Made by a program: the position numbers and the translations under genes. The notes under the pieces are model-generated. The model was not told where the DNA came from, did no database searches, and worked only from the letters and a program-made list of their open reading frames with translations. From contig MEDJ01000012.1 of assembly GCA_001724025.1 (NCBI GenBank), positions 1 through 64,000 on the forward strand: a stretch of 64,000 bases of DNA, written 5' to 3'. The DNA is from Acidobacteria bacterium SCN 69-37. Its GTDB lineage: Bacteria; Acidobacteriota; Vicinamibacteria; Vicinamibacterales; SCN-69-37. Shown here piece after piece: positions 1 through 64,000 of this stretch (positions are counted from its first letter, which is position 1; the number at the start of each line of letters is the position of its first letter).

Positions 1-2
1 CA

Positions 3-248
3 GGCACGGCGCCTGACGCCGCGCGCCCGTCGGCACGCCCCACACGCGTCCCGGCGCGCGAATCCGCACCGGCATCGGGGGCCGGCCGCGTCGATCGCGG
101 GCGGCCCCCGACAGGCGGTGATCGCCAGGCCACGACGCGACAGGCGCCCGCGCCCCGCGTCCAGGCCCCGAGCGCGTCGCGATCGGCCGAGCGTCCGGCA
201 CCGGCGCGCGAGAGCGGCAGCCGGGCCACGGCTCGGCCGCGGCGCTGA
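3..248 (+). CDS. C-terminal part of an unknown Pro/Ala/Arg-rich protein (truncated by window edge)
   Basis: An open frame runs in from the left edge and ends at TGA 246-248, about 81 residues. The residues are almost only Ala, Pro, Arg, Ser, Gly and Thr, as in a disordered tail. No domain or motif is visible, so no function is given. The frame is open throughout, but in DNA this GC-rich that is weak evidence by itself. A strong hairpin follows directly after the stop, which fits the end of a transcription unit. It could also be non-coding. Confidence 0.4.
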   Translation, partial: GTAPDAARPSARPTRVPARESAPASGAGRVDRGRPPTGGDRQATTRQAPAPRVQAPSASRSAERPAPARESGSRATARPRR

Positions 249-253
249 TCACC

Positions 254-307
254 CACCTCCCGTCCCGGGCCCGTCGTGACCACGACGGACACCCGGGGCG
301 GGAGGTG
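254..307 (+). terminator. Long hairpin between the edge gene and PBP1A
   Basis: Arms 254-269 and 292-307 pair over 16 bp with one mismatch. The loop holds a second small inverted repeat (CGTCGT/ACGACG, about 272-287). No T-run follows, so intrinsic termination is not certain. It lies just after the stop of the edge frame and about 57 bases before the PBP1A start, so it may insulate the two. Confidence 0.5.
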
Positions 308-363
308 ACCGGCGCGAATCCCGGCACCGTGACGCCGTCATTCCTTGGTACAGTGTCCAGATC

Positions 364-2589
364 ATGCGCGCTTCCCGCAGCCTGATCCGCAGCTTCGGGC
401 TCGTCGCCCTGTTCGTCGGCGCGGCGGCCGCCGGCACGGCCGGCGGCGTCCTCTTTGCCTTCGCCGGCGACCTCCCCGAGATCGAGGCGCTCGACGACTA
501 CTCTCCCGGCGTCATCACGCGCGTCCTGGGCCGCGACGGGTCGACGGTAGCCGAATTCGCCACCGAACGCCGGCAGGTCATCGGCTACGACCAGATTCCC
601 GAGGTCCTGCGACAGGCCATCATGTCGGCCGAAGATCAGGACTTCATGACTCACGGCGGGTTCCACCCGCTCCTGATGGCCTACGCCGCCGTCAACGACG
701 TCGTCCGATCCGGCCGCACGCCGGGGCGCAGCACCATCACGCAACAACTCGCGCGCCAGCTCTTCCCCGAGTCGCTCGGGTTCGAGCGGGCCTGGATCAG
801 GAAGATCAAGGAAGCCCTCGTCGCCATCCAGATCGAGAAGCGGTACACGAAGGAAGAGATCTTCACGATGTACTGCAACAAGGTGCCGTGGGGGAACCGC
901 ACCTATGGGGTCGAAGCGGCCTCGCAGCTGTACTTCGGGAAGTCGGCGCGCGACCTGACGCTCGAGGAAGCGGCCACCATTGCCGGCATGCTGCCGGCCC
1001 CGCAGCGGCTCAACCCTTACAGCAGCCTCGAGGCGGCCTCGCGCCGGCGCGCCTACGTGCTCGATCGTATGGTCCGCGAGGGCTACATCACGGCCACCGC
1101 GGCCAGCGAGGCCAAGGGACACCCGATCGTCACCCGGGGAGAACCGTCGCAGCCCCCGGCCCTGTCGCGGTATTTCGCCGAGATCATCCGTACGGATCTC
1201 GAGGCCAAGTACGGCACGAAGGCCGTCTACGAGGACGGCCTGATCGTCAGGACCGGCCTCGATCCCCTGCTGCAGCGCGCGGCCAACACGGCGCTCGACG
1301 ACGGCCTGCGCCGGATCGACCGGCTTCGCGGCTTCAGGCGACCTGCCCGGAACATCATCGACGCCGGGGACGGCGCGTCGCTCGACACATGGCGTCACCC
1401 GCAGTGGCCGCGCGATCTCGACGAGGGCACCGTCCTGCCCGCGCTCGTCATGGACGTCAGCCAGACCGCCATCACCATCCGGATCGGGACGATGACCGGG
1501 CTCATCGAACGGGCCGGCTACCAGTGGACGCGGCGCCAGCCCCGCGATCTCGTGCGTCCGGGTGACGTCATCGAAGCGCGCGTCCGCACCATCGATCACG
1601 AGGCCGCCCGGTTCACGGCCGACCTCGAGCAGACACCCGAGGTCGAGGGCGCCGTGCTGGCGCTCGACAACCGGACGGGCCAGATCATGGCCATGGTCGG
1701 CGGCGCCAACTTCGTGCGCAGCCAGTTCAACCGTGCCACGCAGGCGAAGCGCCAGGTCGGCTCGCTCTTCAAGCCGTTCGTCTACGCCGCGGCCATCGAC
1801 AGGGGCTACACCGCCGCATCGATCCTCGACGACTCGCCCGCCAGCTTCAACGTCGGCCCGAACCAGCCGCCGTACGAACCGCGCAACTACGACCGCACGT
1901 TCCGCGGGCCGATCCCGCTCCGCCTCGCCCTCGCGCAGTCGCGCAACGTCCCGGTCATCCGCCTGATGGAAGCCTTGGGACCGCGTCAGGTGATCGGCTA
2001 CGCGCGGCGCATGGGCATGTCGTCACCGATTCCGGAGGTCCTGTCAGTGGCCATCGGCGCCTCCGAGGCGACGCTGCAGGAGATCGTGTCGGCCTACTCG
2101 GCCTTCCCGAACCAGGGCGTCCGCATGGAGCCGCTGACCATGCTGGAGGTCGTCGATCGCGACGGCACCGTCCTCGAGCAGCATCGGCCCGAGGCGCACG
2201 AGGCGCTGCGGGCCGACACGGCGTACATCATGACGAACCTGCTCGAGAGCGTCGTCCAGCGCGGTACGGCCGCGTCGGCGGCGTCGCTCAACTGGCCGCT
2301 CGGCGGCAAGACCGGCACGACCGACGACTACACCGACGCGTGGTTCGTCGGATTCGATCCGGAGATCACCGTCGGCGTATGGATCGGCATGGACCAGAAG
2401 CGTCCGATCGGGACGAACCAGACCGGCACGGTGGCCGCGCTCCCGATCTGGCGCCAGATCATGTCCGAGTGGATCGCGCATCGCCGCGAAGCCGGCGACC
2501 CTCCGGTCTTCGAGCGCCCCGGCAACATCGTCACCGTCGAAACCGCCACCGGCCCCGAAGTCTTCATCGCGGGCACGGAACCGCAGTGA
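364..2589 (+). CDS. mrcA: Penicillin-binding protein 1A (bifunctional glycosyltransferase/transpeptidase)
   Basis: Class A penicillin-binding protein of 741 residues that polymerises lipid II and cross-links peptidoglycan in the periplasm. An N-terminal membrane anchor covers residues 10-33. The GT51 domain shows the catalytic Glu in AEDQDF (about 90), STITQQLARQLF (123-134) and the KIKE/IEKRYTKEEI helix. The transpeptidase domain shows SLFK with Ser467, an SRN motif and KTG with Lys649. An OB-like insert lies between the two domains. The ATG at 364 directly precedes the anchor. Convergent with prfB, with 13 bases between the stop codons. The symbol follows the 1A type; the exact paralogue cannot be fixed here. 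Confidence 0.93.
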   Translation: MRASRSLIRSFGLVALFVGAAAAGTAGGVLFAFAGDLPEIEALDDYSPGVITRVLGRDGSTVAEFATERRQVIGYDQIPEVLRQAIMSAEDQDFMTHGGFHPLLMAYAAVNDVVRSGRTPGRSTITQQLARQLFPESLGFERAWIRKIKEALVAIQIEKRYTKEEIFTMYCNKVPWGNRTYGVEAASQLYFGKSARDLTLEEAATIAGMLPAPQRLNPYSSLEAASRRRAYVLDRMVREGYITATAASEAKGHPIVTRGEPSQPPALSRYFAEIIRTDLEAKYGTKAVYEDGLIVRTGLDPLLQRAANTALDDGLRRIDRLRGFRRPARNIIDAGDGASLDTWRHPQWPRDLDEGTVLPALVMDVSQTAITIRIGTMTGLIERAGYQWTRRQPRDLVRPGDVIEARVRTIDHEAARFTADLEQTPEVEGAVLALDNRTGQIMAMVGGANFVRSQFNRATQAKRQVGSLFKPFVYAAAIDRGYTAASILDDSPASFNVGPNQPPYEPRNYDRTFRGPIPLRLALAQSRNVPVIRLMEALGPRQVIGYARRMGMSSPIPEVLSVAIGASEATLQEIVSAYSAFPNQGVRMEPLTMLEVVDRDGTVLEQHRPEAHEALRADTAYIMTNLLESVVQRGTAASAASLNWPLGGKTGTTDDYTDAWFVGFDPEITVGVWIGMDQKRPIGTNQTGTVAALPIWRQIMSEWIAHRREAGDPPVFERPGNIVTVETATGPEVFIAGTEPQ

Positions 2590-2602
2590 TGCTGGCGAAC
2601 GA

Positions 2603-3731
2603 TCACGCCTCGTCTTCCATTGTCGTCTCGAGCTTGCCGAGGGCGCGCTTCATCAGGTAGGCCTTGATGAATTCGTCGATGTCGCCATCGAGGACGCGGT
2701 CGACGTCGCTGACCTGATACTTCGTGCGATGGTCCTTGACCATCTGGTACGGGTGCAGGACGTAGCTGCGAATCTGGCTGCCGAAGGCGATGTCCTTCTT
2801 CTCGCCGCCAATCTCGTCGAGCTTCGCCTGCTGCTCCTTCTGCCGCAGATCGTAGAGCCGCGCCTTGAGCACCTTCATCGCCGACGCCCGGTTCTTGTGC
2901 TGTGACCGCTCGTTCTGACACGAGACCACGATGCCCGTCGGCAAGTGCGTGATGCGGATGGCCGAATCCGTCACGTTGACGTGCTGGCCCCCGGCTCCGC
3001 TCGATCGGAACGTGTCGACGCGCAGGTCCTTCTCGTCGATCTCGACCTCCACGTCATCGGGCAATTCCGGCCAGACGTAGAGCGACGCAAACGACGTGTG
3101 ACGACGGGCAGCCTGGTCGAAGGGGGAAATACGGACGAGACGATGGACGCCGGCCTCGGCCGCGAGCAGCCCGTACGCGTAGTCGCCCGACACGACGAGC
3201 GTCACGCTCTTGATGCCCGCCTCGTCGCCCGGCTGCGTATCGACCACCTCGCGCTTGAAGCCGCGCCGCTCGATCCAGCGCATGTACATGCGCAGCAGCA
3301 TCTCGGCCCAGTCCTGCGACTCGGTGCCGCCCGCGCCGGGATGAATGGTGATGATGGCGTTCTTCCTGTCCATCTCGCCGGCGAGCATCGTCCGGATCTC
3401 GCCAGCCTCCACTTCCCGCGAGAACGCCTCGATCCCGCGCTCGAGATCGGCCAGCACGTCCTCGCCCGAGCGTTGCCACTCGAACAGCACGCCGAGGTCG
3501 TCGGCCTGGCGCCGCAGCGCGGTCGACAGCGTCAGATCGTCGTCGAGCCGCCGCCGCTTCTGAAGGATTTTCTGGGCGACGGCCTGGTCCTTCCAGAAAT
3601 CCGGCGCGGCGGCCTGGGCCTCGACCTCGCTCAGTTCCCGCTGCAGGCGTGCGTCGTCAAAGGCCCCTCCGCAGGTCGGAGGCCCGGGCGGAGAGTTCGG
3701 TGTACGCGCGCGTGAGTTCGTCGAGTGTCAT
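2603..3731 (-). CDS. prfB: Peptide chain release factor 2 (programmed +1 frameshift)
   Basis: RF2 recognises UAA and UGA and releases the peptide. The gene is in two frames. Codons 1-24 run from ATG 3731-3729 to CTT 3662-3660 and are followed by in-frame TGA 3659-3657. Reading resumes in the +1 frame at GAC 3658-3656 and continues to TGA 2605-2603, about 375 residues in total, close to the usual length. The SPF codon-recognition tripeptide and the GGQ motif (GAGGQHVN) are both present. A Shine-Dalgarno-like GGAGG lies three bases before the slippery CTT TGA C. The gene lies 44 bases after lnt. Tools that ignore the shift will start the protein at 3490 and lose about 80 residues. Confidence 0.95.
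3654..3672 (-). promoter_or_regulatory. RF2 autoregulatory frameshift signal
   Basis: On the minus strand the order is GGAGG, GGC, CTT, TGA, C. This matches the known RF2 recoding site: an internal Shine-Dalgarno with three-base spacing, a CUU slippery codon, and UGA in a poor context with C after it. Low RF2 lets the ribosome slip +1 and make more RF2. Confidence 0.93.
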
Positions 3732-3775
3732 GGCGTCGGAATCTCGTATGTCGGAATCTATTGTCGGAACGTCGG

Positions 3776-5215
3776 TCAGCGGCCCGCGCGACGGGCGGTC
3801 ACCATCCCGGCCGCCAGCCACAGCGTGACGACCAGCGAGGCCCAGACGCTCACGTCGCCGATGCGACTGTAGATCGTACGCGCAGTCAGCAGGCGGACGT
3901 CAACAGTCAGCACGGCCGGCTCGAACAGCGGCGACGTGGCCAGCACGCGGCCGTACGGATCGACGGCCCCGCTGATGCCCGTGTTCGCCGCGCGCACGAC
4001 GAACCGGCCCTGCTCCACCGCGCGGATCGCCCCCTGCTCGAAGTGCTGATATGGGGCCGAGGTCCGGCCGAACCAGGCATCGTTCGTGATCGTCGCCAGC
4101 AGCGCACTGCCGTTCTCGACGAACTGCTGCGCGAGCGAGGCATACACCGATTCGTAGCAGATGGCGACACTCACCCGTCGCCCCTCGGCGTCGAACACGA
4201 CGGCTTCGGTTCCGGGTGTGAAGTCACTGACCTTGTCGACGAGCGGGCCGACGAAAAACAGCAGCGACTTCAGTGGCACGTACTCGCCGAACGGCGCCAG
4301 CCGCATCTTCCGATACCACTGTCGCGAGTGTCCATCGGGCCCGATGAGCACCGCCGCGTTGTAGTACCGGCCCGGATCGCCCACGCCGCCCGGCTCGATC
4401 TGATCGGATCCGATGATGAACGGCGTCGACGTCCCGGCCGCCAGGGCGCGAATCGGCGCGGCCATCGGACCCGACGTGTCGAGCGGGAACGGCGTCGAGG
4501 CCTCGGGCCAGATGACCAGGTCGGCTCCCGCAGCAATCGCCTCGCGGCTCAGCGTGAGGTAGCGCGTGACAATGTCCTGGCTGTAGCGCGGATCCCACTT
4601 CTGATCCTGCGGAATGGCTCCCTGCACCAGTCCCACGCGCACGGGCGCCCCGGCCTCGAGGAGATCGCCACCAGCCACGCGGATGGCGCCCCAGACGGTG
4701 AGGCTCACCATCAACACGAGCGAGGCCACCGCGCCGGCGCGCATGGCGCGCGTCCGTCCAATCGTCAGCGCCACGGCCGCGGTGGCGATCAACGCGAGCA
4801 GGGCCGACAGTCCGGGCACGCCCGCCAGGCTGGCGATCTGGACCACGGGCAGCACCGTGGCCTGCGATGCGCCAAGCTGCACCCACGGGAATCCAGGACC
4901 GAGCGACGTCCGGAGCCACTCGGTGGCCACCCAGAGTGCCGGCGCCAGCCAGATGCCACCCGGTCCGATCCGACGGACGGCCCCGGCCAGCAGCACGGCG
5001 AACAGCCCCGGATAGATGGCCAGATACGCGACGAGGAGGCCGGTGATCGGCACGCTCGCGAGCCACGGCAGGCCGCCGTGCAGGCGCATCGTGTCGACCA
5101 GCCAGTACAGGGTTCCCGCGAAATAGACGAGTCCGGTGGTGACGCCGAGCAGGAAGGCGCGCCCCGCCAGCACGCCCCGGCCTGTCCCCGTGACGGCCAG
5201 GATGAGCGGGGCCAC
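3776..5215 (-). CDS. lnt: Apolipoprotein N-acyltransferase
   Basis: Inner-membrane enzyme that adds the third acyl chain to the N-terminal Cys of lipoproteins. The first 200 residues hold several membrane helices. The C-terminal nitrilase-fold domain shows the catalytic triad: Glu in WPEAS, Lys in YRKMRLAPFGEY and Cys in AICYES. The start is uncertain. GTG 5215 is the first ordinary start codon, but the frame stays open upstream and encodes a further Lnt-like first helix (about 25 residues, SFPRFGHPAFAW included) back to the SPOR stop at 5289. The true start may therefore be a rare codon such as CTG 5281. It belongs to the run TPR-SPOR-lnt-prfB. Confidence 0.93.
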   Translation of the reverse strand: MAPLILAVTGTGRGVLAGRAFLLGVTTGLVYFAGTLYWLVDTMRLHGGLPWLASVPITGLLVAYLAIYPGLFAVLLAGAVRRIGPGGIWLAPALWVATEWLRTSLGPGFPWVQLGASQATVLPVVQIASLAGVPGLSALLALIATAAVALTIGRTRAMRAGAVASLVLMVSLTVWGAIRVAGGDLLEAGAPVRVGLVQGAIPQDQKWDPRYSQDIVTRYLTLSREAIAAGADLVIWPEASTPFPLDTSGPMAAPIRALAAGTSTPFIIGSDQIEPGGVGDPGRYYNAAVLIGPDGHSRQWYRKMRLAPFGEYVPLKSLLFFVGPLVDKVSDFTPGTEAVVFDAEGRRVSVAICYESVYASLAQQFVENGSALLATITNDAWFGRTSAPYQHFEQGAIRAVEQGRFVVRAANTGISGAVDPYGRVLATSPLFEPAVLTVDVRLLTARTIYSRIGDVSVWASLVVTLWLAAGMVTARRAGR

Positions 5216-5286
5216 GGCCAGCCAGGCAAACGCAGGATGACCGAACCGGGGGAAGCTGAAAACGCACAGCGCCCCGGACAGGAGGG

Positions 5287-5979
5287 CTAGCGGGTAAGCG
5301 ACGACGACAGTCCTTCCTCGGTCCGCAGCCGGGACTGCACACGCACGGCCTCGGGACGATCGGCGAACGGGCCCACGCGCACGCGGAACAAGCCCCCGGC
5401 AGCCGGTGGCGCCACCGTGGCCGTGAATCCCTTCGCAGCGAGCTGACGCGCCTGGCGATCCGCATTCTCGCGTGATCGGTAGGCGCCAACCTGCAGGAAC
5501 CAGCTGTTCGACGACGCCGGCTTGGCCGTGGCAGCCGGTGTCGGTGCTGCCGCAGGCGGCGGCGTCGCGGGCCGCGGTTCCGGACGTGCCGTCGGCGGTG
5601 CCGGCGTGGCCGCCGCTGCCGGCGGCGCAGGCGTCGACGACGCGGGCGGCGTCGTTGCCGCGGGCGGTTCCGCCGCGTCGTCAGTGAGCGGTTCGGACAC
5701 GGGCTCGGGCTCAGCGGCCGGCGTACTCGTGCCCTGGAGACTGTTGTGATACGCCGTATCGGCCGGCGACAACTCGGTCGGCGGCGGCATCTCGGCGGGC
5801 GGCGCCACGTGGGTCGCCGACTCGATGGCCTCGGGCACGGCCTCGCCGCTGCTCCCGATACCCCGGCCGACGGATACGCCGAGCAGGAAGACTCCGACGG
5901 CCACGGCCACCGACGTCATGAACAGAAAGACCAGCTGCTTCCCGCTCAGCTGAATTTCCCGGAATTGCGGCTCGGCCAT
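5287..5979 (-). CDS. SPOR-domain membrane protein
   Basis: A 230-residue protein with a short cytoplasmic N-terminus, one membrane helix (about residues 15-37), a long Pro/Ala-rich periplasmic linker (about 45-150) and a C-terminal SPOR domain starting at SNSWFLQVGAYRSRENA. SPOR domains bind glycan strands stripped of stem peptides at the septum, so a role in division or cell-wall remodelling is likely. ATG 5979 was chosen over 6003 because it directly precedes the natural N-terminus MAEPQFREI. The stop overlaps the open lnt frame. Confidence 0.85.
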   Translation of the reverse strand: MAEPQFREIQLSGKQLVFLFMTSVAVAVGVFLLGVSVGRGIGSSGEAVPEAIESATHVAPPAEMPPPTELSPADTAYHNSLQGTSTPAAEPEPVSEPLTDDAAEPPAATTPPASSTPAPPAAAATPAPPTARPEPRPATPPPAAAPTPAATAKPASSNSWFLQVGAYRSRENADRQARQLAAKGFTATVAPPAAGGLFRVRVGPFADRPEAVRVQSRLRTEEGLSSSLTR

Positions 5980-6006
5980 GATCGATCTGCGAGATGGTAA
6001 CACGCG

Positions 6007-7650
6007 TCAGGGGCCGACACGGTCGCGCAATGCGCGCGCCTCGGCCGAGGCGGGATCGAGGACCAGTGCGCGGTCGACCTCGCGCCGCGCGGCGTCCCGC
6101 TGCCCGCTCTCGAGCAGCGCCTCTCCGAGCGCGACGCGTCCCGCGGCCGTCTCGCGGCACCAGAGCGCCACGGTGTATTCCTCGATGGCGGCCGTCAGCC
6201 GGCCGGCCCGCTGGTGGACTCCGCCCAGCAGCCGATGTGGCTCCTCCTCGTAGGGGGACAGGTAGATCGCCCGCCGCAGCTCATCGACGGCCTCGCGGTC
6301 GCGCCCACCCGCCACCAGCGTGCGGGCGTTGTCGAGGTGGAAATAGGCTGTGGCCCGCTGATCGCGCTGGGCCGGACCGAGCAGTGTCGTACGAAGCTCC
6401 ACGGCGTTGGACAGATCGGCAGGTGAGGGAATCCGCGCGAGCCCCGGCGGCACCTGCGCGGCGAGCGCGGGATTCTCGACACCGCTGCCGAGCAGTCGGG
6501 CGAGTTCGAGTTCCCGTTGCGCTTCGGTCGTCCGTCCCGACGCCGCCAGGACCGCGCCCATGACCCTGTGTGCGTCGCCATCGGCCGCGTTGAACCGCAC
6601 GACCTCGCGCAGCCACTTCAGTGCCTCGGCTACCTCGCCGGCCCGGGCGTGCGCGTAGCCGAGATTGAAGAGATAGTCCGTGTGCTCCGGGTGCTCGCCC
6701 ACCGCGCGCTCGAAGTACGCCGCCGGCGTCTGCCCGCCTGCCGTCGTGCCGCGCCGCAACTGGACGACACCGAGCAGGCTGGAAATGGCCGCGGCCGGCT
6801 CGTCCTCGTAGATCGCCGTCAGCGCCTGCCACGCCCCGTCGTACCGCCGCAGTTCGAGCATCGACAGCGCCACGGCGAACCGCGCGCGCCTGTACGCAGC
6901 CGCGTCCGGCCCCACGGCGTTGGCCGACGCCAGCGCCCGTTCGTGCTCGCCCTGCGTCGTGTAGAGATCCCAGAGGGCCAGGAGAATCCGCGGATCGGCC
7001 GACGCCTGCCGCACGGCCGATTCGAGAAACCGCTGCTGCGCCGCGGGCGTGGTCGCCACCAGCCCCTTCAGGTAACTCTCGAAGGTCTCGAGGGCCAGCG
7101 GCGGCAGCGCGGCCCGGGCCGGCCGGACGCGGGCCGTGCCGCTGGCGAGGCGCTCGGTCACCTCGTCGAACACCGCGAAGATGTCGGGCAGGTCGCCCTG
7201 GTGCTCGATCGGCGTCACCTCGGTGCCCGTGGCCAGCCGCACCATGCGCGCGCGGACCTCGAGCCGATCGCCAAGCCGCACCTCGCCGAAGACGACCTCC
7301 GAGGCCCCGAGGATCTCGCCGACACGCAACGTGGTCGCCCGCGTCAGCGCCGACGTCATCGGCAGATTCAGCCGCGCGAACGCCGCCAGCCGCTGGTCGC
7401 GTGACAGGGCGCCCACGCCCCGCGCCTCGAGGCCGTCGGCAATCAGTGTCGACGCCGCTTCGCCCAGCCACAGCGCCGTCCCTTCTCCACCGGGCGCCGC
7501 CGCATCGATCTGCGTGGTGAACGGCATCACGAGCACGCGGGAGCCGGGCGCAGCCTGGGCCCACGCCCGCGGCGCCAGCACGACGCACACACTCACAACC
7601 AGCACCGAGACGATCCAGGCACGCACGACAGGAAAGAAGACGTTCGTCAT
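6007..7650 (-). CDS. Secreted tetratricopeptide-repeat protein
   Basis: A 547-residue protein with an export signal (hydrophobic run about 12-32 ending in AWA). An N-terminal alpha/beta domain follows (VLVMPF, then a predicted helix and a second strand region), similar to the TolB/FlgO-like amino-terminal domains often fused to TPRs. From about residue 190 to the end there are repeated TPR-like helices with the A..Y..A and LG.. patterns. The ATG at 7650 overlaps the V4R-like gene stop as ATGA, so the two are probably coupled. No catalytic motif is seen; a scaffold role in the envelope is inferred. Confidence 0.75.
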   Translation of the reverse strand: MTNVFFPVVRAWIVSVLVVSVCVVLAPRAWAQAAPGSRVLVMPFTTQIDAAAPGGEGTALWLGEAASTLIADGLEARGVGALSRDQRLAAFARLNLPMTSALTRATTLRVGEILGASEVVFGEVRLGDRLEVRARMVRLATGTEVTPIEHQGDLPDIFAVFDEVTERLASGTARVRPARAALPPLALETFESYLKGLVATTPAAQQRFLESAVRQASADPRILLALWDLYTTQGEHERALASANAVGPDAAAYRRARFAVALSMLELRRYDGAWQALTAIYEDEPAAAISSLLGVVQLRRGTTAGGQTPAAYFERAVGEHPEHTDYLFNLGYAHARAGEVAEALKWLREVVRFNAADGDAHRVMGAVLAASGRTTEAQRELELARLLGSGVENPALAAQVPPGLARIPSPADLSNAVELRTTLLGPAQRDQRATAYFHLDNARTLVAGGRDREAVDELRRAIYLSPYEEEPHRLLGGVHQRAGRLTAAIEEYTVALWCRETAAGRVALGEALLESGQRDAARREVDRALVLDPASAEARALRDRVGP

Positions 7651-8252
7651 GCAGCGGCGGCCGTTGTTTCGATCGGTCGCGTCATCTCCAGCGTCACCGT
7701 GATCAGGCAGGATCCGGCGCCCATCGCGCGGCAGCGATCGACCTGCGCAGTCGACGGCAGCCCGAAATGTGCCAGCGTCGTGACCGCCAGCGCGCGGTAG
7801 AACCCGCACAGTGGCGCCGGCTGCACCCCACGCACCGAGCAGAAGACCGATGAGATGACCTCGACCTCAGCACCCACGCCGCGCGACCGCACGCGCAGGC
7901 GGCTGCCGCTGTCGACAATCTCGGCAATCGCCGCAGCCACGCGCAGCGCCGCCCCGATGCGGAACCGCCCCGGCATCCAGGTGACCATCCGCCGGCGATA
8001 GGCCGGCAGCGTCATCAGCGCCCACTCGGCCGCCAGTGCGCCGGCACGCGCCACCACGCGGTCGTAGCCGTCGTCGTCCTCCGTGCGGAGGAAGCCGAGC
8101 ACGGCCATCATCGGCGCCCGCCCGATGCTGCCGTCACGCAGCCCCTCGGAGTGGAGCCAGTTTTCGTAGAAATCGAGCCGCTGCGGCAGTGCCTCGCTGA
8201 TCGCCTGGTGCAGACTGGCGGCCACGAGACGGCCAATGTGTCCCTCTGTCAT
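7647..8252 (-). CDS. V4R/HNOB-like small-molecule-binding domain protein (tentative)
   Basis: A 201-residue soluble protein. The C-terminal third has the pattern FCSVRG..., a Cys-containing helix with GFYRAL, and a closing C-x5-G-x-C element (DRCRAMGAGSC). This resembles the end of 4-vinyl-reductase-like (V4R) and heme-NO-binding-like domains, which bind hydrophobic ligands or metals through such cysteines. The assignment is by pattern only. It is followed by the TPR gene with an ATGA overlap and is divergent from mobA, with nine bases between the start codons, so each promoter must lie inside the other gene or further away. Confidence 0.45.
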   Translation of the reverse strand: MTEGHIGRLVAASLHQAISEALPQRLDFYENWLHSEGLRDGSIGRAPMMAVLGFLRTEDDDGYDRVVARAGALAAEWALMTLPAYRRRMVTWMPGRFRIGAALRVAAAIAEIVDSGSRLRVRSRGVGAEVEVISSVFCSVRGVQPAPLCGFYRALAVTTLAHFGLPSTAQVDRCRAMGAGSCLITVTLEMTRPIETTAAAA

Positions 8253-8261
8253 GATGCCTGC

Positions 8262-8858
8262 ATGTCAGGAACGAGGACGGCCGCCGCCATCGTGGCGGGC
8301 GGACGTGCGCGCCGCTTCGGCGGGCAGGACAAGGGTCGCCTGATCGTCCATGGCCGCTCCATCATCGTTCGACAGGTGGAGATCCTGCAACGGGTCGCCT
8401 CCGATCTCCTCGTCATCGCCGGCGATCCGGCCCGCTACACCGATCTGCCCGTCCGCGTCGTCCGTGACCGCCAGCCGGACCTGGGCGCCATCGGCGGCAT
8501 CGACACCGCGGTCCACGCCGCCCCCGGCACGCACGTCGTCGTCATCGCGTGCGACATGCCCTTCCTCACGAGCGATCTGCTGACGCACCTCTTGGACCTT
8601 GGTCGCGATCGGGACGGCGCCTGGGTGCGCACGGACCGCGGCGTCGAGCCGCTCGTGGCCTGCTACGCCACGGCAGCCCGCGACCGCATCGCCGCCTTCA
8701 TTGCCGCCGGAGGCCGTCGCGCGTCGGCGCTCGACACCGTGCTGCGGATGGCGGAACTCGCGTCGCCCGACCTCGATCGCTTCGGTGCGCCCGACAGGCT
8801 CCTGGCCAACGTCAACACGCCCGACGACTACGCCCGAGTACAATACGACCCCGCATGA
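8262..8858 (+). CDS. mobA: Molybdenum cofactor guanylyltransferase
   Basis: Transfers GMP from GTP to molybdopterin to make the bis-MGD cofactor, in the cytosol. The 198-residue protein has the nucleotidyltransferase signature AAIVAGGRARRFGGQDKG at residues 7-24, DLGAIGGI, and CDMPFL with the metal-binding Asp. The ATG at 8262 puts the signature at the usual distance; a longer frame from 8151 runs through the divergent gene and was rejected. The stop overlaps the argS start as ATGA. Confidence 0.88.
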   Translation: MSGTRTAAAIVAGGRARRFGGQDKGRLIVHGRSIIVRQVEILQRVASDLLVIAGDPARYTDLPVRVVRDRQPDLGAIGGIDTAVHAAPGTHVVVIACDMPFLTSDLLTHLLDLGRDRDGAWVRTDRGVEPLVACYATAARDRIAAFIAAGGRRASALDTVLRMAELASPDLDRFGAPDRLLANVNTPDDYARVQYDPA

Positions 8859-10864
8859 TCCTGCCCGTCCATCGCGCGGTCCGCGCCGCCCTGACCCACG
8901 TCCTCGCCGATCGGTTCGACATTCCCGTTGCCGAGCAACCGTCCATCGTCATCGAGACCCCGCCGCGGCGGGCCTTCGGCGACATCGCCGTGCCCGTGGC
9001 GTTCGAGCTCGCACGCCGGCTGCGCAAGGCGCCCCGCGCCATCGCGCAGGACGTGGCCGCGGCACTCGGGCCGATTGCGGGCATCTCGCGCGTCGAGGCG
9101 GCGCCCAACGGCTACCTGAACTTGTACCTCGATCGAGCCGGCGCCCTGTCGGTCTGGCTCGTGCCGGGTGCGCGGCCGGAGGCGGCCGACCCCGGCAAGG
9201 TCATCGTCGAACACACGGCGATCAATCCGAACAAGGCCGCGCACATCGGGCACCTGCGCAACGCCGCGCTCGGCGACACGCTCGTGCGCCTGCTGCGCTT
9301 CCAGGGCCGGCCGGTCGAGGTGCAGAACTACATCGACGACACCGGCGTCCAGGTGGCCGACGTGGTGGTCGGCTTCACCGTGCTCGAAGCCCGCGATCTC
9401 GCCTCGGTGCGTGAACTGGCGGACACCGCCACCCCGTCGTTCGACTATTACTGCTGGGATCTGTACGCGAAGGTCACCGAGTGGTACGCGGGTGACAAGG
9501 AGCGGTTGGCCGTTCGCCAGCAGGTGCTGCACGACGTCGAGCACGGCGGCAACCCGCGCGCGGAGATGGCGGCGTTCATCGCCGACCGCATCGTGCACTG
9601 CCACCTGAAGACGATGGCGCGGCTGAACGTGGACTACGACCTGCTCACCTGGGAGGGCGACATCCTGCGCCTCCAGTTCTGGGCTACGGCGTTCGAGCAG
9701 CTCAAGGCGCGCGGCTCGGTGTTCCTCCAGACCGAGGGCCGGCTGGCCGGCTGCTGGGTCATGACCATCGAGGACGGCTCGACGCCGGCCACCGAGGACG
9801 CCGCCGACGCGGAGACCGACGAGGAGGCCGAGCAGCGCGAGAAGGTCATCGTGCGTTCGAACGGCACGGTGACCTACGTCGGCAAGGACATCGCGAACCA
9901 GTTCTGGAAGTTCGGCCTGCTCGGCCGCGACTTCAACTACCGCATATTCACGACGCGTCCCGATGGTCGCCCACTCTGGGCCACGACGACGCCGTCGACC
10001 GATCCAGCGGCGCCGGCGTTCGGCCGCGCCTCGGCGGTCTACAACGTGATCGACACGCGGCAGTCGTACCTGCAGCAGCTGCTGAAGCAGGCCCTGTCGG
10101 CCATGGGCTTCGAGAAGGAATCGGAGCGGTCGACGCACTTCTCGTACGAGATGGTGGCGCTCTCGCACGCGACCGCCCGCGCGCTCGGCTACGAGGTCAG
10201 CGCGGACGACACGAAGCCGTTCGTCGAAGTGTCGGGCCGCAAGGGGCTCGGCGTGAAGGCCGACGATCTGATCGATCGCCTGATCGAGACGGCCCACAAG
10301 GAGGTCGTGGCGCGCAACCCGGCAATGCCCGCGGCCGAGAGCCGGCAGACGGCCGAGGCCATTGCCACGGCCGCCGTGCGCTACTTCCTCGTCAAGTTCA
10401 CGCGGACGAAGATCATCGCGTTCGACATCGACGAGGCGCTGAGTTTCGAGGGCGAGACGGGGCCGTATCTCCAGTACGCGACGGTGCGCGGGGCGAACAT
10501 CCTGGCCAAGCTGGAGGAGCGCTTCCACGTGTCGGCCAGGGAGATTCCGGGCAGGCTCACCGGACTCGCGCGCGGTCCGCTCGACGAGGGCGAGGCGGCC
10601 GACGAGCTCTGGAACGTCATCCTCGAAGCCGCGCGCCTGGACGAAGTGGTCGACGCCGCGATTCGATCGCTCGAGCTCTCGCTGCTCGCCAAGTACGCGT
10701 TCGGCCTGGCCCAGGCGTTCAACGCGTTCTACCACCGGCAACCGATCCTGAAGGAAGAGGACGAGGCCGCACGACTCTGGCGCGCCGCGGCAGTGCTTTA
10801 CGTCGGTCGCCAGCTCACGGCCGCGCTCGAGATGATGGGTTGCGTGGTGCCTGGAAGGATGTAG
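8855..10864 (+). CDS. argS: Arginyl-tRNA synthetase
   Basis: Class I synthetase that charges tRNA-Arg. Of 669 residues; the usual length is 550-600. An N-terminal Arg-tRNA-specific domain comes first, then the HIGH signature (130-133, in KAAHIGHLRNAALGD) and NYIDDTGVQVAD, and the C-terminal DALR-type anticodon domain (AFGLAQAFNAFYHRQPIL). A lysine-poor VSGRKGLGVKADDL stands where KMSKS is expected, as is common in ArgS. An acidic insert around residues 305-330 (rich in Glu, Asp and Ala) and an extended catalytic domain explain the length. ATG 8855 overlaps the mobA stop. Confidence 0.93.
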   Translation: MILPVHRAVRAALTHVLADRFDIPVAEQPSIVIETPPRRAFGDIAVPVAFELARRLRKAPRAIAQDVAAALGPIAGISRVEAAPNGYLNLYLDRAGALSVWLVPGARPEAADPGKVIVEHTAINPNKAAHIGHLRNAALGDTLVRLLRFQGRPVEVQNYIDDTGVQVADVVVGFTVLEARDLASVRELADTATPSFDYYCWDLYAKVTEWYAGDKERLAVRQQVLHDVEHGGNPRAEMAAFIADRIVHCHLKTMARLNVDYDLLTWEGDILRLQFWATAFEQLKARGSVFLQTEGRLAGCWVMTIEDGSTPATEDAADAETDEEAEQREKVIVRSNGTVTYVGKDIANQFWKFGLLGRDFNYRIFTTRPDGRPLWATTTPSTDPAAPAFGRASAVYNVIDTRQSYLQQLLKQALSAMGFEKESERSTHFSYEMVALSHATARALGYEVSADDTKPFVEVSGRKGLGVKADDLIDRLIETAHKEVVARNPAMPAAESRQTAEAIATAAVRYFLVKFTRTKIIAFDIDEALSFEGETGPYLQYATVRGANILAKLEERFHVSAREIPGRLTGLARGPLDEGEAADELWNVILEAARLDEVVDAAIRSLELSLLAKYAFGLAQAFNAFYHRQPILKEEDEAARLWRAAAVLYVGRQLTAALEMMGCVVPGRM

Positions 10865-10956
10865 GCACGGGCTGCGCGGCTGCGCGGCGGCGGGCTGCAC
10901 GGCAGCCGGCGGCACGGCGGCGGGCAGCGCGGCCGCGGGGCCCGCGGGCGTGGCCC

Positions 10957-11074
10957 GGCGCTCCTTGCTCTCTTCGGAGCCCCGACACTTCAGCGGCGCT
11001 CCTTCTTCTCGGTACCCCGAGGCTTCAGTGACGCTCCTTCTCTCCGGAGCCCCGAGGCTTCAGCCTCGGGGAGT
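10957..11074. repeat. Three degenerate tandem copies of a ~37-bp repeat ending in a palindrome
   Basis: The 289-base gap between argS and mqnB holds no gene. It contains three imperfect copies of a unit reading roughly GCGCTCCTT-CTCTTCGG followed by AGCCCCGAGGCTTCAG. The last copy ends in a perfect palindrome at 11050-11071 (10-bp arms CCCCGAGGCT/AGCCTCGGGG, 2-base loop). The palindrome is a member of the dispersed family also found near 12930, 14930, 40205 and 56090-56400, and may also work as the argS terminator. Confidence 0.75.
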
Positions 11075-11153
11075 GCTGGTGCAGGCGGGACGACGAGGGG
11101 ACTTCAGGCGGCGCGGCTGTCGCCGCCCCGCGACGACGTACACTTGCTGATCG

Positions 11154-11813
11154 ATGGGCACAACTGCAGAGCCTTCTCCTGCCGGCAGCGACATTCTCAT
11201 CTGCGTGGCCACCTCGCTGGAGGGCCAGGACATTCCGCGAGAGATCGCCGGGCAGACGATCGCTGTCGTCGAGACCGGCGTGGGGCCGGTCAACGCGGCA
11301 TTCGCCCTGACGCGGGCACTGGCGAGGATGCGGCCGCGCGTGGTCATCTCGCTTGGCGTCGGCGGCGCCTATCCCGGTTCAGGTCTGGCGCCTGGAGACG
11401 TCGCGTGCGCCAGCAGCGAGACCTACGGCGACCTTGGGGCCGAGTCGCCTGACGGGTTTCTCGACATGCAGACTCTCGGGTTCCCCGTCATCGCCGGCGA
11501 CGTGCCGCTCTTTAATCGTCTGTCCGTGGATGTGCAGCCGCTCTCGCGTGCTGTGCCCTTCGTGACGTGCACGATGTGCACGGGCACCGATGACACGGCG
11601 GCGCGCGTCGCCGCACGGACTGGCGGCGCCGTCGAGTCCATGGAAGGCGCGGCCATCGTGCACGTCGCCCGCCTGGCGCACGTCGCGGTCGCGGAAATCA
11701 GGGGAATCTCGAACATCGCCGCACGACGCGATCGATCGAGCTGGAAGCTGCGCGAGGCTATCGCTGCGGCGCGCACGGCCGCGATGGCCGCCATCGAGGA
11801 CCGACGATGCTGA
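11154..11813 (+). CDS. mqnB: Futalosine hydrolase
   Basis: Removes hypoxanthine from futalosine to give dehypoxanthine futalosine in the alternative menaquinone pathway. The 219-residue protein has the purine-nucleoside-phosphorylase/MTA-nucleosidase fold: VETGVGPVNAA, ISLGVGGAYPGSGL, then the conserved VESMEGAAIVHVA near residue 160 and the RGISN segment. These are the family's active-site loops. It overlaps mqnD by seven bases, which supports the assignment. The other pathway genes (mqnA, mqnC, mqnE) are not in the window. Confidence 0.88.
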   Translation: MGTTAEPSPAGSDILICVATSLEGQDIPREIAGQTIAVVETGVGPVNAAFALTRALARMRPRVVISLGVGGAYPGSGLAPGDVACASSETYGDLGAESPDGFLDMQTLGFPVIAGDVPLFNRLSVDVQPLSRAVPFVTCTMCTGTDDTAARVAARTGGAVESMEGAAIVHVARLAHVAVAEIRGISNIAARRDRSSWKLREAIAAARTAAMAAIEDRRC

Positions 11814-12583
11814 CGCTCGGAATTTCACCGTGTCCGAACGATACGTTTGCGTTCCATGCCCTGGTCGATCGCTACGGCCTGGTGCTGGACGACGTCGAGG
11901 CGCTCAACGTGCGCGCCGAGCGCGGTGAACTCGACGTCACGAAAATCTCGGTGGCGGCATACGGGCGCATCCGCGAACGCTATGCGCTGCTGCGTGCCGG
12001 CGGCGCGGCCGGCTTCGGTGTCGGTCCGCTCCTGGTCGCCGCGACCGATCGTGCGCCGGGCGGACGCATCGCCATCCCGGGTGAACGGACGACAGCCGCA
12101 CTGCTCCTGCGAATGCTCGGTGCGTTCGAAACCGTGCCGATGCGCTTCGACCTGATCGAGCGCGCCGTGCTCGACGGCGTCGTCGAGTGTGGCCTGCTGA
12201 TCCACGAGGGGCGCTTCACCTACGCGCAGAAGGGCCTGGTGAAGCTCGCGGATCTCGGCGAAGTCTGGGAGGCGCGGATGCAGTGCCCGCTGCCTCTCGG
12301 CGCCATTGCCATCCGCCGCGAATTGGGTCCGGACGTCGCGCGCGAGATCGACGATGAGATTCGCGCGAGCGTACGACGGGCGTGGTCGGATCCCGACGGT
12401 TGTGCCGACTTCGTCCGGCGCCATGCCCAGGAAATGGCGTCCGACGTCGTCGCTCAGCACATCGCGCTGTACGTCAACGACTACACGCTCGACCTCGATC
12501 CCGCCGCTGTCGAGCATCTTGTGTCGCTGGGCGAGCAGGGCGGGCTCTACCCGGCGTCCACACAGCCGATCTTCGCGTATTGA
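11807..12583 (+). CDS. mqnD: 1,4-dihydroxy-6-naphthoate synthase
   Basis: Converts cyclic dehypoxanthine futalosine to 1,4-dihydroxy-6-naphthoate in futalosine-route menaquinone synthesis. The 258-residue protein has a periplasmic-binding-protein-like fold and the family N-terminus LGISPCPNDTFAFHALV, then LDVTKISVAAYG, GFGVGPLLVA and LIHEGRFTYAQKGL. ATG 11807 lies inside the end of mqnB, so the two are translated together. Confidence 0.92.
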   Translation: MLTLGISPCPNDTFAFHALVDRYGLVLDDVEALNVRAERGELDVTKISVAAYGRIRERYALLRAGGAAGFGVGPLLVAATDRAPGGRIAIPGERTTAALLLRMLGAFETVPMRFDLIERAVLDGVVECGLLIHEGRFTYAQKGLVKLADLGEVWEARMQCPLPLGAIAIRRELGPDVAREIDDEIRASVRRAWSDPDGCADFVRRHAQEMASDVVAQHIALYVNDYTLDLDPAAVEHLVSLGEQGGLYPASTQPIFAY

Positions 12584-12677
12584 GCCGAAACGGCGGGTCG
12601 AGGCGCCGGCATACGGTTCGGCCGTGTGTCGTCCGCGCCGACCTGCGGCCGCACGCTCGCACGCCTGCCACGGGATG

Positions 12678-12902
12678 GACCGTCGGCCGTGCTGCGGCAA
12701 AGTCGCGGTACGAGCCCCACGCGTTGTTCGTCATGTTCGCCAGATACACGAAGTCCACGCGCGGCATGGGCGTGATGAGGACGATGCGTGCGTCGGGGTT
12801 CAGCCGACGCAGCCTATCCATGATGATGCGGAACGAGGCGAAATTCTTTTCATCGGTCCCCCGGTACGACGGTGGGCAGTACAGTGTTGGCCGACAAACA
12901 CC
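12678..12902 (-). pseudogene. Remnant of an SGNH/GDSL-type hydrolase (tentative)
   Basis: On the minus strand about 75 residues read smoothly: YCPPSYRGTDEKNF, then NPDARIVLITPMPRVDF and a tail with NNAWGSYRDFAAARP. This resembles the middle of SGNH/GDSL hydrolases, where the NP-A-IVL-TP segment is typical. There is no proper N-terminus, no catalytic Ser block and no His-containing end. A palindromic repeat sits just upstream at 12923-12954. Probably a decayed fragment. The rest of 12584-13038 shows no gene. Confidence 0.35.
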
Positions 12903-12922
12903 GCGAGCCGCGCCAGACTCCT

Positions 12923-12954
12923 CTCTTCGGAGCCCGAGGCCTCAGCCTCTGGGA
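12923..12954. repeat. Degenerate copy of the GGAGCCC-palindrome repeat
   Basis: Reads CTTCGGAGCCCGAGGCCTCAG then CCTCTGGGA; the stem has mismatches relative to the perfect copy at 11050-11071. The same CTCTTCGGAGCC flank is present. Confidence 0.6.
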
Positions 12955-13038
12955 GGCACGTGCTGCCTGCACGCCCCACACGTGTGTGCTCGCACACGTG
13001 AATTGATGGCCAGCCGCCGCAGCCTCCACCGCAGAATG

Positions 13039-13338
13039 TCAATCCCGATGCGACCAATAGCCGGGGCGCCGGCTCGTGTGCGCCACCGCCACGACGTAGA
13101 TGTCGTCTGATCGAACTCGATAGACGATCACATAAGGAAATCCACGCACGCGGAACTGGCGCGCAGAGAACGGTCCCTGCCTGACGGAACCAATCTCGGA
13201 GTAGGCCTCGATCAGCGTCAGAGCATCGGTCACGGAATCGAACAGGCGGCTTCCCCACCCCGGCCGGCGTTCTTCGTACCAGCGAACGGCCTCAGTCAGT
13301 TCCAGCGACGCAGGCTCGCTGACGTTCAACGGCGTCAC
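13039..13338 (-). CDS. RelE/ParE-family toxin
   Basis: A 99-residue protein of the ParE/RelE toxin fold, which blocks gyrase (ParE) or cleaves mRNA (RelE). Visible features are the N-terminal helices with EAVRWYEERRPGWGSRLFDSV, and the strands QFRVRGFPYVIVYRV and IYVVAVAHTSRRPGYW, typical of the family's C-terminal sheet. GTG 13338 overlaps the stop of the upstream antitoxin gene as GTGA; longer starts run through the antitoxin frame and were rejected. Together they form a standard addiction module. Confidence 0.85.
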   Translation of the reverse strand: MTPLNVSEPASLELTEAVRWYEERRPGWGSRLFDSVTDALTLIEAYSEIGSVRQGPFSARQFRVRGFPYVIVYRVRSDDIYVVAVAHTSRRPGYWSHRD

Positions 13339-13571
13339 CGTCCGAGAATGTCCCGTTCGATTCGGTGTTTCAGCTCTGCCCACGATTCGAGCCGAACCGT
13401 GCCGGCCTCGACGGCCGCAATCCGCCGCTCGATCTCGACATTCCACGCGGCCTCGGCGTCAGGATCGCGAGGACCATCGAGGCTGGCGAGCAGTTCGGCC
13501 GCGACCTCGGCGCGCGAGTCGGGCTCGAGGCGCAGGGCGTCGGCCAAAACGTCGGCGGCAGCTCGAGACAT
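13335..13571 (-). CDS. Addiction-module antitoxin
   Basis: A 78-residue acidic, helical protein of the putative addiction module component family (TIGR02574/PF09720 type). It has the SRAEVAAELLASLDG helix and the D-PDAEAAWNVEIERRIAAVEAG segment that is very characteristic. It binds and neutralises the RelE/ParE toxin encoded directly downstream with a GTGA overlap, and probably represses its own promoter. Confidence 0.85.
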   Translation of the reverse strand: MSRAAADVLADALRLEPDSRAEVAAELLASLDGPRDPDAEAAWNVEIERRIAAVEAGTVRLESWAELKHRIERDILGR

Positions 13572-13966
13572 GCGACGATCCTACGCCTTCGTCCTCTGAC
13601 CAACAAGCGCCAGCCGCCGTCGGCAACGCCGCCAAGCCACGGCTGGTCGCACCACCGCCGCCCCCGAACCGCTGCGAGCGGGGCCATGAACCACATCGAG
13701 CCCGGTCCCGAGTGGCTGTGTCGATACCCGCGACCTGCCGTCGGCGATCCCGCGAGTTGCGACGCCGGCCCCTGGACGTGCCTTCGCCCCTCACCTCATA
13801 TGTACCGATGTCCGGAGCTGCCTGAGCAAGGGCGCGACTTACAGCAAGGAGTCCCGCGACTCGCCATGAGCGATCCCACAAGCGACCGTGCGTCTACCCA
13901 CGACTCAGTCTCGTGGTCCCGCGAAGACGCACGAGCGAGCGACCGATCGAAGAAAGACAGACAACA
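13572..13966. other. 395-base stretch with no recognisable gene
   Basis: Between the antitoxin start and the AHSA1-like gene end. Several frames are open because of high GC, but none has a recognisable domain, a good start or a partner. I see no RNA gene and no repeat of the dispersed families here. Confidence 0.5.
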
Positions 13967-14488
13967 TCACGACCGTCGTTCGTCCGCGTCCAGCGTGAGC
14001 AGAAGCTCGTCCAGTTGCGCGAACGTCTCGACCATCGCATCCGCCGCTCCGGTACCGGCAGCGTCGAGCGCCCCCTTCGAAGCGTAGAGCTCGTGCACCG
14101 TCAGCAGCGTCTTGCCGTCCTGTTCCTCGAAGGTCACGGTGGTGACGGACCCGTCGCTGCCGCCTTCCTCGTTCGTCCACGCCAGGCGCGAGTGCGGTGT
14201 CACCTCGATGTAGCGACCGAAGAACTCTGCCGGCGCCGAAGCTTCCTGCGCGAAGGCCAGACGGTATCTGCCGCCGACGCGCACGTCCAGGTCACAGGCA
14301 AGCAGGGACATGCCCATCGATTTCGGCACCCACCACCGCGCGAACAGCTCGGCCCTCGTCCACGCCTCGAACACCAGACGTGCCGGAGCGTCGAACGTTC
14401 GAGTCACGACGACCTCACGATCGGACGTCCGTTCCACAGTCGTACGATTGTTCACGGGAGCAGCCTCAGCCTCTCTTCCTCCGTCCAT
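13967..14488 (-). CDS. SRPBCC/AHSA1-family protein
   Basis: A 173-residue protein of the activator-of-Hsp90-ATPase-1-like/START-like fold (SRPBCC). The family marks are visible: VVVTRTFDAPARLVFEAWT near the N-terminus, ARWWVPKSMG, DVRVGGRYRL, and a C-terminal helix with MVETFAQLDELL. The fold binds hydrophobic ligands; the substrate is unknown. It follows an ArsR-type regulator, and such regulator/SRPBCC pairs are common. The start may be ATG 14488 (overlapping the regulator end) or GTG 14455 just after it. Confidence 0.85.
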   Translation of the reverse strand: MDGGREAEAAPVNNRTTVERTSDREVVVTRTFDAPARLVFEAWTRAELFARWWVPKSMGMSLLACDLDVRVGGRYRLAFAQEASAPAEFFGRYIEVTPHSRLAWTNEEGGSDGSVTTVTFEEQDGKTLLTVHELYASKGALDAAGTGAADAMVETFAQLDELLLTLDADERRS

Positions 14489-14831
14489 GGATCTTCTCCT
14501 GCTGTTTCAACGCTTCGACGACCGTGTCCAACGCGTCGAAGCGCGCGTCCCAGATCCGGCGGTATCTCTCGATCCACGCCGCTTCTTCTTCCAGTTCGCG
14601 CCGGCCAAGCCTGCACGTCCGCACACGTCCGACCTTTTCCGTGGTGACGAGCCCAGCCTTCTCCAGGACACCGACGTGCTTCTTCATGCCGGTCAGGGTC
14701 ATCTGGAACTTCTCGGCAAGTTCCGAGATCGACGCGTCTGACCGGCCAAGCTGCTCGAGAACGCCGCGCCTGGTGGCGTCCGATAACGCGGAAAACGAGT
14801 CGTCGAGGCGGCTCGCCATACACTGAACCAT
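14466..14831 (-). CDS. ArsR-family winged-helix transcriptional regulator
   Basis: About 120 residues. The ArsR helix-turn-helix is clear: FSALSDATRRGVLEQLGRS, ISELAEKFQMTLTGMKKHVGVLEKAGLV, then TEKVGRVRTC. The metal-binding ELCVCDL-type motif is absent, so this belongs to the non-metal ArsR group that is paired with SRPBCC genes. Starts are possible at ATG 14831 or ATG 14819. A palindrome and a -10-like TATAGT lie immediately upstream, which suggests autorepression and a short or absent leader. Confidence 0.87.
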   Translation of the reverse strand: MVQCMASRLDDSFSALSDATRRGVLEQLGRSDASISELAEKFQMTLTGMKKHVGVLEKAGLVTTEKVGRVRTCRLGRRELEEEAAWIERYRRIWDARFDALDTVVEALKQQEKIHGRRKRG

Positions 14832-14844
14832 ACAGTTCACTATA
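14824..14844 (-). promoter_or_regulatory. Candidate promoter and operator of the ArsR-SRPBCC operon
   Basis: TGAAC-N6-GTTCA inverted repeat at 14824-14839, overlapping TATAGT (minus strand 14844-14839), which could be a -10 box. CTGTATAG and CTGTATGG form a short direct repeat in the same place. The site spans the possible start codons, the expected position for a self-repressing ArsR regulator. Confidence 0.5.
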
Positions 14845-14917
14845 CAGCAAGAGGAAAACGCGGGAAGCACGAGCGCGGCTACCGTCTACCAGACCTTCGA
14901 AGCACCAGAACACATCT

Positions 14918-14946
14918 CCCTGGGGCTGAAGCCCCAGGGCTCCGAA
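14918..14946. repeat. Palindromic repeat, GGAGCCC family
   Basis: Perfect 10-bp arms CCCTGGGGCT/AGCCCCAGGG around GA (14918-14939), followed by the flank CTCCGAA. In the opposite orientation to the copy at 11050. It may end the transcripts of the RlmD-like gene. Confidence 0.75.
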
Positions 14947-14956
14947 GACCAGCACG

Positions 14957-15006
14957 GTCGGTAGTCGGTAGTCGGCAGACGGTAGTCGGCGGTCGGCAGC
15001 CGACGG
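14957..15006. repeat. Short-period tandem repeat (GTCGGTA/GTCGGCA units)
   Basis: About 50 bases of imperfect 7- to 10-base units such as GGTAGTCGGTAGTCGGCAG, immediately downstream of the RlmD-like gene stop (15011). No coding signal is attached to it. Confidence 0.65.
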
Positions 15007-15010
15007 TCGC

Positions 15011-16318
15011 TCAGCGGTCCACCGTCTTGTCGAACACCGCCAGTGTTTCGACGTGCGCGGTGTTCGGAAAGAGATCGAACGCCTCGACGGACTCGAGTCT
15101 GTAGCCGCCAGCGCCCAGCAGCGCCGCGTCGCGGGCGAGCGTCGCCGGGTCGCACGACACATAGACGAGGCGCGAGGGTGCGAGGGCGATCACGCCGGCC
15201 ACGGCCTCGGCCGACGCCCCGGTCCGCGGCGGATCGAGCACCACCGTCTCGAACGCGCCCGGCTGCGTGGTCGCCACGGCCACCTCGACCGGTGCCTGCC
15301 ATGTCGTCAACGTCGACGTCCATGGCTCGGCGTTCAGTTCCAAGTCGGCCATGCTCGTCTCGTCTCCCTCGACAGCTGTCACCGTCATGCCGCGTGCCGC
15401 CAGGCCCACCGAGAACAGCCCGACGCCCGCGTAGAGATCGAGCACGCGCGGTCCACGCACGTGACGCAGCACCTGCTGCAACAGCGCGCCCGTGAGATAC
15501 CGATTGCCCTGGAAGAACGACGACGCAGTGCGCGCCCAGCGGACGTCGGGCGGCAGCCGATCGGTCGGCCCGCAGAGCGTCGTCGTCGTGTCGACCACGC
15601 GTCCGTCACCGGCGATCCGCACCAACCGTCCGCGATCGATCGTGGTCACGCCCGTCGCGCCCGTCAGCGTCGGTGCTGACTCGACGCGCCGCGCGAGCAA
15701 CCGGCCGCGCCCCTCCTGCGGCTCGAGGTGCAGCACGCGCTCGGTCGCCTCGACGTTCTCTCCCACGACAATCGACGCACACGCCCCGGCATCGTCGCCA
15801 AGCCAGTCGATCAGATCGGCCACGGCCGCGAGGGTGTCGTCACGGAACTGCGCCGTCGGCGCGGCGTCGCACAGCCTGTGCGTCCGCTCGACGAAGAATC
15901 CGGCACGCCGCCCCTGCACGTGCAGCCGCCCACGCAGGCGATAGCCGCGGTCGGGCGAGGCCATCACGCGCACGGGTGCGTCGAGCGCCATCCGGCCGAT
16001 GCGCCGGAACGCGTCGGCCACCACCTCGGCCTTCAGCGCGCGTTGCCGCTCGAGGGCGACATGTGCATAAGCGGCGCCGCCACAGGCCGGATCGCAGAGG
16101 GGCGTCCGGCGATCCGGACTGGCGTCCAGGACGTCGATCGTCGACGCCAGCACCACCTTCTTCGACACGTGTTCGACCCGCACAACAACGCGTTCGCCGG
16201 GAATCGCGCCGGAGACGAGCACGACGCGCCCCTCGTCGCGGGCCAGCATCCGGCCGCCGGCCACGGGTCGTTCGATCGTGAGCGTCAGGCGTCGTTCCAC
16301 ATCAGGCTCCGTCACCAT
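15011..16318 (-). CDS. RlmD/RumA-like 23S rRNA (uracil-5-)-methyltransferase
   Basis: SAM-dependent class I methyltransferase that makes 5-methyluridine in RNA, 435 residues. An N-terminal TRAM-like barrel starts at RLTLTIERPVAGG. The catalytic part shows FFQGNRYLTGALL, VLDLYAGVGLFSVGLA (SAM site), DPPRTG and the catalytic Cys in VYVSCDPATLARD. The iron-sulfur region reads TPLCDPACGGAAYAH: two cysteines are present, but the third of the usual C-GGC pattern is Ala; a later Cys (HRLCDAAP) fits the fourth. ATG 16318 overlaps the next gene's end by 17 bases. Which uridine is modified cannot be told. Confidence 0.87.
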   Translation of the reverse strand: MVTEPDVERRLTLTIERPVAGGRMLARDEGRVVLVSGAIPGERVVVRVEHVSKKVVLASTIDVLDASPDRRTPLCDPACGGAAYAHVALERQRALKAEVVADAFRRIGRMALDAPVRVMASPDRGYRLRGRLHVQGRRAGFFVERTHRLCDAAPTAQFRDDTLAAVADLIDWLGDDAGACASIVVGENVEATERVLHLEPQEGRGRLLARRVESAPTLTGATGVTTIDRGRLVRIAGDGRVVDTTTTLCGPTDRLPPDVRWARTASSFFQGNRYLTGALLQQVLRHVRGPRVLDLYAGVGLFSVGLAARGMTVTAVEGDETSMADLELNAEPWTSTLTTWQAPVEVAVATTQPGAFETVVLDPPRTGASAEAVAGVIALAPSRLVYVSCDPATLARDAALLGAGGYRLESVEAFDLFPNTAHVETLAVFDKTVDR

Positions 16319-17081
16319 CGGCCGCGTGTCCCAGCGTCGAGGCCTCGAGTACCGGCAGGCCGTACTGCTCGCGCAGCAGGCGATCGGTGCTGGCGGCCAC
16401 CGCACGATCCCAGGCCTCGGCCGGCATCCGACCACGGAACGGCGCGAGCTCGCCGCGCGCCTCGGCTTCGACGGCCGCGAGTGCCGCCCCCGCCGCGTTT
16501 CGCGCAGCCCCGGCGACGGATCGATCGATCGCGGCCACACGCGCGATCAGCGCTTCGCGTGCCGTTCCACGCGCGCGACGCAACTCGTCGCGCAGCAGCA
16601 CCAGATCGTCGAGGATCGTCGTCAGGGCCTCCGGCAGGCCCGCCGGCAGATCGAGTCGCCCCGATGCCGCCACCAGCCTGTCGATCGCGCGATCGAGCTG
16701 GCGCGTCATCGACGGCCGGCGTCGCTCCTCGATCGCCGGCGGCAGGTCGCGCGCGTCCACCGCCTCGGCCTGTCCCCAGGCCCCGACGGCCCGTCGCCAG
16801 TCGTCGAACAGCGCACGCACGTCGGCGTCGCAGAACTCGAGACGCAGCGGACGCTTCGATCGGCCGGCACGATGCCGCTCCACCTTCTGATCGATGCCCC
16901 GATAGACGATGCTCAGCGGAATGCCGGCGAGCGCCCAGGTACGCACGAGTTCGAACGCCGTGCCGGCGATGCGGATGAGGTGGCCCTCGTTCACGCGCGC
17001 GAGGTGGGCTTCGACGCGGCGGCAGTATTCCCCGAGGTCTACCGCGTTATCGGCCGCGCGTTCATCGCGTGGATCAGCCAC
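16302..17081 (-). CDS. Conserved-looking hypothetical protein, helical
   Basis: A 259-residue soluble protein, rich in Ala, Arg and Glu, predicted mostly helical. The N-terminal part (GEYCRRVEAHLARVNEGHLIRIAG, IPLSIVYRGID) looks like a small folded unit; the rest looks like coiled helices. No catalytic motif or known domain is recognised. It overlaps birA by eight bases and the RlmD-like gene by 17 bases, so it is clearly translated with them. Confidence 0.7.
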   Translation of the reverse strand: MADPRDERAADNAVDLGEYCRRVEAHLARVNEGHLIRIAGTAFELVRTWALAGIPLSIVYRGIDQKVERHRAGRSKRPLRLEFCDADVRALFDDWRRAVGAWGQAEAVDARDLPPAIEERRRPSMTRQLDRAIDRLVAASGRLDLPAGLPEALTTILDDLVLLRDELRRARGTAREALIARVAAIDRSVAGAARNAAGAALAAVEAEARGELAPFRGRMPAEAWDRAVAASTDRLLREQYGLPVLEASTLGHAADGDGA

Positions 17082-17889
17082 CGATCGGCGCCTCCCAGAT
17101 CACGTCGCCCGCGATCACGCGCTCGACGCCCGCGCTCGTCTGCACGATCAGCGCGCCCTCGCCATCGATATCCATCGCCCTGCCCTGTCGTTCACCTGTC
17201 GTATCCGTCCATCGGACCATGCCGCCAAGTCCCGCGCGCGCCAGGCCGCGCCACCGCGCGATCACGGCGTCGCGCAGATCGTGCCGCAGCAGGTGCATCG
17301 CCCCGCGCAGCTGGTCCAGCAGTCCGACAGCCAGGTTCGCGCGATCGATCTCGCGTCCGAGTTCGGTTTCGAGCGACGACGCGCGGTGCGCGAGATCCGG
17401 CGGCAAAACCACGTGCCGCACGTTCAATCCCAGTCCGATGATGACGGCGTCGCTCCGTCCGCCCGCGCTCACGGTCTCGGCCAGGACGCCGCCGAGCTTG
17501 CGCCAGGGCCGCCCAATCACGAGATCGTTCGGCCACTTCAATTCCACCGGCAACCCCGTGTCGCCAAGCACCGCCTCGGCCATCGCCATGCCGGCCGCCA
17601 GCGTCAGCAGCGACGTGCCCCGCGGCATGTCGGGCCGCACGATGACCGAGAGATACAGACCGGCGCCGGGCGGCGAGAACCACTCGTGCCCGCGTCGCCC
17701 GCGTCCACGGCGCTGGTGATCGGCCAGCACCGACGTGCCTTCCGACGCGCCTGCCGCCGCGAGCGCCAGGGCGACGTCGTTCGTGGAATCGACCTCGGCG
17801 ACGTAGCGGACGTCGGCAAACGCGCCAAGCGATGACGCGTTGGCTGCGAGTGCAGCGGCCAGATCGTCAGGCAGCGGTTCGAACGACAC
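17074..17889 (-). CDS. birA: Biotin--[acetyl-CoA-carboxylase] ligase
   Basis: Activates biotin with ATP and attaches it to the biotin carboxyl carrier protein. The 271-residue protein shows VDSTNDVALA, the adenylate-binding GRGRRGHEWFSPPGAGLYLS, ELKWPNDLVIG and KLGGVLAE, followed by a small C-terminal domain. No N-terminal helix-turn-helix is present, so it is a class I ligase without repressor function. It lies six bases after nadC. Confidence 0.93.
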   Translation of the reverse strand: MSFEPLPDDLAAALAANASSLGAFADVRYVAEVDSTNDVALALAAAGASEGTSVLADHQRRGRGRRGHEWFSPPGAGLYLSVIVRPDMPRGTSLLTLAAGMAMAEAVLGDTGLPVELKWPNDLVIGRPWRKLGGVLAETVSAGGRSDAVIIGLGLNVRHVVLPPDLAHRASSLETELGREIDRANLAVGLLDQLRGAMHLLRHDLRDAVIARWRGLARAGLGGMVRWTDTTGERQGRAMDIDGEGALIVQTSAGVERVIAGDVIWEAPIGG

Positions 17890-17895
17890 GGCCGA

Positions 17896-18732
17896 TCAGA
17901 GATCGATTTCGAGGCTGATGTCCGCCGCGGGGGCCGAGTGCGTGAGCGCGCCCACCGACACGTAGTCGGCGCCCGACGACGCGAGGCGACGTACACGATC
18001 GAGCGTCATGTTCCCGGACAACTCGATCTTCGCGCGGCCCGCCACGCGCGCGATCGCCAGCGTCGTGGTCTCGTCATCGAGGTTGTCGAGCATGATGATG
18101 TCGGCTCCGGCGCGCACCGCATCGTCGACCTGATCGAGCGACTGCGTCTCGACCTCGATGGGCGCCGGTGCGCCCGCCGCGCGCGCCCGCCGCACGGCCT
18201 CGCCGATGCCGCCAGCCACGCGGATGTGATTGTCCTTGATCAGGACGGCATCGTAGAGCCCGGCGCGGTGATTGCGTCCACCGCCGCACGCCACCGCGTA
18301 TTTCGCGAGCGCGCGCATGCCCGGCACGATCTTGCGCGTGTCGAGCACCTGCACCGGGGCCGCCGCCTCGACGAACGTGCGCGTGATCGTGGCAATTCCC
18401 GAGAGCATCTGCAGCAGGTTCAACGCCGTCCGTTCCGCGGTGAGCAGCGCACGCGCCTGCCCGCGGATCACGGCCACCCGATCGCCGGGCTCGCAGCGAT
18501 CGCCATCGCGACGCACGGGGTCCCACACGACGTTCGCATCGAGGGCGGCAAACACTTCCTGGGCCACCTCGAGGCCGGCCAGCACGAGCGACGACTTGGC
18601 CACGAGAACCCCCTCGGCCTGCCGACGCTCCGGCACGATGGCACACGAGGTCACGTCGCCCGGGCCGACGTCCTCGGCCAGCGCCAGGCGCACGAGGTCA
18701 CGATAGGCCGACACGGCCAGCGGCTCACGCAT
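17896..18732 (-). CDS. nadC: Nicotinate-nucleotide pyrophosphorylase (carboxylating)
   Basis: Quinolinate phosphoribosyltransferase of de novo NAD synthesis: quinolinate plus PRPP gives nicotinate mononucleotide. The 278-residue protein has EDVGPGDVTS, TALNLLQMLSGIAT, DTRKIVPGMRALAKYAV, GGGRNHRAGLYDAVLIKDNH and MLDNLDDE, the family's standard blocks. ATG 18732 lies inside the end of valS (8-base overlap); 18750 is a longer alternative. nadA and nadB are not in the window. Confidence 0.94.
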   Translation of the reverse strand: MREPLAVSAYRDLVRLALAEDVGPGDVTSCAIVPERRQAEGVLVAKSSLVLAGLEVAQEVFAALDANVVWDPVRRDGDRCEPGDRVAVIRGQARALLTAERTALNLLQMLSGIATITRTFVEAAAPVQVLDTRKIVPGMRALAKYAVACGGGRNHRAGLYDAVLIKDNHIRVAGGIGEAVRRARAAGAPAPIEVETQSLDQVDDAVRAGADIIMLDNLDDETTTLAIARVAGRAKIELSGNMTLDRVRRLASSGADYVSVGALTHSAPAADISLEIDL

Positions 18733-21289
18733 CAGCGGTATCCGGCGCAATCGCGACCGTCAAGTCCGCGGCGCCACACGTAACGACGGGCACGCTGACG
18801 TTGTTGCCCTTGATCACGTCGTCAGCAATCAACGCCCAGATTGCCGCAGACGCCGGCGTCGACAGCGTGAGCCGGACCGGGATCCCGAACCCGAGCTTCT
18901 GGTTCGATCGCGCGTGCCGGATCGCGGCCGTGTTCGCCGACGCGGCACTGACGGCCTCGGCGGCGATCGGATCGTCGGCGGCGATCGGCAGATCGGCGCG
19001 CACAGGCCAGGGCGCGCGATGAATCGATCCGGTCTGCCACCACGACCACACGTCCTCGGTGACGAACGGGAGGAACGGCGCGAAGAGCCGCAGGACGACC
19101 GACAGGGCCGCGGATGCGGCGGTCACGGCCGATGCGGCGCCGGGGCCCTCGCCGGCACGGCGCCGCTTCACCAGCTCGATGTAGTCGTCGCAGAACCACC
19201 AGAAGAACTCTTCGGTTTCGCGGAGCGCCGCGGCGTAGTCATACGCCTCGAGGTGACGCGTGACCGACGCGATCACGCCTGCCAGCCGCTGCAGCATCCC
19301 GCGATCGATCGCCTCGGTGACCTCGCCGGCCGGCGTCGTCTTCGTCAGCACGAACCGCGAGGCGTTGAGCAGCTTGATTGCCAGCCGCCGCCCCACCTTC
19401 ATCTGCCCCGGCTCGAACGCCGTGTCGACGCCCGGCCCGCCGCGCGCAGCCCAGTACCGCACCGCGTCAGACCCGTGCTCCTCGAGCAGCCCCATCGGCG
19501 TGACGACGTTGCCCTTGGACTTCGACATCTTCTTGCGATCGGGATCGAGCACCCAGCCCGAGATGGCCGCGGTCTCCCACGGCAGGGCGTCCGTCTCGAG
19601 GTGCGACCGCACCACCGTGGCAAACAGCCACGTGCGGATGATGTCGTGCCCCTGCGGCCGCAGGTGCATCGGATACGTGCGCTGGAACAGATCCGGGTCG
19701 CGGTCCCAGCCGCACACGATCAGCGGCGTGAGCGACGAGGTCGCCCACGTGTCCATCACGTCGGGATCGCCGACGAACCCGCCGGGGACACCACGCTGAT
19801 CCGCCGTGTAGCCGTCGGGCAGGTCGGTCGACGGATCGATCGGCAACCGATCCTCGGACGGCAGCAGCCGCGCGGCATGGTCGATCGTGCCGTCCTCGCG
19901 GACCTTGTACCAGACGGGGAACGGCACGCCGAAGAAGCGCTGACGGCTCACGCACCAGTCGCCGTTGAGGCCGTTCACCCAGTTCTCGTAGCGCGACACC
20001 ATGTGCGCCGGCACCCAGCGCAGCTGGCGACCGCGCTCGAGCAGGGTCGACTTCAGATTCATGGTGTGCACGAACCACTGGCGGCTCGTGACGATCTCGA
20101 GCGGCCGATCGCCCTTCTCGAAGAACTTCACGTTGTGCGTGATCGGCCGCGGATCCCCGACCAGCGCTCCCGTCTCGCGCAGCAGTTCGACGATGCGCGC
20201 CTGCGCCTTGCTGGCCGACAGGCCGGCCAGCGACGCATACGCGCGGGCGGCCGCCTCGGGATCGGTCGACTCCCAGCCCTCACTGCCCCACGTGATCGGC
20301 CGCAGTGTGCCGTTCGTCTGGATCACCGCGCGGACGGGCAGCGACAACTCGCGCCACCAGACCACGTCGGTCACGTCACCGAAGGTGCAGATCATCGCGA
20401 TGCCGGTGCCCTTGTCGGGATCAGCCAGCTGATGCGGCAGCACCGGCACCGGCACCGAGAACAACGGGGTCAGCACCGTCGACCCGAACAGCGGCTGATA
20501 GCGGGCGTCGTCGGGGTGCGCCACGAGCGCCACGCACGCGGGCAGCAGTTCCGGCCGCGTGGTGTCGATGATGACGTCGCCCTGGCCGTCGGTGCGTGCG
20601 AACCGCAGGCGATGGTACGCCCCGGCCATCTCGCGATCTTCGAGCTCGGCCTGCGCCACGGCCGTGCGGAAGTCCACGTCCCAGAGCGTGGGCGCCTCGA
20701 GCTGATAGGCAGCATCCTTCGCCAGCAGGCGCAGGAACGAACGCTGCGACACGCGCTGCGCGTCGCGTCCAATCGTCGTGTACGTGCGCGACCAGTCCAC
20801 CGACAGGCCGAGGTGCCGCCACAGCCGCTCGAACGCGCGTTCGTCGTCGACGGTCAGCCGTTCGCAGAGCGCGACGAAGTTCGGTCGCGAGATCGACACC
20901 GGCGTCGTTCCCGACTTCGCCGGCCGTCCCTGCGATGCGTCGAAGGGCGGCGTGAACAACGGGTCGTACGGCAGCGACGGATCGCAGCGCACGCCGTAGT
21001 AGTTCTGCACGCGCCGCTCGGTCGGCAGCCCGTTGTCGTCCCAGCCCATCGGGTAGAACACGGCCCGGCCGCGCATGCGCTGGAACCGCGCGATGACGTC
21101 GGTGTGGGTGTACGAAAAGACGTGGCCCACGTGCAGCGATCCGCTGACCGTGGGCGGTGGCGTATCGATCGCGTAGACCGCGTCACGCGGCGACGACTGA
21201 TCGAACCGGTAGACGCCGTCGGCGTCCCACCGGGACATCCATTTGTCTTCGAGTCCTTCGAGGGCGGGCTTTTCTGGGATGAGTGACAT
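18725..21289 (-). CDS. valS: Valyl-tRNA synthetase
   Basis: Class I synthetase charging tRNA-Val, 854 residues. It shows the HIGH-type signature (SGSLHVGHVFSYTHTD), a CP1 editing domain (IDTTRPELLPACVALVAHPDD), and KMSKSKGN. The protein ends after a short tail without the usual C-terminal coiled-coil arm. This matches the shorter ValS type found in Actinobacteria and Archaea, not the Escherichia coli type. ATG 21289 (MSLIPEKP) was chosen over 21334. Confidence 0.93.
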   Translation of the reverse strand: MSLIPEKPALEGLEDKWMSRWDADGVYRFDQSSPRDAVYAIDTPPPTVSGSLHVGHVFSYTHTDVIARFQRMRGRAVFYPMGWDDNGLPTERRVQNYYGVRCDPSLPYDPLFTPPFDASQGRPAKSGTTPVSISRPNFVALCERLTVDDERAFERLWRHLGLSVDWSRTYTTIGRDAQRVSQRSFLRLLAKDAAYQLEAPTLWDVDFRTAVAQAELEDREMAGAYHRLRFARTDGQGDVIIDTTRPELLPACVALVAHPDDARYQPLFGSTVLTPLFSVPVPVLPHQLADPDKGTGIAMICTFGDVTDVVWWRELSLPVRAVIQTNGTLRPITWGSEGWESTDPEAAARAYASLAGLSASKAQARIVELLRETGALVGDPRPITHNVKFFEKGDRPLEIVTSRQWFVHTMNLKSTLLERGRQLRWVPAHMVSRYENWVNGLNGDWCVSRQRFFGVPFPVWYKVREDGTIDHAARLLPSEDRLPIDPSTDLPDGYTADQRGVPGGFVGDPDVMDTWATSSLTPLIVCGWDRDPDLFQRTYPMHLRPQGHDIIRTWLFATVVRSHLETDALPWETAAISGWVLDPDRKKMSKSKGNVVTPMGLLEEHGSDAVRYWAARGGPGVDTAFEPGQMKVGRRLAIKLLNASRFVLTKTTPAGEVTEAIDRGMLQRLAGVIASVTRHLEAYDYAAALRETEEFFWWFCDDYIELVKRRRAGEGPGAASAVTAASAALSVVLRLFAPFLPFVTEDVWSWWQTGSIHRAPWPVRADLPIAADDPIAAEAVSAASANTAAIRHARSNQKLGFGIPVRLTLSTPASAAIWALIADDVIKGNNVSVPVVTCGAADLTVAIAPDTADA

Positions 21290-21340
21290 GAATCCGGCGC
21301 AGGTCGATGGGCCGGCCGCGCGGGCCGGCGCCATTAGACT

Positions 21341-22201
21341 TTACTCCGGATTCGCCTTGATCTTCTCGATCTCTTCCTTGATCAGCCGCTCGGCCGTCTC
21401 GAGCACGATGCGCCGGACCAGGTCGTCGGTCATCTTCGTGAGCACGCGGCGGACGGCGTCTTCCACCGTGGCCTCCGTCACCGGTGCGGCCGCGACCGGG
21501 GCCGGCGTGCTGGACTGCTCGGCCGCCAGCAGCGCCGAGAACGCACTGACCAGCGACACCTTCGGCGGCGCAGCGGCGGCAGCGTGCACCGGGTCGATCG
21601 GCCGCGGTGTCTGGTGGATGGGCTCCGGCAGGCCGAGCTCCCACACGGGCCGATCGGGCGCCTCGAGCGGCTCGGGGCTCGCGAACGTCGCGGGCTGACC
21701 AAAGGCCGGCCCGGCATGGTCGACGAGCGTCGACGTCGGCGCCTGCGACGCCAGGTGCACGGTGGCGGCGTGATCGGCTCCGACGACCGCCGACGGCTCG
21801 ACCGCGACGGCCGCCAGGGCCGGCTCGGGCACGCGCTCGAGCAGCTCACGCACGCGCGAGACGAGCTGCTGCGGCTCGAACGGCTTGACGAGCACGCCAT
21901 CGGCCCCGGCCACGCGCACGCGCTCCTGGTCGATCGGCTCGAACGCGCCCGCCAGCAGCAGGACCGGCACGTGACGCAGCCGCGGCGACTGCTTGACGAA
22001 CTCGGCGAGGGCATACCCGTCGACCTGCGGAACGTTGACGTCCGCCAGGATCACGTCCGCCGTCTCGCCTTCGCACCACTCGACGGCGCGCCGGCCATCA
22101 CCGACCGACACGACGCGCACGTCTTCGTTGGCGAACGTCAGTTCGATGACGCGCTGGATCGTCACACTGTCATCGGCGAGGAGAAGCGTCTTCTTGGGCA
22201 T
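21341..22201 (-). CDS. Response-regulator receiver protein with Ala/Pro-rich C-terminus
   Basis: A receiver domain covers residues 1-120: LLLADDSVTIQRV, phospho-acceptor Asp in VILADVNVPQVDG, and the Lys in VLVKPFEP. The remaining 160 residues are a low-complexity linker and a short charged helix at the end (LVRRIVLETAERLIKEEIEKIK). There is no DNA-binding domain, so an adaptor role is inferred, as in gliding or chemotaxis-type regulators. It may start at ATG 22201, or at GTG 22213, which overlaps the B12-gene stop as GTGA. Confidence 0.8.
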   Translation of the reverse strand: MPKKTLLLADDSVTIQRVIELTFANEDVRVVSVGDGRRAVEWCEGETADVILADVNVPQVDGYALAEFVKQSPRLRHVPVLLLAGAFEPIDQERVRVAGADGVLVKPFEPQQLVSRVRELLERVPEPALAAVAVEPSAVVGADHAATVHLASQAPTSTLVDHAGPAFGQPATFASPEPLEAPDRPVWELGLPEPIHQTPRPIDPVHAAAAAPPKVSLVSAFSALLAAEQSSTPAPVAAAPVTEATVEDAVRRVLTKMTDDLVRRIVLETAERLIKEEIEKIKANPE

Positions 22202-22209
22202 CCTGTCCG

Positions 22210-22626
22210 TCACACGGCCTCAGCGGGCGGCTGGACCGTCCGGTTGATGAAATCCACGATGGCCTGCATCGGCGTGCCGGGTTGAAAGACGCCCTTCACG
22301 CCCATTGCCTGCAGTTTCGGCACGTCGACGTCGGGGATGATGCCCCCGACGAGCACCGCGACGTGGTCGAGTCCCCGGGTCCGCAATTCGTCCATCAGCC
22401 TGGGACACACGTGCATGTGCGCCCCGCTCAGAATCGAGAGCCCGACGACGTCGGCATCCTCCTGGAGGGCGGTGGCCGCAATCTGCTCGGGCGTCTGTCG
22501 CAGGCCCGTATAGATCACTTCCATCCCCGCGTCACGCAGCGCCCTCGCAATCACCTTGGCGCCCCGATCGTGCCCGTCGAGTCCCGGCTTGGCAATGACC
22601 ACGCGGGTGTTCCGCATCCGCTCCAT
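22210..22626 (-). CDS. Cobalamin-binding domain protein (methylmalonyl-CoA mutase C-terminal type)
   Basis: A stand-alone B12-binding domain of about 138 residues, like the small subunits of acyl-CoA mutases. The cobalamin signature is intact: [22 protein letters not shown] with the axial His, then [14 protein letters not shown] and [11 protein letters not shown]. It carries the lower ligand side of adenosylcobalamin. It lies 107 bases downstream of a large-subunit-like gene, so the two probably act together, although that partner has lost catalytic residues. Start ATG 22626 or 22617. Confidence 0.88.
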
Positions 22627-22733
22627 TCCGCCCGACGTCCATCGCCGGAGTCGCCATTCTATTGCAAGGGACGTACCCCACGCGGTGCCTGCCGCCACGC
22701 GGTCCGAGCCGAGGACCGGGAGGCGTCGATCGG

Positions 22734-24350
22734 TTACGGAACTGTACACGCACCCGCGCGTTGCGCACCCGGCTCGTCCCGATCCGCCTCGTCATCACGG
22801 CCCCAGACGTCCTGCAGTGCCGTGCACATTTCACCGAGGGTGACGTCGGCCCTGGCGCACGCCACGAGCGCGGCCATCGTATTCCCGTGGCCGCGCGCGG
22901 TGGTCTGCAACGCGGCGATGGCGGCCGTGGCCGCGCGGCCGTCACGCGAGCGACGGACAGCCGCCACGCGACCGGCGCGCTCGCGCGCCAGGGCCTGGCC
23001 TGCCCTGCTCGCCTGACCAGCCATGCTGGCGACGACGCGCGAGGAGCCCGTCCCTGGCGGCGGCTCGAGTCGTGCCAGCAGCGCGGCCCGCCCGTCTGCG
23101 GTCGTCACCCCGCCGAGGCGATCGAGCGCGTCGAGATCGGCGCGCGCGCCATCGGCCAGATCCTTCGTCACCTGCTCGACGAACCACGCCCCGCCCAGCG
23201 GATCGGCACAGCCGGCCAGGCCGTTCTCGAAGGCGAGCACCTGCTGCGTGCGCAGGCCGAGCGTGGCGGCCTCGATCGCCGACGCGGCCGCGGCCGCGTC
23301 AGCCGACGTCGCCTGGAGTCCGTCCACGCCGCCAAGTGCGGCCGACAGCGCGCGGTACACCGTGCGCACCAGGTGGTCCGATGGATCAGCGTCGATCCCG
23401 GCATCGGCCATGTGCGCGTGGATCCGCAGCGCCGGTGCCTGATCGGCCGCGACGCCGAAGCGGTCCCGCATCACCCGCGCCCACACGGGCCGGACGGCGC
23501 GGAACCGGGCCAGTTCCTCGAAGACGCCGTCCTCCACGCCGAAGAGGCCCGCCATGCACGCGGCTGCCCGGGTGGCATCGATCCCCGCCGCGACCGCCGC
23601 GTCGATGTACGTCGTCGCCAGCGCCAGCACGTACGACAACTCCTGCGGGACGGTGGCCCCGCGCGCGCGGGTCCGCTGCCCGTTCACGGAAACCGCCGAC
23701 CACTGCGGCACGTGATCGAGACAGAACGCCATCGTGTCGCAGACGAGACGCTGAGCCGGCGCGACCGGAAACAGTCCCCTGTCGCCCAGGATACCGGCGC
23801 CGAGAATATCGTGCTGCAGGGTGCCGCGCAGCGCATCCCAGCGCACCTGCCGGCGCTCGGCTGCGGCCAGCACGAGCGCGAAGAGCATGGGCGCGGGCGC
23901 ATCGACGGCCAGCGACACCGATACCGCGCGCAGATCGATCCCGTCGAACAGTTCGAGCACGTCCGCCGTCGAGGCGAGCGACACGCCAGAGATCCCGACG
24001 TCACCGGCGTTCGGCGTCGCGTCCGGATCGCGGCCGGCACGCGTGGCCTCGTCACCGACGACCCCGAGGCCGGAGGCTCCGGCCTCTACCATCTGGCGAT
24101 ACCACACGTTGACGGTCGCGGGGATCCCCGCGCCGCCTGGCGCGTGGACGATCCACTGTCGCGGGGGCTCGTCGGCCAGTCGGCTGTCGCGCGCCCCGCC
24201 ATCGTCGCCGCCGGCGACATTCGCGAGATCGTCGGGGGTGGCGATCACGTCGACGACCCGCCCCGACGGCGTGAGGAATACCGGCGCGCGTTCAGGGGCA
24301 CGCGTGCGTGCCGGCGTCAGGACGCTGGCGGTCCACTCGGCACGGGTCAT
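22734..24350 (-). CDS. Methylmalonyl-CoA mutase large-subunit-like protein, catalytic residues lost
   Basis: A 538-residue protein that aligns across the barrel of methylmalonyl-CoA mutase: [76 protein letters not shown] and the later [14 protein letters not shown]. The Tyr of the GYDSD loop is replaced (AGRDPDA), and the Tyr-His of SGYH reads GQR. The Arg of the RNTYIYP segment is also changed. The N-terminal TIRQYAGF block is missing. This pattern fits a non-catalytic MutA-type subunit. No B12 domain is fused; one lies downstream. Confidence 0.8.
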
Positions 24351-24369
24351 CGACGCACCGCGGGCCTCG

Positions 24370-26403
24370 TCATCCCGTGACACGCAGGGCCACCAGTTGC
24401 TTCACGCGCTCGCCCGCCTGCTCGGCCGCAATCTCGACGAGATACTCGCCGGGGGGGAACGATCCGAGGGCCAGTTCGCTCTCGAAGAGGCCAGGCGACG
24501 CGTTACCGCGCGGCGCGGGTGGCGGCAGCGCGGCCAGTTGATCGCCGTTCTGATTCAGCAGCCGCATGGTCAGGGATGGGGCCGTGCCGCCCGGGCCGTA
24601 GGCTCCGAACCGGATCAACATCCGCTCGGCCCGTCCGAAGACCGCGTTCACGACGGGCGCGGGCGAGGCCGTCTGCCGGATCGCCTGCAGATCGCGCGCG
24701 GTCCGGCCGCGAAACAGGAACGGGGTGGTCAGCTGGGGGCCGGTCGTGGTGAAGTCGGGCACGTCGAATGCGGCCTCGTCCGCGTCGAGCCGCAGGCCGC
24801 GCGCGTTCTCGGGCGTGACGCGCACGCGCAGCGGCCCCGGGGGCGCCTCGAACGTGACGTGCCCGGCCGGTCGGCCCGTCCCCGGTGAGGCCGGCGCGAC
24901 CGTGCCGCTGTAGACCTCGGTGCCGGACAGCGTGGTGGCCACGATCGCCACGCGATCGACCGCGTCCGACGCATCGGTCGGCGCGCCGGATCGCACCTCC
25001 CACGCAAACGTGACCGCCGCGCCCGGCCGCGCCTCCGCGCGCTCGGCGCCCATCCACACCGACACCTGCCGGCTGCGGTTCGCTGTTGCCGACCGCATCG
25101 CATCGAGCGCCGCCGTGACCTCGGCCGGCGATTCGGGCCGCGTCGGGGTCGTCGCGCGCATGACGTCCTCGGCCGTGAAGGCCCAGTAGCCGCGGCGCGC
25201 GCGCACCTCCACGTCCCGCCGGTTCACCCGCACGCGGATCTCGTGGAACTTGCCATCGCGCGGCGACCGCGACGAGGTGTAGCCCAGCAGGTAGTACGCG
25301 CTGCTGTCCTGCACCATCTGCCGCAGGGCCGGCAGCGGATCGTTGCGCCCGACGATCGCGCGACCTTCCGTGCGGTCGGCCATCACGCGCAGCAGATCGG
25401 TCGACTCCCGGAGAATCCGGCGATCGTTCTCGTTCGACACGTCCTCGTCGACACCGAACTCGAAGTTCGCGAGCCCGCGCGGATCGAGCGGATAGAACGA
25501 CACGTTGTTCCGCGTCGCCGCGCGAAACACGCGGGCCTCGAGCTCCGAGAGCAACCCGGCATCCTCGAAGAAATCCTGCGCCTGCGTCCGGGAGTTCTCG
25601 ACGCGCCCGATCGGCTGCGATCCCTGCCAGGAACCGGAGACGCGCACGCCGGACGGCACCGCGCCGCTCATCCCCTCGCTCACGTAGATGATCGCCTTGC
25701 GCCCCTCGCGCAGCGTGCCGAGGTATTCGCTGATGTTCTGCAGCGCCGTCATCGTGAGCGAGTTGCGCAACTGCTCCTGCTGCTCGACGGGCAGCGTCTG
25801 GTAGCGGTACTCGATCGGCGCTTTCGGCGTGTAGTCGTACTTGCGCCCCTCGAACGCCATCACCTCGTTCGAGGTCAGGGCGTGGTTGCGCGAGAAGGTC
25901 ATACCTGCCACACCCGAGAGCGGAGTCGCGATGGCGACGAGATCGTTGCGGGAGAGGCCGCGCAGGAAATCGGCGAGCTGCTGGCGCGACCGCATGCTGT
26001 TGCCGCGCCTGACGTGATAGTCGTCGAGAAAGACGACGAAGAGCCGGTTCTCGAGGCGGGCGGCCTCGCGTCGTTCCTGCTCGAGCGACAGGATCTCGCT
26101 GGCCGCCCCGGGATCGTCGAGGCCGTTCCCCGTCTCCACGAGGCGGAACGAGGTGACCGTCTGCGGATCCCCTTCTTCGCGCACCTCGAAGTCCGCGGCG
26201 GTGAGGTCGCGCACCGGCTGCCCGTTCCTGTCCGTCACGATGACATCGACGCTGACCGCATCGACACCACCACGGAACGTCGGCGGTGCCTCCTGTCCCC
26301 CGTCGTCAGGGCCCTGCGCGGCCGGCCACGCCAGGCACAACGACACGGCCGCCAGCACGAGGCCGACGCGAACGGGACGGAAACGACGCGACACCGGCGG
26401 CAT
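24370..26403 (-). CDS. VWFA-related Acidobacterial domain protein
   Basis: A 677-residue exported protein with an N-terminal signal (hydrophobic run ending near residue 30). Residues 45-400 follow the VWFA-related Acidobacterial domain (TIGR03436): VSVDVIVTDRNGQPVRDLTAADFEV, LFVVFLDDYHV in place of the usual DxSxS site, AIIYVSEGM, and SSAYYLLGYTS with RVRVNRR. The metal-binding DxSxS is not visible, so binding by the MIDAS mode is doubtful. The C-terminal half looks like beta-rich domains. Function unknown. It heads the run that continues into the mutase-like gene, 19 bases downstream. Confidence 0.85.
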   Translation of the reverse strand: MPPVSRRFRPVRVGLVLAAVSLCLAWPAAQGPDDGGQEAPPTFRGGVDAVSVDVIVTDRNGQPVRDLTAADFEVREEGDPQTVTSFRLVETGNGLDDPGAASEILSLEQERREAARLENRLFVVFLDDYHVRRGNSMRSRQQLADFLRGLSRNDLVAIATPLSGVAGMTFSRNHALTSNEVMAFEGRKYDYTPKAPIEYRYQTLPVEQQEQLRNSLTMTALQNISEYLGTLREGRKAIIYVSEGMSGAVPSGVRVSGSWQGSQPIGRVENSRTQAQDFFEDAGLLSELEARVFRAATRNNVSFYPLDPRGLANFEFGVDEDVSNENDRRILRESTDLLRVMADRTEGRAIVGRNDPLPALRQMVQDSSAYYLLGYTSSRSPRDGKFHEIRVRVNRRDVEVRARRGYWAFTAEDVMRATTPTRPESPAEVTAALDAMRSATANRSRQVSVWMGAERAEARPGAAVTFAWEVRSGAPTDASDAVDRVAIVATTLSGTEVYSGTVAPASPGTGRPAGHVTFEAPPGPLRVRVTPENARGLRLDADEAAFDVPDFTTTGPQLTTPFLFRGRTARDLQAIRQTASPAPVVNAVFGRAERMLIRFGAYGPGGTAPSLTMRLLNQNGDQLAALPPPAPRGNASPGLFESELALGSFPPGEYLVEIAAEQAGERVKQLVALRVTG

Positions 26404-26830
26404 GAACACCTGCGACCACACGACTGAACGGGGACGGCGCCATGATACCACCCGGCCTGTGACCGGCGCCGGAGACGACTGGCCTCCGCCCCCGTCACGG
26501 CGTCCAATCCGCGACAACCGAATCCTCCGGCACGCTCCCGGGGCCACGCGCGCCTACGACTGGTCAGGCCAGCCTCCCCTGTCGCAGGAATCCACTCGAG
26601 CGCGTCGAGAGCTCCGTGCGGCCGCCACCGACAGTTCTGTAAGCGGAATACACGGCGGACCGTGCCACGGCGGGCCGCGGGGCCGCCCTCCTTCGCCTCG
26701 CCCGTCGGCCGTCAAATTCCCCCATAGTCGAATAGAGGTACATCATGTTGCGAATACACCTGTAATTCAGCTTCCCATGTCGGCCGGGTTATGTCAGCAT
26801 CAGCGAACTCCCCGCTGCCTGGAGGTTCCT
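26404..26830. other. Intergenic region of 427 bases
   Basis: Between two divergent exported-protein genes, so it must hold both promoters. The sequence becomes A/T-richer from about 26700. I see no gene, no RNA and no strong promoter match. GGAGG at 26821-26825 is the ribosome site of the downstream gene. Confidence 0.6.
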
Positions 26831-29348
26831 ATGCGGTTTCCTGCTGCCAGACGCGCCAGAAAGCTCCTGCTCTTCTTCGGAATCCTCGCCTGCCTTGCCG
26901 TGACATCGCCCGTATCACCGCCGATCATGGCGGCACCAGGGCCCGCCTTGCTTGTGCCGTCCGTCAGTGCCAATGTCCGGCCCCTACCCAACGACAACGG
27001 CTGGAACAACGCCTCGGTCGTGGTCTCGTTCGAATGCGAGGACGCACCCGTCAGTTGCAGCGCGCCGGCGCCAATCGCCAACGAAACGACCGCCTTTGAG
27101 GTCTTCGGCTATGGCAACGACGGCGTCACCGAGGCACAGACGAGCGTGTTCGTCAGTATTGACGTCACGCCGCCCGTCGTGACAATCACGTCTCCGTCGT
27201 CTGGCACCACGAATGCCTCGAGTGCCGCGATCGAGGCCATCGTCTCGGACAGCCGTTCTGGTGTCGATGCGGTCTACTGCAACGGTGAAAGAGGCGACTC
27301 TTGACGATGGCGTGGTTGAATGTACAGTTGATCTCGCCAAAGGCAGGAATGCTGTCATAGTGACCGCCATCGATCGAGCAGGCAATAGCTCCTCCCGATC
27401 GATTCGCCTAACGAGAACAGGCACGCCGTCATCCATTCGGGCAACACCAACGACGCGAATCATGCTGGTCGGCGAGACGCACCTCCTGCGTGTGGTCGAC
27501 GACTTCGGGCAAGCTGTCACCGATGCGACGTGGACGACGGATGCCGACGACGTTGCCGAGATCGGAGTCGTCAACGGGGAGAACCGGGTCGAGGCGACCG
27601 GCATTGGCTCGACCATCTTGACTGCAACGTCAGGCACTCTCACAGCGACCGTTGAAATCACGGTAGTGGCTACCCGCACAACTGGCGATGTCGTGTGGCG
27701 CTCTACGCCCGAGGCTGACGACACATGGTGGCCCCACTACCCACAGTACACAGGCCCCAACGACCCGGCCATTTTCTCATTCGAACAAGATCCGGACGGC
27801 TATGTGATCAAGGCACTCGGGACTCAGGGCACTGAAAGCTGGCGTCAACACATCGGGTGGAACTGGCCACTGATGACCGATACCTTCGGAGGGCTGCTTG
27901 TGAACACATCGACCGGGACACTCCGGCGCATCGCGGGGCCGTCTGGCGTGGCGGATTGGGAATTGACGGCCGGCGCAGACCGATGGGCGCAGAACGCGGA
28001 CGGCGTGCTATTTGGTATCGAAGACAGCCAGACTAGCTCCGACGTGCGTTATGTCATTGGCGTAGACGGCAGTACGGGTCAGGTCATATTCCGGCGTGAA
28101 CTTCCGACAAGCCACTACGCGACCTTCAACAGCGATTGCCATACAGACCGAAACAATGCCGGCGCCATGCGCCCCCAAGTGTCAGATCCCGTGGTTGGCC
28201 AAGGCGGTGCCGCGTATATTCAGGTCGCAACGACTGACTCGACCCAGGATTACTTCCCGTGTGGGATAGGCGCAGTATCGCACACAAGTAATCTGAGGCT
28301 CTTTCGCATCACAGCCACGGGTAGCAGCACGGAGACGACGCTGTGGAATTTCAGTACGAGCGGTCCCGGCGGAACGCCCACCGAGGTTGCCAACCCGGAA
28401 TTCACCCTACCTCTCCCATCAGGCGAAATCGCCACAACGCTGAGGATCAGCGGAACATCGGGCTCGTCACGGGAGACCCTCCTGGTTTCCGGCGGCTCGG
28501 CATCGTCTCTGACAGCCATCGGAGCCATGGTTCCTGTACTCGTGGACAACCATGGGACCATATTCGCCACCGACGGCGGCTCGACGATGAATGCCGTCAA
28601 CGCGGCGGGTCAGGCACTGTGGTCCGACTCCACGGAAGCCATGCCGATTCAGTCCATGGGCGACGGAGGAGTCGTGACCTATGACGGATTGGCCATGACG
28701 GTGTACGACAATCTCGGAAACGCCGCCTCACCAATTCCGCTCGAGATTGAAAGACCCGCTTCGCTGGTGGCGCTTGGACGTTGGACTGGCGTTCAGTACA
28801 ACGAAATCGAAGAACGGTACGATCTCGTGACAGTCGTTGGTCCGGAGGCAATGCGGACTGAATTCGAGTACGCGACTCAAGGCCCACCTGCGCAAAGGCA
28901 CCAGATCAGCCAGTACGACACCGCGGATATCGCTGCTGGCGCGACTCTCCGTTTCTACTTCGATACCTCATACAAACTCGACAAAGAGTTCGGTGGATCA
29001 ATCTGCAAGGTCGATGATCGGTATATCGGCACCGTGCCGGAACAAAGTCCGTACGCTGACACCGTCATAGTCACCCTCTGTGACGTCGGGCAGACACCTG
29101 TCGGTCCGTACCACACACACGGAAAGTGGGGTAACGATGGCATGAGCAGCGCCGACATGCTCTGCGCCAAGGTCGGATGCACGGGGGCTCCACGTCCGCC
29201 CTACGGAGCCGGAAAACCCTGGTGGGTCAGTAACTCCTGCGGCGCTGTTCGCCGATACACTTATCTCGGCACCTGGAACGACGGGGACGATCCGCTCGTT
29301 GCGGGCCCGCATCGCGAGTACGTCACGGTCTACGGTTGCCATCAATGA
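26831..29348 (+). pseudogene. Secreted Ig-like/Big_2 protein with JAMM-like C-terminus, one frameshift
   Basis: The gene starts at ATG 26831 with GGAGG six bases upstream and encodes a signal peptide (LLLFFGILACLAV). The frame stops at TGA 27302-27304. The +1 frame continues the same protein from about 27290 to 29348; skipping one A in the GAAAG at 27287-27291 joins YCNGE to EATLDDG without a gap. Domains: Ig-like repeats to about 28% of the length, a Big_2-type domain (VGETHLLRVVDDFGQ), a beta-rich region with PQQ-like repeats, and a C-terminal domain with HTHG, SSAD and GKPWW. A/T-richer than its neighbours. Total about 838 residues if joined. Confidence 0.75.
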
Positions 29349-29360
29349 GAGGAAACGGGC

Positions 29361-29849
29361 ATGCTCAAATTTGTTCTTGTCGCAGCAAGCCTCGTCGCGT
29401 GGACGATTGTCCCCGTTGTCCAGCAGGTTCGCACGTTCGATGACCTGGAGCATCGAACCGGCTGGATCTTCCTCGGCCTGATCGATGCCACATACGACGA
29501 GCACATGCTCATGTCTGCCCCGGTCGCGGTCGAGGAAACAGCTCCGAGAGAACACCGCTTCAAGCTCGCGAGAGCCGGCTACGTGATCGAGCTCCTTCGG
29601 GACGAGCCGCTGCTCATCCGCGACTACAAGACACGCGGTGAAGAGGAGCGGCTCTGGGCGCCAGTCAGGTATCCGGAAGTCCTGGAGTCCGAGCGCGGTG
29701 CGGACGAAACCGGCATCATTCTGCCGGCAAAGTCCCGTTTTCTCCTGGCTGTCGTCGCCAAGTCCCCGCCCAGTCCGCGCGGAACAATGGGAGTCTTTGG
29801 CCGTCTGGAGCCCGCGCCACCGATTGAATACGCACCTCCGCCGCAGTAG
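29361..29849 (+). CDS. Small exported protein of unknown function next to the Ig/JAMM-like gene
   Basis: A 162-residue protein with a short hydrophobic N-terminus (LKFVLVAASLVAWTIV), then a mixed alpha/beta body (GWIFLGLIDATYDEHML, YVIELLRDEPLLI) and a Pro-rich end. No domain is recognised. It starts 12 bases after the Ig/JAMM-like gene, with GAGG upstream, so the two share a transcript. It might assist or neutralise the large protein; nothing in its sequence proves either. Confidence 0.65.
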   Translation: MLKFVLVAASLVAWTIVPVVQQVRTFDDLEHRTGWIFLGLIDATYDEHMLMSAPVAVEETAPREHRFKLARAGYVIELLRDEPLLIRDYKTRGEEERLWAPVRYPEVLESERGADETGIILPAKSRFLLAVVAKSPPSPRGTMGVFGRLEPAPPIEYAPPPQ

Positions 29850-29900
29850 GCAGCGACGTTCTTACACGACGCGCCCGGCGCCTGGCCGCCTCGTGCGGTG

Positions 29901-30398
29901 TCAGGCGCCGGGCGTCAGAATCGCCGCCAGCGCCTCGCGAATCCGCGCCGCCGTCACCGGCAGTTCTTCGGGCAGCACGCGCGTCTCGCCGAACACGGTC
30001 ATGAAGCTCGTGTCGCCGTCCCAGCGCGGAACGACGTGCATGTGCAGGTGCTCGGCAATGCCGGCCCCGGCGGATCGGCCGAGGTTCATGCCGAGGTTGA
30101 AGCCGTGCGGGGCGTAGACAGCGCCGAGGGCCTGTTCGGCCGCCTGGCCGAGCGCCATGATCTCGAGCAGTTCGTCGGCGTCGAGATCCGCCAAGCGCGC
30201 CACGTGCCGTTTCGGCACGATCATCACGTGGCCGTTGTTGTAGGGAAACTTGTTGAGGATGATGAACGCGCGCGCGGCCACCCACGCCACGAGCGGCTCG
30301 TCGCCGCGGGCCAGGGCGTCGCAGAACACGCACGCGGGACGCGGGGCGCCGGCCGTGGTCACGTACGACAGTCTCCAGGGCGTCCAGAGCCGGTACAT
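29901..30398 (-). CDS. HIT-family hydrolase
   Basis: A 165-residue nucleotide hydrolase or transferase of the histidine-triad family. CVFC appears near the N-terminus, followed by ILNKFPYNNGHVMIVPKRHV, NLGRSAGAGIAEHLHMHVVPRW with the histidine triad HLHMH. This resembles the Ap4A-phosphorylase-like bacterial group; substrate not known. It lies nine bases downstream of the HU/IHF gene. Confidence 0.9.
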   Translation of the reverse strand: MYRLWTPWRLSYVTTAGAPRPACVFCDALARGDEPLVAWVAARAFIILNKFPYNNGHVMIVPKRHVARLADLDADELLEIMALGQAAEQALGAVYAPHGFNLGMNLGRSAGAGIAEHLHMHVVPRWDGDTSFMTVFGETRVLPEELPVTAARIREALAAILTPGA

Positions 30399-30407
30399 AC
30401 GGCGCCG

Positions 30408-30731
30408 CTAGACAGGCCGGGCGCCTGCCTGATCGAGGGCCTCGGCCTCCGCATCCGCCTTGTTGATGAGATCTTTCAGTTCCTTGCCCGGCTTGAAGTA
30501 GGGCACCTGCTTCGGGGGCACGTCCACCCGATCGCCGGTCTTCGGATTGCGCCCCTTGCGCGACTCGCGGCGACGCAGGCGGAAGCTGCCGAACCCGCGC
30601 AGTTCGATCTTCTCGCCCCGCTGCAGGGCCTCGACGATGCTCTGGAACACCGTGTCGACGATGACCTCCGCATGTTTCTTGGTCAGGGTCGCCACCTGGG
30701 CCACTTCTTCGACGAGTTCGGCTTTGGTCAT
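30408..30731 (-). CDS. HU/IHF-family DNA-bending protein
   Basis: A 107-residue nucleoid protein. It has the family sequence TKAELVEEVA, IELRGFGSFRLRRRESRKGRNPKTGD with the beta-arm RNPKTG, and FKPGKELKDLIN. It bends DNA as a dimer. An Ala/Glu-rich tail of about 12 residues follows the standard end. Its place after rpsA resembles the rpsA-ihfB order of many genomes, so an IHF-beta-like origin is possible. Confidence 0.92.
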   Translation of the reverse strand: MTKAELVEEVAQVATLTKKHAEVIVDTVFQSIVEALQRGEKIELRGFGSFRLRRRESRKGRNPKTGDRVDVPPKQVPYFKPGKELKDLINKADAEAEALDQAGARPV

Positions 30732-30828
30732 GGGAGGAGGACATCAACGGGCCGGCCGTGAGGCCGACCCGTCTGGCTTTCTCGCGTGCGAGGCGGAGAC
30801 CTGCGGGCGTCCGCAGGCCCCTCGGTCC

Positions 30829-32583
30829 CTACTTCAAGTGCTTGAAGTGGTCGCCCAGGGTCACTTCCGGACGGCCCGTCGACTCGGCATAGGCCTCCCA
30901 GTCGGCACGGAACTCGGCGTCCTTGAGCGCGCGGATGCTCAGGCCGATCTTCCGCTCCTCCGGCACGAGCCGGATGATCTTCATCTGGTAGGTTTCACCG
31001 GCCTTCAGCTCGAGCTTCTCGGCGCCCTGCGCCGAGTCGAACTCGGAGACGTGGATGAGCCCCTCGATGCCGTCGGCCAGTTCGACGAACGCGCCGAAGT
31101 TGGTCAGCCGCACGACCTTGCCGTCGACCACGCCGCCGACTTGGTGCGTCTCGAAGAACTCCTTCCAGATGCCCGTCTGCAGCTGCTTCAGCCCGAGCGA
31201 GAGCCGCTGGTTCTCGGCGTCGATGCTGAGCACCTGCGCCTCGACCGCGTCGCCCTTCTTGAGCACTTCCGACGGGTGCTTGACCTTGCTCCACGACATG
31301 TCCGAGATGTGGATGAGGCCGTCGATGCCCTCCTCCACCTCGACAAACGCGCCGAACTCGGTCAGGTTGCGCACCTTGCCGTTGATCGTCGTGCCGATCG
31401 GATACTTGCCGGCCAGCTCGTGCCACGGGTTGCTCTCGACCTGCTTCAGGCCGAGCGAGATGCGCCGCGCGCCCGGATCCACGCCGAGCACCATGGCCTC
31501 GACCATGTCGCCGACGTTGAGAATCTTCGACGGGTGCTTGACGCGCTTGCTCCACGACATCTCGGAGACGTGGATCAGCCCCTCGACGCCCGGCTCGAGC
31601 TCGATGAACGCGCCGTAGTCGGTGAGGCTCACCACCTTGCCCGACACGCGGATGCCCACCGGGTAGCGCTCGATCGAGTTGCTCCACGGATCGGGCACGA
31701 GCTGCTTGTGGCCGAGCGAGACGCGCTCGGTCGCCGCGTCGTACTTCAGCACGATGACGTCGATGTCATCGCCGACCTTGACGACTTCCGACGGGTGCGT
31801 CACGCGCCCCCACGACATGTCCGTGATGTGCAGCAGACCGTCGATCCCGCCCAGGTCGATGAACGCGCCGTAGTCGGTGAGGTTCTTCACCGTGCCACGC
31901 AGCACCTTGCCCTCGGCCAGCGTGTCGAGCGTGATCTTCTTCTTCTCGGCGTTCTCCTCCTCGAGGAGGACCTTGCGCGAGAGCACGATGTTGCCGCGCT
32001 TCTTGTTGACCTTGATGACGCGCATGCGCAGTTCCTGCCCGCGCAGGCCATCCAGGTTGCGCACCGGCCGCACGTCGATCTGCGAACCGGGCAGGAACGC
32101 GCGCACGCCGATGTCGACCGCCAGGCCGCCCTTGATGCGCTCGATGACGCGGCCGATGACGACCTTCTTTTCCTGGTAGGCCTTCTCGACCTCGTCCCAG
32201 ATCTTCATCTTCTCGGCCTTCTCGCGCGAGAGGACGACGTAGCCGTCGCGATCCTCGGTGCGCTCGAGAAGGACGTCGACCGTGTCACCCGGCTGCGCGG
32301 TGACCTGTCCGGTCTCGTCGATGAACTCTTCGATGGCGATGATGCCTTCGGACTTGAAGCCGACGTCGACGACGACCTCGGTCGGCGTCACCTTGACGAC
32401 GGTGCCCTTGACGACTTCACCTTCCGCCAGGTTGCGGAAGCTGGTATCGTAAAACTCCAGCAAGCGCGCATATTCCTGCGGGTCGGTCTCACCGTCCTGC
32501 GATGAGGAGAATGTCGAGAAACCAGGTGGAATCTTTACTCCTCCTTGTGTCTTGTCTTTCTTGGTCAGTTCAGCGTTGCCCAT
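30829..32583 (-). CDS. rpsA: 30S ribosomal protein S1
   Basis: S1 holds mRNA on the small subunit. The 584-residue protein contains six S1 RNA-binding domains in a row; domains 3-6 carry the clear GKV-LTDYGAF/TEFGAFVE-GLIHVSEMSW pattern, while domains 1-2 are the diverged ribosome-binding type. ATG 32583 directly precedes MGNAELTKKDK; a longer frame from 32673 lacks support. It is divergent from the histone-like gene, with 140 bases between them for promoters. Confidence 0.95.
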   Translation of the reverse strand: MGNAELTKKDKTQGGVKIPPGFSTFSSSQDGETDPQEYARLLEFYDTSFRNLAEGEVVKGTVVKVTPTEVVVDVGFKSEGIIAIEEFIDETGQVTAQPGDTVDVLLERTEDRDGYVVLSREKAEKMKIWDEVEKAYQEKKVVIGRVIERIKGGLAVDIGVRAFLPGSQIDVRPVRNLDGLRGQELRMRVIKVNKKRGNIVLSRKVLLEEENAEKKKITLDTLAEGKVLRGTVKNLTDYGAFIDLGGIDGLLHITDMSWGRVTHPSEVVKVGDDIDVIVLKYDAATERVSLGHKQLVPDPWSNSIERYPVGIRVSGKVVSLTDYGAFIELEPGVEGLIHVSEMSWSKRVKHPSKILNVGDMVEAMVLGVDPGARRISLGLKQVESNPWHELAGKYPIGTTINGKVRNLTEFGAFVEVEEGIDGLIHISDMSWSKVKHPSEVLKKGDAVEAQVLSIDAENQRLSLGLKQLQTGIWKEFFETHQVGGVVDGKVVRLTNFGAFVELADGIEGLIHVSEFDSAQGAEKLELKAGETYQMKIIRLVPEERKIGLSIRALKDAEFRADWEAYAESTGRPEVTLGDHFKHLK

Positions 32584-32723
32584 TGCGGTCCTGGTCTCCT
32601 CACGTCTCGGATGTGTCGAATCGCAGCTTCGACGGGCTGTCGGTTCTCGTCGCCTTTGGAGCGATAAGCACAATATGATCCGACACTTAGGGGGTCCGGG
32701 TCAACCGGGCAGGGGGAAGCGTC

Positions 32724-33599
32724 ATGGCAGCCAGCAAGCCGAAGACCCGCTCTCGCACCACGCCACGCGCTCGTAAGGCGCGAAAAACCACCAGGCCCCG
32801 GACGCGGTCCGCCGCCCCGGCCCGTGCCCGCCGGCCGGTCCGCCGGGCGAAAACCACCAGGAAGACCACCACGGCCAAGCGTCCGGCCGCGGCGGCCAGG
32901 AAACGTCGGCGCACGCCCGCCCCCGCGGCCCGGACCACCAGAACGGCCGCGTCCACGACACGCCGGACCCGCCCCGGTGCCAGGCCACGACCGGCGTCGC
33001 GCACCGCACGGCCGGCCGCCCCGAAGAAGCGCCCGGCGCAGAAGAAATCGATCGCGAAGCGGCCGCAGGCGAAGGTGAAGGCGACGTCCAGCCCGTCCAG
33101 CCCGCTCAGAACAAAGAAAAAGAAGACGCAGACGCCGAAGGCCCGGCCCACATCAAAGCCGACGCCCTCCTCGGCCACGACGCGCCGGCGGACGCCGGCA
33201 GCCAGAGCGACCAGCGCGGCCCGTCGCCGCCCCGCGGACGCCGGCCGACGTCCCACCGTCACGTCCGACAGTCCGGAACGCCTGATGGCGTCGGTCCGGA
33301 CCGGCGCCGATGAATTGAAGCAGCTCCTGGAACAGCACACCGAGACCAGTCCGGTCTTGACCGCCGGCGATATCGACGCCCGGTGGGACGACGCCTACGC
33401 GGTGGGCGATGAAGCGCCCGGCGGCGACAACCCGACGCCCGATCAGGATCGAGTCGACGACATCGGTCGGGCGTTGGGAGTCAACTATCAGGACAATGAA
33501 GAACTGCGCGGCAACGAGAAGATTCTCGAGCGCGACCGTCACCGGTGGGAACTCGACCCGGCGTCGTCGGACGACTGGCCGCACAAGGCGGACGACTGA
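32724..33599 (+). CDS. Histone-like basic tail fused to a DUF6335-type domain
   Basis: A 291-residue protein in two parts. Residues 1-180 are a very basic Lys/Arg/Ala/Pro/Thr tail of the H1-histone kind with no hydrophobic core. Residues 195-291 form an acidic domain with VLTAGDIDARWDDA, PTPDQDRVDDIGRALGV and ILERDRHRWELDP, which matches my memory of the DUF6335 family. A GGGGGAA ribosome site lies about seven bases before the ATG. The tail should bind nucleic acid; the domain's job is unknown. It lies upstream of stress-type genes on the opposite strand. Confidence 0.75.
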   Translation: MAASKPKTRSRTTPRARKARKTTRPRTRSAAPARARRPVRRAKTTRKTTTAKRPAAAARKRRRTPAPAARTTRTAASTTRRTRPGARPRPASRTARPAAPKKRPAQKKSIAKRPQAKVKATSSPSSPLRTKKKKTQTPKARPTSKPTPSSATTRRRTPAARATSAARRRPADAGRRPTVTSDSPERLMASVRTGADELKQLLEQHTETSPVLTAGDIDARWDDAYAVGDEAPGGDNPTPDQDRVDDIGRALGVNYQDNEELRGNEKILERDRHRWELDPASSDDWPHKADD

Positions 33600-33647
33600 C
33601 CGCGCCTGGCGGGCGGTCGGTGCGCCGCACGGCGACGCCGGGTGTCT

Positions 33648-33974
33648 CTACATCGTGGTGCGCGACTCGTCGTCGGCGTCGGACATCTCGTGATTGAACG
33701 CCTCGCGGGTCTCCTCGAAGCGCTCGCGCCCACGCTGCCACGCCTCGCGTCCGCGATCGACGGCGTCGTGCACGACAGACGAGGCCCGATCGTAGGTCCG
33801 TTCGGCCTGCCGGCGCAGCTGGCCGGCTGAACGGGCCATCTGCCCGCGGATCTCCGTCCCCGACCTGGGCGCCAGCAGCAGGCCGGCGGCAGCGCCGACG
33901 ACGGCGCCACACAACAGACCTGAAAGGAAGTCGTAGCCAGCCGATTCACGAACCGACATGTGGTGGTTGTGCAT
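33648..33974 (-). CDS. YtxH-like stress membrane protein
   Basis: A 108-residue protein of the YtxH type. One membrane segment is glycine-rich (FLSGLLCGAVVGAAAGLLLAP), followed directly by RSGTEIR and a long amphipathic helix. ATG 33974 (MHNHHMSVRESAG) fits with GGAGG upstream; longer frames lack a good start. It lies 114 bases after the small membrane gene, in the same direction, and probably shares its stress promoter. Confidence 0.82.
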   Translation of the reverse strand: MHNHHMSVRESAGYDFLSGLLCGAVVGAAAGLLLAPRSGTEIRGQMARSAGQLRRQAERTYDRASSVVHDAVDRGREAWQRGRERFEETREAFNHEMSDADDESRTTM

Positions 33975-34064
33975 GGTGTCCCTCCTCGTGGATGTGCGCG
34001 AGACCTCCGCCGGGCCGGAAAGCCTCGGCAGCCGTCTCGACAGTTGCGGCGTGTGCCCGGACGG

Positions 34065-34089
34065 ATCCCGGTGCACCCGGCACCGGGAT
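34065..34089 (-). terminator. Hairpin directly after the small membrane protein gene
   Basis: Perfect 10-bp arms ATCCCGGTGC/GCACCGGGAT with a 5-base loop, starting at the last base of the stop codon of the 34089-34238 gene. No T-run follows. It may protect the upstream message or partly end it before the YtxH gene. Confidence 0.6.
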
Positions 34090-34238
34090 TACACGGGCCG
34101 TCGTCCCTGGATGATGCGAATGAGGACGACAGCAATCGCCAGGAGCAGCAGGATGTGGATGAATCCCCCGAGCGTGTAGCTGCTGACGAGCCCCAGGAGC
34201 CACAACACGATGAGCAGCACGAAAATCGTCATGAGCAT
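34089..34238 (-). CDS. Small membrane protein of the lmo0937 type (49 residues)
   Basis: Reads MLMTIFVLLIVLWLLGLV, SSYTLGG, then IHILLLLAIAVVLIRII and a short basic end QGRRPV. Two membrane helices around a GG turn are the hallmark of the lmo0937-type small membrane proteins. A GGAGGCGAG ribosome site lies at the right distance. A sigma-54 promoter match lies about 50-65 bases upstream. It is shorter than common ORF cut-offs. Confidence 0.85.
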   Translation of the reverse strand: MLMTIFVLLIVLWLLGLVSSYTLGGFIHILLLLAIAVVLIRIIQGRRPV

Positions 34239-34288
34239 GATCTCGCCTCCAGCGGTGCGACCGCGACGCGGGCCGCGTCCCGGGCATG

Positions 34289-34304
34289 TGCAGGCTCCGT
34301 GCCG
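34289..34304 (-). promoter_or_regulatory. Candidate sigma-54 promoter of the lmo0937-like/YtxH operon
   Basis: On the minus strand CGGCACGGAGCCTGCA matches the sigma-54 consensus TGGCACG-N4-TTGCA with GG at 34303-34302 and GC at 34291-34290, exactly 10 bases between. The start would fall near 34278, leaving a leader of about 40 bases before ATG 34238. Confidence 0.6.
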
Positions 34305-34334
34305 CGTCGTCTCGACGCCGCCTGCCGGCCTCGT

Positions 34335-34760
34335 TCACGGCTGTTGAGAAGCGTCATACCCATCCACGGCAGCCGACGACACATCGGCAGCCGATACCGG
34401 ACCGAGCAGACGCTGGACTTCGAGACGGAGGGACTCCGGATCGCACGGCTTGGTCAGCACGCGGTCGCAGCCGGCGTCGAGCGCCTCCTGGATCGGCGCC
34501 GCCTGCGAATGCCCCGAGACGGCAATCAGCGGGATGTGGCGGGTGGACGGATCGGCGCGCAGGCGCCTGGCGAGTTCATACCCGGAGACGCCCGGCATCT
34601 CCAGGTCGAGGATCGCGAGATCCGGCGGCTGCGCCGTGGCCGACGCCAGCGCGGTGGCGCCGTCGGCCGCCGTGCTCACCTCGAAACCGCACATCCGGAG
34701 ATAGAGGCTCCAGACTTCCAGACCGTCGGGATAGTCGTCGACGAGGAGAATTCGCGCCAT
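34335..34760 (-). CDS. Single-domain CheY-like response regulator
   Basis: A 141-residue receiver domain with almost nothing else: LLVDDYPDGLEVWSLYLRMCG, phospho-acceptor Asp in LAILDLEMPGVSG, Ser/Thr position in IAVSGH and Lys in VLTKPCDPE. There is no output domain. It is divergent from the sensor kinase gene 121 bases away, so it may carry a phosphate between that kinase and another protein. Confidence 0.88.
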   Translation of the reverse strand: MARILLVDDYPDGLEVWSLYLRMCGFEVSTAADGATALASATAQPPDLAILDLEMPGVSGYELARRLRADPSTRHIPLIAVSGHSQAAPIQEALDAGCDRVLTKPCDPESLRLEVQRLLGPVSAADVSSAAVDGYDASQQP

Positions 34761-34851
34761 CAGTCCGCTCCATCCGTGTAAGAACTACGCACCGACGTCT
34801 GTCAGCGCACCGGACCTTCAACGTGCGTGCCAAGGCGCGACGTTCTCTCCG

Positions 34852-34867
34852 TTGGCAAGAAGGTTGC
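34852..34867 (+). promoter_or_regulatory. Candidate sigma-54 promoter before the reduced kinase gene
   Basis: TTGGCAAGAAGGTTGC has GG at 34854-34855 and GC at 34866-34867 with 10 bases between, as in sigma-54 promoters. The predicted start (about 34879) is only three bases before ATG 34882, which would leave no room for the visible GGAG ribosome site, so this is less convincing than the site at 34289-34304. Confidence 0.35.
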
Positions 34868-34881
34868 CGGAGAAACAGGAC

Positions 34882-35523
34882 ATGCCTGTCCCACTACCCA
34901 CAATGTGTGCAGTACTGGCGCATGAGCTGCGGAGTCCGCTGAGCGTCATCCAGGGCTACATCCGCCTGTTGCAGCGACAGCGTGACGCCGGACACCCGGA
35001 GGCGGCCATGCTCGACGCCATGCTCGACGCCACGGGACGTCTGACGGGCATCGCGCGCCAGGCGTCCGATCTCGGGGCATGGCTGACAGGGCCCGGTGCC
35101 GCCCCGCTGCCGGCGCACCGGGTGTCCGAGGTTGCGGCACGGCTCGCCGGACGGTTCGGCGCCGACAGCCCGATCGCCGCGACCGTGCATCCGGTGTCGG
35201 CGGCCGTCGGGGATCAACTGTTGCGATGCGACCCGCCTGCCCTCGTCGACGCCCTGTCGGCCGTCGTCAACGCCCTGCACCGCGAGGCCGGAGGCGCGCC
35301 TGTCGAGATCGCACTTGCCGATCCCGAGGCCACCGGCGCCGTGACGGTCCGCCTGCAGGCGCACGGACAGGGCCACGCGCGCCCGTTCTCGTTCGAGCGC
35401 GGCGGATCCGGCCTGGCGCTGGTCACCGCCTCGCACGTGCTCACGGCACACGGGGCGATCGTCGAACCAGCCGCAGGCGACGATCTCACCATCACGTTTC
35501 CGCACACAGGAGGTATCCAGTGA
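34882..35523 (+). CDS. Sensor histidine kinase with reduced ATP-binding domain
   Basis: A 213-residue cytosolic protein. A HisKA dimerisation helix is clear (LAHELRSPLSVIQGYIRLLQ, His near residue 14). In the GHKL domain the Asn-containing helix is weak (ALSAVVNALHREA), the DxGxG is absent (AHGQGHARPF stands in its place) and only the GGSGLALVTASHVLTAHG part is normal. It may act mainly as a phosphotransfer or phosphatase partner. GTGA overlap with the sigma-54 activator downstream. Confidence 0.78.
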   Translation: MPVPLPTMCAVLAHELRSPLSVIQGYIRLLQRQRDAGHPEAAMLDAMLDATGRLTGIARQASDLGAWLTGPGAAPLPAHRVSEVAARLAGRFGADSPIAATVHPVSAAVGDQLLRCDPPALVDALSAVVNALHREAGGAPVEIALADPEATGAVTVRLQAHGQGHARPFSFERGGSGLALVTASHVLTAHGAIVEPAAGDDLTITFPHTGGIQ

Positions 35524-37043
35524 CGACTCCAGCCCGCATCGCCATCGTCGATGATGATCCGGCCTTCTCGCAGTACCTGGCGGTGCTGCTGGGATCGCGC
35601 GGCTACGAAGTCGTCACCTACAGGAGTGGCGCGGATCTGCTCGGCGCACTCGAGGCCGATCGCGTGCCGGACGTCGTCCTGCTCGACGTCTTGATGCCCG
35701 GGATGGATGGGCTCGAGACACTGCGGATGGTCCGCGCGAACCAGCCGGCCCTGCAGGTCGTGATGCTCTCCGGCACCCAGGTACCCGCGACGATCGTCGA
35801 CGCCGTGCGCCTGGGCGCCGTCGACTACGTCGTCAAACCCGACGATCCCGAGGGGCTCGGCGAAGCCGCGCTCGAGGCCGCCATCCGCAACGCCGTCGAA
35901 AAGCAGACGTTGACGAGCGAGGTCGCACGCCTGCGCGCGCAGGTCGTCGACGATCCCGAGGGTGCGCAGCCCTGCTGGGGATCGGGCGCGGAGATGCGCC
36001 GCGTGCTGACGATGGTCGAGCGCGTGGCCGATTCGGACGTGACCGTGCTGATCACCGGGGAAAGCGGCGTGGGCAAGGAGGTCATTGCGCACGAACTGCA
36101 CCGCCGCTCGCCCCGGCGGACCCGCCCGTTCGTCAAGGTCAACTGCGCGGCCCTGCCGGCCGAGCTGCTCGAGAGCGAGCTGTTCGGCCACGAGCGCGGT
36201 GCGTTCACCGGCGCGCAGGCCTCGCGCGTGGGCAAGTTCGAGTTCGCGCACGGCGGCACGATCATGCTCGACGAGATCGGCGAGATGCCGCTCGCGCTGC
36301 AGGCCAAGCTGCTGCACGTGCTGCAGGATCGGCACTTCACGCGGCTCGGCAGCAACAGGCCCGTCGATACCGACGTCCGGGTCGTGGCCGCCACCAATCG
36401 CGATCTCGAACTGATGATCCGCGCGGGCCAGTTCCGCGAGGATCTGTATTACCGGCTGCAGGTCATCGAGCTGCGCGTCCCGTCGCTGCGGGAGCGCCGC
36501 GACGAGATCATCCCGCTCGCCGAATTCTTCCTGCTGCGCTACACGGCACGCTACGGACGCCCGGCCGTGCGCCCGTCGGCGCGGCTGCGCGATGCGTTCC
36601 TCACCCACAGCTGGCCCGGCAACGTGCGGGAACTCGAGAACGTCATCAAGCGGTTCGTGATTCTCCAGGACGAGAGCCTGGTGCTGGCCGAACTCGAGCG
36701 GCAGCGACCGATCGACGTGGCGCCGCCGATGGCCACGCCCGCGCCGGCACCGCTCGCCCCTGTCGCGACAGCACCGCCCGTCGTCGTGGCGTCTCCGCCC
36801 CCGGTCGTGTCCGCGCCCCCGTCGGCACCGGTCCCGGATTTCCACGACGAGGCCAGCGGCGGTCCGGCACGCCTGCCGGACCTGGCCAGACGCGCGGCGC
36901 TCAGTGCCGAGCGCGACGCCATCCAGCAGGCGCTCGACCACTTCCGCTGGAACCGCCGCAAGGCCGCGCAGCAGCTCGGCGTGAGCTACAAAACGCTGCT
37001 GAACAAGATGAAGGAGTGCGGGATCAGCGCGCCGAACGAGTGA
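35520..37043 (+). CDS. Sigma-54-dependent response regulator (NtrC family)
   Basis: A 507-residue regulator: receiver domain (about 5-120, Asp in VVLLDVLMPGMDG), AAA+ domain with Walker A GESGVGKE, the sigma-54-contacting GAFTGA, DEIGEMPLALQAKL, then a Pro/Ala-rich linker (about 395-450) and a C-terminal Fis-type helix-turn-helix (RRKAAQQLGVSYKTLLNKM). GTG 35520 overlaps the kinase stop as GTGA. Its 3' end overlaps cmk by 20 bases, tail to tail. It is a likely activator of the nearby sigma-54-type promoters. Confidence 0.92.
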   Translation: MTTPARIAIVDDDPAFSQYLAVLLGSRGYEVVTYRSGADLLGALEADRVPDVVLLDVLMPGMDGLETLRMVRANQPALQVVMLSGTQVPATIVDAVRLGAVDYVVKPDDPEGLGEAALEAAIRNAVEKQTLTSEVARLRAQVVDDPEGAQPCWGSGAEMRRVLTMVERVADSDVTVLITGESGVGKEVIAHELHRRSPRRTRPFVKVNCAALPAELLESELFGHERGAFTGAQASRVGKFEFAHGGTIMLDEIGEMPLALQAKLLHVLQDRHFTRLGSNRPVDTDVRVVAATNRDLELMIRAGQFREDLYYRLQVIELRVPSLRERRDEIIPLAEFFLLRYTARYGRPAVRPSARLRDAFLTHSWPGNVRELENVIKRFVILQDESLVLAELERQRPIDVAPPMATPAPAPLAPVATAPPVVVASPPPVVSAPPSAPVPDFHDEASGGPARLPDLARRAALSAERDAIQQALDHFRWNRRKAAQQLGVSYKTLLNKMKECGISAPNE

Positions 37044-37716
37044 GCGCCGCCTCGACGGCCGCCATCACGCGCGCGACGACGGCGGGCACGGCCAGGTCGG
37101 TCGTATCGATATACAAGGCATCGGACGCGAGCGTCAGAGGCGAGGCCGCGCGCGTGCGATCCGCGCGATCGCGCTCTTCGAGCGCACGCGCCACCTGCGT
37201 CACGCCGCCCGACGCCCGGCCGGCCGCGTGGCCCGTATCGGTGGCCCGGCGCCTGGCACGCTCGCTCGCCGAGGCGTCGAGGTAGATCTTCACATCGGCC
37301 CCGGGAAACACGACGGTGCCGATATCGCGGCCTTCCATGACCACGCCGCCGTGACGCCCGTATCCGCGCTGGCGCTCGACGAGCACCTCGCGCACCGGGG
37401 CATGCTGCGCCACGACCGCGGCGGCCCTGTCGATCTCGGGCGTCCTGATCGCCGCGGTGACGTCGTGCCCCTCGAGCGTCACGCTGCCCGCGTCGAACGC
37501 GAAGGTGGCGGCGCCGGCCAGCGACGCCACCGCCCCGGCGTCGGCCAGGTCCGTGCCGCGCTGGAGGGCGAGCCAGGCCACGGCACGATACATGGCGCCG
37601 GTATCGACATGCCGATAGGCCAGGCGTTCGGCGACGACCCGCGACACGGTACCTTTTCCCGCGCCGGAGGGGCCGTCGATGGCAATGACGAGAGCCGGCG
37701 ACGAATGCACGTCCAC
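37024..37716 (-). CDS. cmk: Cytidylate kinase
   Basis: Phosphorylates CMP and dCMP. The 230-residue protein has the P-loop AIDGPSGAGKGT, YRHVDTGAMYRAVAW, MEGRDIGTVVFP and the RATDTGH and ERDRADRTRAASPL segments of the family. The start is GTG 37716 or GTG 37710; longer frames run into the divergent gene. It is not next to rpsA here, unlike in many genomes. Confidence 0.92.
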   Translation of the reverse strand: MDVHSSPALVIAIDGPSGAGKGTVSRVVAERLAYRHVDTGAMYRAVAWLALQRGTDLADAGAVASLAGAATFAFDAGSVTLEGHDVTAAIRTPEIDRAAAVVAQHAPVREVLVERQRGYGRHGGVVMEGRDIGTVVFPGADVKIYLDASASERARRRATDTGHAAGRASGGVTQVARALEERDRADRTRAASPLTLASDALYIDTTDLAVPAVVARVMAAVEAALTRSAR

Positions 37717-37730
37717 TATTATTCCCGGGA

Positions 37731-38900
37731 ATGCGAGTTGCCGGAAGGACACTCATCGCCATCCTGGCAGGCCTGATCGTCGCGACGGGCGTGACAGCCG
37801 TCCCGTATGTCCGGACCGCCGCGTTCCTGCTCGATCTGGCCGGCGTCGACGGCGGCGTGCGCCGGTGGATTCCGATCGCGCCCGTGCCCGTCGACCAGCG
37901 CGACGTGGACGTGCCCACGCGCGACGGCGCCGTGCCGGTGCGCATCTATGAACCGCAGACGGACCCGGTCCCCACCGTGGTCGTGTTCCCCGGCGTGCAC
38001 GGCGGCGGCGTCGACGCGCCGCGCCTCGTGCGCCTCTGCGGCCGGTTGGCGTCGAGCGGCCTGCGCGTGGCGTGCGCCCCGCTGCCCGACCTGCGGCAGT
38101 TCGTGATCACGGCGCGGTCGACCGACATGATCGAGGACATCACGGGCTGGGTCAGCCGGCAGCCCGACCTCGCACCCTCGTCGCGCGTCACGCTGGTGGG
38201 AGTCAGTTTCGCGGGCGGACTCGCCGTCGTGGCGGCAGGGCGCGACACATTGCAGGATCGACTCGCCGCGGTCGTGGCGATCGGCGGCCAGCACGATCTG
38301 CACGAGACGCTGCGGTTCCTCACCACCGGCGTGCGATCGGATGGCGTGCAGCGGACGCCGCACGACTATCCGCTGGCCATCGTGGCGCTGACGGTGGCGC
38401 CGCGGCTCGTGCCTGCCGACCAGCTGGCCGACACCGAGGCGCGCATCCGCGCTTTTCTCGACGCCTCACTCGACGACGGCAACGGCTTCGCGCACGGCAT
38501 CCCGATCATCGAACGGCTGCGGGCCGAGGTGCCGTCCCGCCCCGAACCCTCCCGCACGCTGCTGCGCGCCATCGTCGATCGCGACGTGGTCACGACGGGT
38601 CGGCTCGTGGCGCCGTTCATCGGCACGCTTGCCGACGATCCCGGCCTGTCGCCGTCGCGATCGCCGCTGCCGACAGCGCCGGTGTTCCTGCTCCACGGCG
38701 AGGACGACACGGTGATCCCCTCGACAGAAACGCCCAGGCTCGCGGCCGACTTCGCCGCACGCAGCCCGGCCCGCGTCGAGATCCTGCTGACGCCGCTGCT
38801 GACCCACGCGCATTTCGTCGCGCAGGCGCCGCCCGCCGACATCTGGGCGCTGATCCGCTTCTGGCGGGACGTGCGCCAAGCCGCAGACACCGGTCGCTGA
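37731..38900 (+). CDS. Alpha/beta hydrolase, membrane-anchored or exported
   Basis: A 389-residue protein with an N-terminal hydrophobic segment (TLIAILAGLIVATGVTAV). The hydrolase fold follows: VVVFPGVHGGG, the nucleophile elbow GVSFAGG with Ser, FLLHGEDDTVIPSTET with Asp, and a late His in THAHF. This is the dienelactone-hydrolase-like arrangement. Substrate unknown. The ATG is 14 bases from the cmk start on the other strand. Confidence 0.8.
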   Translation: MRVAGRTLIAILAGLIVATGVTAVPYVRTAAFLLDLAGVDGGVRRWIPIAPVPVDQRDVDVPTRDGAVPVRIYEPQTDPVPTVVVFPGVHGGGVDAPRLVRLCGRLASSGLRVACAPLPDLRQFVITARSTDMIEDITGWVSRQPDLAPSSRVTLVGVSFAGGLAVVAAGRDTLQDRLAAVVAIGGQHDLHETLRFLTTGVRSDGVQRTPHDYPLAIVALTVAPRLVPADQLADTEARIRAFLDASLDDGNGFAHGIPIIERLRAEVPSRPEPSRTLLRAIVDRDVVTTGRLVAPFIGTLADDPGLSPSRSPLPTAPVFLLHGEDDTVIPSTETPRLAADFAARSPARVEILLTPLLTHAHFVAQAPPADIWALIRFWRDVRQAADTGR

Positions 38901-38907
38901 TCCAGTG

Positions 38908-39168
38908 TCAGGCGGCGCCGCCGGGCGGCCACGTGCGCGCCCCCAGGGCCGCGCGCGGCCGCTCGCGCTCGAACCGGGCCCAGGCCTCCTTCAGGCTCTG
39001 CCACAGTCGCTTCGCTTCCTCGGCGTCGATGGTGAGCCGATCGATCGTCCGTCCGATCTCGAGACGACGACGGGCGCCGTCATCGGTGCCATAGAGGTAC
39101 GCCACGGCCGCGCCCGCCACCGCACCGGCCAACGCGCCGCCGAGACAGATCCGTTCCTTGTGCGTCAT
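38908..39168 (-). CDS. Small YtxH-like membrane protein
   Basis: An 86-residue protein: MTHKERICLGG, one glycine/alanine-rich helix (ALAGAVAGAAVAYLYG), then a charged helix with EEAKRLWQSLKEAW and a short tail. It resembles the YtxH gene at 33648-33974 in layout. GGGGGAGG upstream of the ATG is a good ribosome site. No sigma-54 match was found upstream. Confidence 0.7.
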   Translation of the reverse strand: MTHKERICLGGALAGAVAGAAVAYLYGTDDGARRRLEIGRTIDRLTIDAEEAKRLWQSLKEAWARFERERPRAALGARTWPPGGAA

Positions 39169-39272
39169 GAAGCCTCCCCCTGTTCACCTTATCGGATCTC
39201 GAGCGGATCGCGACCTGCCCGCACGGACGACGCGAGGCGACGCCGGCCGCGAGGCGACAGCGTCGAGGCGGA

Positions 39273-40088
39273 TCAGCGAGGTGGGCGCCCGGGACGGCGC
39301 GGCTGGCGTGACGGACGTGACGCGGCCGGCCGTTCGCGCGTCGATCGCGGCACGGACGTTCCGGTGAGCGCCTTGATCTCGGCCGGCGTCAGATCGCGGA
39401 TCGCGCCAGGCCGCAGGTGCCGATCGGTCACGCCGCCAATCCGGGTGCGCCGCAGGCGCTCGACCGGGTGCGCGATGGACCGGCACATCTCGCGCACCTG
39501 CCGGTTCCGCCCCTCGCGCAGGGTCAGTTCGATCATGGCGTTCGCGCCCTCGCGGCCCTCGAGCACGCGCACCAGCCGCACGTCGGCCGGCAGCGTCCGA
39601 CGCCCCTCGATCACGACGCCGCGACGGAGCCGCTCGAGCGATCGATCGTCGGGCACCCCGAGCACGAGCGCCTCGTAGGTGCGTTCGAGCTCGTACCGCG
39701 GATGGGTCACGCGCTCGGCGAACGTCCCGTCGTTGGTGAGCAGGATCAGCCCCTCGGAGTCGTAGTCGAGCCGACCGACCGGATAGAAGTACCCGCGCAC
39801 CCCGGCCGCCGCCAGCAGATCGATGACCGTGCGGCGCTGATGTGGATCAGACCGCGTGCTCATCACGCCGCGCGGCTTGTTCATCAGCAGATAGCGACGC
39901 GGGGTGTCGGTCTTGATGCGCCGGCCGTCGACGCGGATGTCGTCCGCGTCGGGATCGGCCTTTTCACCGAGCTCCTGCACGACGCGGCCGTTGATCGACA
40001 CGCGCCCCTGCGCGATGAGTTCGTCGGCCAGGCGACGCGACGCGACACCGGCCTGGGACAGCAGCTTGTTGAGGCGGATGACAGACAT
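39273..40088 (-). CDS. rluB: 23S rRNA pseudouridine synthase, RluB type
   Basis: Makes pseudouridine in 23S rRNA. The 271-residue protein has an S4 RNA-binding domain at the N-terminus (RLNKLLSQAGVASRRLADELI), then NKPRG, the catalytic Asp in GRLDYDSEGLILLTNDG, and RNRQVREMC. A basic Arg/Pro-rich tail ends the protein. The ATG is directly preceded by a 38-base pyrimidine-rich repeat with no Shine-Dalgarno sequence. Confidence 0.92.
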   Translation of the reverse strand: MSVIRLNKLLSQAGVASRRLADELIAQGRVSINGRVVQELGEKADPDADDIRVDGRRIKTDTPRRYLLMNKPRGVMSTRSDPHQRRTVIDLLAAAGVRGYFYPVGRLDYDSEGLILLTNDGTFAERVTHPRYELERTYEALVLGVPDDRSLERLRRGVVIEGRRTLPADVRLVRVLEGREGANAMIELTLREGRNRQVREMCRSIAHPVERLRRTRIGGVTDRHLRPGAIRDLTPAEIKALTGTSVPRSTRERPAASRPSRQPRRPGRPPR

Positions 40089-40126
40089 GAAGGCTGGGAG
40101 GCTGCAGGCTGGGAGGAGGCGGGAAG
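40089..40126 (-). repeat. Pyrimidine-rich repeat abutting the rluB start
   Basis: On the minus strand this is CTTCCCGCCTCCTCCCAGCC followed by two further Cys-rich-looking CCT/CCC units, ending exactly at the rluB ATG. A very similar stretch abuts the tdk ATG (45872-45910). About 33 of 38 aligned bases agree by eye. Confidence 0.75.
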
Positions 40127-40194
40127 ACTCTGGGAAGAAGGCTACAAGACGACGAGGCGACGGGCTCCGCTCGCGAGCGCGCGAGCGCCCGGCC

Positions 40195-40216
40195 CCCCGG
40201 GGCTTCAGCCCCGGGG
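40195..40216. repeat. Palindromic repeat, GGAGCCC family
   Basis: Perfect arms CCCCGGGGCT/AGCCCCGGGG around TC, in the gap between scpB and rluB. It ends 9 bases before the scpB stop, so it may be its terminator. Confidence 0.7.
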
Positions 40217-40225
40217 GACAGGAGA

Positions 40226-40900
40226 CTAATGCACGACCTCGCCACTGCCCTCACCGTCGGCCTCCCCACCGTCCCCGCTGGCGCCATCGAACGGCAGCGC
40301 GGTCTGCGGCGCCGGCTCGGACACGGACGAGGGGAGATCGAAGCCGAGCAGCTCGGACATGTCCTCGACCTTCGGCAGATCCGAGAGATCGTTCAGGCCG
40401 AACCGCTCGAGGAACTCGCGCGTCGTGCCATACAGGAACGGCCGCCCCACCACCTGCTTGCGGCCCACGATCTTGATCAGCTTCCGTTCCATCAGCGTGC
40501 CGACGACGCCGGCGGCATTGACGCCGCGGATCTCGGTGATTTCCGGGGCGGTGATCGGCTGTTTGTACGCGATGACGGCCAGCGTCTCGAGCGCCGACAC
40601 CGACAGCTTCTTCGTCGTGTGCTCGTGGAAGAGGCGCCGCACCCACTCGTGCAGTTCCGGCCGCGTCACGATCTGGAAGCCGCCCGCCACCTCGACGAGC
40701 TGGAGGCCGCCGGGGCGCTGGTAGTCGGTCCTGAGCGCTTCGACGACCGCGGCCACGATCTCCGTTGTCTCCGGCTCGAGCAGCTTCGCCAGCGCGCGGA
40801 TGGAAATCGGCTCGGGCGACGCGAAGATCAGGGCCTCGACGATCGCCTTCAGATCGCTGAGATCGCGCTCGTCTGTCGATGCCACTGCCTCGTCGCTCAC
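40226..40900 (-). CDS. scpB: Segregation and condensation protein B
   Basis: Binds ScpA in the SMC condensin complex that compacts and segregates the chromosome. The 224-residue protein has two winged-helix units: IVEALIFASPEPISIRALAKLL, then LSVSALETLAVIAYKQPITAPEITEIRGVNAAGVVGTLMERKLI and the VGRPFLYGTTREFLERFGL end. GTG 40900 overlaps the scpA stop as GTGA. Confidence 0.93.
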   Translation of the reverse strand: MSDEAVASTDERDLSDLKAIVEALIFASPEPISIRALAKLLEPETTEIVAAVVEALRTDYQRPGGLQLVEVAGGFQIVTRPELHEWVRRLFHEHTTKKLSVSALETLAVIAYKQPITAPEITEIRGVNAAGVVGTLMERKLIKIVGRKQVVGRPFLYGTTREFLERFGLNDLSDLPKVEDMSELLGFDLPSSVSEPAPQTALPFDGASGDGGEADGEGSGEVVH

Positions 40901-41718
40901 TGCCCGTCCTCTCCCGTTCCGGCGCCGGCCGCGGCGGCGCCGGCAAATGGCGCGCCTGTCGGCCGATCGCGGCGATAGACCCGGATCGCCCCGCCCTGTG
41001 CCTGCTGGAAGACCCGGATCCGCTTGAGGCGGATCATCTCCAGTACCGCCAGGAAGGTCACGATCATACCCGCACGCGTATTGACGTCGGCAAAGAGCTC
41101 CTCGAAGCCGCAGGCCTCCTGCTCGGTCAGCAGCGCCTCGAGCTGGGCGATGCGGTCCTCGATGGAGATCTGCTCGGGCGGCAGCAGCACGCGCGGACGC
41201 CTGCGCGCCCGATCGAGCACCTGCTTGAACGCCGTCATCAGGCTGAAGAGATCGACCTCGAGCTCGGGCTCCGGCGCCTCGCCCACGAGGCTGGCCACGC
41301 GCTCGTCGGGCCGGGCCCACTGCGCGCTCCGCTGGATTTCCTTCTCGTGCAGCAGCTCGGCCGCGGCCTTGAACCGCTGGTGTTCGAGCAGCCGGCGCAC
41401 GAGGGCTTCGCGCGGATCCTCCTCGGGCTCGTCCTGCTTCGGGTCCGGGCGCGGCAGCAGCGTCTTCGACTTGATGTGGATCAGCGTGGCCGCCATCACG
41501 AGGAACTCGCCCGCCAGGTCGAGGTCCATCTCCGTCATCAGGTCGAGGTACTCGAGGTACTGCTGCGTGATGAGGGCGATCGGGATGTCGTAGATGTCGA
41601 CTTCGTGCTTCCGGATCAGGTGCAGGAGCAGATCGAGCGGTCCCTCGAAATTCTGCAACCGGACGGGATAGTCCCCGAGGATCGACTCGAAGCCGAGCTG
41701 CTGGTACGGGTCGGTCAT
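40897..41718 (-). CDS. scpA: Segregation and condensation protein A
   Basis: Kleisin subunit bridging the SMC heads. The 273-residue protein starts with the classic YPVRLQNFEGPLDLLLHLIRKHEVDIYDIPIALIT, continues with LAGEFLVMAATLIHIKSKTLLP, an acidic middle and a C-terminal winged helix (VTFLAVLEMIRLKRIRVFQ). It is directly coupled to scpB. Confidence 0.95.
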   Translation of the reverse strand: MTDPYQQLGFESILGDYPVRLQNFEGPLDLLLHLIRKHEVDIYDIPIALITQQYLEYLDLMTEMDLDLAGEFLVMAATLIHIKSKTLLPRPDPKQDEPEEDPREALVRRLLEHQRFKAAAELLHEKEIQRSAQWARPDERVASLVGEAPEPELEVDLFSLMTAFKQVLDRARRRPRVLLPPEQISIEDRIAQLEALLTEQEACGFEELFADVNTRAGMIVTFLAVLEMIRLKRIRVFQQAQGGAIRVYRRDRPTGAPFAGAAAAGAGTGEDGQ

Positions 41719-41781
41719 GCGGGCCTCAGTATCGCAGCTTCCCCGCGCCCTGCGCGCCAGCCGCCGGGATTCGCGGATCGC

Positions 41782-42417
41782 TCATGCCAGGAGCCTCGTC
41801 ACGATGGCGCTGATCGGCCGGTAGAGCACGCTGAGCACGCCGCTGAACATCAGCGCGTACAGGATGAGGATGCCGAACGGCCTGATGCGGTCGATCAGCC
41901 GCGCCACGCCTTCCGGGACCAGCCCGGCCAGGACGTTGCCACCATCGAGCGGCGGTACCGGCAGCATGTTGAAGACCGCCAGGAACAGGTTCAGCTGGAT
42001 GAACTGGGCGACGAGCAGCACCGACAGCGACAACGGCGCAAACGCCCCGGGGGCCTCGCCGATCCGGATCCCCTGCAGCACGACGGCGCCCGCGACGGCC
42101 AGCAGGACGTTGCTGACCGGGCCCGCCAGGGCCACGAGCGCGAAGTCGCGCCGCGGCGATCGCAGGTGTCCCCAATTGACCGGCACCGGCTTCGCCCACC
42201 CGATCAACGGAAACCCGGACACGATCGCGATCAGCGGGAACAGCACGGTCCCGATCCAGTCGATGTGCGCCAGCGGGTTGAGCGTCAGCCGGCCCAGCAG
42301 GCGCGCCGTCGGGTCACCGAGCCGATCGGCGGCCCACGCGTGCGCGGCCTCGTGTACCGACAGCGAGACGATCAGAATCACGAACAGGGGAACGACGACG
42401 CCGAGGATTCCTTCCAA
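41782..42417 (-). CDS. Site-2 protease family (M50) membrane metalloprotease
   Basis: A 211-residue polytopic membrane protein with the zinc motif HEAAH near residue 22 and the second motif NMLPVPPLDGG near 165, both in membrane helices. This is the short rhomboid-less M50 type common near scpA. It may cut membrane-bound regulators; its substrate is unknown. It lies between uvrC and scpA. Confidence 0.9.
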   Translation of the reverse strand: MEGILGVVVPLFVILIVSLSVHEAAHAWAADRLGDPTARLLGRLTLNPLAHIDWIGTVLFPLIAIVSGFPLIGWAKPVPVNWGHLRSPRRDFALVALAGPVSNVLLAVAGAVVLQGIRIGEAPGAFAPLSLSVLLVAQFIQLNLFLAVFNMLPVPPLDGGNVLAGLVPEGVARLIDRIRPFGILILYALMFSGVLSVLYRPISAIVTRLLA

Positions 42418-42459
42418 GCGGGGATTGACTGTAGCACGGGACGGAAACGACGCGGCCGT

Positions 42460-44337
42460 CTACCGCGCGTCGGCAAAATGCCGGATCACGGCTTCCGCCA
42501 CGCGCGCCCCCACCACGGCCTCCAGTTCCTCGCGGCTCGCGCGGCGGATGCCCGCGACCGATCCGAAGGTCGTCAGCAGCTGCTTCCGGCGTCGCGGCCC
42601 CACGCCGACGATGGCGTCGACGTCCGAGCGCAGGTCGCGCTTCCCGCGTGCCTGGCGATGGAAGGTCACGGCAAAGCGGTGCGCCTCGTCCCTGATGCGC
42701 TGCAGCAGCCGCAGCGCCGCGCCCTCGTGCGGCAGCGCGATCCCCTCGATCCGATCGCGCGTGAAGATCAGCTCCTCCTGCTTGGCCAGCCCGATGGCCA
42801 CCAGCCGCTCGAGCCCCAGTTCCGCCAGCGATGCATAGGCCGCACCGAGCTGGCCCTTGCCGCCGTCGATCACGATGAGATCGGGAAACGGCCCGCCCTG
42901 GTCGATCAGACGACGATACCGGCGCAGCACCACCTCGCGCATCGCGGCGAAGTCGTCGAGCAGCGGCGCGTCGGGGCCGGCCACGGTCATGTGCGTGCCG
43001 CGCACGCGGAACTTGCGATAGTCGCTGCGCCGCATCCGGCCGTCGACGGCCACGACCATCGAGGCCACGGTCTCGCGCCCCTGGAGCGTCGAGATGTCGA
43101 AGCACTCGATGCGCTTGGGCAGGCCGGGCAGCCCCAGCACGCCCCGCAGCGTGTCGAGCGCCTCGAACGCGGACGTTTCCCCATCGGAAAAGTGCGACTG
43201 GTAGGCGACCGTGGCATTGCGCATCGCCAGGTCGAGCAGGCTCCGCTTGTCGCCGCGGCGCGGGACCATCAGACGCACGCGCCGGCCGGCCACGCCCGAG
43301 AGCCAATCCTCGATGGCCTCGCGATCCTCGGCCTCGAGCTCGACGGGCAGATGGACCTCGGGCGGCGCAGGCCGTTCGCCATAGAACTCCTGAAGCGCGG
43401 TCGCGACCACGTCCCGCAGATCGGCATCGGCCCGTACCGCCGCGTCGGTCGCCGGTCCGCCCGCCCGCTCGCGCTCGTCGGCCAGCAGTTCCACGCGATC
43501 GACCACCCGACCGTGTCGCACCTGGAAGACGTGGACCACGGCGCCGGCCGGCCCGACCTTCGCGCCGAACGCGTCGCGGTCGCCCATCGACGGCGTCTCG
43601 ATCGTGTTCCGGCGGTCGCGCAGCGTCTCGATGGTCCGGATGGCATCGCGCAGGTGCGCGGCCTGCTCGTACCGCTCGTCGTCGGCGGCCGCCATCATTT
43701 CGGTGTGGAGGGTGTCGAGGAGTTCGTCCTGGCGGCCCTCGATCAGCAGCCGCGCCTGGTCGACGGCATGACCGTACGCCTCGAGCGAACAGATCGAGGC
43801 CACGCACGGCGCCAGGCAGCGCTTGATGTCGTACTCGAGGCACGGCCGGCCGCGGCGGCCGTCGATGACCTCGTTGCAGGACCGGATCCCGAACAGCCTG
43901 TGCGCCAGCGACATCGTCCGCCGGGCCACCGAGGCGGGCATGAACGGGCCGGCGTACACGTTCCCGTCGCGCTCGACCCGCCGGGCCACCAGCAGTCGCG
44001 GGGCCGGTTCGGTCGTCGTCAACTGCAGGTACGGATAGGTCTTGTCGTCGCGCAGGAGGATGTTGAACCGGGGGTTGCGCTGCTTGATCAGCCGGTTCTC
44101 GAGCGCCAGCGCCTCGACCACCGAGTCGGTGACGATGACCTCGAGGGCGACGGCGTCGCGCAGCAGCGCATCGATGCGGGGACTGGTCCCCCGGGCGGCC
44201 AGGTAGCTCCGGACCCTGTCGCGCAGGACCCGGGCCTTGCCGACGTAGAGCGTCTCGCCGGACGCCCCCAGATAGAGGTAGACCCCCGGCTGCTCGGGCA
44301 GCCGGGCCATCTGCCCCTTGAGATCCTCAATCGCCAT
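42460..44337 (-). CDS. uvrC: Excinuclease ABC subunit C
   Basis: Makes both incisions in nucleotide excision repair. The 625-residue protein has the N-terminal GIY-YIG domain (PGVYLYLGASGETLYVGKA), a UvrB-binding UVR motif (DDERYEQAAHLRDAI), a C-terminal RNase H-like domain (ECFDISTLQGRETVASMVV, VIDGGKGQL with catalytic Asp) and two helix-hairpin-helix motifs (IVGVGPRRRKQLLTTFGSVAGIRRA). The partner uvrA is in the window. Confidence 0.94.
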   Translation of the reverse strand: MAIEDLKGQMARLPEQPGVYLYLGASGETLYVGKARVLRDRVRSYLAARGTSPRIDALLRDAVALEVIVTDSVVEALALENRLIKQRNPRFNILLRDDKTYPYLQLTTTEPAPRLLVARRVERDGNVYAGPFMPASVARRTMSLAHRLFGIRSCNEVIDGRRGRPCLEYDIKRCLAPCVASICSLEAYGHAVDQARLLIEGRQDELLDTLHTEMMAAADDERYEQAAHLRDAIRTIETLRDRRNTIETPSMGDRDAFGAKVGPAGAVVHVFQVRHGRVVDRVELLADERERAGGPATDAAVRADADLRDVVATALQEFYGERPAPPEVHLPVELEAEDREAIEDWLSGVAGRRVRLMVPRRGDKRSLLDLAMRNATVAYQSHFSDGETSAFEALDTLRGVLGLPGLPKRIECFDISTLQGRETVASMVVAVDGRMRRSDYRKFRVRGTHMTVAGPDAPLLDDFAAMREVVLRRYRRLIDQGGPFPDLIVIDGGKGQLGAAYASLAELGLERLVAIGLAKQEELIFTRDRIEGIALPHEGAALRLLQRIRDEAHRFAVTFHRQARGKRDLRSDVDAIVGVGPRRRKQLLTTFGSVAGIRRASREELEAVVGARVAEAVIRHFADAR

Positions 44338-44345
44338 AGGCTACG

Positions 44346-45206
44346 ATGCGCGACGACCGTTGCTTCGAGTGGCGTTGTGCGCAACTGGGCGCGCGACCAC
44401 GACGGTCCCTCGCGGGTTTACTCTCCACTGTGACATTCACAGGCGCCATCGGCCGGGTGTGTTCCTATCCACTGCGGCTCATCATCTCTGCATGCGTCCG
44501 GCTGGGCATCCACCCGAATGTTCTCACGTTCACCGGCGTGCTCATCAACATCGCCGCCGGCTGGGCCCTGGCGCTCGGGGAATTCCTGACGGCCGGCGTC
44601 ATCATGGTGGTCGCCAACATCTTCGACTTCATCGACGGGAAGGTGGCGACCGACAGCGGCCAGACCACCCGCTTCGGCGGCTTCTGGGACTCGGTCATCG
44701 ACCGTTTCTCGGACTTCGCGCTGTGGGTCGGGCTGATCTACCTCTACGCCTCGCTCGGCCGCACGGACTACGTGATGATCACGGCCGTCGCCATGGTGTT
44801 CGCGACCATGACGAGCTACGCACGGGCGCGCGCCGAATCGCTGATCCCGAAGTGCAAGGTCGGGTTCATGGAACGGCCCGAGCGCATCGTGCTCTTCATG
44901 ATCGGGGCGTTCACGAACCGGATGGCGGCCGTCATGTGGGTGATCGGCGTGCTGTCGATCGTGACGGCGATCAACCGCATCCAGCTCACCTACTTCGAAC
45001 TCGAGGGCAAACCGCAGCCGAGCCGCACGGGCCCGTTCGGCTGGTTCGTCCGCGCCTTCTACTGGACCGACGACCGCGCCACGCTGGCCTACGACGTGTG
45101 GGTCATCGCCATCCTCGCCTTCGTCTGGCTCACGCCGCCCGGATGGCTCGGGGATCCGACCGCTGTCGGGGGACAGGGCCTGCTGCAGTGGCTGTTTGAC
45201 CTGTAG
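44346..45206 (+). CDS. CDP-alcohol phosphatidyltransferase family protein
   Basis: A 286-residue polytopic membrane protein that would join a CDP-activated lipid to an alcohol. The family motif D-x2-D-G-x2-A-R-x8-G-x3-D-x3-D appears as DFIDGKVATDSG through GGFWDSVID with all four Asp in place, but Arg is replaced by Thr. Product not known; myo-inositol- or archaetidyl-type enzymes are possible. A GTG at 44430 is another start. The stop TAG is part of a 28-bp palindrome. Confidence 0.82.
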   Translation: MRDDRCFEWRCAQLGARPRRSLAGLLSTVTFTGAIGRVCSYPLRLIISACVRLGIHPNVLTFTGVLINIAAGWALALGEFLTAGVIMVVANIFDFIDGKVATDSGQTTRFGGFWDSVIDRFSDFALWVGLIYLYASLGRTDYVMITAVAMVFATMTSYARARAESLIPKCKVGFMERPERIVLFMIGAFTNRMAAVMWVIGVLSIVTAINRIQLTYFELEGKPQPSRTGPFGWFVRAFYWTDDRATLAYDVWVIAILAFVWLTPPGWLGDPTAVGGQGLLQWLFDL

Positions 45207-45299
45207 GGGCGACGCATGCGTCGCCCCTACCATCGGCATGCGTCGCCCCTACGATGATCGGCATGCGTCGTTCGTGCAATTGGCGCGCGTCGCCCCTAC
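45203..45299. repeat. GTAGGGGCGACGC palindromic repeat cluster
   Basis: A perfect 28-bp palindrome at 45203-45230 (GTAGGGGCGACGCA and its complement), then half-copies at 45237-45252 and 45260-45270 and a final half at 45283-45299. The cluster fills the gap between two convergent genes. The TAG at 45204-45206 ends the phosphatidyltransferase gene, and the reverse TAG at 45298-45296 ends tdk. Confidence 0.85.
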
Positions 45300-45871
45300 C
45301 CCCTCGCGGTTTCATCAGGCGGCTCGTAGCAGTGCCGGCAGCGGGCTTCGTAGGTGCCGGACGCGCCGACGAGCACGCGGTCGTGTGAAGGCACGAGCCG
45401 CTGCGTCCGGTTCGCGGGCCCGCCGCAGACCATGCAGATGGCCAGCGTCTTCGTGATGTACTCGGCCGAGGCGAGCAGTTGCGGCATCGGTTCGAACGGC
45501 ACGCCGCGATAATCGAGATCGAGCCCCGCGACAATCACGCGCTTCCCTGCCGCGGCCAGCCTGGCGCAGACGTCCGGGAGACCGTTGTCGAAGAACTGTC
45601 CCTCGTCGATCCCCACGACTTCGGTCGATGGCCGCACCTGCGCCAGCAGTTCCGTCGACGTAGCCACGTCGACCGACGGCAGCTTCATCTCGCTGTGCGA
45701 CACGATCGCCATCTCGTCATAGCGATCGTCGACCGCGGGCTTGAAGATCTGCACACGCTGCCGGGCAATCTGCGCGCGACGCAGCCGGCGGATCAGTTCC
45801 TCGCTCTTGCCGCTGAACATGCTGCCGGCAATGACTTCGATCCAGCCGGCGCGCGACGGGCGATGATCCAT
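45296..45871 (-). CDS. tdk: Thymidine kinase
   Basis: Phosphorylates thymidine in the salvage pathway. The 191-residue protein has the P-loop [22 protein letters not shown] with the catalytic Glu, [11 protein letters not shown], a zinc site CMVCGG with CRHC, and the GTYEARC lasso segment. The stop lies in the repeat cluster, and the ATG is directly preceded by a pyrimidine-rich repeat shared with rluB. Confidence 0.94.
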
Positions 45872-45910
45872 GGGAGGCGGGAAGGCGGCAGGCGGGGAGG
45901 AGGCGGGAAG
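45872..45910 (-). repeat. Pyrimidine-rich repeat abutting the tdk start
   Basis: On the minus strand a run of CCCGCCT/CCT units ends at the tdk ATG and is nearly the same as the stretch before rluB (40089-40126). No Shine-Dalgarno sequence is visible between it and the ATG. Confidence 0.75.
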
Positions 45911-45948
45911 GGCCGCGGGCGGCTCCCCTGCCGGCCTCCCTCACAGGC

Positions 45949-46512
45949 CTACACGCGGCCGAGGTACTCCCCGGTCTCGGTGTTGACGCGGATGGCGTCG
46001 CCCGTCTCGATGAACGACGGCACGTTGACCACGAGACCGGTTTCGAGCGTCGCAGGCTTGATCTGCGCCGACGCCGTCGCGCCCTTGATGCCGGGAACGG
46101 TGTCGGTCACCTTCAAGTCCACGGTCACCGGCAGGTGGATGCCGACAGGCTCCTCCTCGTAGAACTCGACGTTGATCGTCGCGTCCGGCAGCAGGTAGAG
46201 CGCGTTGTCCCCCAGCACGTCGAGCCCGAGGTGGATCTGGTCGTACGTCGCGGTGTTCATGAAGTGGAACAGGTCGCCGTCGCGATAGAGGAACTGCATC
46301 TCGTGCTCGTCCAGCGTCGCGCGCTCGACGTCGTCTTCCGCCCGGAACTTGTTGTCGAGCAGCCGGCCCGACCGGATGTCGCGCATGCGGCACTGGACGT
46401 GGCCGCGCTTGTTGCCCGGGGTGATGTGGTGCAGTTCGATCACGCGGCAGAGCGCGCTCTCGTACTTGATCAGCATGCCTTTGCGGAGTCGGGTCGCTTG
46501 AACTGAACTCAT
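45949..46512 (-). CDS. efp: Elongation factor P
   Basis: Helps ribosomes past proline runs. The 187-residue protein has three beta-barrel domains, with ATRLRKGMLIKYE at the start and the C-terminal signature around VPSFIETGDAIRVNTETGEYLGRV. The tip loop reads TPGNKRGH: Asn is at the position of the modified Lys34 of Escherichia coli, and Lys comes next. The modification may therefore differ or be absent. It lies just downstream of the Hsp20 promoter region on the other strand. Confidence 0.93.
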   Translation of the reverse strand: MSSVQATRLRKGMLIKYESALCRVIELHHITPGNKRGHVQCRMRDIRSGRLLDNKFRAEDDVERATLDEHEMQFLYRDGDLFHFMNTATYDQIHLGLDVLGDNALYLLPDATINVEFYEEEPVGIHLPVTVDLKVTDTVPGIKGATASAQIKPATLETGLVVNVPSFIETGDAIRVNTETGEYLGRV

Positions 46513-46590
46513 AGGTGTCTGAAGGGGCCGGGACGTGAAACCCGTATTCTATCAGCCCGCACGGCACCGGCTCGGTTACGATGAGGAGGT

Positions 46591-46983
46591 ATGCCCTGGG
46601 ATCCGGTCCGGGACCTGCTCACCATGCAGGGCCGTCTCGAAAGCCTGTTCGGCCAGGCGACGCCCGGCTGGGTGCCGCCTGTCGATCTCGTCGAGTGCCG
46701 CAACCGCTACGTGCTGACCGTCGAACTGCCGGGACTCGCCCGCGAGGATGTCACCCTGGAGTTCGGCGATCAGGTGCTGACGATCCGGGGAGCGCGGCCC
46801 GGTGAAACCTGCGAGCCGGAACGGTATCAGCAGCTCGAGCGCGGCCAGGGTCAGTTCTCCCGCGCGTTCCGGTTCGCCGCGGCCGTCGACGCGACCGCCG
46901 TCGTTGCGGACATGCGCGACGGCATCCTGACGATCACGGTGCCGAAGGTCGCGACCACCGTCCACCATATCGAAGTGAGCTGA
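46591..46983 (+). CDS. Hsp20-family small heat-shock protein
   Basis: A 130-residue chaperone with an alpha-crystallin domain: VPPVDLVECRNRYVLTVELPGLAREDVTLEF, LTIRGARP, and the close ADMRDGILTITVPK. The N-terminal arm is short and the C-terminal I-x-I is only weakly seen (IEVS). A GAGGAGGT ribosome site lies upstream. Three bases separate it from the HtrA gene, so folding and proteolysis of damaged proteins are encoded together. Confidence 0.92.
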   Translation: MPWDPVRDLLTMQGRLESLFGQATPGWVPPVDLVECRNRYVLTVELPGLAREDVTLEFGDQVLTIRGARPGETCEPERYQQLERGQGQFSRAFRFAAAVDATAVVADMRDGILTITVPKVATTVHHIEVS

Positions 46984-46986
46984 TCC

Positions 46987-48144
46987 ATGTCGTTCTCACG
47001 CGGCCGCCTCGCGGCGTTCGTGGCGTCGATTCTCGGCGCCGGTTTCGTCGTCGGTCTCGTGGTCTCGGGACGGCTCGACCTGGCGCCGCGCTCGGCCGCG
47101 GCCCCGGATCCGCAGGCCGCCCAGGCCACCGATCCGGCGCCGGCCGTCGACACCCCGGCCCCGGCCACGGCCGCGGTCCTGCCCGATCTGTCGACCATCG
47201 CCGAGCGTGCCCTCGAAGCCTCGGTCAACATTTCGTCGACCAACCTCGTCCAGGTCCCCGTCGATCCGTTCTTCGGGACGTTTTTCGGCAACCGCGTCCA
47301 GCAGTCGCAGAGCCTCGGCTCGGGCGTCATCGTCTCGGCCGACGGTTACATCCTGACGAACACGCACGTGATCGGGAATCAGGCCGACACCATCCGCGTG
47401 ACGACAGGCGACGGTCCGCCGCAGGCAGCGAAGCTCATCGGCATCGATCGCGTCAGCGACCTGGCGGTGGTGAAGATCGAGGGCACGACCTTCAAGCCGC
47501 TGCCGTGGGGCGACTCGGGCAGGCTCCGGGTGGCCGAGTGGGTCCTGGCCATCGGCAACCCGTTCCAGTTGAGCGGCACGGTCACGCTGGGCATCATCTC
47601 CACGGTGACGCGATCGGGCGATCAGGTCGGATCGGTCCAGGACTTCATCCAGACCGACGCCGCGATCAACCCTGGCAATTCCGGCGGCGCGCTCATCAAC
47701 GCGCGCGGCGAGCTGGTGGGTATCAACACGATGATCTACACCGAGACCGGCGGCTATCAGGGCATCGGCTTCGCCATCCCCTCGAACGCCGCGCGGTCGA
47801 TCATGAGCGAGCTCATCGAGAACGGCGTCGTGTCGTGGGGCTCGATCGGACGCGTCAGCTTCGTCACGGTCGACGAGCGCCTCGCGCGCCGGAACGGCCT
47901 GCCCTCGGCCGGCGCCTACGTCCGCGAGATCTACCGCAACGATCCCGCGCACCGCGCCGGTCTCGAGCCCGGCGATCTCGTCGTCGCCGTGAACGGCCAG
48001 CCCGTGACGTCGGCCGATCAGCTCACCCGCCAGGTCGTCAGGATGAAGGTCGGGTCGACCGCCACCCTGCAGGTCGTCAAGGGCGAGACGGGCCGCACGG
48101 TCGACATCGCCGTGCCGGTTGTCGCCCGCGGCGCCGCGCGCTGA
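46987..48144 (+). CDS. HtrA/DegP-family periplasmic serine protease
   Basis: A 385-residue protein with an N-terminal membrane or signal segment (FVASILGAGFVVGLVVSG), a Pro/Ala-rich linker, the trypsin-like domain with His in TNTHVIG, Asp in SDLAVVKIE and Ser in NPGNSGGAL, and one C-terminal PDZ domain (GAYVREIYRNDPAHRAGLEPGDLVVAVNG). One PDZ rather than two suggests a DegS-like or general stress protease. Operon with hsp20. Confidence 0.93.
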   Translation: MSFSRGRLAAFVASILGAGFVVGLVVSGRLDLAPRSAAAPDPQAAQATDPAPAVDTPAPATAAVLPDLSTIAERALEASVNISSTNLVQVPVDPFFGTFFGNRVQQSQSLGSGVIVSADGYILTNTHVIGNQADTIRVTTGDGPPQAAKLIGIDRVSDLAVVKIEGTTFKPLPWGDSGRLRVAEWVLAIGNPFQLSGTVTLGIISTVTRSGDQVGSVQDFIQTDAAINPGNSGGALINARGELVGINTMIYTETGGYQGIGFAIPSNAARSIMSELIENGVVSWGSIGRVSFVTVDERLARRNGLPSAGAYVREIYRNDPAHRAGLEPGDLVVAVNGQPVTSADQLTRQVVRMKVGSTATLQVVKGETGRTVDIAVPVVARGAAR

Positions 48145-48240
48145 CGCGCAGGCGCGTCGTCTCGCAGCAGTCAGACGCGTCCCCAACTCCGCTTCCTGGC
48201 GTGGATACTTCTGGCGTGGGAGCCTGCGCTCAACACGCTC
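48145..48240. repeat. Short gap with a GTAGGAGC/GCTCCCAC inverted repeat
   Basis: On the minus strand GGTAGGAGCG, a spacer of about 13 bases and GCTCCCAC form an inverted repeat between convergent htrA-like and mpg genes. The mpg stop TAG (48243-48241) is part of the GTAG end. Confidence 0.55.
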
Positions 48241-48849
48241 CTACCGTGGTCCGCTGACCGCCGGGTGTCCCTTCCAGTGGCAGCGCCACGGCCGATCCAC
48301 GGCCTGGCGGATGCCGATGCGTCCCGAATAGACAAGCGCGACGGGACTCACCCCGCTCTCCTCGATCCGCATCGGCCCGGCCACGAGATCGGTGCCGTTC
48401 AGCGTGCGATCGATCGCCATCGCCACGGTCAGGTTGCCCGGCCCGCGACAGAGCGCCGGCTCGGCAATCGCGCCGGCATCGCGTCGCCGGCGCTGCTGGC
48501 GACGGGCACGCATCAGCTCGATCCCCTCGACGGGCGCCAGCGCGCGGATGAGGATGGCGGCAGGATGGCCCTCGGCCTCGGTCACCGCGTTGACGAGTTC
48601 GTGGATGCCGTAATTGAGATAGACGTACGCGCGGCCGGGCGGCCCGTACAGGGGTGCGTTCCGCGGCGTCAGGCCGGGAGCCGCATGGCAGGCCGGATCG
48701 TCCTCGCCGATATAGGCTTCGGCCTCCACGATGATCCCCGCCGTCGGCCCGTCCGGGTGATCGCGCACCAGGACCTTGCCGATCAGGTCGGCCAGGACGT
48801 CGAGCGTGGGGCGATCGTAGAACGCGACGGGGAGCGCATGGCGCGTCAC
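48241..48849 (-). CDS. mpg: 3-methyladenine DNA glycosylase (AAG/MPG type)
   Basis: Excises alkylated purines in base-excision repair. The 202-residue protein shows VEAEAYIGEDDPACHA with the catalytic Glu, TPRNAPLYGPPGRAYVYLNYGIHELVN, AILIRALAPVEG, RGPGNLT and the end VDRPWRCHW. GTG 48849 overlaps the uvrA stop as GTGA, linking two DNA-repair genes. Confidence 0.93.
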   Translation of the reverse strand: MTRHALPVAFYDRPTLDVLADLIGKVLVRDHPDGPTAGIIVEAEAYIGEDDPACHAAPGLTPRNAPLYGPPGRAYVYLNYGIHELVNAVTEAEGHPAAILIRALAPVEGIELMRARRQQRRRRDAGAIAEPALCRGPGNLTVAMAIDRTLNGTDLVAGPMRIEESGVSPVALVYSGRIGIRQAVDRPWRCHWKGHPAVSGPR

Positions 48850-51839
48850 GACTGATCCGCGAGCTCGCGCTCGCGCGAGGCCTCGAGCGCGCGGCGCAGA
48901 TAGGTCCCCGTGTACGACCCGGCGATCTCGGCCACCTGCTCGGGTGTGCCGGCGGCCACCACCTCGCCGCCAGCCGCGCCGCCGTCGGGTCCCAGGTCGA
49001 CGATCCAGTCCGCAGTCTTCAGGACGTCGAGGTTGTGCTCGATCACGAGCAGGCTGTGTCCGGCCGCCAGCAGCCGCCGGAACGCCGCGACGAGCTTGGC
49101 GATGTCGTCGAAGTGCAGCCCCGTCGTCGGCTCGTCGAGCACGTAGAGCATGCGCTCGCCGCTCTGCGATCCCAGGTGTGCCGCAATCTTGATCCGCTGG
49201 GCCTCGCCGCCCGAGAGCGTCGTCGCGGGCTGGCCGAGGTGCAGGTAGCCGAGGCCGATCTCGTCGAGCACCTGGAGCCGGCGCGTGACCTTCGTCGCAC
49301 CCGCGAAGAACGTCAGCGCCTCGCGCACGGTCAGCGACAGCACCTGGTCGATGTTCTTCCCCTTGTACTTGACCTCGAGGACCTGCGGCCGGAAGCGCTT
49401 GCCCTCGCACTGATCGCAGGGGACGAACACATCGGCCAGGAACTGCATCTCGACGCGGACGACGCCCTCGCCCTCGCACGCCTCGCAGCGGCCGCCGGCC
49501 ACGTTGAACGAGAAATGACTCGGCGTCAGCCCGTTGGCCCGCGCTTCCTTCGTGGACGCGAACAGCTCCCGGATCGGATCGAACGCCTTGAGATAGGTCA
49601 CCGGGTTCGAGCGAGGCGTCCGGCCGATCGGCTGCTGGTCGACGAGCACCGCGTCCGTGATGTATTCGGTGCCATCGATCGTCTCGTACGAGCCGACCGG
49701 GCGGTCCCACTCGCCCTTCGCGCGCTTGATCGCGGCGTAGATCACGTCGTGCACGAGCGTGGACTTGCCCGATCCGCTCACGCCCGTGATGCACGTCAGC
49801 AGGCCGAGCGGGATCTCGACGGTGATGCCCTTCAGGTTGTGCGCCGACGCCCCTGTCACCCGCAGGCGCTGCGGCCCCGGCCGACGACGCGGCCCCGGGC
49901 TGGTAATCGTCAGCTCCTCGCGCAGGTACCGCGCGGTGAGTGACTTCGGGTCCTCGAGCAGACCGGCAAACGACCCGGCGTAGATGATGCGTCCGCCCTG
50001 CTCGCCCGCGCCGAGCCCGAGGTCGACGACTTCGTCCGCCACGCGAATCATGTCGGCGTCGTGCTCGACCACGATTACGGTGTTGCCCTGATCGCGGAGC
50101 TGCCGCAGGATGCGGATGAGACGCTCGTTGTCGCGCGGGTGCAGGCCGATCGACGGCTCGTCGAGCACGTAGAGGGTGTCGACGAGCGCCGAGCCGAGCG
50201 ACGTGGCGAGACTGATCCGCTGCGCCTCGCCGCCCGACAACGTCGACGACAGTCGATCGAGCGTCACGTAGTCGAGTCCCACGTCGATCAGGAACCCGAG
50301 CCGGCGGCGGATCTCGCGCAGCAGCTTCTCGGCCACCGTCGCGTCGCGGGCGCCGAGTGACAGCGCCTCGAAGAACGCGAGCGCCTCGCGGACGGTGAAT
50401 GCGCACACCTGGTCGATGGTCGCGTCGCCCACGCGGACGTCGCGCGCCTCGCGCCGCAGCCGCGTGCCGCCGCACGCCGTGCACGTCTGGTAGCCGCGGT
50501 ACCGGCTCAGGAACACGCGCACGTGCACCTTGTATTTCTTCTTCTCGAGCGCGTCGAAGAAGCCGCGAATGCCCGGCCACGCCGCGTCGCCGTCGACAAT
50601 CAGGTGCCGCGTCGCCTCCGGCAGGTCCGCCCAGGGGACGTCGACCGGAATGCCGCGCTCTTTGGCTACCCGCCGCAACTGCGTGAGGTACGTCCGGTAG
50701 TGCGGCTTGGTCCACGGCTCGATCGCGCCGTCGGCCAGCGTCTTCGCAGGATCGGGTACCACGAGCGCCAGATCCAGTTCGACGACGTTCCCGAAACCAT
50801 GACACGTGGGACAGGCGCCGAAGGGGTTATTGAAGGAGAACAGGCGCGGCTGCGGTCGCTCGTACGCGATGCCGCACGTCCGGCACTCGAACACCTCGCT
50901 GAAACGGTGCGTCGTGCCCGGGGTTCCCGTGGCATCGACCTCGATGGCAAACGCCGCGCCCTCGCCTTCCCCGAACGACACCTCGATCGAGTCGGTGAGC
51001 CGGCCGCGCCCCTCCGCATCGACCTTCACGCGATCGACGACGACCGCCAGCGAGTCGAGCCCGTCGAGCGCCGCAGGGTCGGCGAGCAGGTCGTCGAACG
51101 TCCGGGTCCGGCCGCCGACGAGCGCGCGGCCGAATCCGCGGCGGCGCAGGGTTTCGATGGCCGCGGCGGCCGCGGCCCGTTGCGCGTCTGTCCCCGTCTC
51201 GGCCGACGCGTCGACAGGCCGGGCGTCGTCGGCCTCATCGTCGCCCGCGTCGTCGTCGAGGTCGGCCATCGTCAGACGCGGCCCCGACGCCGCCACGAGC
51301 GGCCGATCGAACCCGATCAGTAGCCGGGTGCCGACGGGCAGGCGGAGCAGGGCGCCCGCGGCGGCCTCGGGCGATTCGCGTTCGACCTCGCGGCCGCACT
51401 GCCGGCAGATCGTGCGTCCCACACGGGCCCACAGCAGCCGCAGGTAATCGTGGATCTCGGTGGTCGTCCCGACGGTCGACCGGGGATTGCGCGTCGAGTT
51501 CTTCTGCCGGATGGCAATGGCCGGGCTGATGCCGTCGATCCGATCGACGTCCGGCTTCTGCATCCGCTCCAGGAACTGGCGCGCGTAGGCCGACAGGGAC
51601 TCGACGTAGCGCCGCTGCCCTTCGGCGTAGATGGTGTCGAACGCCAGCGACGACTTGCCCGAGCCGCTCACGCCCGTGAAGACGATCAGCCGCCGGTGCG
51701 GCAGGGCGAGGTCGACGCCCTTCAGGTTGTGCGTGCGCGCCCCGCGGACGATCAGCTGCCCGCGCGCCCTGTCGGTCGGCGCGGGCCCGTCGGTATCGGT
51801 ACGGAGGTGAGGCGGCGGCTGCACTGGTGTTCGTCCCAA
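48846..51839 (-). CDS. uvrA: Excinuclease ABC subunit A
   Basis: Damage-recognition ATPase of nucleotide excision repair, 997 residues. There are two ABC modules, with Walker A GVSGSGKSS near residue 55 and GVSGSGKST near 645, two LSGGEAQR signatures and the zinc clusters CRQCG, CRTCG...CPTCHG and CEACEGEG. An acidic insert (about 185-215, rich in Asp, Ala and Glu) is larger than usual. The start is TTG 51839 or GTG 51824. uvrC is in the window; uvrB is not. Confidence 0.95.
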   Translation of the reverse strand: MGRTPVQPPPHLRTDTDGPAPTDRARGQLIVRGARTHNLKGVDLALPHRRLIVFTGVSGSGKSSLAFDTIYAEGQRRYVESLSAYARQFLERMQKPDVDRIDGISPAIAIRQKNSTRNPRSTVGTTTEIHDYLRLLWARVGRTICRQCGREVERESPEAAAGALLRLPVGTRLLIGFDRPLVAASGPRLTMADLDDDAGDDEADDARPVDASAETGTDAQRAAAAAAIETLRRRGFGRALVGGRTRTFDDLLADPAALDGLDSLAVVVDRVKVDAEGRGRLTDSIEVSFGEGEGAAFAIEVDATGTPGTTHRFSEVFECRTCGIAYERPQPRLFSFNNPFGACPTCHGFGNVVELDLALVVPDPAKTLADGAIEPWTKPHYRTYLTQLRRVAKERGIPVDVPWADLPEATRHLIVDGDAAWPGIRGFFDALEKKKYKVHVRVFLSRYRGYQTCTACGGTRLRREARDVRVGDATIDQVCAFTVREALAFFEALSLGARDATVAEKLLREIRRRLGFLIDVGLDYVTLDRLSSTLSGGEAQRISLATSLGSALVDTLYVLDEPSIGLHPRDNERLIRILRQLRDQGNTVIVVEHDADMIRVADEVVDLGLGAGEQGGRIIYAGSFAGLLEDPKSLTARYLREELTITSPGPRRRPGPQRLRVTGASAHNLKGITVEIPLGLLTCITGVSGSGKSTLVHDVIYAAIKRAKGEWDRPVGSYETIDGTEYITDAVLVDQQPIGRTPRSNPVTYLKAFDPIRELFASTKEARANGLTPSHFSFNVAGGRCEACEGEGVVRVEMQFLADVFVPCDQCEGKRFRPQVLEVKYKGKNIDQVLSLTVREALTFFAGATKVTRRLQVLDEIGLGYLHLGQPATTLSGGEAQRIKIAAHLGSQSGERMLYVLDEPTTGLHFDDIAKLVAAFRRLLAAGHSLLVIEHNLDVLKTADWIVDLGPDGGAAGGEVVAAGTPEQVAEIAGSYTGTYLRRALEASRERELADQS

Positions 51840-51990
51840 ATCTCGATCGTAACACCACCGCCGGGCGGGTCTTGGCCTCCCGGGCCGGGCGTGCTATCCT
51901 CCCCCGAAGGTCCAAGTCAAACGCTCATCGTTCCGACGCATATTCCCCCCGCACATCCCAGTGACCATCGCAGACGAGCGGCGTGAGCAT

Positions 51991-52005
51991 TTGACCCAGG
52001 GTCAA
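51991..52005. promoter_or_regulatory. Perfect palindrome upstream of the RRM gene
   Basis: TTGACCC-A-GGGTCAA, 7-bp arms. Its left arm is also a -35-like TTGACC, 17 bases before TCAATT. Candidate operator of the RNA-binding protein gene, which starts 36 bases downstream. Confidence 0.4.
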
Positions 52006-52040
52006 TCCAGAGCTCAATTCCAGATACGAGGATAGTTTCA

Positions 52041-52649
52041 GTGGCTGTACGTCTGTTCGTTGGCAACATGCCGTATGGGGCAACCGAGGCGGACCTGCGG
52101 TCGCATTTCGCGACCGTCGGCAACCCGTCCCACATCGTCATTCCCGTCGATCGCGAGACTGGCCGTCCGCGCGGGTTTGCCTTCGTCGAGTTCCTCGACC
52201 GTGGCCTTGCGGAACAGGCGATCACGCGATTCAACCAGCAGCCGTTCATGGGCCGCAGCCTGTCGGTGAGCGAAGCGCGGCCGCGCGAGGAGCGACCGGG
52301 CGGGTTCAGCGGCGGGCCGCGGCCCGGCGGCGGGTTCAGCGGTCCGCGGCCCGCTGGACCGGGTGGCGGCTTCGGTGGTCCCCGACCGGGCGGCCCCGGC
52401 GGCTTCTCGTCGGGAGGTGCCGGCTCGAGCCAGGCCCCGGCGGGCAACCGCAACTTCGGGCCCCCGAAGAAGAAGGGCGGCTCGAACGACAAGCGCTGGG
52501 AAGCCAAGGACCGTGGCCCGAAGGGGCCGATCAAGGAACGGTACACCGGTCGTCTCGGCGGCCTGTACGACGACCCGGGCGACGATGTCGCGGACGAGGT
52601 GGACGATTTCGATGATGTCGCGTCGAGGGCCGACGACGACGAAAACTGA
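52041..52649 (+). CDS. RRM RNA-binding protein with Gly/Pro-rich tail
   Basis: A 202-residue protein. Residues 1-80 are a single RNA-recognition motif with RNP2 LFVGNMPY and RNP1 RGFAFVEF. Residues 85-140 are Gly/Pro/Arg-rich repeats (GGPRPGGG-like), then a basic GPPKKKGG and an acidic end (DDFDDVASRADDDE). The layout is like bacterial cold-response RNA chaperones of the cyanobacterial Rbp type, with an unusually long disordered tail. GTG 52041 is the start. Confidence 0.9.
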   Translation: MAVRLFVGNMPYGATEADLRSHFATVGNPSHIVIPVDRETGRPRGFAFVEFLDRGLAEQAITRFNQQPFMGRSLSVSEARPREERPGGFSGGPRPGGGFSGPRPAGPGGGFGGPRPGGPGGFSSGGAGSSQAPAGNRNFGPPKKKGGSNDKRWEAKDRGPKGPIKERYTGRLGGLYDDPGDDVADEVDDFDDVASRADDDEN

Positions 52650-52725
52650 CCGTCCAGCCGGGACGCCGGCCCGGCTCCCCGCGCGGGAGCCAGGGCCAGC
52701 GTCCCGATACGTGTGACCGGCGCTC

Positions 52726-53172
52726 ATGCAGGCGCACATCCGGGTCACCATCTTCCTGTTCGTCCTGTTCGGCGCCCTGGCCATCGTCACGGCGATCGTG
52801 GCGCCGCGGCTGTCGGCGACCGCCGCGGCAACCCTGGCCACCTCGGGCGAAGACGGCGCCGATCTCGGTGCCGAATTGATCGCGTGGACCGGCCGGGCGC
52901 TCGCGATTACCGCAGCGATCCTGGCGCCACCGAGCCTGCTCTGTGCGTGGGGGCTGCGGCGCCGACGCAACTGGGCCCGGTGGCTCGGCATCTTTCTGGG
53001 CGCGCTGGCCATCGTCCAGGTGCCTGTCGGCACGTTTCTCGGCGCCTACGTCCTGTGGGTCCTGCTCAGCGAACGCTTCGAGCCCTGGTTCGAGCCGCCC
53101 GAATCCCCTGCGCCGCCCGCGACCGCCCCGGACGCCCCATCCGCATCCGAAGACGAACCGCCGAGGGCATGA
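52726..53172 (+). CDS. Small membrane protein
   Basis: A 148-residue protein with about three or four membrane segments (TIFLFVLFGALAIVTAIVA, ITAAILAPPSLLCAWGL, LGIFLGALAIVQVPVGTFLG) and a Pro/Ala-rich cytoplasmic or periplasmic end. No recognised domain. It follows the RRM gene by 76 bases, in the same direction. Confidence 0.7.
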   Translation: MQAHIRVTIFLFVLFGALAIVTAIVAPRLSATAAATLATSGEDGADLGAELIAWTGRALAITAAILAPPSLLCAWGLRRRRNWARWLGIFLGALAIVQVPVGTFLGAYVLWVLLSERFEPWFEPPESPAPPATAPDAPSASEDEPPRA

Positions 53173-53206
53173 GCCGCGAGGCATCCGCCAACGGCGTTCC
53201 CGCGGT

Positions 53207-54151
53207 TCAGCGTGCGCGCGGTCGGGCCGGCGTCAGCCGTTCCAGCGTCCCGGCCCCGGCATCCATCACCTCGACGACGTCGACCATCGATTCCACTGCG
53301 CGGACATAGAAATCCAGCGTCATCCGATCGAAGTCGTCGTCGGGATCGTGGTGCAGCGCGAAATCCTCGACGCCGAAGTAGAGCGCCGGCAGGCCGGCCT
53401 CGAGAAACGCCCAGTGGTCGGAATCGCGCGTCCAGTCGCGCGACCGGCCGTCTGCCGGGTTGTCGTAGCCCCGCCGCAGCACGACGGACGCCCGTGCCGC
53501 CGCCTGGTCGACGAGCGGGACCAGTGCCGGCTGCTGGTGCGTGCCCACGACCCACAGCGTGTTGGCCGGGTCGCGGCCGATCATGTCCATGTTGAGGGCG
53601 ATGAGGATGGCCGCGCGCGGCACGGGCGGCCGCGCGACGAACGCCCGTGACCCGACGAGCCCCGCTTCTTCCCCATCGAACGCGGCGAACACGAGCGACG
53701 TCGCGGGACGATGCTGCACGAAATACGCGGCCAGGACCGCCAGCGCGGCCGCGCCCGAGGCGTTGTCGTTGGCGCCGTTGAAGACCCGGCCGTCGCGGAT
53801 CCCGAGATGGTCATAGTGCGCGCCGATGACCAGATAGCGATCGGGCCGGACGCGCCCGGGGACGTAGCCGACGACGTTCACGCCTGCCACGCCGGTGGCC
53901 CCGCGGAACGGCTGTTCGAAGGTGCCGGCAAACGGCCGCAGGCCGGCTGCCCGGAATCGATCCACCAGCAGGGCCCTGGCGCGCGCCCCGCCAGCCGTCC
54001 CCACCCGTCGTCCCTCCATGGCGTCGGCCGACAGCTGACGCAGATCGTCGACGAGCGCTGTCGCATCGATGCGCGCCCGCTGGGCCAGGCCGAGCGCACC
54101 GGCCGCCAGGAGCATCCCCACGATCAGAGCCGTCGCACGCACCGCCCGCAT
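53207..54151 (-). CDS. Exported M28-family metallopeptidase
   Basis: A 314-residue peptidase with a signal segment (ALIVGMLLAAGALGLAQ). The two-zinc M28 site is complete: GAHYDH, NDNASG, the catalytic Glu pair DGEEAG, NMDMIG and HHDPDDD. These enzymes remove N-terminal residues in the periplasm or outside. The protein ends about 15 residues after the last motif region. It is divergent from bshB1, 63 bases away. Confidence 0.92.
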   Translation of the reverse strand: MRAVRATALIVGMLLAAGALGLAQRARIDATALVDDLRQLSADAMEGRRVGTAGGARARALLVDRFRAAGLRPFAGTFEQPFRGATGVAGVNVVGYVPGRVRPDRYLVIGAHYDHLGIRDGRVFNGANDNASGAAALAVLAAYFVQHRPATSLVFAAFDGEEAGLVGSRAFVARPPVPRAAILIALNMDMIGRDPANTLWVVGTHQQPALVPLVDQAAARASVVLRRGYDNPADGRSRDWTRDSDHWAFLEAGLPALYFGVEDFALHHDPDDDFDRMTLDFYVRAVESMVDVVEVMDAGAGTLERLTPARPRAR

Positions 54152-54214
54152 GCGGGCATCTTACCGGCTCCGGGTACCGCCGCCCGTCCTCCCTGCTGCT
54201 AGACTGCTTCTCCG

Positions 54215-54913
54215 ATGTCCATCGACCTGCTCGTCATCGGACCCCACCCCGACGATCTCGAGATTGGCCTGGCAGGTACCATCGCGCGTCACGTGGCCGA
54301 CGGCCATCGTGTCGGCCTGTGCGATCTGACGGCCGGCGAACTCGGCAGCAACGGTACGCCGGAGACGCGGCGCGCCGAGGCACTCGAGGCCGCGGCCGTG
54401 CTCGGCGCCGTCTGGCGCGAGAACCTCGGCTGGCCCGACGGCGGCATCACGCCCGACCACGTGCGGCCTGCGGCGGAACTCATCAGGCGCCACAGGCCAT
54501 CGGTGGTGGCGGTGCCCTACTGGGACGATCGCCATCCCGATCACGTCGCCGCCAGCCGCGTGCTGCAGGAGGGCGTGTTCCGCAGTGGACTGCGCCGCTA
54601 CGCGGCCGCGGGTGACGCCTGGCGGGTCGACTGGATCTGCTACTACTTCATCAACAACGCGACGACGCCCTCGTTCGTGATCGACGTGTCGGATCACTAC
54701 GCGACCAAGCGGGCGGCCCTGGCCTGCCACCGGTCGCAGTTCGCGCCTGCGGGTCCGGATGCCGTGCCGACACGGCTGACGGCCTCGTCGTTCCAGCAGC
54801 TCATCGAGAGCCGCGACAGCCAGTTCGGCGCGCAGATCGGCGCCTCGTTCGCCGAGGGCGTCATCGTGCGCGAACCGATCGAGCGGCGATCGCTCTTCCG
54901 GACGCCATCGTGA
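54215..54913 (+). CDS. bshB1: N-acetylglucosaminyl-malate deacetylase (bacillithiol biosynthesis)
   Basis: Zinc-dependent LmbE-type deacetylase that removes the acetyl group from GlcNAc-malate. The 232-residue protein has the zinc site PHPDDLEIG, TAGELGSNGTPETR, LGWPDGGI and DRHPDHVAAS, all standard for BshB1. GTGA overlap with bshA, the enzyme before it in the pathway. No bshC is in the window. Confidence 0.9.
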   Translation: MSIDLLVIGPHPDDLEIGLAGTIARHVADGHRVGLCDLTAGELGSNGTPETRRAEALEAAAVLGAVWRENLGWPDGGITPDHVRPAAELIRRHRPSVVAVPYWDDRHPDHVAASRVLQEGVFRSGLRRYAAAGDAWRVDWICYYFINNATTPSFVIDVSDHYATKRAALACHRSQFAPAGPDAVPTRLTASSFQQLIESRDSQFGAQIGASFAEGVIVREPIERRSLFRTPS

Positions 54914-56058
54914 GAATCGGCATCGTCTGTTACGCCAGCGTCGGCGGCAGCGGCGTGGTGGCGACCGAACTGGCGCACGCGCTCGCCTTCCGCGGGCACG
55001 ACATCCACCTGATCAGCGCGGACCTGCCGTTCCGGTGGCGCTGGGGCACGCCGGGCCTCGCGTTCGAACGGGTCGACACGCCGAGCTATCCGCTGTTCAA
55101 CGAACCGCAGTACCTGCTGGCGCTCACCAACACGCTCGTGCGCGTCTCGCGCCAGCACCAGCTCGACATCATCCACGCGCACTACGCGGTGCCGCACGCC
55201 ACCGCGGCGTACCTCGCGCACGCCATCCTGTCGGCCGATCCCGGCCCGACGCCGAAGACCGTCACGACGCTGCACGGGACCGACATCACGCTGGTCGGCA
55301 GCGATCCCTCGTACGCGAGTGTCGTCGGCTTTTCGATCGAGGCGTCGGATGGCGTCACGGCCGTCTCCGAGAGCCTGAAGCACGATACCGCGCAGGCGCT
55401 CGGCGTCAGGCGCGACATCGCCGTCATCCCGAACTTCCTCGAGTGCGGCGAGTACCGGCGGCTCCAGGATGCGGAACTGCGGCAGCGGCTCTGCCCGGCC
55501 GGCGAGTGCGAGGCGCTGATTACGCACATCTCGAACTTCCGGTCGGTGAAACGCATCGGTGTCGTCATCGAGATCTTCCGCCGCATCCAGGCGCAGTGCC
55601 GGGCGCGCCTCGTCATGGTGGGCGACGGGCCCGACCGGCAGGCCGCCGAACGCCAGGTGGCCGACTACGGCCTGGCCGACGCCGTGGACTTCGTCGGGGA
55701 GCAGCACGATGTGGTGGCCTGGCTCTCGGCCGCCGATCTGTTCCTGCTGCCGTCGGCGCAGGAGAGCTTCGGCCTGGCCGCGCTCGAGGCGATGTCGTGC
55801 GAGGTGCCTGTCGTCGCCTCGCGCGTCGGCGGGCTGCCGGAGGTGATCCGCGACGGCGTCACCGGCTTCGTCTGCGATCCGGACGACATCGCCGGCATGG
55901 CCGCCCGCAGCGTCGAACTGCTGCGGAACCCGGCCCTGCGCCAGCACATCGGCCGCGCCGCGGCCGCCGACGTCGGCCGGCGCTTCTGCACGGACATCGT
56001 CGTGCCGCAGTACGAGCGGTTCTACGACGAGGTGCTCAGCGACCGGGTCCATCGCTGA
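54910..56058 (+). CDS. bshA: N-acetyl-alpha-D-glucosaminyl L-malate synthase
   Basis: GT4-family transferase that joins GlcNAc from UDP-GlcNAc to L-malate, the first bacillithiol step. The 382-residue protein shows GIVCYASVGGSGVVATELAHALAFRGH, IIHAHYAVPHATAAYLA, TTLHGTDITLVG, HISNFRSVKRI and the GT4 motif ESFGLAALEAMSCEVPVVAS. GTG 54910. The last 21 coding bases are repeated 210 bases downstream. Confidence 0.93.
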   Translation: MRIGIVCYASVGGSGVVATELAHALAFRGHDIHLISADLPFRWRWGTPGLAFERVDTPSYPLFNEPQYLLALTNTLVRVSRQHQLDIIHAHYAVPHATAAYLAHAILSADPGPTPKTVTTLHGTDITLVGSDPSYASVVGFSIEASDGVTAVSESLKHDTAQALGVRRDIAVIPNFLECGEYRRLQDAELRQRLCPAGECEALITHISNFRSVKRIGVVIEIFRRIQAQCRARLVMVGDGPDRQAAERQVADYGLADAVDFVGEQHDVVAWLSAADLFLLPSAQESFGLAALEAMSCEVPVVASRVGGLPEVIRDGVTGFVCDPDDIAGMAARSVELLRNPALRQHIGRAAAADVGRRFCTDIVVPQYERFYDEVLSDRVHR

Positions 56059-56457
56059 CGCGGGCCGCGGGCGGCATTCTCGGAGCCCCGAGGTTTCAGC
56101 CTCGGGGGACGAGTCATCGATCCATCCCTGGGGCTGAAGCCCCAGGGCTCCGAGCGCCCGCATCGGAAGCCCCAGGGCTCCGGGCGCCTACATCGGAAGC
56201 CCCCAGGGCTCCGAACGCGGATCGCCCCGCGACAATCGGCCGCCCGCAGCGACCGGGTCCATCGCTGACGCGGGCCGCGGGCGGCATTCTCGGAGCCCCG
56301 AGGCTTCAGCCTCGGGGGACGAGTCATGGCTTCATCCCTGGGGCTGAAGCCCCAGGGCTCCGAGCGCCCGCATCGGAAGCCCCAGGGCTCCGAGCGCCTA
56401 CAGCTGAAGCCCCGGGGCTCCGAGCGCGGATCGCCCCGCGACAATCGATCGCCCGCT
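56038..56457. repeat. 210-bp tandem duplication with palindromic repeats, after bshA
   Basis: Two near-identical units, about 56038-56247 and 56248-56457. Each begins with the end of bshA (AGCGACCGGGTCCATCGCTGA), so the second carries a copy of the last six codons and the stop. Each unit holds a CCCCGAGG(C/T)TTCAGCCTCGGGG palindrome (56086-56107 and 56296-56317), a CCCTGGGGCTGAAGCCCCAG palindrome and two or three half-copies GAAGCCCCAGGGCTCCG. No gene is seen in 56059-56529. Confidence 0.88.
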
Positions 56458-56464
56458 GCCTGCT

Positions 56465-56513
56465 GCCCGCCGCCCGCCGCCCGCCGCCCGCCGCCCGCCG
56501 CCCGCCGCCCGCG
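56465..56513. repeat. Seven tandem copies of GCCCGCC
   Basis: Seven 7-bp units in a row (the last ends in G), directly followed by TATCAT at 56515-56520. The array lies where the -35 region of the NtrC-type gene promoter would be. Confidence 0.9.
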
Positions 56514-56529
56514 CTATCATCGCAGTGGC

Positions 56530-57933
56530 ATGGAACTGACACAGCGTCCGGGGGGATCGGACTCGGATCGCATCCTCATCGTCGAAGACGACGCCGCGCA
56601 GCGCGTGGGGCTGCAGCAGCTGCTGCGGGGCTGGGGCTTCACGGCCGACATTGCCGTCGACGGCCGCGATGCGCTCGACAAGCTGCCGGCGGTGCGGCCG
56701 ACGATTGTCCTGAGCGATCTCGTGATGCCGCGCATGAGCGGCCTCGAACTGCTGACGGCGCTCATGCAGGAGGCGCCCGACGTCACCATGGTCCTGATGA
56801 CGGCCCAGGGCACCGTCGAGACCGCGGTCTCCGCCATCAAGCAGGGGGCCTACGACTACCTCTCGAAACCTGTCGATCCGCAGCGGCTGAAGATCCTGCT
56901 CGATCAGATCGTCCGCCGGCACGACACGCAGCGCGAGGTGCGGGCCTTGCGCCGGCAGCTCCAGGATCGCGGCACCTTCGGGCGGATGATCGGGGCCAGT
57001 CCCGAGATGCGCAAGGTCTACCAGCTGGTCGAGCAGGCAGCACCGACGAGCGCGTCGATCCTCGTGACCGGCGACTCGGGCACGGGCAAGGAACTGGTGG
57101 CCCAGACCGTCCACCAGCTCAGCCCCCGCAACGGTCAGCCGTTCGTGGCGCTCAACTGCGCGGCGATTCCCGACACGCTGCTCGAGTCCGAGCTGTTCGG
57201 CCACGAGAAGGGTGCGTTCACCGGCGCCCTCACCAGGCGGCAGGGCGCGTTCGAACTCGCCAATCGCGGCACGCTCTTCCTCGACGAGGTGGCGGAGATG
57301 ACGCCGGCCACGCAGGCCAAGCTGCTGCGCGTGCTCCAGGAGCGGACGTTCCGGACGCTGGGCGGCCAGCGCGAGCAGTCGGTCGACATCCGCGTCGTCG
57401 CGGCGACGAACGTCGATCCGCCCGAGGCGGTGCGCCAGGGCAAGCTGCGCGAGGATCTGTTCTATCGCCTCAACGTCTTCGCGATCGAGCTGCCGCCCCT
57501 GCGCGATCGCAAGGAAGATATCCCGCTGCTGACGCAGGCCTTCGTGCGCGAGTTCGCGCAGCGCAACAACAGGCCCGTGGTCGGCGTGTCCGATCGCGCG
57601 CTCCGGATGCTCGATCAGTATCACTGGCCGGGCAACGTCCGCGAACTGCGCAACGTGATGGAGCGTGCCGTCATCGTCTCGCGGGGCGACATGATCGAGC
57701 CCGGCGATCTGCCGCAGCTGATGCCCGTGACGCCACCGGCGCCGGCGGCCGAGGGCCCCGTGCTGACGGCCGGCACCACGGTGGACGAGGCCGAGCGGCA
57801 GCTCATCGAGATCACGCTCACGCACACCGGCGGGAACAAGACGCGGGCCGCCGAGATGCTCGGCATCAGCCTCAAGACGCTGCACAACAAGCTGAACCGG
57901 ATGAAGGAAGACAGCGCCGGCCAGGACGCCTGA
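56530..57933 (+). CDS. Sigma-54-dependent response regulator (NtrC family)
   Basis: A 467-residue regulator with a receiver domain (Asp in [13 protein letters not shown], Lys in LSKPVDP), an AAA+ domain with Walker [29 protein letters not shown], and a Fis-type helix-turn-helix at the end ([19 protein letters not shown]). ATG 56530 was chosen because upstream codons come from repeat DNA. It lies 13 bases before the kinase gene, its likely partner. Confidence 0.93.
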
Positions 57934-57946
57934 CGCCGACACCCGC

Positions 57947-59812
57947 ATGCCCCTCAGCATCAAGACGAAACAGGTCGCCGCGGTCACCGCCATCGTCGGA
58001 CTGGCGGTGGTGCTCGTCAGCGTATGGTACGTCTCGTCGCTGGCCGGTTTCTGGCTCGCCGAGACGCAGGCGCGCGCGAAGCTGATCGGCAGCGCCATCC
58101 AGCACCGCATGAACGACGTGGTGCGCACGGGTGACGATCCGATCGAGGCGCTGCGCACCGACGACGGGCTGACGTCGATCCTGCAGGCGAGCATCTACTC
58201 CGAGAACGTGATGTATGCCGCCATCGTCGACACGCGCGGCCTGATCATCAACCACACGGACAGGGCCCGCGTCGACACGGGCATGAACACGGCCACGCTC
58301 GACCTGTCGACGCTCGTCGCGGCCAGCCCGATCGAGCGGGCGCGCGCGTTGTGGGAGTCGAACGCGTACTACGAGTACCGCGAGCCGCTCCTGCTCGACG
58401 ACAAGGCGCTCGGCACGGTGCTCGTCGGCGTGTCGCTCCTGGTCCTGCGCGGCAACATCGAGGCACAGCTGCGCGACGTGGCGATCACGACGGGCATCGC
58501 GATCCTGCTCACGTCGTTCGTGGGAATGCTCCTCGCGCAGCTCACGCTCCGGCCGATCCACGTGATCCGCACGGGCCTCGCGCGCCTCGGACGCGGCGAG
58601 ACCGACGTCGACGTCGATCTCCCGGACGATGCGGAACTGGCGGCGCTCGGCGACTCGTTCAAGGCGGTGACCGCGCGGCTGGCTGCCGACCGCAGCGCCA
58701 TCGACGGCCAGCGCGCCACGCTCGAGTCGGTGGTCGACAACCTCGAGGACGCCGTCGCGCTCTTCAGTCCCGCGGGCGCGCTGCTCTTCGCCAACCCCGC
58801 GATGGAGAGCACCTTCGTCGTGCCGACCGGCCAGCTCGATCAGCTCCTGCCCCGCACGCACCCGTACCGCGCCGTGGTCGAGCACGTGCTGGCCCAGCCC
58901 GACACGCCCCAGCGGCCCACGCGCGTGCAGATGCCCGGCGGGGGCGAGCGGCTCGTCCAGGCGCACCCGGTCGAGGGCCCCGAACGCCGGCTGCTCGGCG
59001 TGATGCTCGTGGCGCGCAACCTCACGTATCTCTCGCAGGTGGAATCGACGCTGAGCTATTCCCGCAAGCTCGCGGCCCTCGGCCGCCTGTCGGCCGGCAT
59101 CGCGCACGAGGTCAAGAACCCGCTCAACGCGACGATGATCCACCTCGAACTGCTCAAGATGCAGGTGGCAGGCAACGCCGCGGCGCTCGATCACGTGGCC
59201 ACGATCGTCTCGCAGGTGCGGCGGCTCGACGAGGTCGTGCAGGGCTTCCTGAAATTCACGCGTCCCGAGGATCTGCAATTGCAGCCGGTCGACATCGAGC
59301 AGCTCGTCGCCGACCTGATGCCCATCGTCACGGCCGAGGCCGGCAAGCACCGCGTGGACGTACGAATCGAGTTCCCCGCCGATCTCCCGAAGGCCTACGC
59401 CGATCCCGGCATGCTGCAGCAGGCGTTCCTGAACCTGGCGCTCAACGCCTGCCAGGCTATGGCGACCGGCGGCCGCCTGCGCATCGCGGGGGCGCTGACC
59501 GCGGCGCGGCAGATCGCCGTGACGTTCGAGGACACCGGCGTCGGCATCACGCCCGAGGATCTCTCGCGGATTTTCGACCTCTACTTCACGACGAAGGAAC
59601 ACGGCAGCGGCATCGGCCTGTCGCTCGTCTACCGCACGGTGCAGTTGCACGACGGCGAGATCGAGGTCCAGTCCGTCCCCGGACGCGGGACCACGTTCCG
59701 CGTGCTGCTGCGGGAGGCGCCGCTGGTCGATCTGCGGCTGACCCCGTCCCGCGGCATTCTCGGCCTCGCCCCCGATGTCCCACACCCGCCGCGGTCGTTT
59801 TCTGCGTCATAA
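57947..59812 (+). CDS. Membrane sensor histidine kinase
   Basis: A 621-residue kinase. Helix 1 (about 8-30), a periplasmic sensor region (about 35-165), helix 2 (about 175-200), HAMP, a PAS-type domain (LEDAVALFSPAGALLFANPA), HisKA with His in AGIAHEVKNPLNATMIHLELL and a complete HATPase: NLALNACQAM, DTGVGI and HGSGIGLSLVYR. It would phosphorylate the upstream NtrC-type regulator. Signal unknown. Confidence 0.93.
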   Translation: MPLSIKTKQVAAVTAIVGLAVVLVSVWYVSSLAGFWLAETQARAKLIGSAIQHRMNDVVRTGDDPIEALRTDDGLTSILQASIYSENVMYAAIVDTRGLIINHTDRARVDTGMNTATLDLSTLVAASPIERARALWESNAYYEYREPLLLDDKALGTVLVGVSLLVLRGNIEAQLRDVAITTGIAILLTSFVGMLLAQLTLRPIHVIRTGLARLGRGETDVDVDLPDDAELAALGDSFKAVTARLAADRSAIDGQRATLESVVDNLEDAVALFSPAGALLFANPAMESTFVVPTGQLDQLLPRTHPYRAVVEHVLAQPDTPQRPTRVQMPGGGERLVQAHPVEGPERRLLGVMLVARNLTYLSQVESTLSYSRKLAALGRLSAGIAHEVKNPLNATMIHLELLKMQVAGNAAALDHVATIVSQVRRLDEVVQGFLKFTRPEDLQLQPVDIEQLVADLMPIVTAEAGKHRVDVRIEFPADLPKAYADPGMLQQAFLNLALNACQAMATGGRLRIAGALTAARQIAVTFEDTGVGITPEDLSRIFDLYFTTKEHGSGIGLSLVYRTVQLHDGEIEVQSVPGRGTTFRVLLREAPLVDLRLTPSRGILGLAPDVPHPPRSFSAS

Positions 59813-59819
59813 TGACCGG

Positions 59820-60353
59820 GTGAACCGCGCCTTGCTCCTGGCGTTGACCGCAGTCGTCTCGTGTGGCGCGTCCGCGTGCGCCAGAAAGGCCCCGGCCCTT
59901 CCGCTCGTCACTGCCCTGGCCGTCCCGACACCGCCGGCGAGGACGCTGATTCCCGTCGAGCTGCCCGAGTACGTCGAACCCGCTCCCGAGCCCGTCGTCG
60001 AAGAGACCCCGGCCCCGGCGCCGTCGAGGCCCCCGTCGACCGCACGCAACACCGAGAAACCGCCCGCCGCACCGCCGCAGGTGCGGACGCCACCACCGGT
60101 CCTGCAGGCCACGACCACGGCCACGGCCCCGAGCGCCCTCGAACAGCGCGTGCGCGGACTGCTCGCGTCAGCCGAGGAAAAGCTGAAGGTCCTGAATTAT
60201 CGGGAACTCGATCCGCAGCGGCTCGCGCACTACAACCAGGTGCGCGACTTCATCCGCATGGCCAACGACAACCTGCGCATCCGGAACTACGTGTACGCCG
60301 AGCAACTGGCCACCAAGGCCAACACCGTCGCCGGCCTGCTCACGCGCAGCTGA
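59820..60353 (+). CDS. Lipoprotein with Pro-rich linker and helical C-terminus
   Basis: A 177-residue protein. GTG 59820 starts a lipoprotein signal (LLLALTAVVSCGASAC with lipobox Cys about residue 20). A Pro/Ala/Glu-rich linker covers about 30-110, followed by a helical C-terminal part (LEQRVRGLLASAEEKL, AHYNQVRDFIRMANDNLRI, AEQLATKANTVAGLL). No known domain. It lies eight bases after the kinase stop and so belongs to the regulator-kinase transcript. A start at 59775 would overlap the kinase. Confidence 0.75.
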   Translation: MNRALLLALTAVVSCGASACARKAPALPLVTALAVPTPPARTLIPVELPEYVEPAPEPVVEETPAPAPSRPPSTARNTEKPPAAPPQVRTPPPVLQATTTATAPSALEQRVRGLLASAEEKLKVLNYRELDPQRLAHYNQVRDFIRMANDNLRIRNYVYAEQLATKANTVAGLLTRS

Positions 60354-60368
60354 CGACGTCCGGGCGCC

Positions 60369-61196
60369 TCAGCGCGCCCACTGCCCCGTCACCTGCATCC
60401 ACTGCTGCTCGAGCAGCGCGAGCGTGGGATGGGCATCGCCCGTCGGCACGAGTTCGTGGGCACGCTCCGGCAGGATGACCTGTCGCATCAGCCGATCCAG
60501 ATCGAGGCGCAGGCCGTCACCGCGATCGCCGAGCGTGGCCGCGCGGACCCAGCCGGCCACCGACGCGCCGATGGCCCGCGTGAGATCGCCGACGCCACGC
60601 GCGGCAGCGGCCAGCCAGTACGCCCCGGCCGCCGACGCATCGTTGTGCGCGAGTTCCTGTTCGGCACGCGCCAGAACCCGCTCGTAGACCAGACGACGCG
60701 CCGACTCGGGCCCCTGCTGCGCCTGCCGATCGAGCGAGACCGCCCACCAGTCGAAGAGCTCATCGCGCGCGTGGGCGTCGAGCAGATCCGCACGCGCCAG
60801 CGCGAGTTCGAACTGCTCGGCCGCCGCGCTGAAACGATCGTCGAGGTTGTAGGTCTGATCGAGATAGAGCGACGTGCCGATCGCAATCGTCAGTTCCACG
60901 CGATCGTGCGCATCGAGTGCCGAGGCATCAACGGTCTTCAGGGCGCTGCGCGCCAGATCCAGATCGGTCGCCTGCGACGTCTGCCGATAGCGCTCGAGGA
61001 GCGCACGCGCCAGCACGACGGTGGCAGCCGGCGCGAACGCGGGAATCGCCTGCGCTTCGCCCGCCGTCCGGATCGCGTCGTCGTACCGCTGCGCGTTGTA
61101 GAGGTCACGGGCCTGAGCGAGCGCGTCGGGCGCCTTCGACTGGGCCATCAGGGAGAGCGACAAGCTGGCCACGACCAGCGCTCTGAGCATCGTCAT
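60369..61196 (-). CDS. Exported TPR-like protein
   Basis: A 275-residue protein with a signal segment (LRALVVASLSLSLMAQS), then repeated helical pairs with the TPR spacing (ALAQARDLYNAQRYDDAIRTAGEA, DRFSAAAEQFELALARADLLDA). No catalytic motif. It is convergent with the lipoprotein gene, 15 bases between stops. Confidence 0.75.
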   Translation of the reverse strand: MTMLRALVVASLSLSLMAQSKAPDALAQARDLYNAQRYDDAIRTAGEAQAIPAFAPAATVVLARALLERYRQTSQATDLDLARSALKTVDASALDAHDRVELTIAIGTSLYLDQTYNLDDRFSAAAEQFELALARADLLDAHARDELFDWWAVSLDRQAQQGPESARRLVYERVLARAEQELAHNDASAAGAYWLAAAARGVGDLTRAIGASVAGWVRAATLGDRGDGLRLDLDRLMRQVILPERAHELVPTGDAHPTLALLEQQWMQVTGQWAR

Positions 61197-61355
61197 CGTC
61201 AGAGAAGCAGTGTAGCGCGGTGCGTCAAAAGTTCACCCTGTGCGTGCGTGTAACTTCTACACAGCCACGCGCCGACGCCGGCGTTCCGGCCTGAAGTGGA
61301 AGGATTCTGCCGTTCCCCGAGGTTGGCAAGGAAGTTGAAACAGTCCAGCGACAGG

Positions 61356-62282
61356 ATGCGAGGCACCCTCTCCCTCCCGTTGGTGCTCGTCACCGCGATC
61401 TCGGTGATGTCGCCCGTGTATGCCCAGGACACCCAGCCGGTGTTCTCGGCGGCGGTCGATCGGGTGACGTTGTCGGTGACCGTGCGCACGTCGCGCGGGC
61501 GGCCCGTGACGGATCTCACCGAACAGGATTTCATCCTCACCTCGTCGGGACAACGGCGCGCCATCACGAACTTCCGGCGCGACGATACCGAGGTCAGCCT
61601 CGGCTTCCTCGTCGACTTCAGCGGCAGCATGGGCGTCGGTGCACGCCGCGCCGCGGCCCGCGAGAACGTCGCGCACATCCTCGAGCTGCTCCGGCCGGCC
61701 ATCGATCACGCCGGCCTGTTCGTCTTCGACAAGACGCTGACGGCCCTGCAGCCGATCGCCCCTGTGCCGGGCAACATCCTGGCGCAGCTCGACCGTCTCG
61801 ATCGGCCGTTCGGGGTCACGTCCCTGTTCGATGCCATCGCCGAAACGGGTCGGACGCTGGCGGCTGGGTCGGGCCCGCGTCGCGCCGTCGTCGTGCTGAC
61901 GGACGGGGTGGACAACGCCAGCACGCTGACGGCCGCCGAGGTCTCCGGGCTGGCGAGCAGCATCGACGTCCCGGTCTACATCATCATCGTCGTCTCGCCC
62001 TACGACGCCGATGGCAAGGAGCCGCACCCGAGCCTGAATCTCGGTCAGATGGTGAGCGGCCAGCTGGGCGACCTGGCCCGCTGGACGGGCGGCGACATCT
62101 ACACCAGCCTCGGGCCGGCACAGGCGGCGCGCACGGCGCGCGAGCTGGTGAACGAACTGCGGCAGCAGTACTTGATTGCGTTCGAACCGGACGAGAGTCC
62201 CGGCTGGCACCCCATCGAGCTGCGCACGACGCGCGATCGGCTCGTCGTGCGGACGCGCAGCGGCTACTTCGTACGGGACTGA
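61356..62282 (+). CDS. VWFA-related Acidobacterial domain protein, short
   Basis: A 308-residue protein with a signal segment (LSLPLVLVTAISVMSPVYA), then VDRVTLSVTVRTSRGRPVTDLTEQDFIL, a complete MIDAS motif DFSGSMG, AVVVLTDGVDNAST and the closing QQYLIAFEPDES and VRTRSGYFV. Same domain order as the protein at 24370-26403, but with an intact metal site. ATG 61356 fits the signal peptide; 61296 is a longer alternative. Confidence 0.9.
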   Translation: MRGTLSLPLVLVTAISVMSPVYAQDTQPVFSAAVDRVTLSVTVRTSRGRPVTDLTEQDFILTSSGQRRAITNFRRDDTEVSLGFLVDFSGSMGVGARRAAARENVAHILELLRPAIDHAGLFVFDKTLTALQPIAPVPGNILAQLDRLDRPFGVTSLFDAIAETGRTLAAGSGPRRAVVVLTDGVDNASTLTAAEVSGLASSIDVPVYIIIVVSPYDADGKEPHPSLNLGQMVSGQLGDLARWTGGDIYTSLGPAQAARTARELVNELRQQYLIAFEPDESPGWHPIELRTTRDRLVVRTRSGYFVRD

Positions 62283-62327
62283 ACCGGTTTCGTCGTAGGT
62301 GGAGAGGTTCTCTGAGGAGGAGACATC

Positions 62328-63014
62328 ATGCAGAAGGCACTGGTAGCTATGGCAATCACCGCGTTCGCGGTGGCGGGCACGTCGGCCTGCGCGACAAAGG
62401 GATACGTCCGCACGCAGGTGGGTCAGGTCAACGAGAAGGTCGATACGCTCGGCCAGTCCCTCGAGGACACGCAGCAGCGCACGACCGCCAACGAACAGCG
62501 GATCACGCAAGTCGACACGCGCGCGGGTGCGGCCCAGACGGCGGCTGACGCGGCGGGCACGGCCGCGGCCGGGGCGAACTCGGCAGCGGGCCAGGCGGCG
62601 CAGACCGCGCAGGCGGCCGGCCAGCGGGCCGAGTCGGTCGAGAAGCAGGTCAACCGCGTCGTGTACGAGGTCGTCCTCAACGAGAGCCAGGGCAACTTCC
62701 GCTTCGGCGGCACGGATCTGCCCGACGCAGCCAAGGCGCGGATCGACGAGCTGATCTCGCAGATCAAGGCGGATCCGAAGGGCGCGTACTTCGAGATCGA
62801 GGGACACACGGACAACGTCGGCCCGTCGGAGGTCAACAAGCGCATCGGCCTCGAGCGTGCCGAGGCGGTGAAGGCGTATCTCTACACGCAGCACCAGATT
62901 CCGCTGCACCGGATGAACGTGATCAGCTACGGCGAGGAGAAGCCGGCGGGTCCGAACAACACGCGTGACGGCCGCGCGGCCAACCGCCGCGTCGTGATCC
63001 GCGTGCTCGGCTAG
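62328..63014 (+). CDS. OmpA-family lipoprotein
   Basis: A 228-residue protein with a lipoprotein signal (ALVAMAITAFAVAGTSAC), an Ala/Gln-rich coiled-coil region (about 30-110, repeated AAQTA/AAGQ patterns) and a C-terminal OmpA-type peptidoglycan-binding domain: YFEIEGHTDNVG, NKRIGLERAEAVKAYL and NRRVVIRVLG. A GAGGAGG ribosome site lies before the ATG. It probably ties the outer membrane to the cell wall. Confidence 0.92.
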   Translation: MQKALVAMAITAFAVAGTSACATKGYVRTQVGQVNEKVDTLGQSLEDTQQRTTANEQRITQVDTRAGAAQTAADAAGTAAAGANSAAGQAAQTAQAAGQRAESVEKQVNRVVYEVVLNESQGNFRFGGTDLPDAAKARIDELISQIKADPKGAYFEIEGHTDNVGPSEVNKRIGLERAEAVKAYLYTQHQIPLHRMNVISYGEEKPAGPNNTRDGRAANRRVVIRVLG

Positions 63015-63038
63015 CTCGCGGTCCCGCAATCTCACACA

Positions 63039-63065
63039 CTGACGGCCCCTTCGCGGGGCCGTCAG
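63039..63065 (+). terminator. Strong hairpin after the OmpA-family gene
   Basis: 11-bp perfect arms CTGACGGCCCC/GGGGCCGTCAG with loop TTCGC, 24 bases after the stop. No clear T-run follows. Confidence 0.7.
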
Positions 63066-63118
63066 CGTGTACGGCGTCCGATCGAGGCGCCTGCGATGGC
63101 GATGATCGACGCAAAAGG

Positions 63119-63505
63119 CTATCGGCGGCGCGCGGCGTCGATGATCGCCGCCATGTGATCGAGATATTTCTCGAACGCCCGACGTCCGGCCGGGGTCAGC
63201 CTGAAGGTCGTGCGCGGCACGCGGCCCTCGAATCCCTTTTCACAGGCGACGTACCCTGCATCCTCGAGCTTGCGGGCGTGCACGCTCAGGTTGCCGTCCG
63301 TCGCCTCCAGCGCCGTCTTCAGCGCGGTGAACGACAGCTCGCCACCGGCCGCCAGCGCACTGGCAATCCCGAGCCGCATCGGATCGTGCAGCAGCCGGTC
63401 GACGGCCGTCGCACTCACCGGCGCCTTCGGCCGCCTGACGGACGCGGGCGGTGCCGTCTCCTCCCGCATCGACGCTGCACGCCGGGCCGAACTTCTCGCC
63501 CTCAT
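63119..63505 (-). CDS. Winged-helix transcriptional regulator
   Basis: A 128-residue protein of the winged-helix DNA-binding type (PF13601-like): LLHDPMRLGIASALAAGGELSFTALKTALEATDGNLSVHARKLEDAGYV followed by KGFEGRVPRTTFRLTPAGRRAFEKY. It is in a row with the membrane protein gene upstream, 12 bases apart, as is common for this family. Confidence 0.85.
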   Translation of the reverse strand: MRARSSARRAASMREETAPPASVRRPKAPVSATAVDRLLHDPMRLGIASALAAGGELSFTALKTALEATDGNLSVHARKLEDAGYVACEKGFEGRVPRTTFRLTPAGRRAFEKYLDHMAAIIDAARRR

Positions 63506-63517
63506 CCTTTCTCCCTC

Positions 63518-63994
63518 CTATCCGCCGAGACGACGCGCGATGTAGAGACCGAACCCGATCTGCAGACCGCCGAATCCCAGGGCCAGCCACAGCGTGCCCC
63601 AGCCGGACGGCGTCACGATCGCCGCCAGGCCCGCCGCCATGTAGCACGCGCCCGCGATCCGCACGACCGGCGCACTGAACAGGCCGCCGACGATCACGCC
63701 GGCGCCGTACAGCAGCAGCCACATGGGCGCCATGACCGCATAGGCGTCGATGCGCCAGAGCGCGTAGGTCATGGCAGCCCCGACGACGAGTGGCGCCGCC
63801 AGCCCCAGCCCGAAGCGGCGGCCGATCGGTCCGGTCAGCGGCGCGCCGTTGCGCGCGGCCTTGCGCCTGATGGCCGTGGCCCCCACGGCCAGCGCGATGA
63901 CCGCCGCCACCAGCCAGGTGACGAGCCATCGTTCATCAGACGGCTGATGGGCCGCCACAGGGGCGGCGGCCAGACCGACGACGCCCATCCCCAC
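63518..63994 (-). CDS. Membrane protein (possibly truncated by window edge)
   Basis: At least 158 residues with four or five membrane helices (WLVTWLVAAVIALAVGATAI, FGLGLAAPLVVGAAMTYALW, MAPMWLLLYGAGVIVGGLF, MAAGLAAIV, LWLALGFGGLQIGFGLYIA). It is paired with the winged-helix regulator. The start near 63994 is only six bases from the edge, so the protein may be longer. Confidence 0.7.
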   Translation of the reverse strand: MGMGVVGLAAAPVAAHQPSDERWLVTWLVAAVIALAVGATAIRRKAARNGAPLTGPIGRRFGLGLAAPLVVGAAMTYALWRIDAYAVMAPMWLLLYGAGVIVGGLFSAPVVRIAGACYMAAGLAAIVTPSGWGTLWLALGFGGLQIGFGLYIARRLGG

Positions 63995-64000
63995 GCCCCC

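What the first reader, a model, noticed from the sequence alone, without database searches (positions are those of the whole stretch)
29020..29849. JAMM/DUF4329-like C-terminus on a secreted Ig-like protein, followed by a small partner gene
Near its end the protein has HTHG, eight residues, then SSAD, and a GKPWW segment, close to the H-x-H-x7-S-x2-D metal site of JAB/JAMM domains and of DUF4329, which occur in polymorphic toxin systems. A 162-residue exported protein follows after 12 bases. The pair might be an effector and a protective or helper protein. This is the most system-like candidate in the window.
Basis: inference. Interest (0 to 1): 0.6.

Follow-up and report, generated by a model that had tools for sequence, protein, structure and literature searches.

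The report
JAB-tipped secreted toxin-like gene pair
A soil-type acidobacterium carries a gene, broken by a frameshift in this assembly, for an exported propeller-shaped protein whose tip is a metal-site (JAB/DUF4329) domain used in bacterial toxins, followed by a small exported partner; relatives in its order keep the same stalk but swap the tip, as in polymorphic toxin systems.

Summary
Residues encoded at about 28,926-29,345 form a divergent JAB/JAMM domain of the DUF4329 (Tox-JAB-2) type. Pfam gives E 0.001, below its cut-off. The E, HxH, S and D site is complete and invariant against viral DUF4329 relatives. A predicted model (pLDDT 66) matches JAB/MPN structures. A 162-aa protein with a signal or anchor segment starts 12 bases downstream.

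The surroundings go further. The stalk (Ig + Big_2 + PQQ-like propeller) is shared by at least eight genes in related Acidobacteriota, which carry five further, mutually unrelated tips: an NSNSF domain (three genomes), three different HExxH zinc-peptidase-like ends, and DUF3238. Each is followed closely by a membrane or exported small gene. In one genome two stalks are 94.5% identical in DNA and then end in unrelated tips. This is polymorphic-toxin anatomy on a little-described stalk.

The gene carries a one-base frameshift near 27,280, so here it is either a pseudogene or an assembly error. Toxicity and immunity are inferred, not shown. Verdict: new variant of a known kind.

The parts
26831..27304 (+). 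Frame A: start codon, Sec-type signal peptide (RRARKLLLFFGILACLAVTS) and the first half of an Ig-like domain
   Evidence: Translation; Pfam Big_7 positions 1-36; BLAST to relatives up to residue ~153
27278..27297 (+). Frameshift: coding switches by one base inside the Ig domain (pseudogene or assembly error)
   Evidence: Relatives such as L027 continue unbroken, residue 777 in frame A and 779 in frame B; third-position GC switches frame; Pfam halves
27228..29348 (+). Frame B: second half of the Ig domain, Big_2-like domain, propeller stalk, JAB tip, stop codon
   Evidence: Open frame; matched by relatives
27432..27665 (+). Big_2-like Ig domain (conserved start of the stalk family)
   Evidence: Pfam Big_2 E 0.018, below cut-off; over the cut-off in relative L031
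27666..28885 (+). PQQ/BamB-like beta-propeller stalk region
   Evidence: Homology to seven other stalks; relative L029 hits PQQ_2 over cut-off
28926..29345 (+). JAB/JAMM tip domain of DUF4329 (Tox-JAB-2) type with six cysteines
   Evidence: Pfam DUF4329 E 0.001, 19.4 bits against a cut-off of 28.6; alignment A8; model pLDDT 65.6, pTM 0.65; fold matches
28986..28988 (+). Predicted catalytic Glu (KEFGG)
   Evidence: Invariant in A7 and A8
29112..29120 (+). HTH: two predicted metal-binding His
   Evidence: Invariant in A7 and A8
29145..29156 (+). SSAD: predicted Ser and metal-binding Asp
   Evidence: Invariant in A8
29346..29360 (+). Stop codon, then GAGAGGA ribosome-binding-like stretch and spacer before the partner
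   Evidence: Sequence
29361..29849 (+). 162-aa partner with N-terminal signal or anchor segment; candidate immunity protein
   Evidence: Translation; one hydrophobic N-terminal segment; no Pfam, NCBIfam, PHROG or PADLOC match

Best explanation
This is a polymorphic-toxin-type effector and partner pair on a Sec-exported Ig + PQQ-like propeller stalk. The intact form would be exported by its signal peptide and shown on or released from the cell by the stalk. The C-terminal JAB domain would act as a zinc-dependent hydrolase on a neighbouring cell. The small exported protein encoded just downstream would shield the producer's own envelope from the tip. Shown here: the shared stalk, the swapped tips, the adjacent partner genes, and the complete JAB site and fold prediction. 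Inferred: zinc binding, toxicity, target, delivery, and immunity by the 162-aa protein. In this assembly the gene is frameshifted between signal peptide and tip, so this copy is either a recent relic or misassembled.
For: DUF4329 match. Complete E/HxH/S/D site, invariant with viral DUF4329 proteins that themselves match Pfam. JAB/MPN fold matches. Stalk relatives with different ends. Stalk alignments score z 13-22 against the window for five of seven relatives, while tips score below 1. In G410, two stalks share 638 bp at 94.5% identity and then diverge fully (stalk z 128, tip z 0.1). The NSNSF tip recurs on divergent stalks with related small membrane partners and in phage contigs, again followed by a small membrane gene. 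An acidobacterial DUF4329 gene is followed by exported Imm-NTF2-2, E 5.8e-16; Imm-NTF2-2 is the partner listed for Tox-JAB-2 (PMC3482391). Low GC3 (0.67-0.77 against 0.88-0.90 in neighbours) fits acquired DNA.
Against: Pfam score below the curated cut-off. No relative of the window's own tip-plus-partner pair was found. The partner is an orphan, so immunity rests on position. Only one stalk gene exists in this genome. The frameshift would stop export of the tip. No assay exists for any member. Tip swapping is counted from few genomes, several of them metagenome bins.
Confidence: 0.62

Rival explanations
1. A secreted surface or housekeeping hydrolase: the propeller binds a polymer or envelope protein and the JAB domain trims it; the small downstream gene is an unrelated exported protein or a folding helper, not immunity.
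For: Exported single-domain JAB proteins exist without obvious partner genes (L009 in the same phylum, L090 and L091 in viral contigs). The tip has six cysteines, as a stable extracellular enzyme might. No toxicity data.
Against: Tips differ completely between relatives with the same stalk, which is odd for one housekeeping function. The small gene changes with the tip. The gene is patchy: same-genus and same-family genomes lack it.
Confidence: 0.2
2. A dead remnant: the frameshift is real, the tip is no longer exported, and only the partner may still be kept, as an orphan immunity gene. (Not exclusive of the main explanation, which concerns the intact family.)
For: The frameshift is well placed by relatives and coding signals. 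Other family members are also truncated or broken (L028, L029, L071).
Against: The rest of frame B, 706 codons, has no stop, and the tip keeps every site residue, so any break is recent. A single-base assembly error cannot be excluded.
Confidence: 0.35
3. A programmed +1 frameshift joins the two frames: a TGA followed by C ends frame A, with AGAGG upstream, somewhat like the prfB site.
For: Sequence around 27285-27302.
Against: No relative shows a shift there; all read through in one frame. The codon before the stop is TCT, which would re-pair poorly after a slip. No precedent in such genes is known to me.
Confidence: 0.03

Closest known systems
Tox-JAB-2 / DUF4329 (PF14220) toxin domains of RHS-type polymorphic toxins (Zhang et al. 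2012, PMC3482391)
   Same: Same E, HTH, S, D set and order; C-terminal tip of a large secreted protein; small gene just downstream
   Different: Scores below the Pfam cut-off; stalk is Ig + propeller, not RHS; partner is not Imm-NTF2-2; tip has six cysteines and a longer loop after the Asp
Sec-dependent polymorphic toxins with beta-propeller repeats (listed in Table 1 of PMC3482391)
   Same: Signal peptide, repeat stalk, exchangeable C-terminal domain, downstream partner
   Different: The table names the class only; I found no description of this acidobacterial Ig/Big_2/PQQ-like stalk with JAB, HExxH, NSNSF and DUF3238 tips in the papers searched
Imm-NTF2-2 (PF15631)
   Same: Exported small protein next to an acidobacterial DUF4329 gene (L006) in the same position
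   Different: The window's 162-aa partner shows no match to it
JAB/MPN metalloproteases (AF2198, PfJAMM1, AMSH, Cap3)
   Same: Predicted fold and metal-site residues
   Different: Those are intracellular and act on ubiquitin-like or related conjugates; this tip is on an exported-type protein and any substrate is unknown

Membership tests
DUF4329 / Tox-JAB-2 | Site residues E, H[ST]H, S, D in order | tested here: met
   All five invariant in A8; published signature
DUF4329 / Tox-JAB-2 | Score over the Pfam PF14220 gathering cut-off (28.6 bits) | tested here: not met
   19.4 bits, E 0.001. Some clear viral relatives also fall short, at 17.9, 27.5 and 28.4 bits. So I call it a divergent relative, not a Pfam member
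JAB/MPN (JAMM) fold | JAB core fold | tested here: met
   Model pLDDT 65.6, pTM 0.65; nearly all listed PDB matches are JAB/MPN, best E 0.02 and Z 7.8. Moderate scores, and the alignment given to the predictor held DUF4329 relatives
JAB/MPN (JAMM) fold | Zinc binding and hydrolysis | not testable with these tools
   Needs protein
Polymorphic toxin system | Conserved N-terminal carrier with exchanged C-terminal domains | tested here: met
Polymorphic toxin system | Partner gene immediately downstream, changing with the tip | tested here: met
   for the window's own pair, position only
Polymorphic toxin system | Export signal at the N-terminus | tested here: inconclusive
   Signal peptide present in frame A but cut off from the tip by the frameshift
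Polymorphic toxin system | Orphan tip or carrier cassettes downstream | tested here: inconclusive
   Carrier fragments lie downstream of both G410 carriers, but contigs end there; none in the window
Polymorphic toxin system | Toxicity neutralised by the partner | not testable with these tools
   No assay possible
RHS / CdiA carriers | RHS or filamentous haemagglutinin repeats | tested here: not met
   Pfam finds only Ig-like domains and DUF4329
Imm-NTF2-2 | Match to PF15631 | tested here: not met
   P0002: no family up to E 10

The most novel reading that the evidence does not exclude
Acidobacteriota of this order use a so far undescribed Sec-exported Ig/Big_2/PQQ-propeller stalk as a general carrier for swappable zinc-hydrolase-like and other tips that work outside the cytoplasm. 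Each tip has its own membrane or exported immunity protein, and at least one tip-partner cassette (NSNSF) is shared with phages.
Probability: 0.4. Interest if true: 0.6.

Novelty: new variant of a known kind. Interest (0 to 1): 0.5.

Why it matters
Acidobacteria are abundant soil bacteria whose ways of fighting neighbours are little studied. A stalk family with swappable tips gives a way to find new bacterial toxins and immunity proteins there. Several tips (NSNSF, three HExxH types) match no known domain well, and their partners are membrane or exported proteins, pointing to targets in the cell envelope.

Tried and rejected
Whole-collection scans with the full protein and with the tip found no relatives. 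Alignments A2 and A3 were too diverse to scan with; A4 found only two loci already known as G285 and G499. The tip folded alone gave a useless model, pLDDT 30, and was discarded. PDB sequence searches of the tip gave nothing or chance. NCBIfam, PHROGs and PADLOC gave nothing for the window pair. L003 and L005 were chance matches, as was L089. NSNSF and HEFGH tips have no match in plasmids. A pattern taken from the partner found no relative among the loci held. The programmed frameshift was considered and judged unlikely. Rfam found nothing nearby.

Full report
What is there. The window lies on a 4.43-Mb acidobacterial genome (G000:C12); a genome of the same order is labelled Acidobacteriota (L079, whose contig length of 240,895 equals that of G285 C171). 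Two genes on the + strand sit between a minus-strand gene upstream (24370-26547) and minus-strand HIT-like and HU-like genes downstream (names are my reading of the translations). The first has a signal peptide and half an Ig domain in one frame (26831-27304), then the other half, a Big_2-like domain, a propeller region and a C-terminal tip in another frame (to 29348). The second (29361-29849) encodes 162 residues with an N-terminal hydrophobic segment.

Frameshift. Pfam places Big_7 positions 1-36 at the end of frame A, and Glucodextran_B positions 36-80 at the start of frame B. Relatives read through without a break: L027 matches frame A to residue 777 and frame B from 779; L028 matches to 684 and from 684. 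Third-position GC changes frame at the same place. So one domain is split by a one-base shift near 27278-27297. I cannot tell a real mutation from an assembly error.

The tip. DUF4329 is the only Pfam family to match it (E 0.001, 19.4 bits, cut-off 28.6). A DNA pattern for E[FY]GG...YHTH fetched small viral-contig proteins, several with signal peptides, of which six match DUF4329. Aligned with five of these, the window keeps E, G, G, Y, H, T, H, S and D as invariant columns. AlphaFold2 with that six-sequence alignment gave pLDDT 65.6, pTM 0.65. Foldseek's PDB list is dominated by JAB/MPN proteins (Cap3, AF2198, CSN5, PfJAMM1; best E 0.02), as is VIA-align's (Z up to 7.8, rmsd 3.2 over 113 residues). 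Those scores are moderate, and the alignment contained DUF4329 relatives, so the model supports the family assignment but does not prove it independently. Zhang et al. 2012 (PMC3482391) describe DUF4329 as Tox-JAB-2 with the signature E, H[ST]H, S, D.

The stalk family. The region 27429-28890 finds relatives in 9 other genomes of the class at E 1e-3 or better, and an alignment profile finds long matches in several more. Their C-terminal ends differ. L030, L031 and L033 carry a ~180-residue domain with an invariant YNSNS motif. L032, L068 and L070 carry three different ends with HEFGH, HELGH and HEALH motifs. L069 carries DUF3238, over its cut-off. In pairwise tests against shuffled sequence, stalks score z 13-22 against the window for five of seven relatives (7.3 and 3.4 for the other two, one of them a fragment), while tips score below 1; only the three NSNSF tips resemble each other (z 22-43). 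In G410 two stalk genes share 638 bp at 94.5% identity and then have nothing in common.

Partners. Each tip-bearing stalk is followed at once, usually by overlap or within a few bases, by a small membrane or exported gene; for the two G410 genes the gap is larger and the choice of partner ORF less certain. The partners of the three NSNSF tips resemble each other (z 4.5-5.3), but one of them also resembles the L069 partner (z 5.8), so part of this may be membrane composition. The NSNSF domain also occurs in three phage contigs as a ~220-residue protein followed by a 112-127-residue membrane protein, just upstream of a 342-386-residue ORF that looks like a phage structural gene. Another acidobacterial DUF4329 gene (L006, with an RHS-like end by my reading) is followed 14 bp later by an exported Imm-NTF2-2 protein (E 5.8e-16), the partner listed for Tox-JAB-2 in PMC3482391. 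The window's partner matches nothing known.

How it most likely works. The pattern of one carrier, many tips and one partner per tip is that of polymorphic toxins. The signal peptide, the membrane or exported partners and the six cysteines of the window tip all point to action outside the cytoplasm. Zhang et al. suggest toxin JAB domains may be nucleases; the exported partner and the peptidase-like sister tips make an envelope hydrolase at least as likely here. How the protein crosses the outer membrane, and what it attacks, are unknown.

Known or new. Tox-JAB-2 tips are known, and 'beta-propeller' is listed among stalk types of Sec-dependent polymorphic toxins (PMC3482391 Table 1). I found no paper describing this acidobacterial stalk family (the library held is partial). 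Hence a new variant of a known kind.

Noticed in passing
L086 4725-5852, L087 3448-4541, L088 4791-5855: NSNSF domain protein and a small multi-TM gene sit together among phage genes, just upstream of a likely phage structural gene, in three IMG/VR contigs; a possible phage-carried toxin and immunity cassette.
   Followed up: partly
L032 (G410:C49) and L068 (G410:C46): Two near-identical stalks with unrelated tips; both contigs end inside stalk copies, suggesting an array of cassettes broken by assembly.
   Followed up: partly
L029 1376-3607 (G191): Stalk gene that ends right after the propeller, with no tip domain and no obvious partner.
   Followed up: no
window 27285-27302: TGA followed by C ends frame A with AGAGG upstream, superficially like the prfB +1 frameshift site; probably chance.
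   Followed up: partly
window 22210-24383, minus strand: Two ORFs whose translations read like a methylmalonyl-CoA-mutase-type large chain and a separate B12-binding chain (by eye, not searched).
   Followed up: no
L070 5976-6848 (G497): Partner gene of the HEALH tip is an exported protein matching TonB_C, exactly at its Pfam cut-off (24.6 bits), unusual for an immunity candidate.
   Followed up: no
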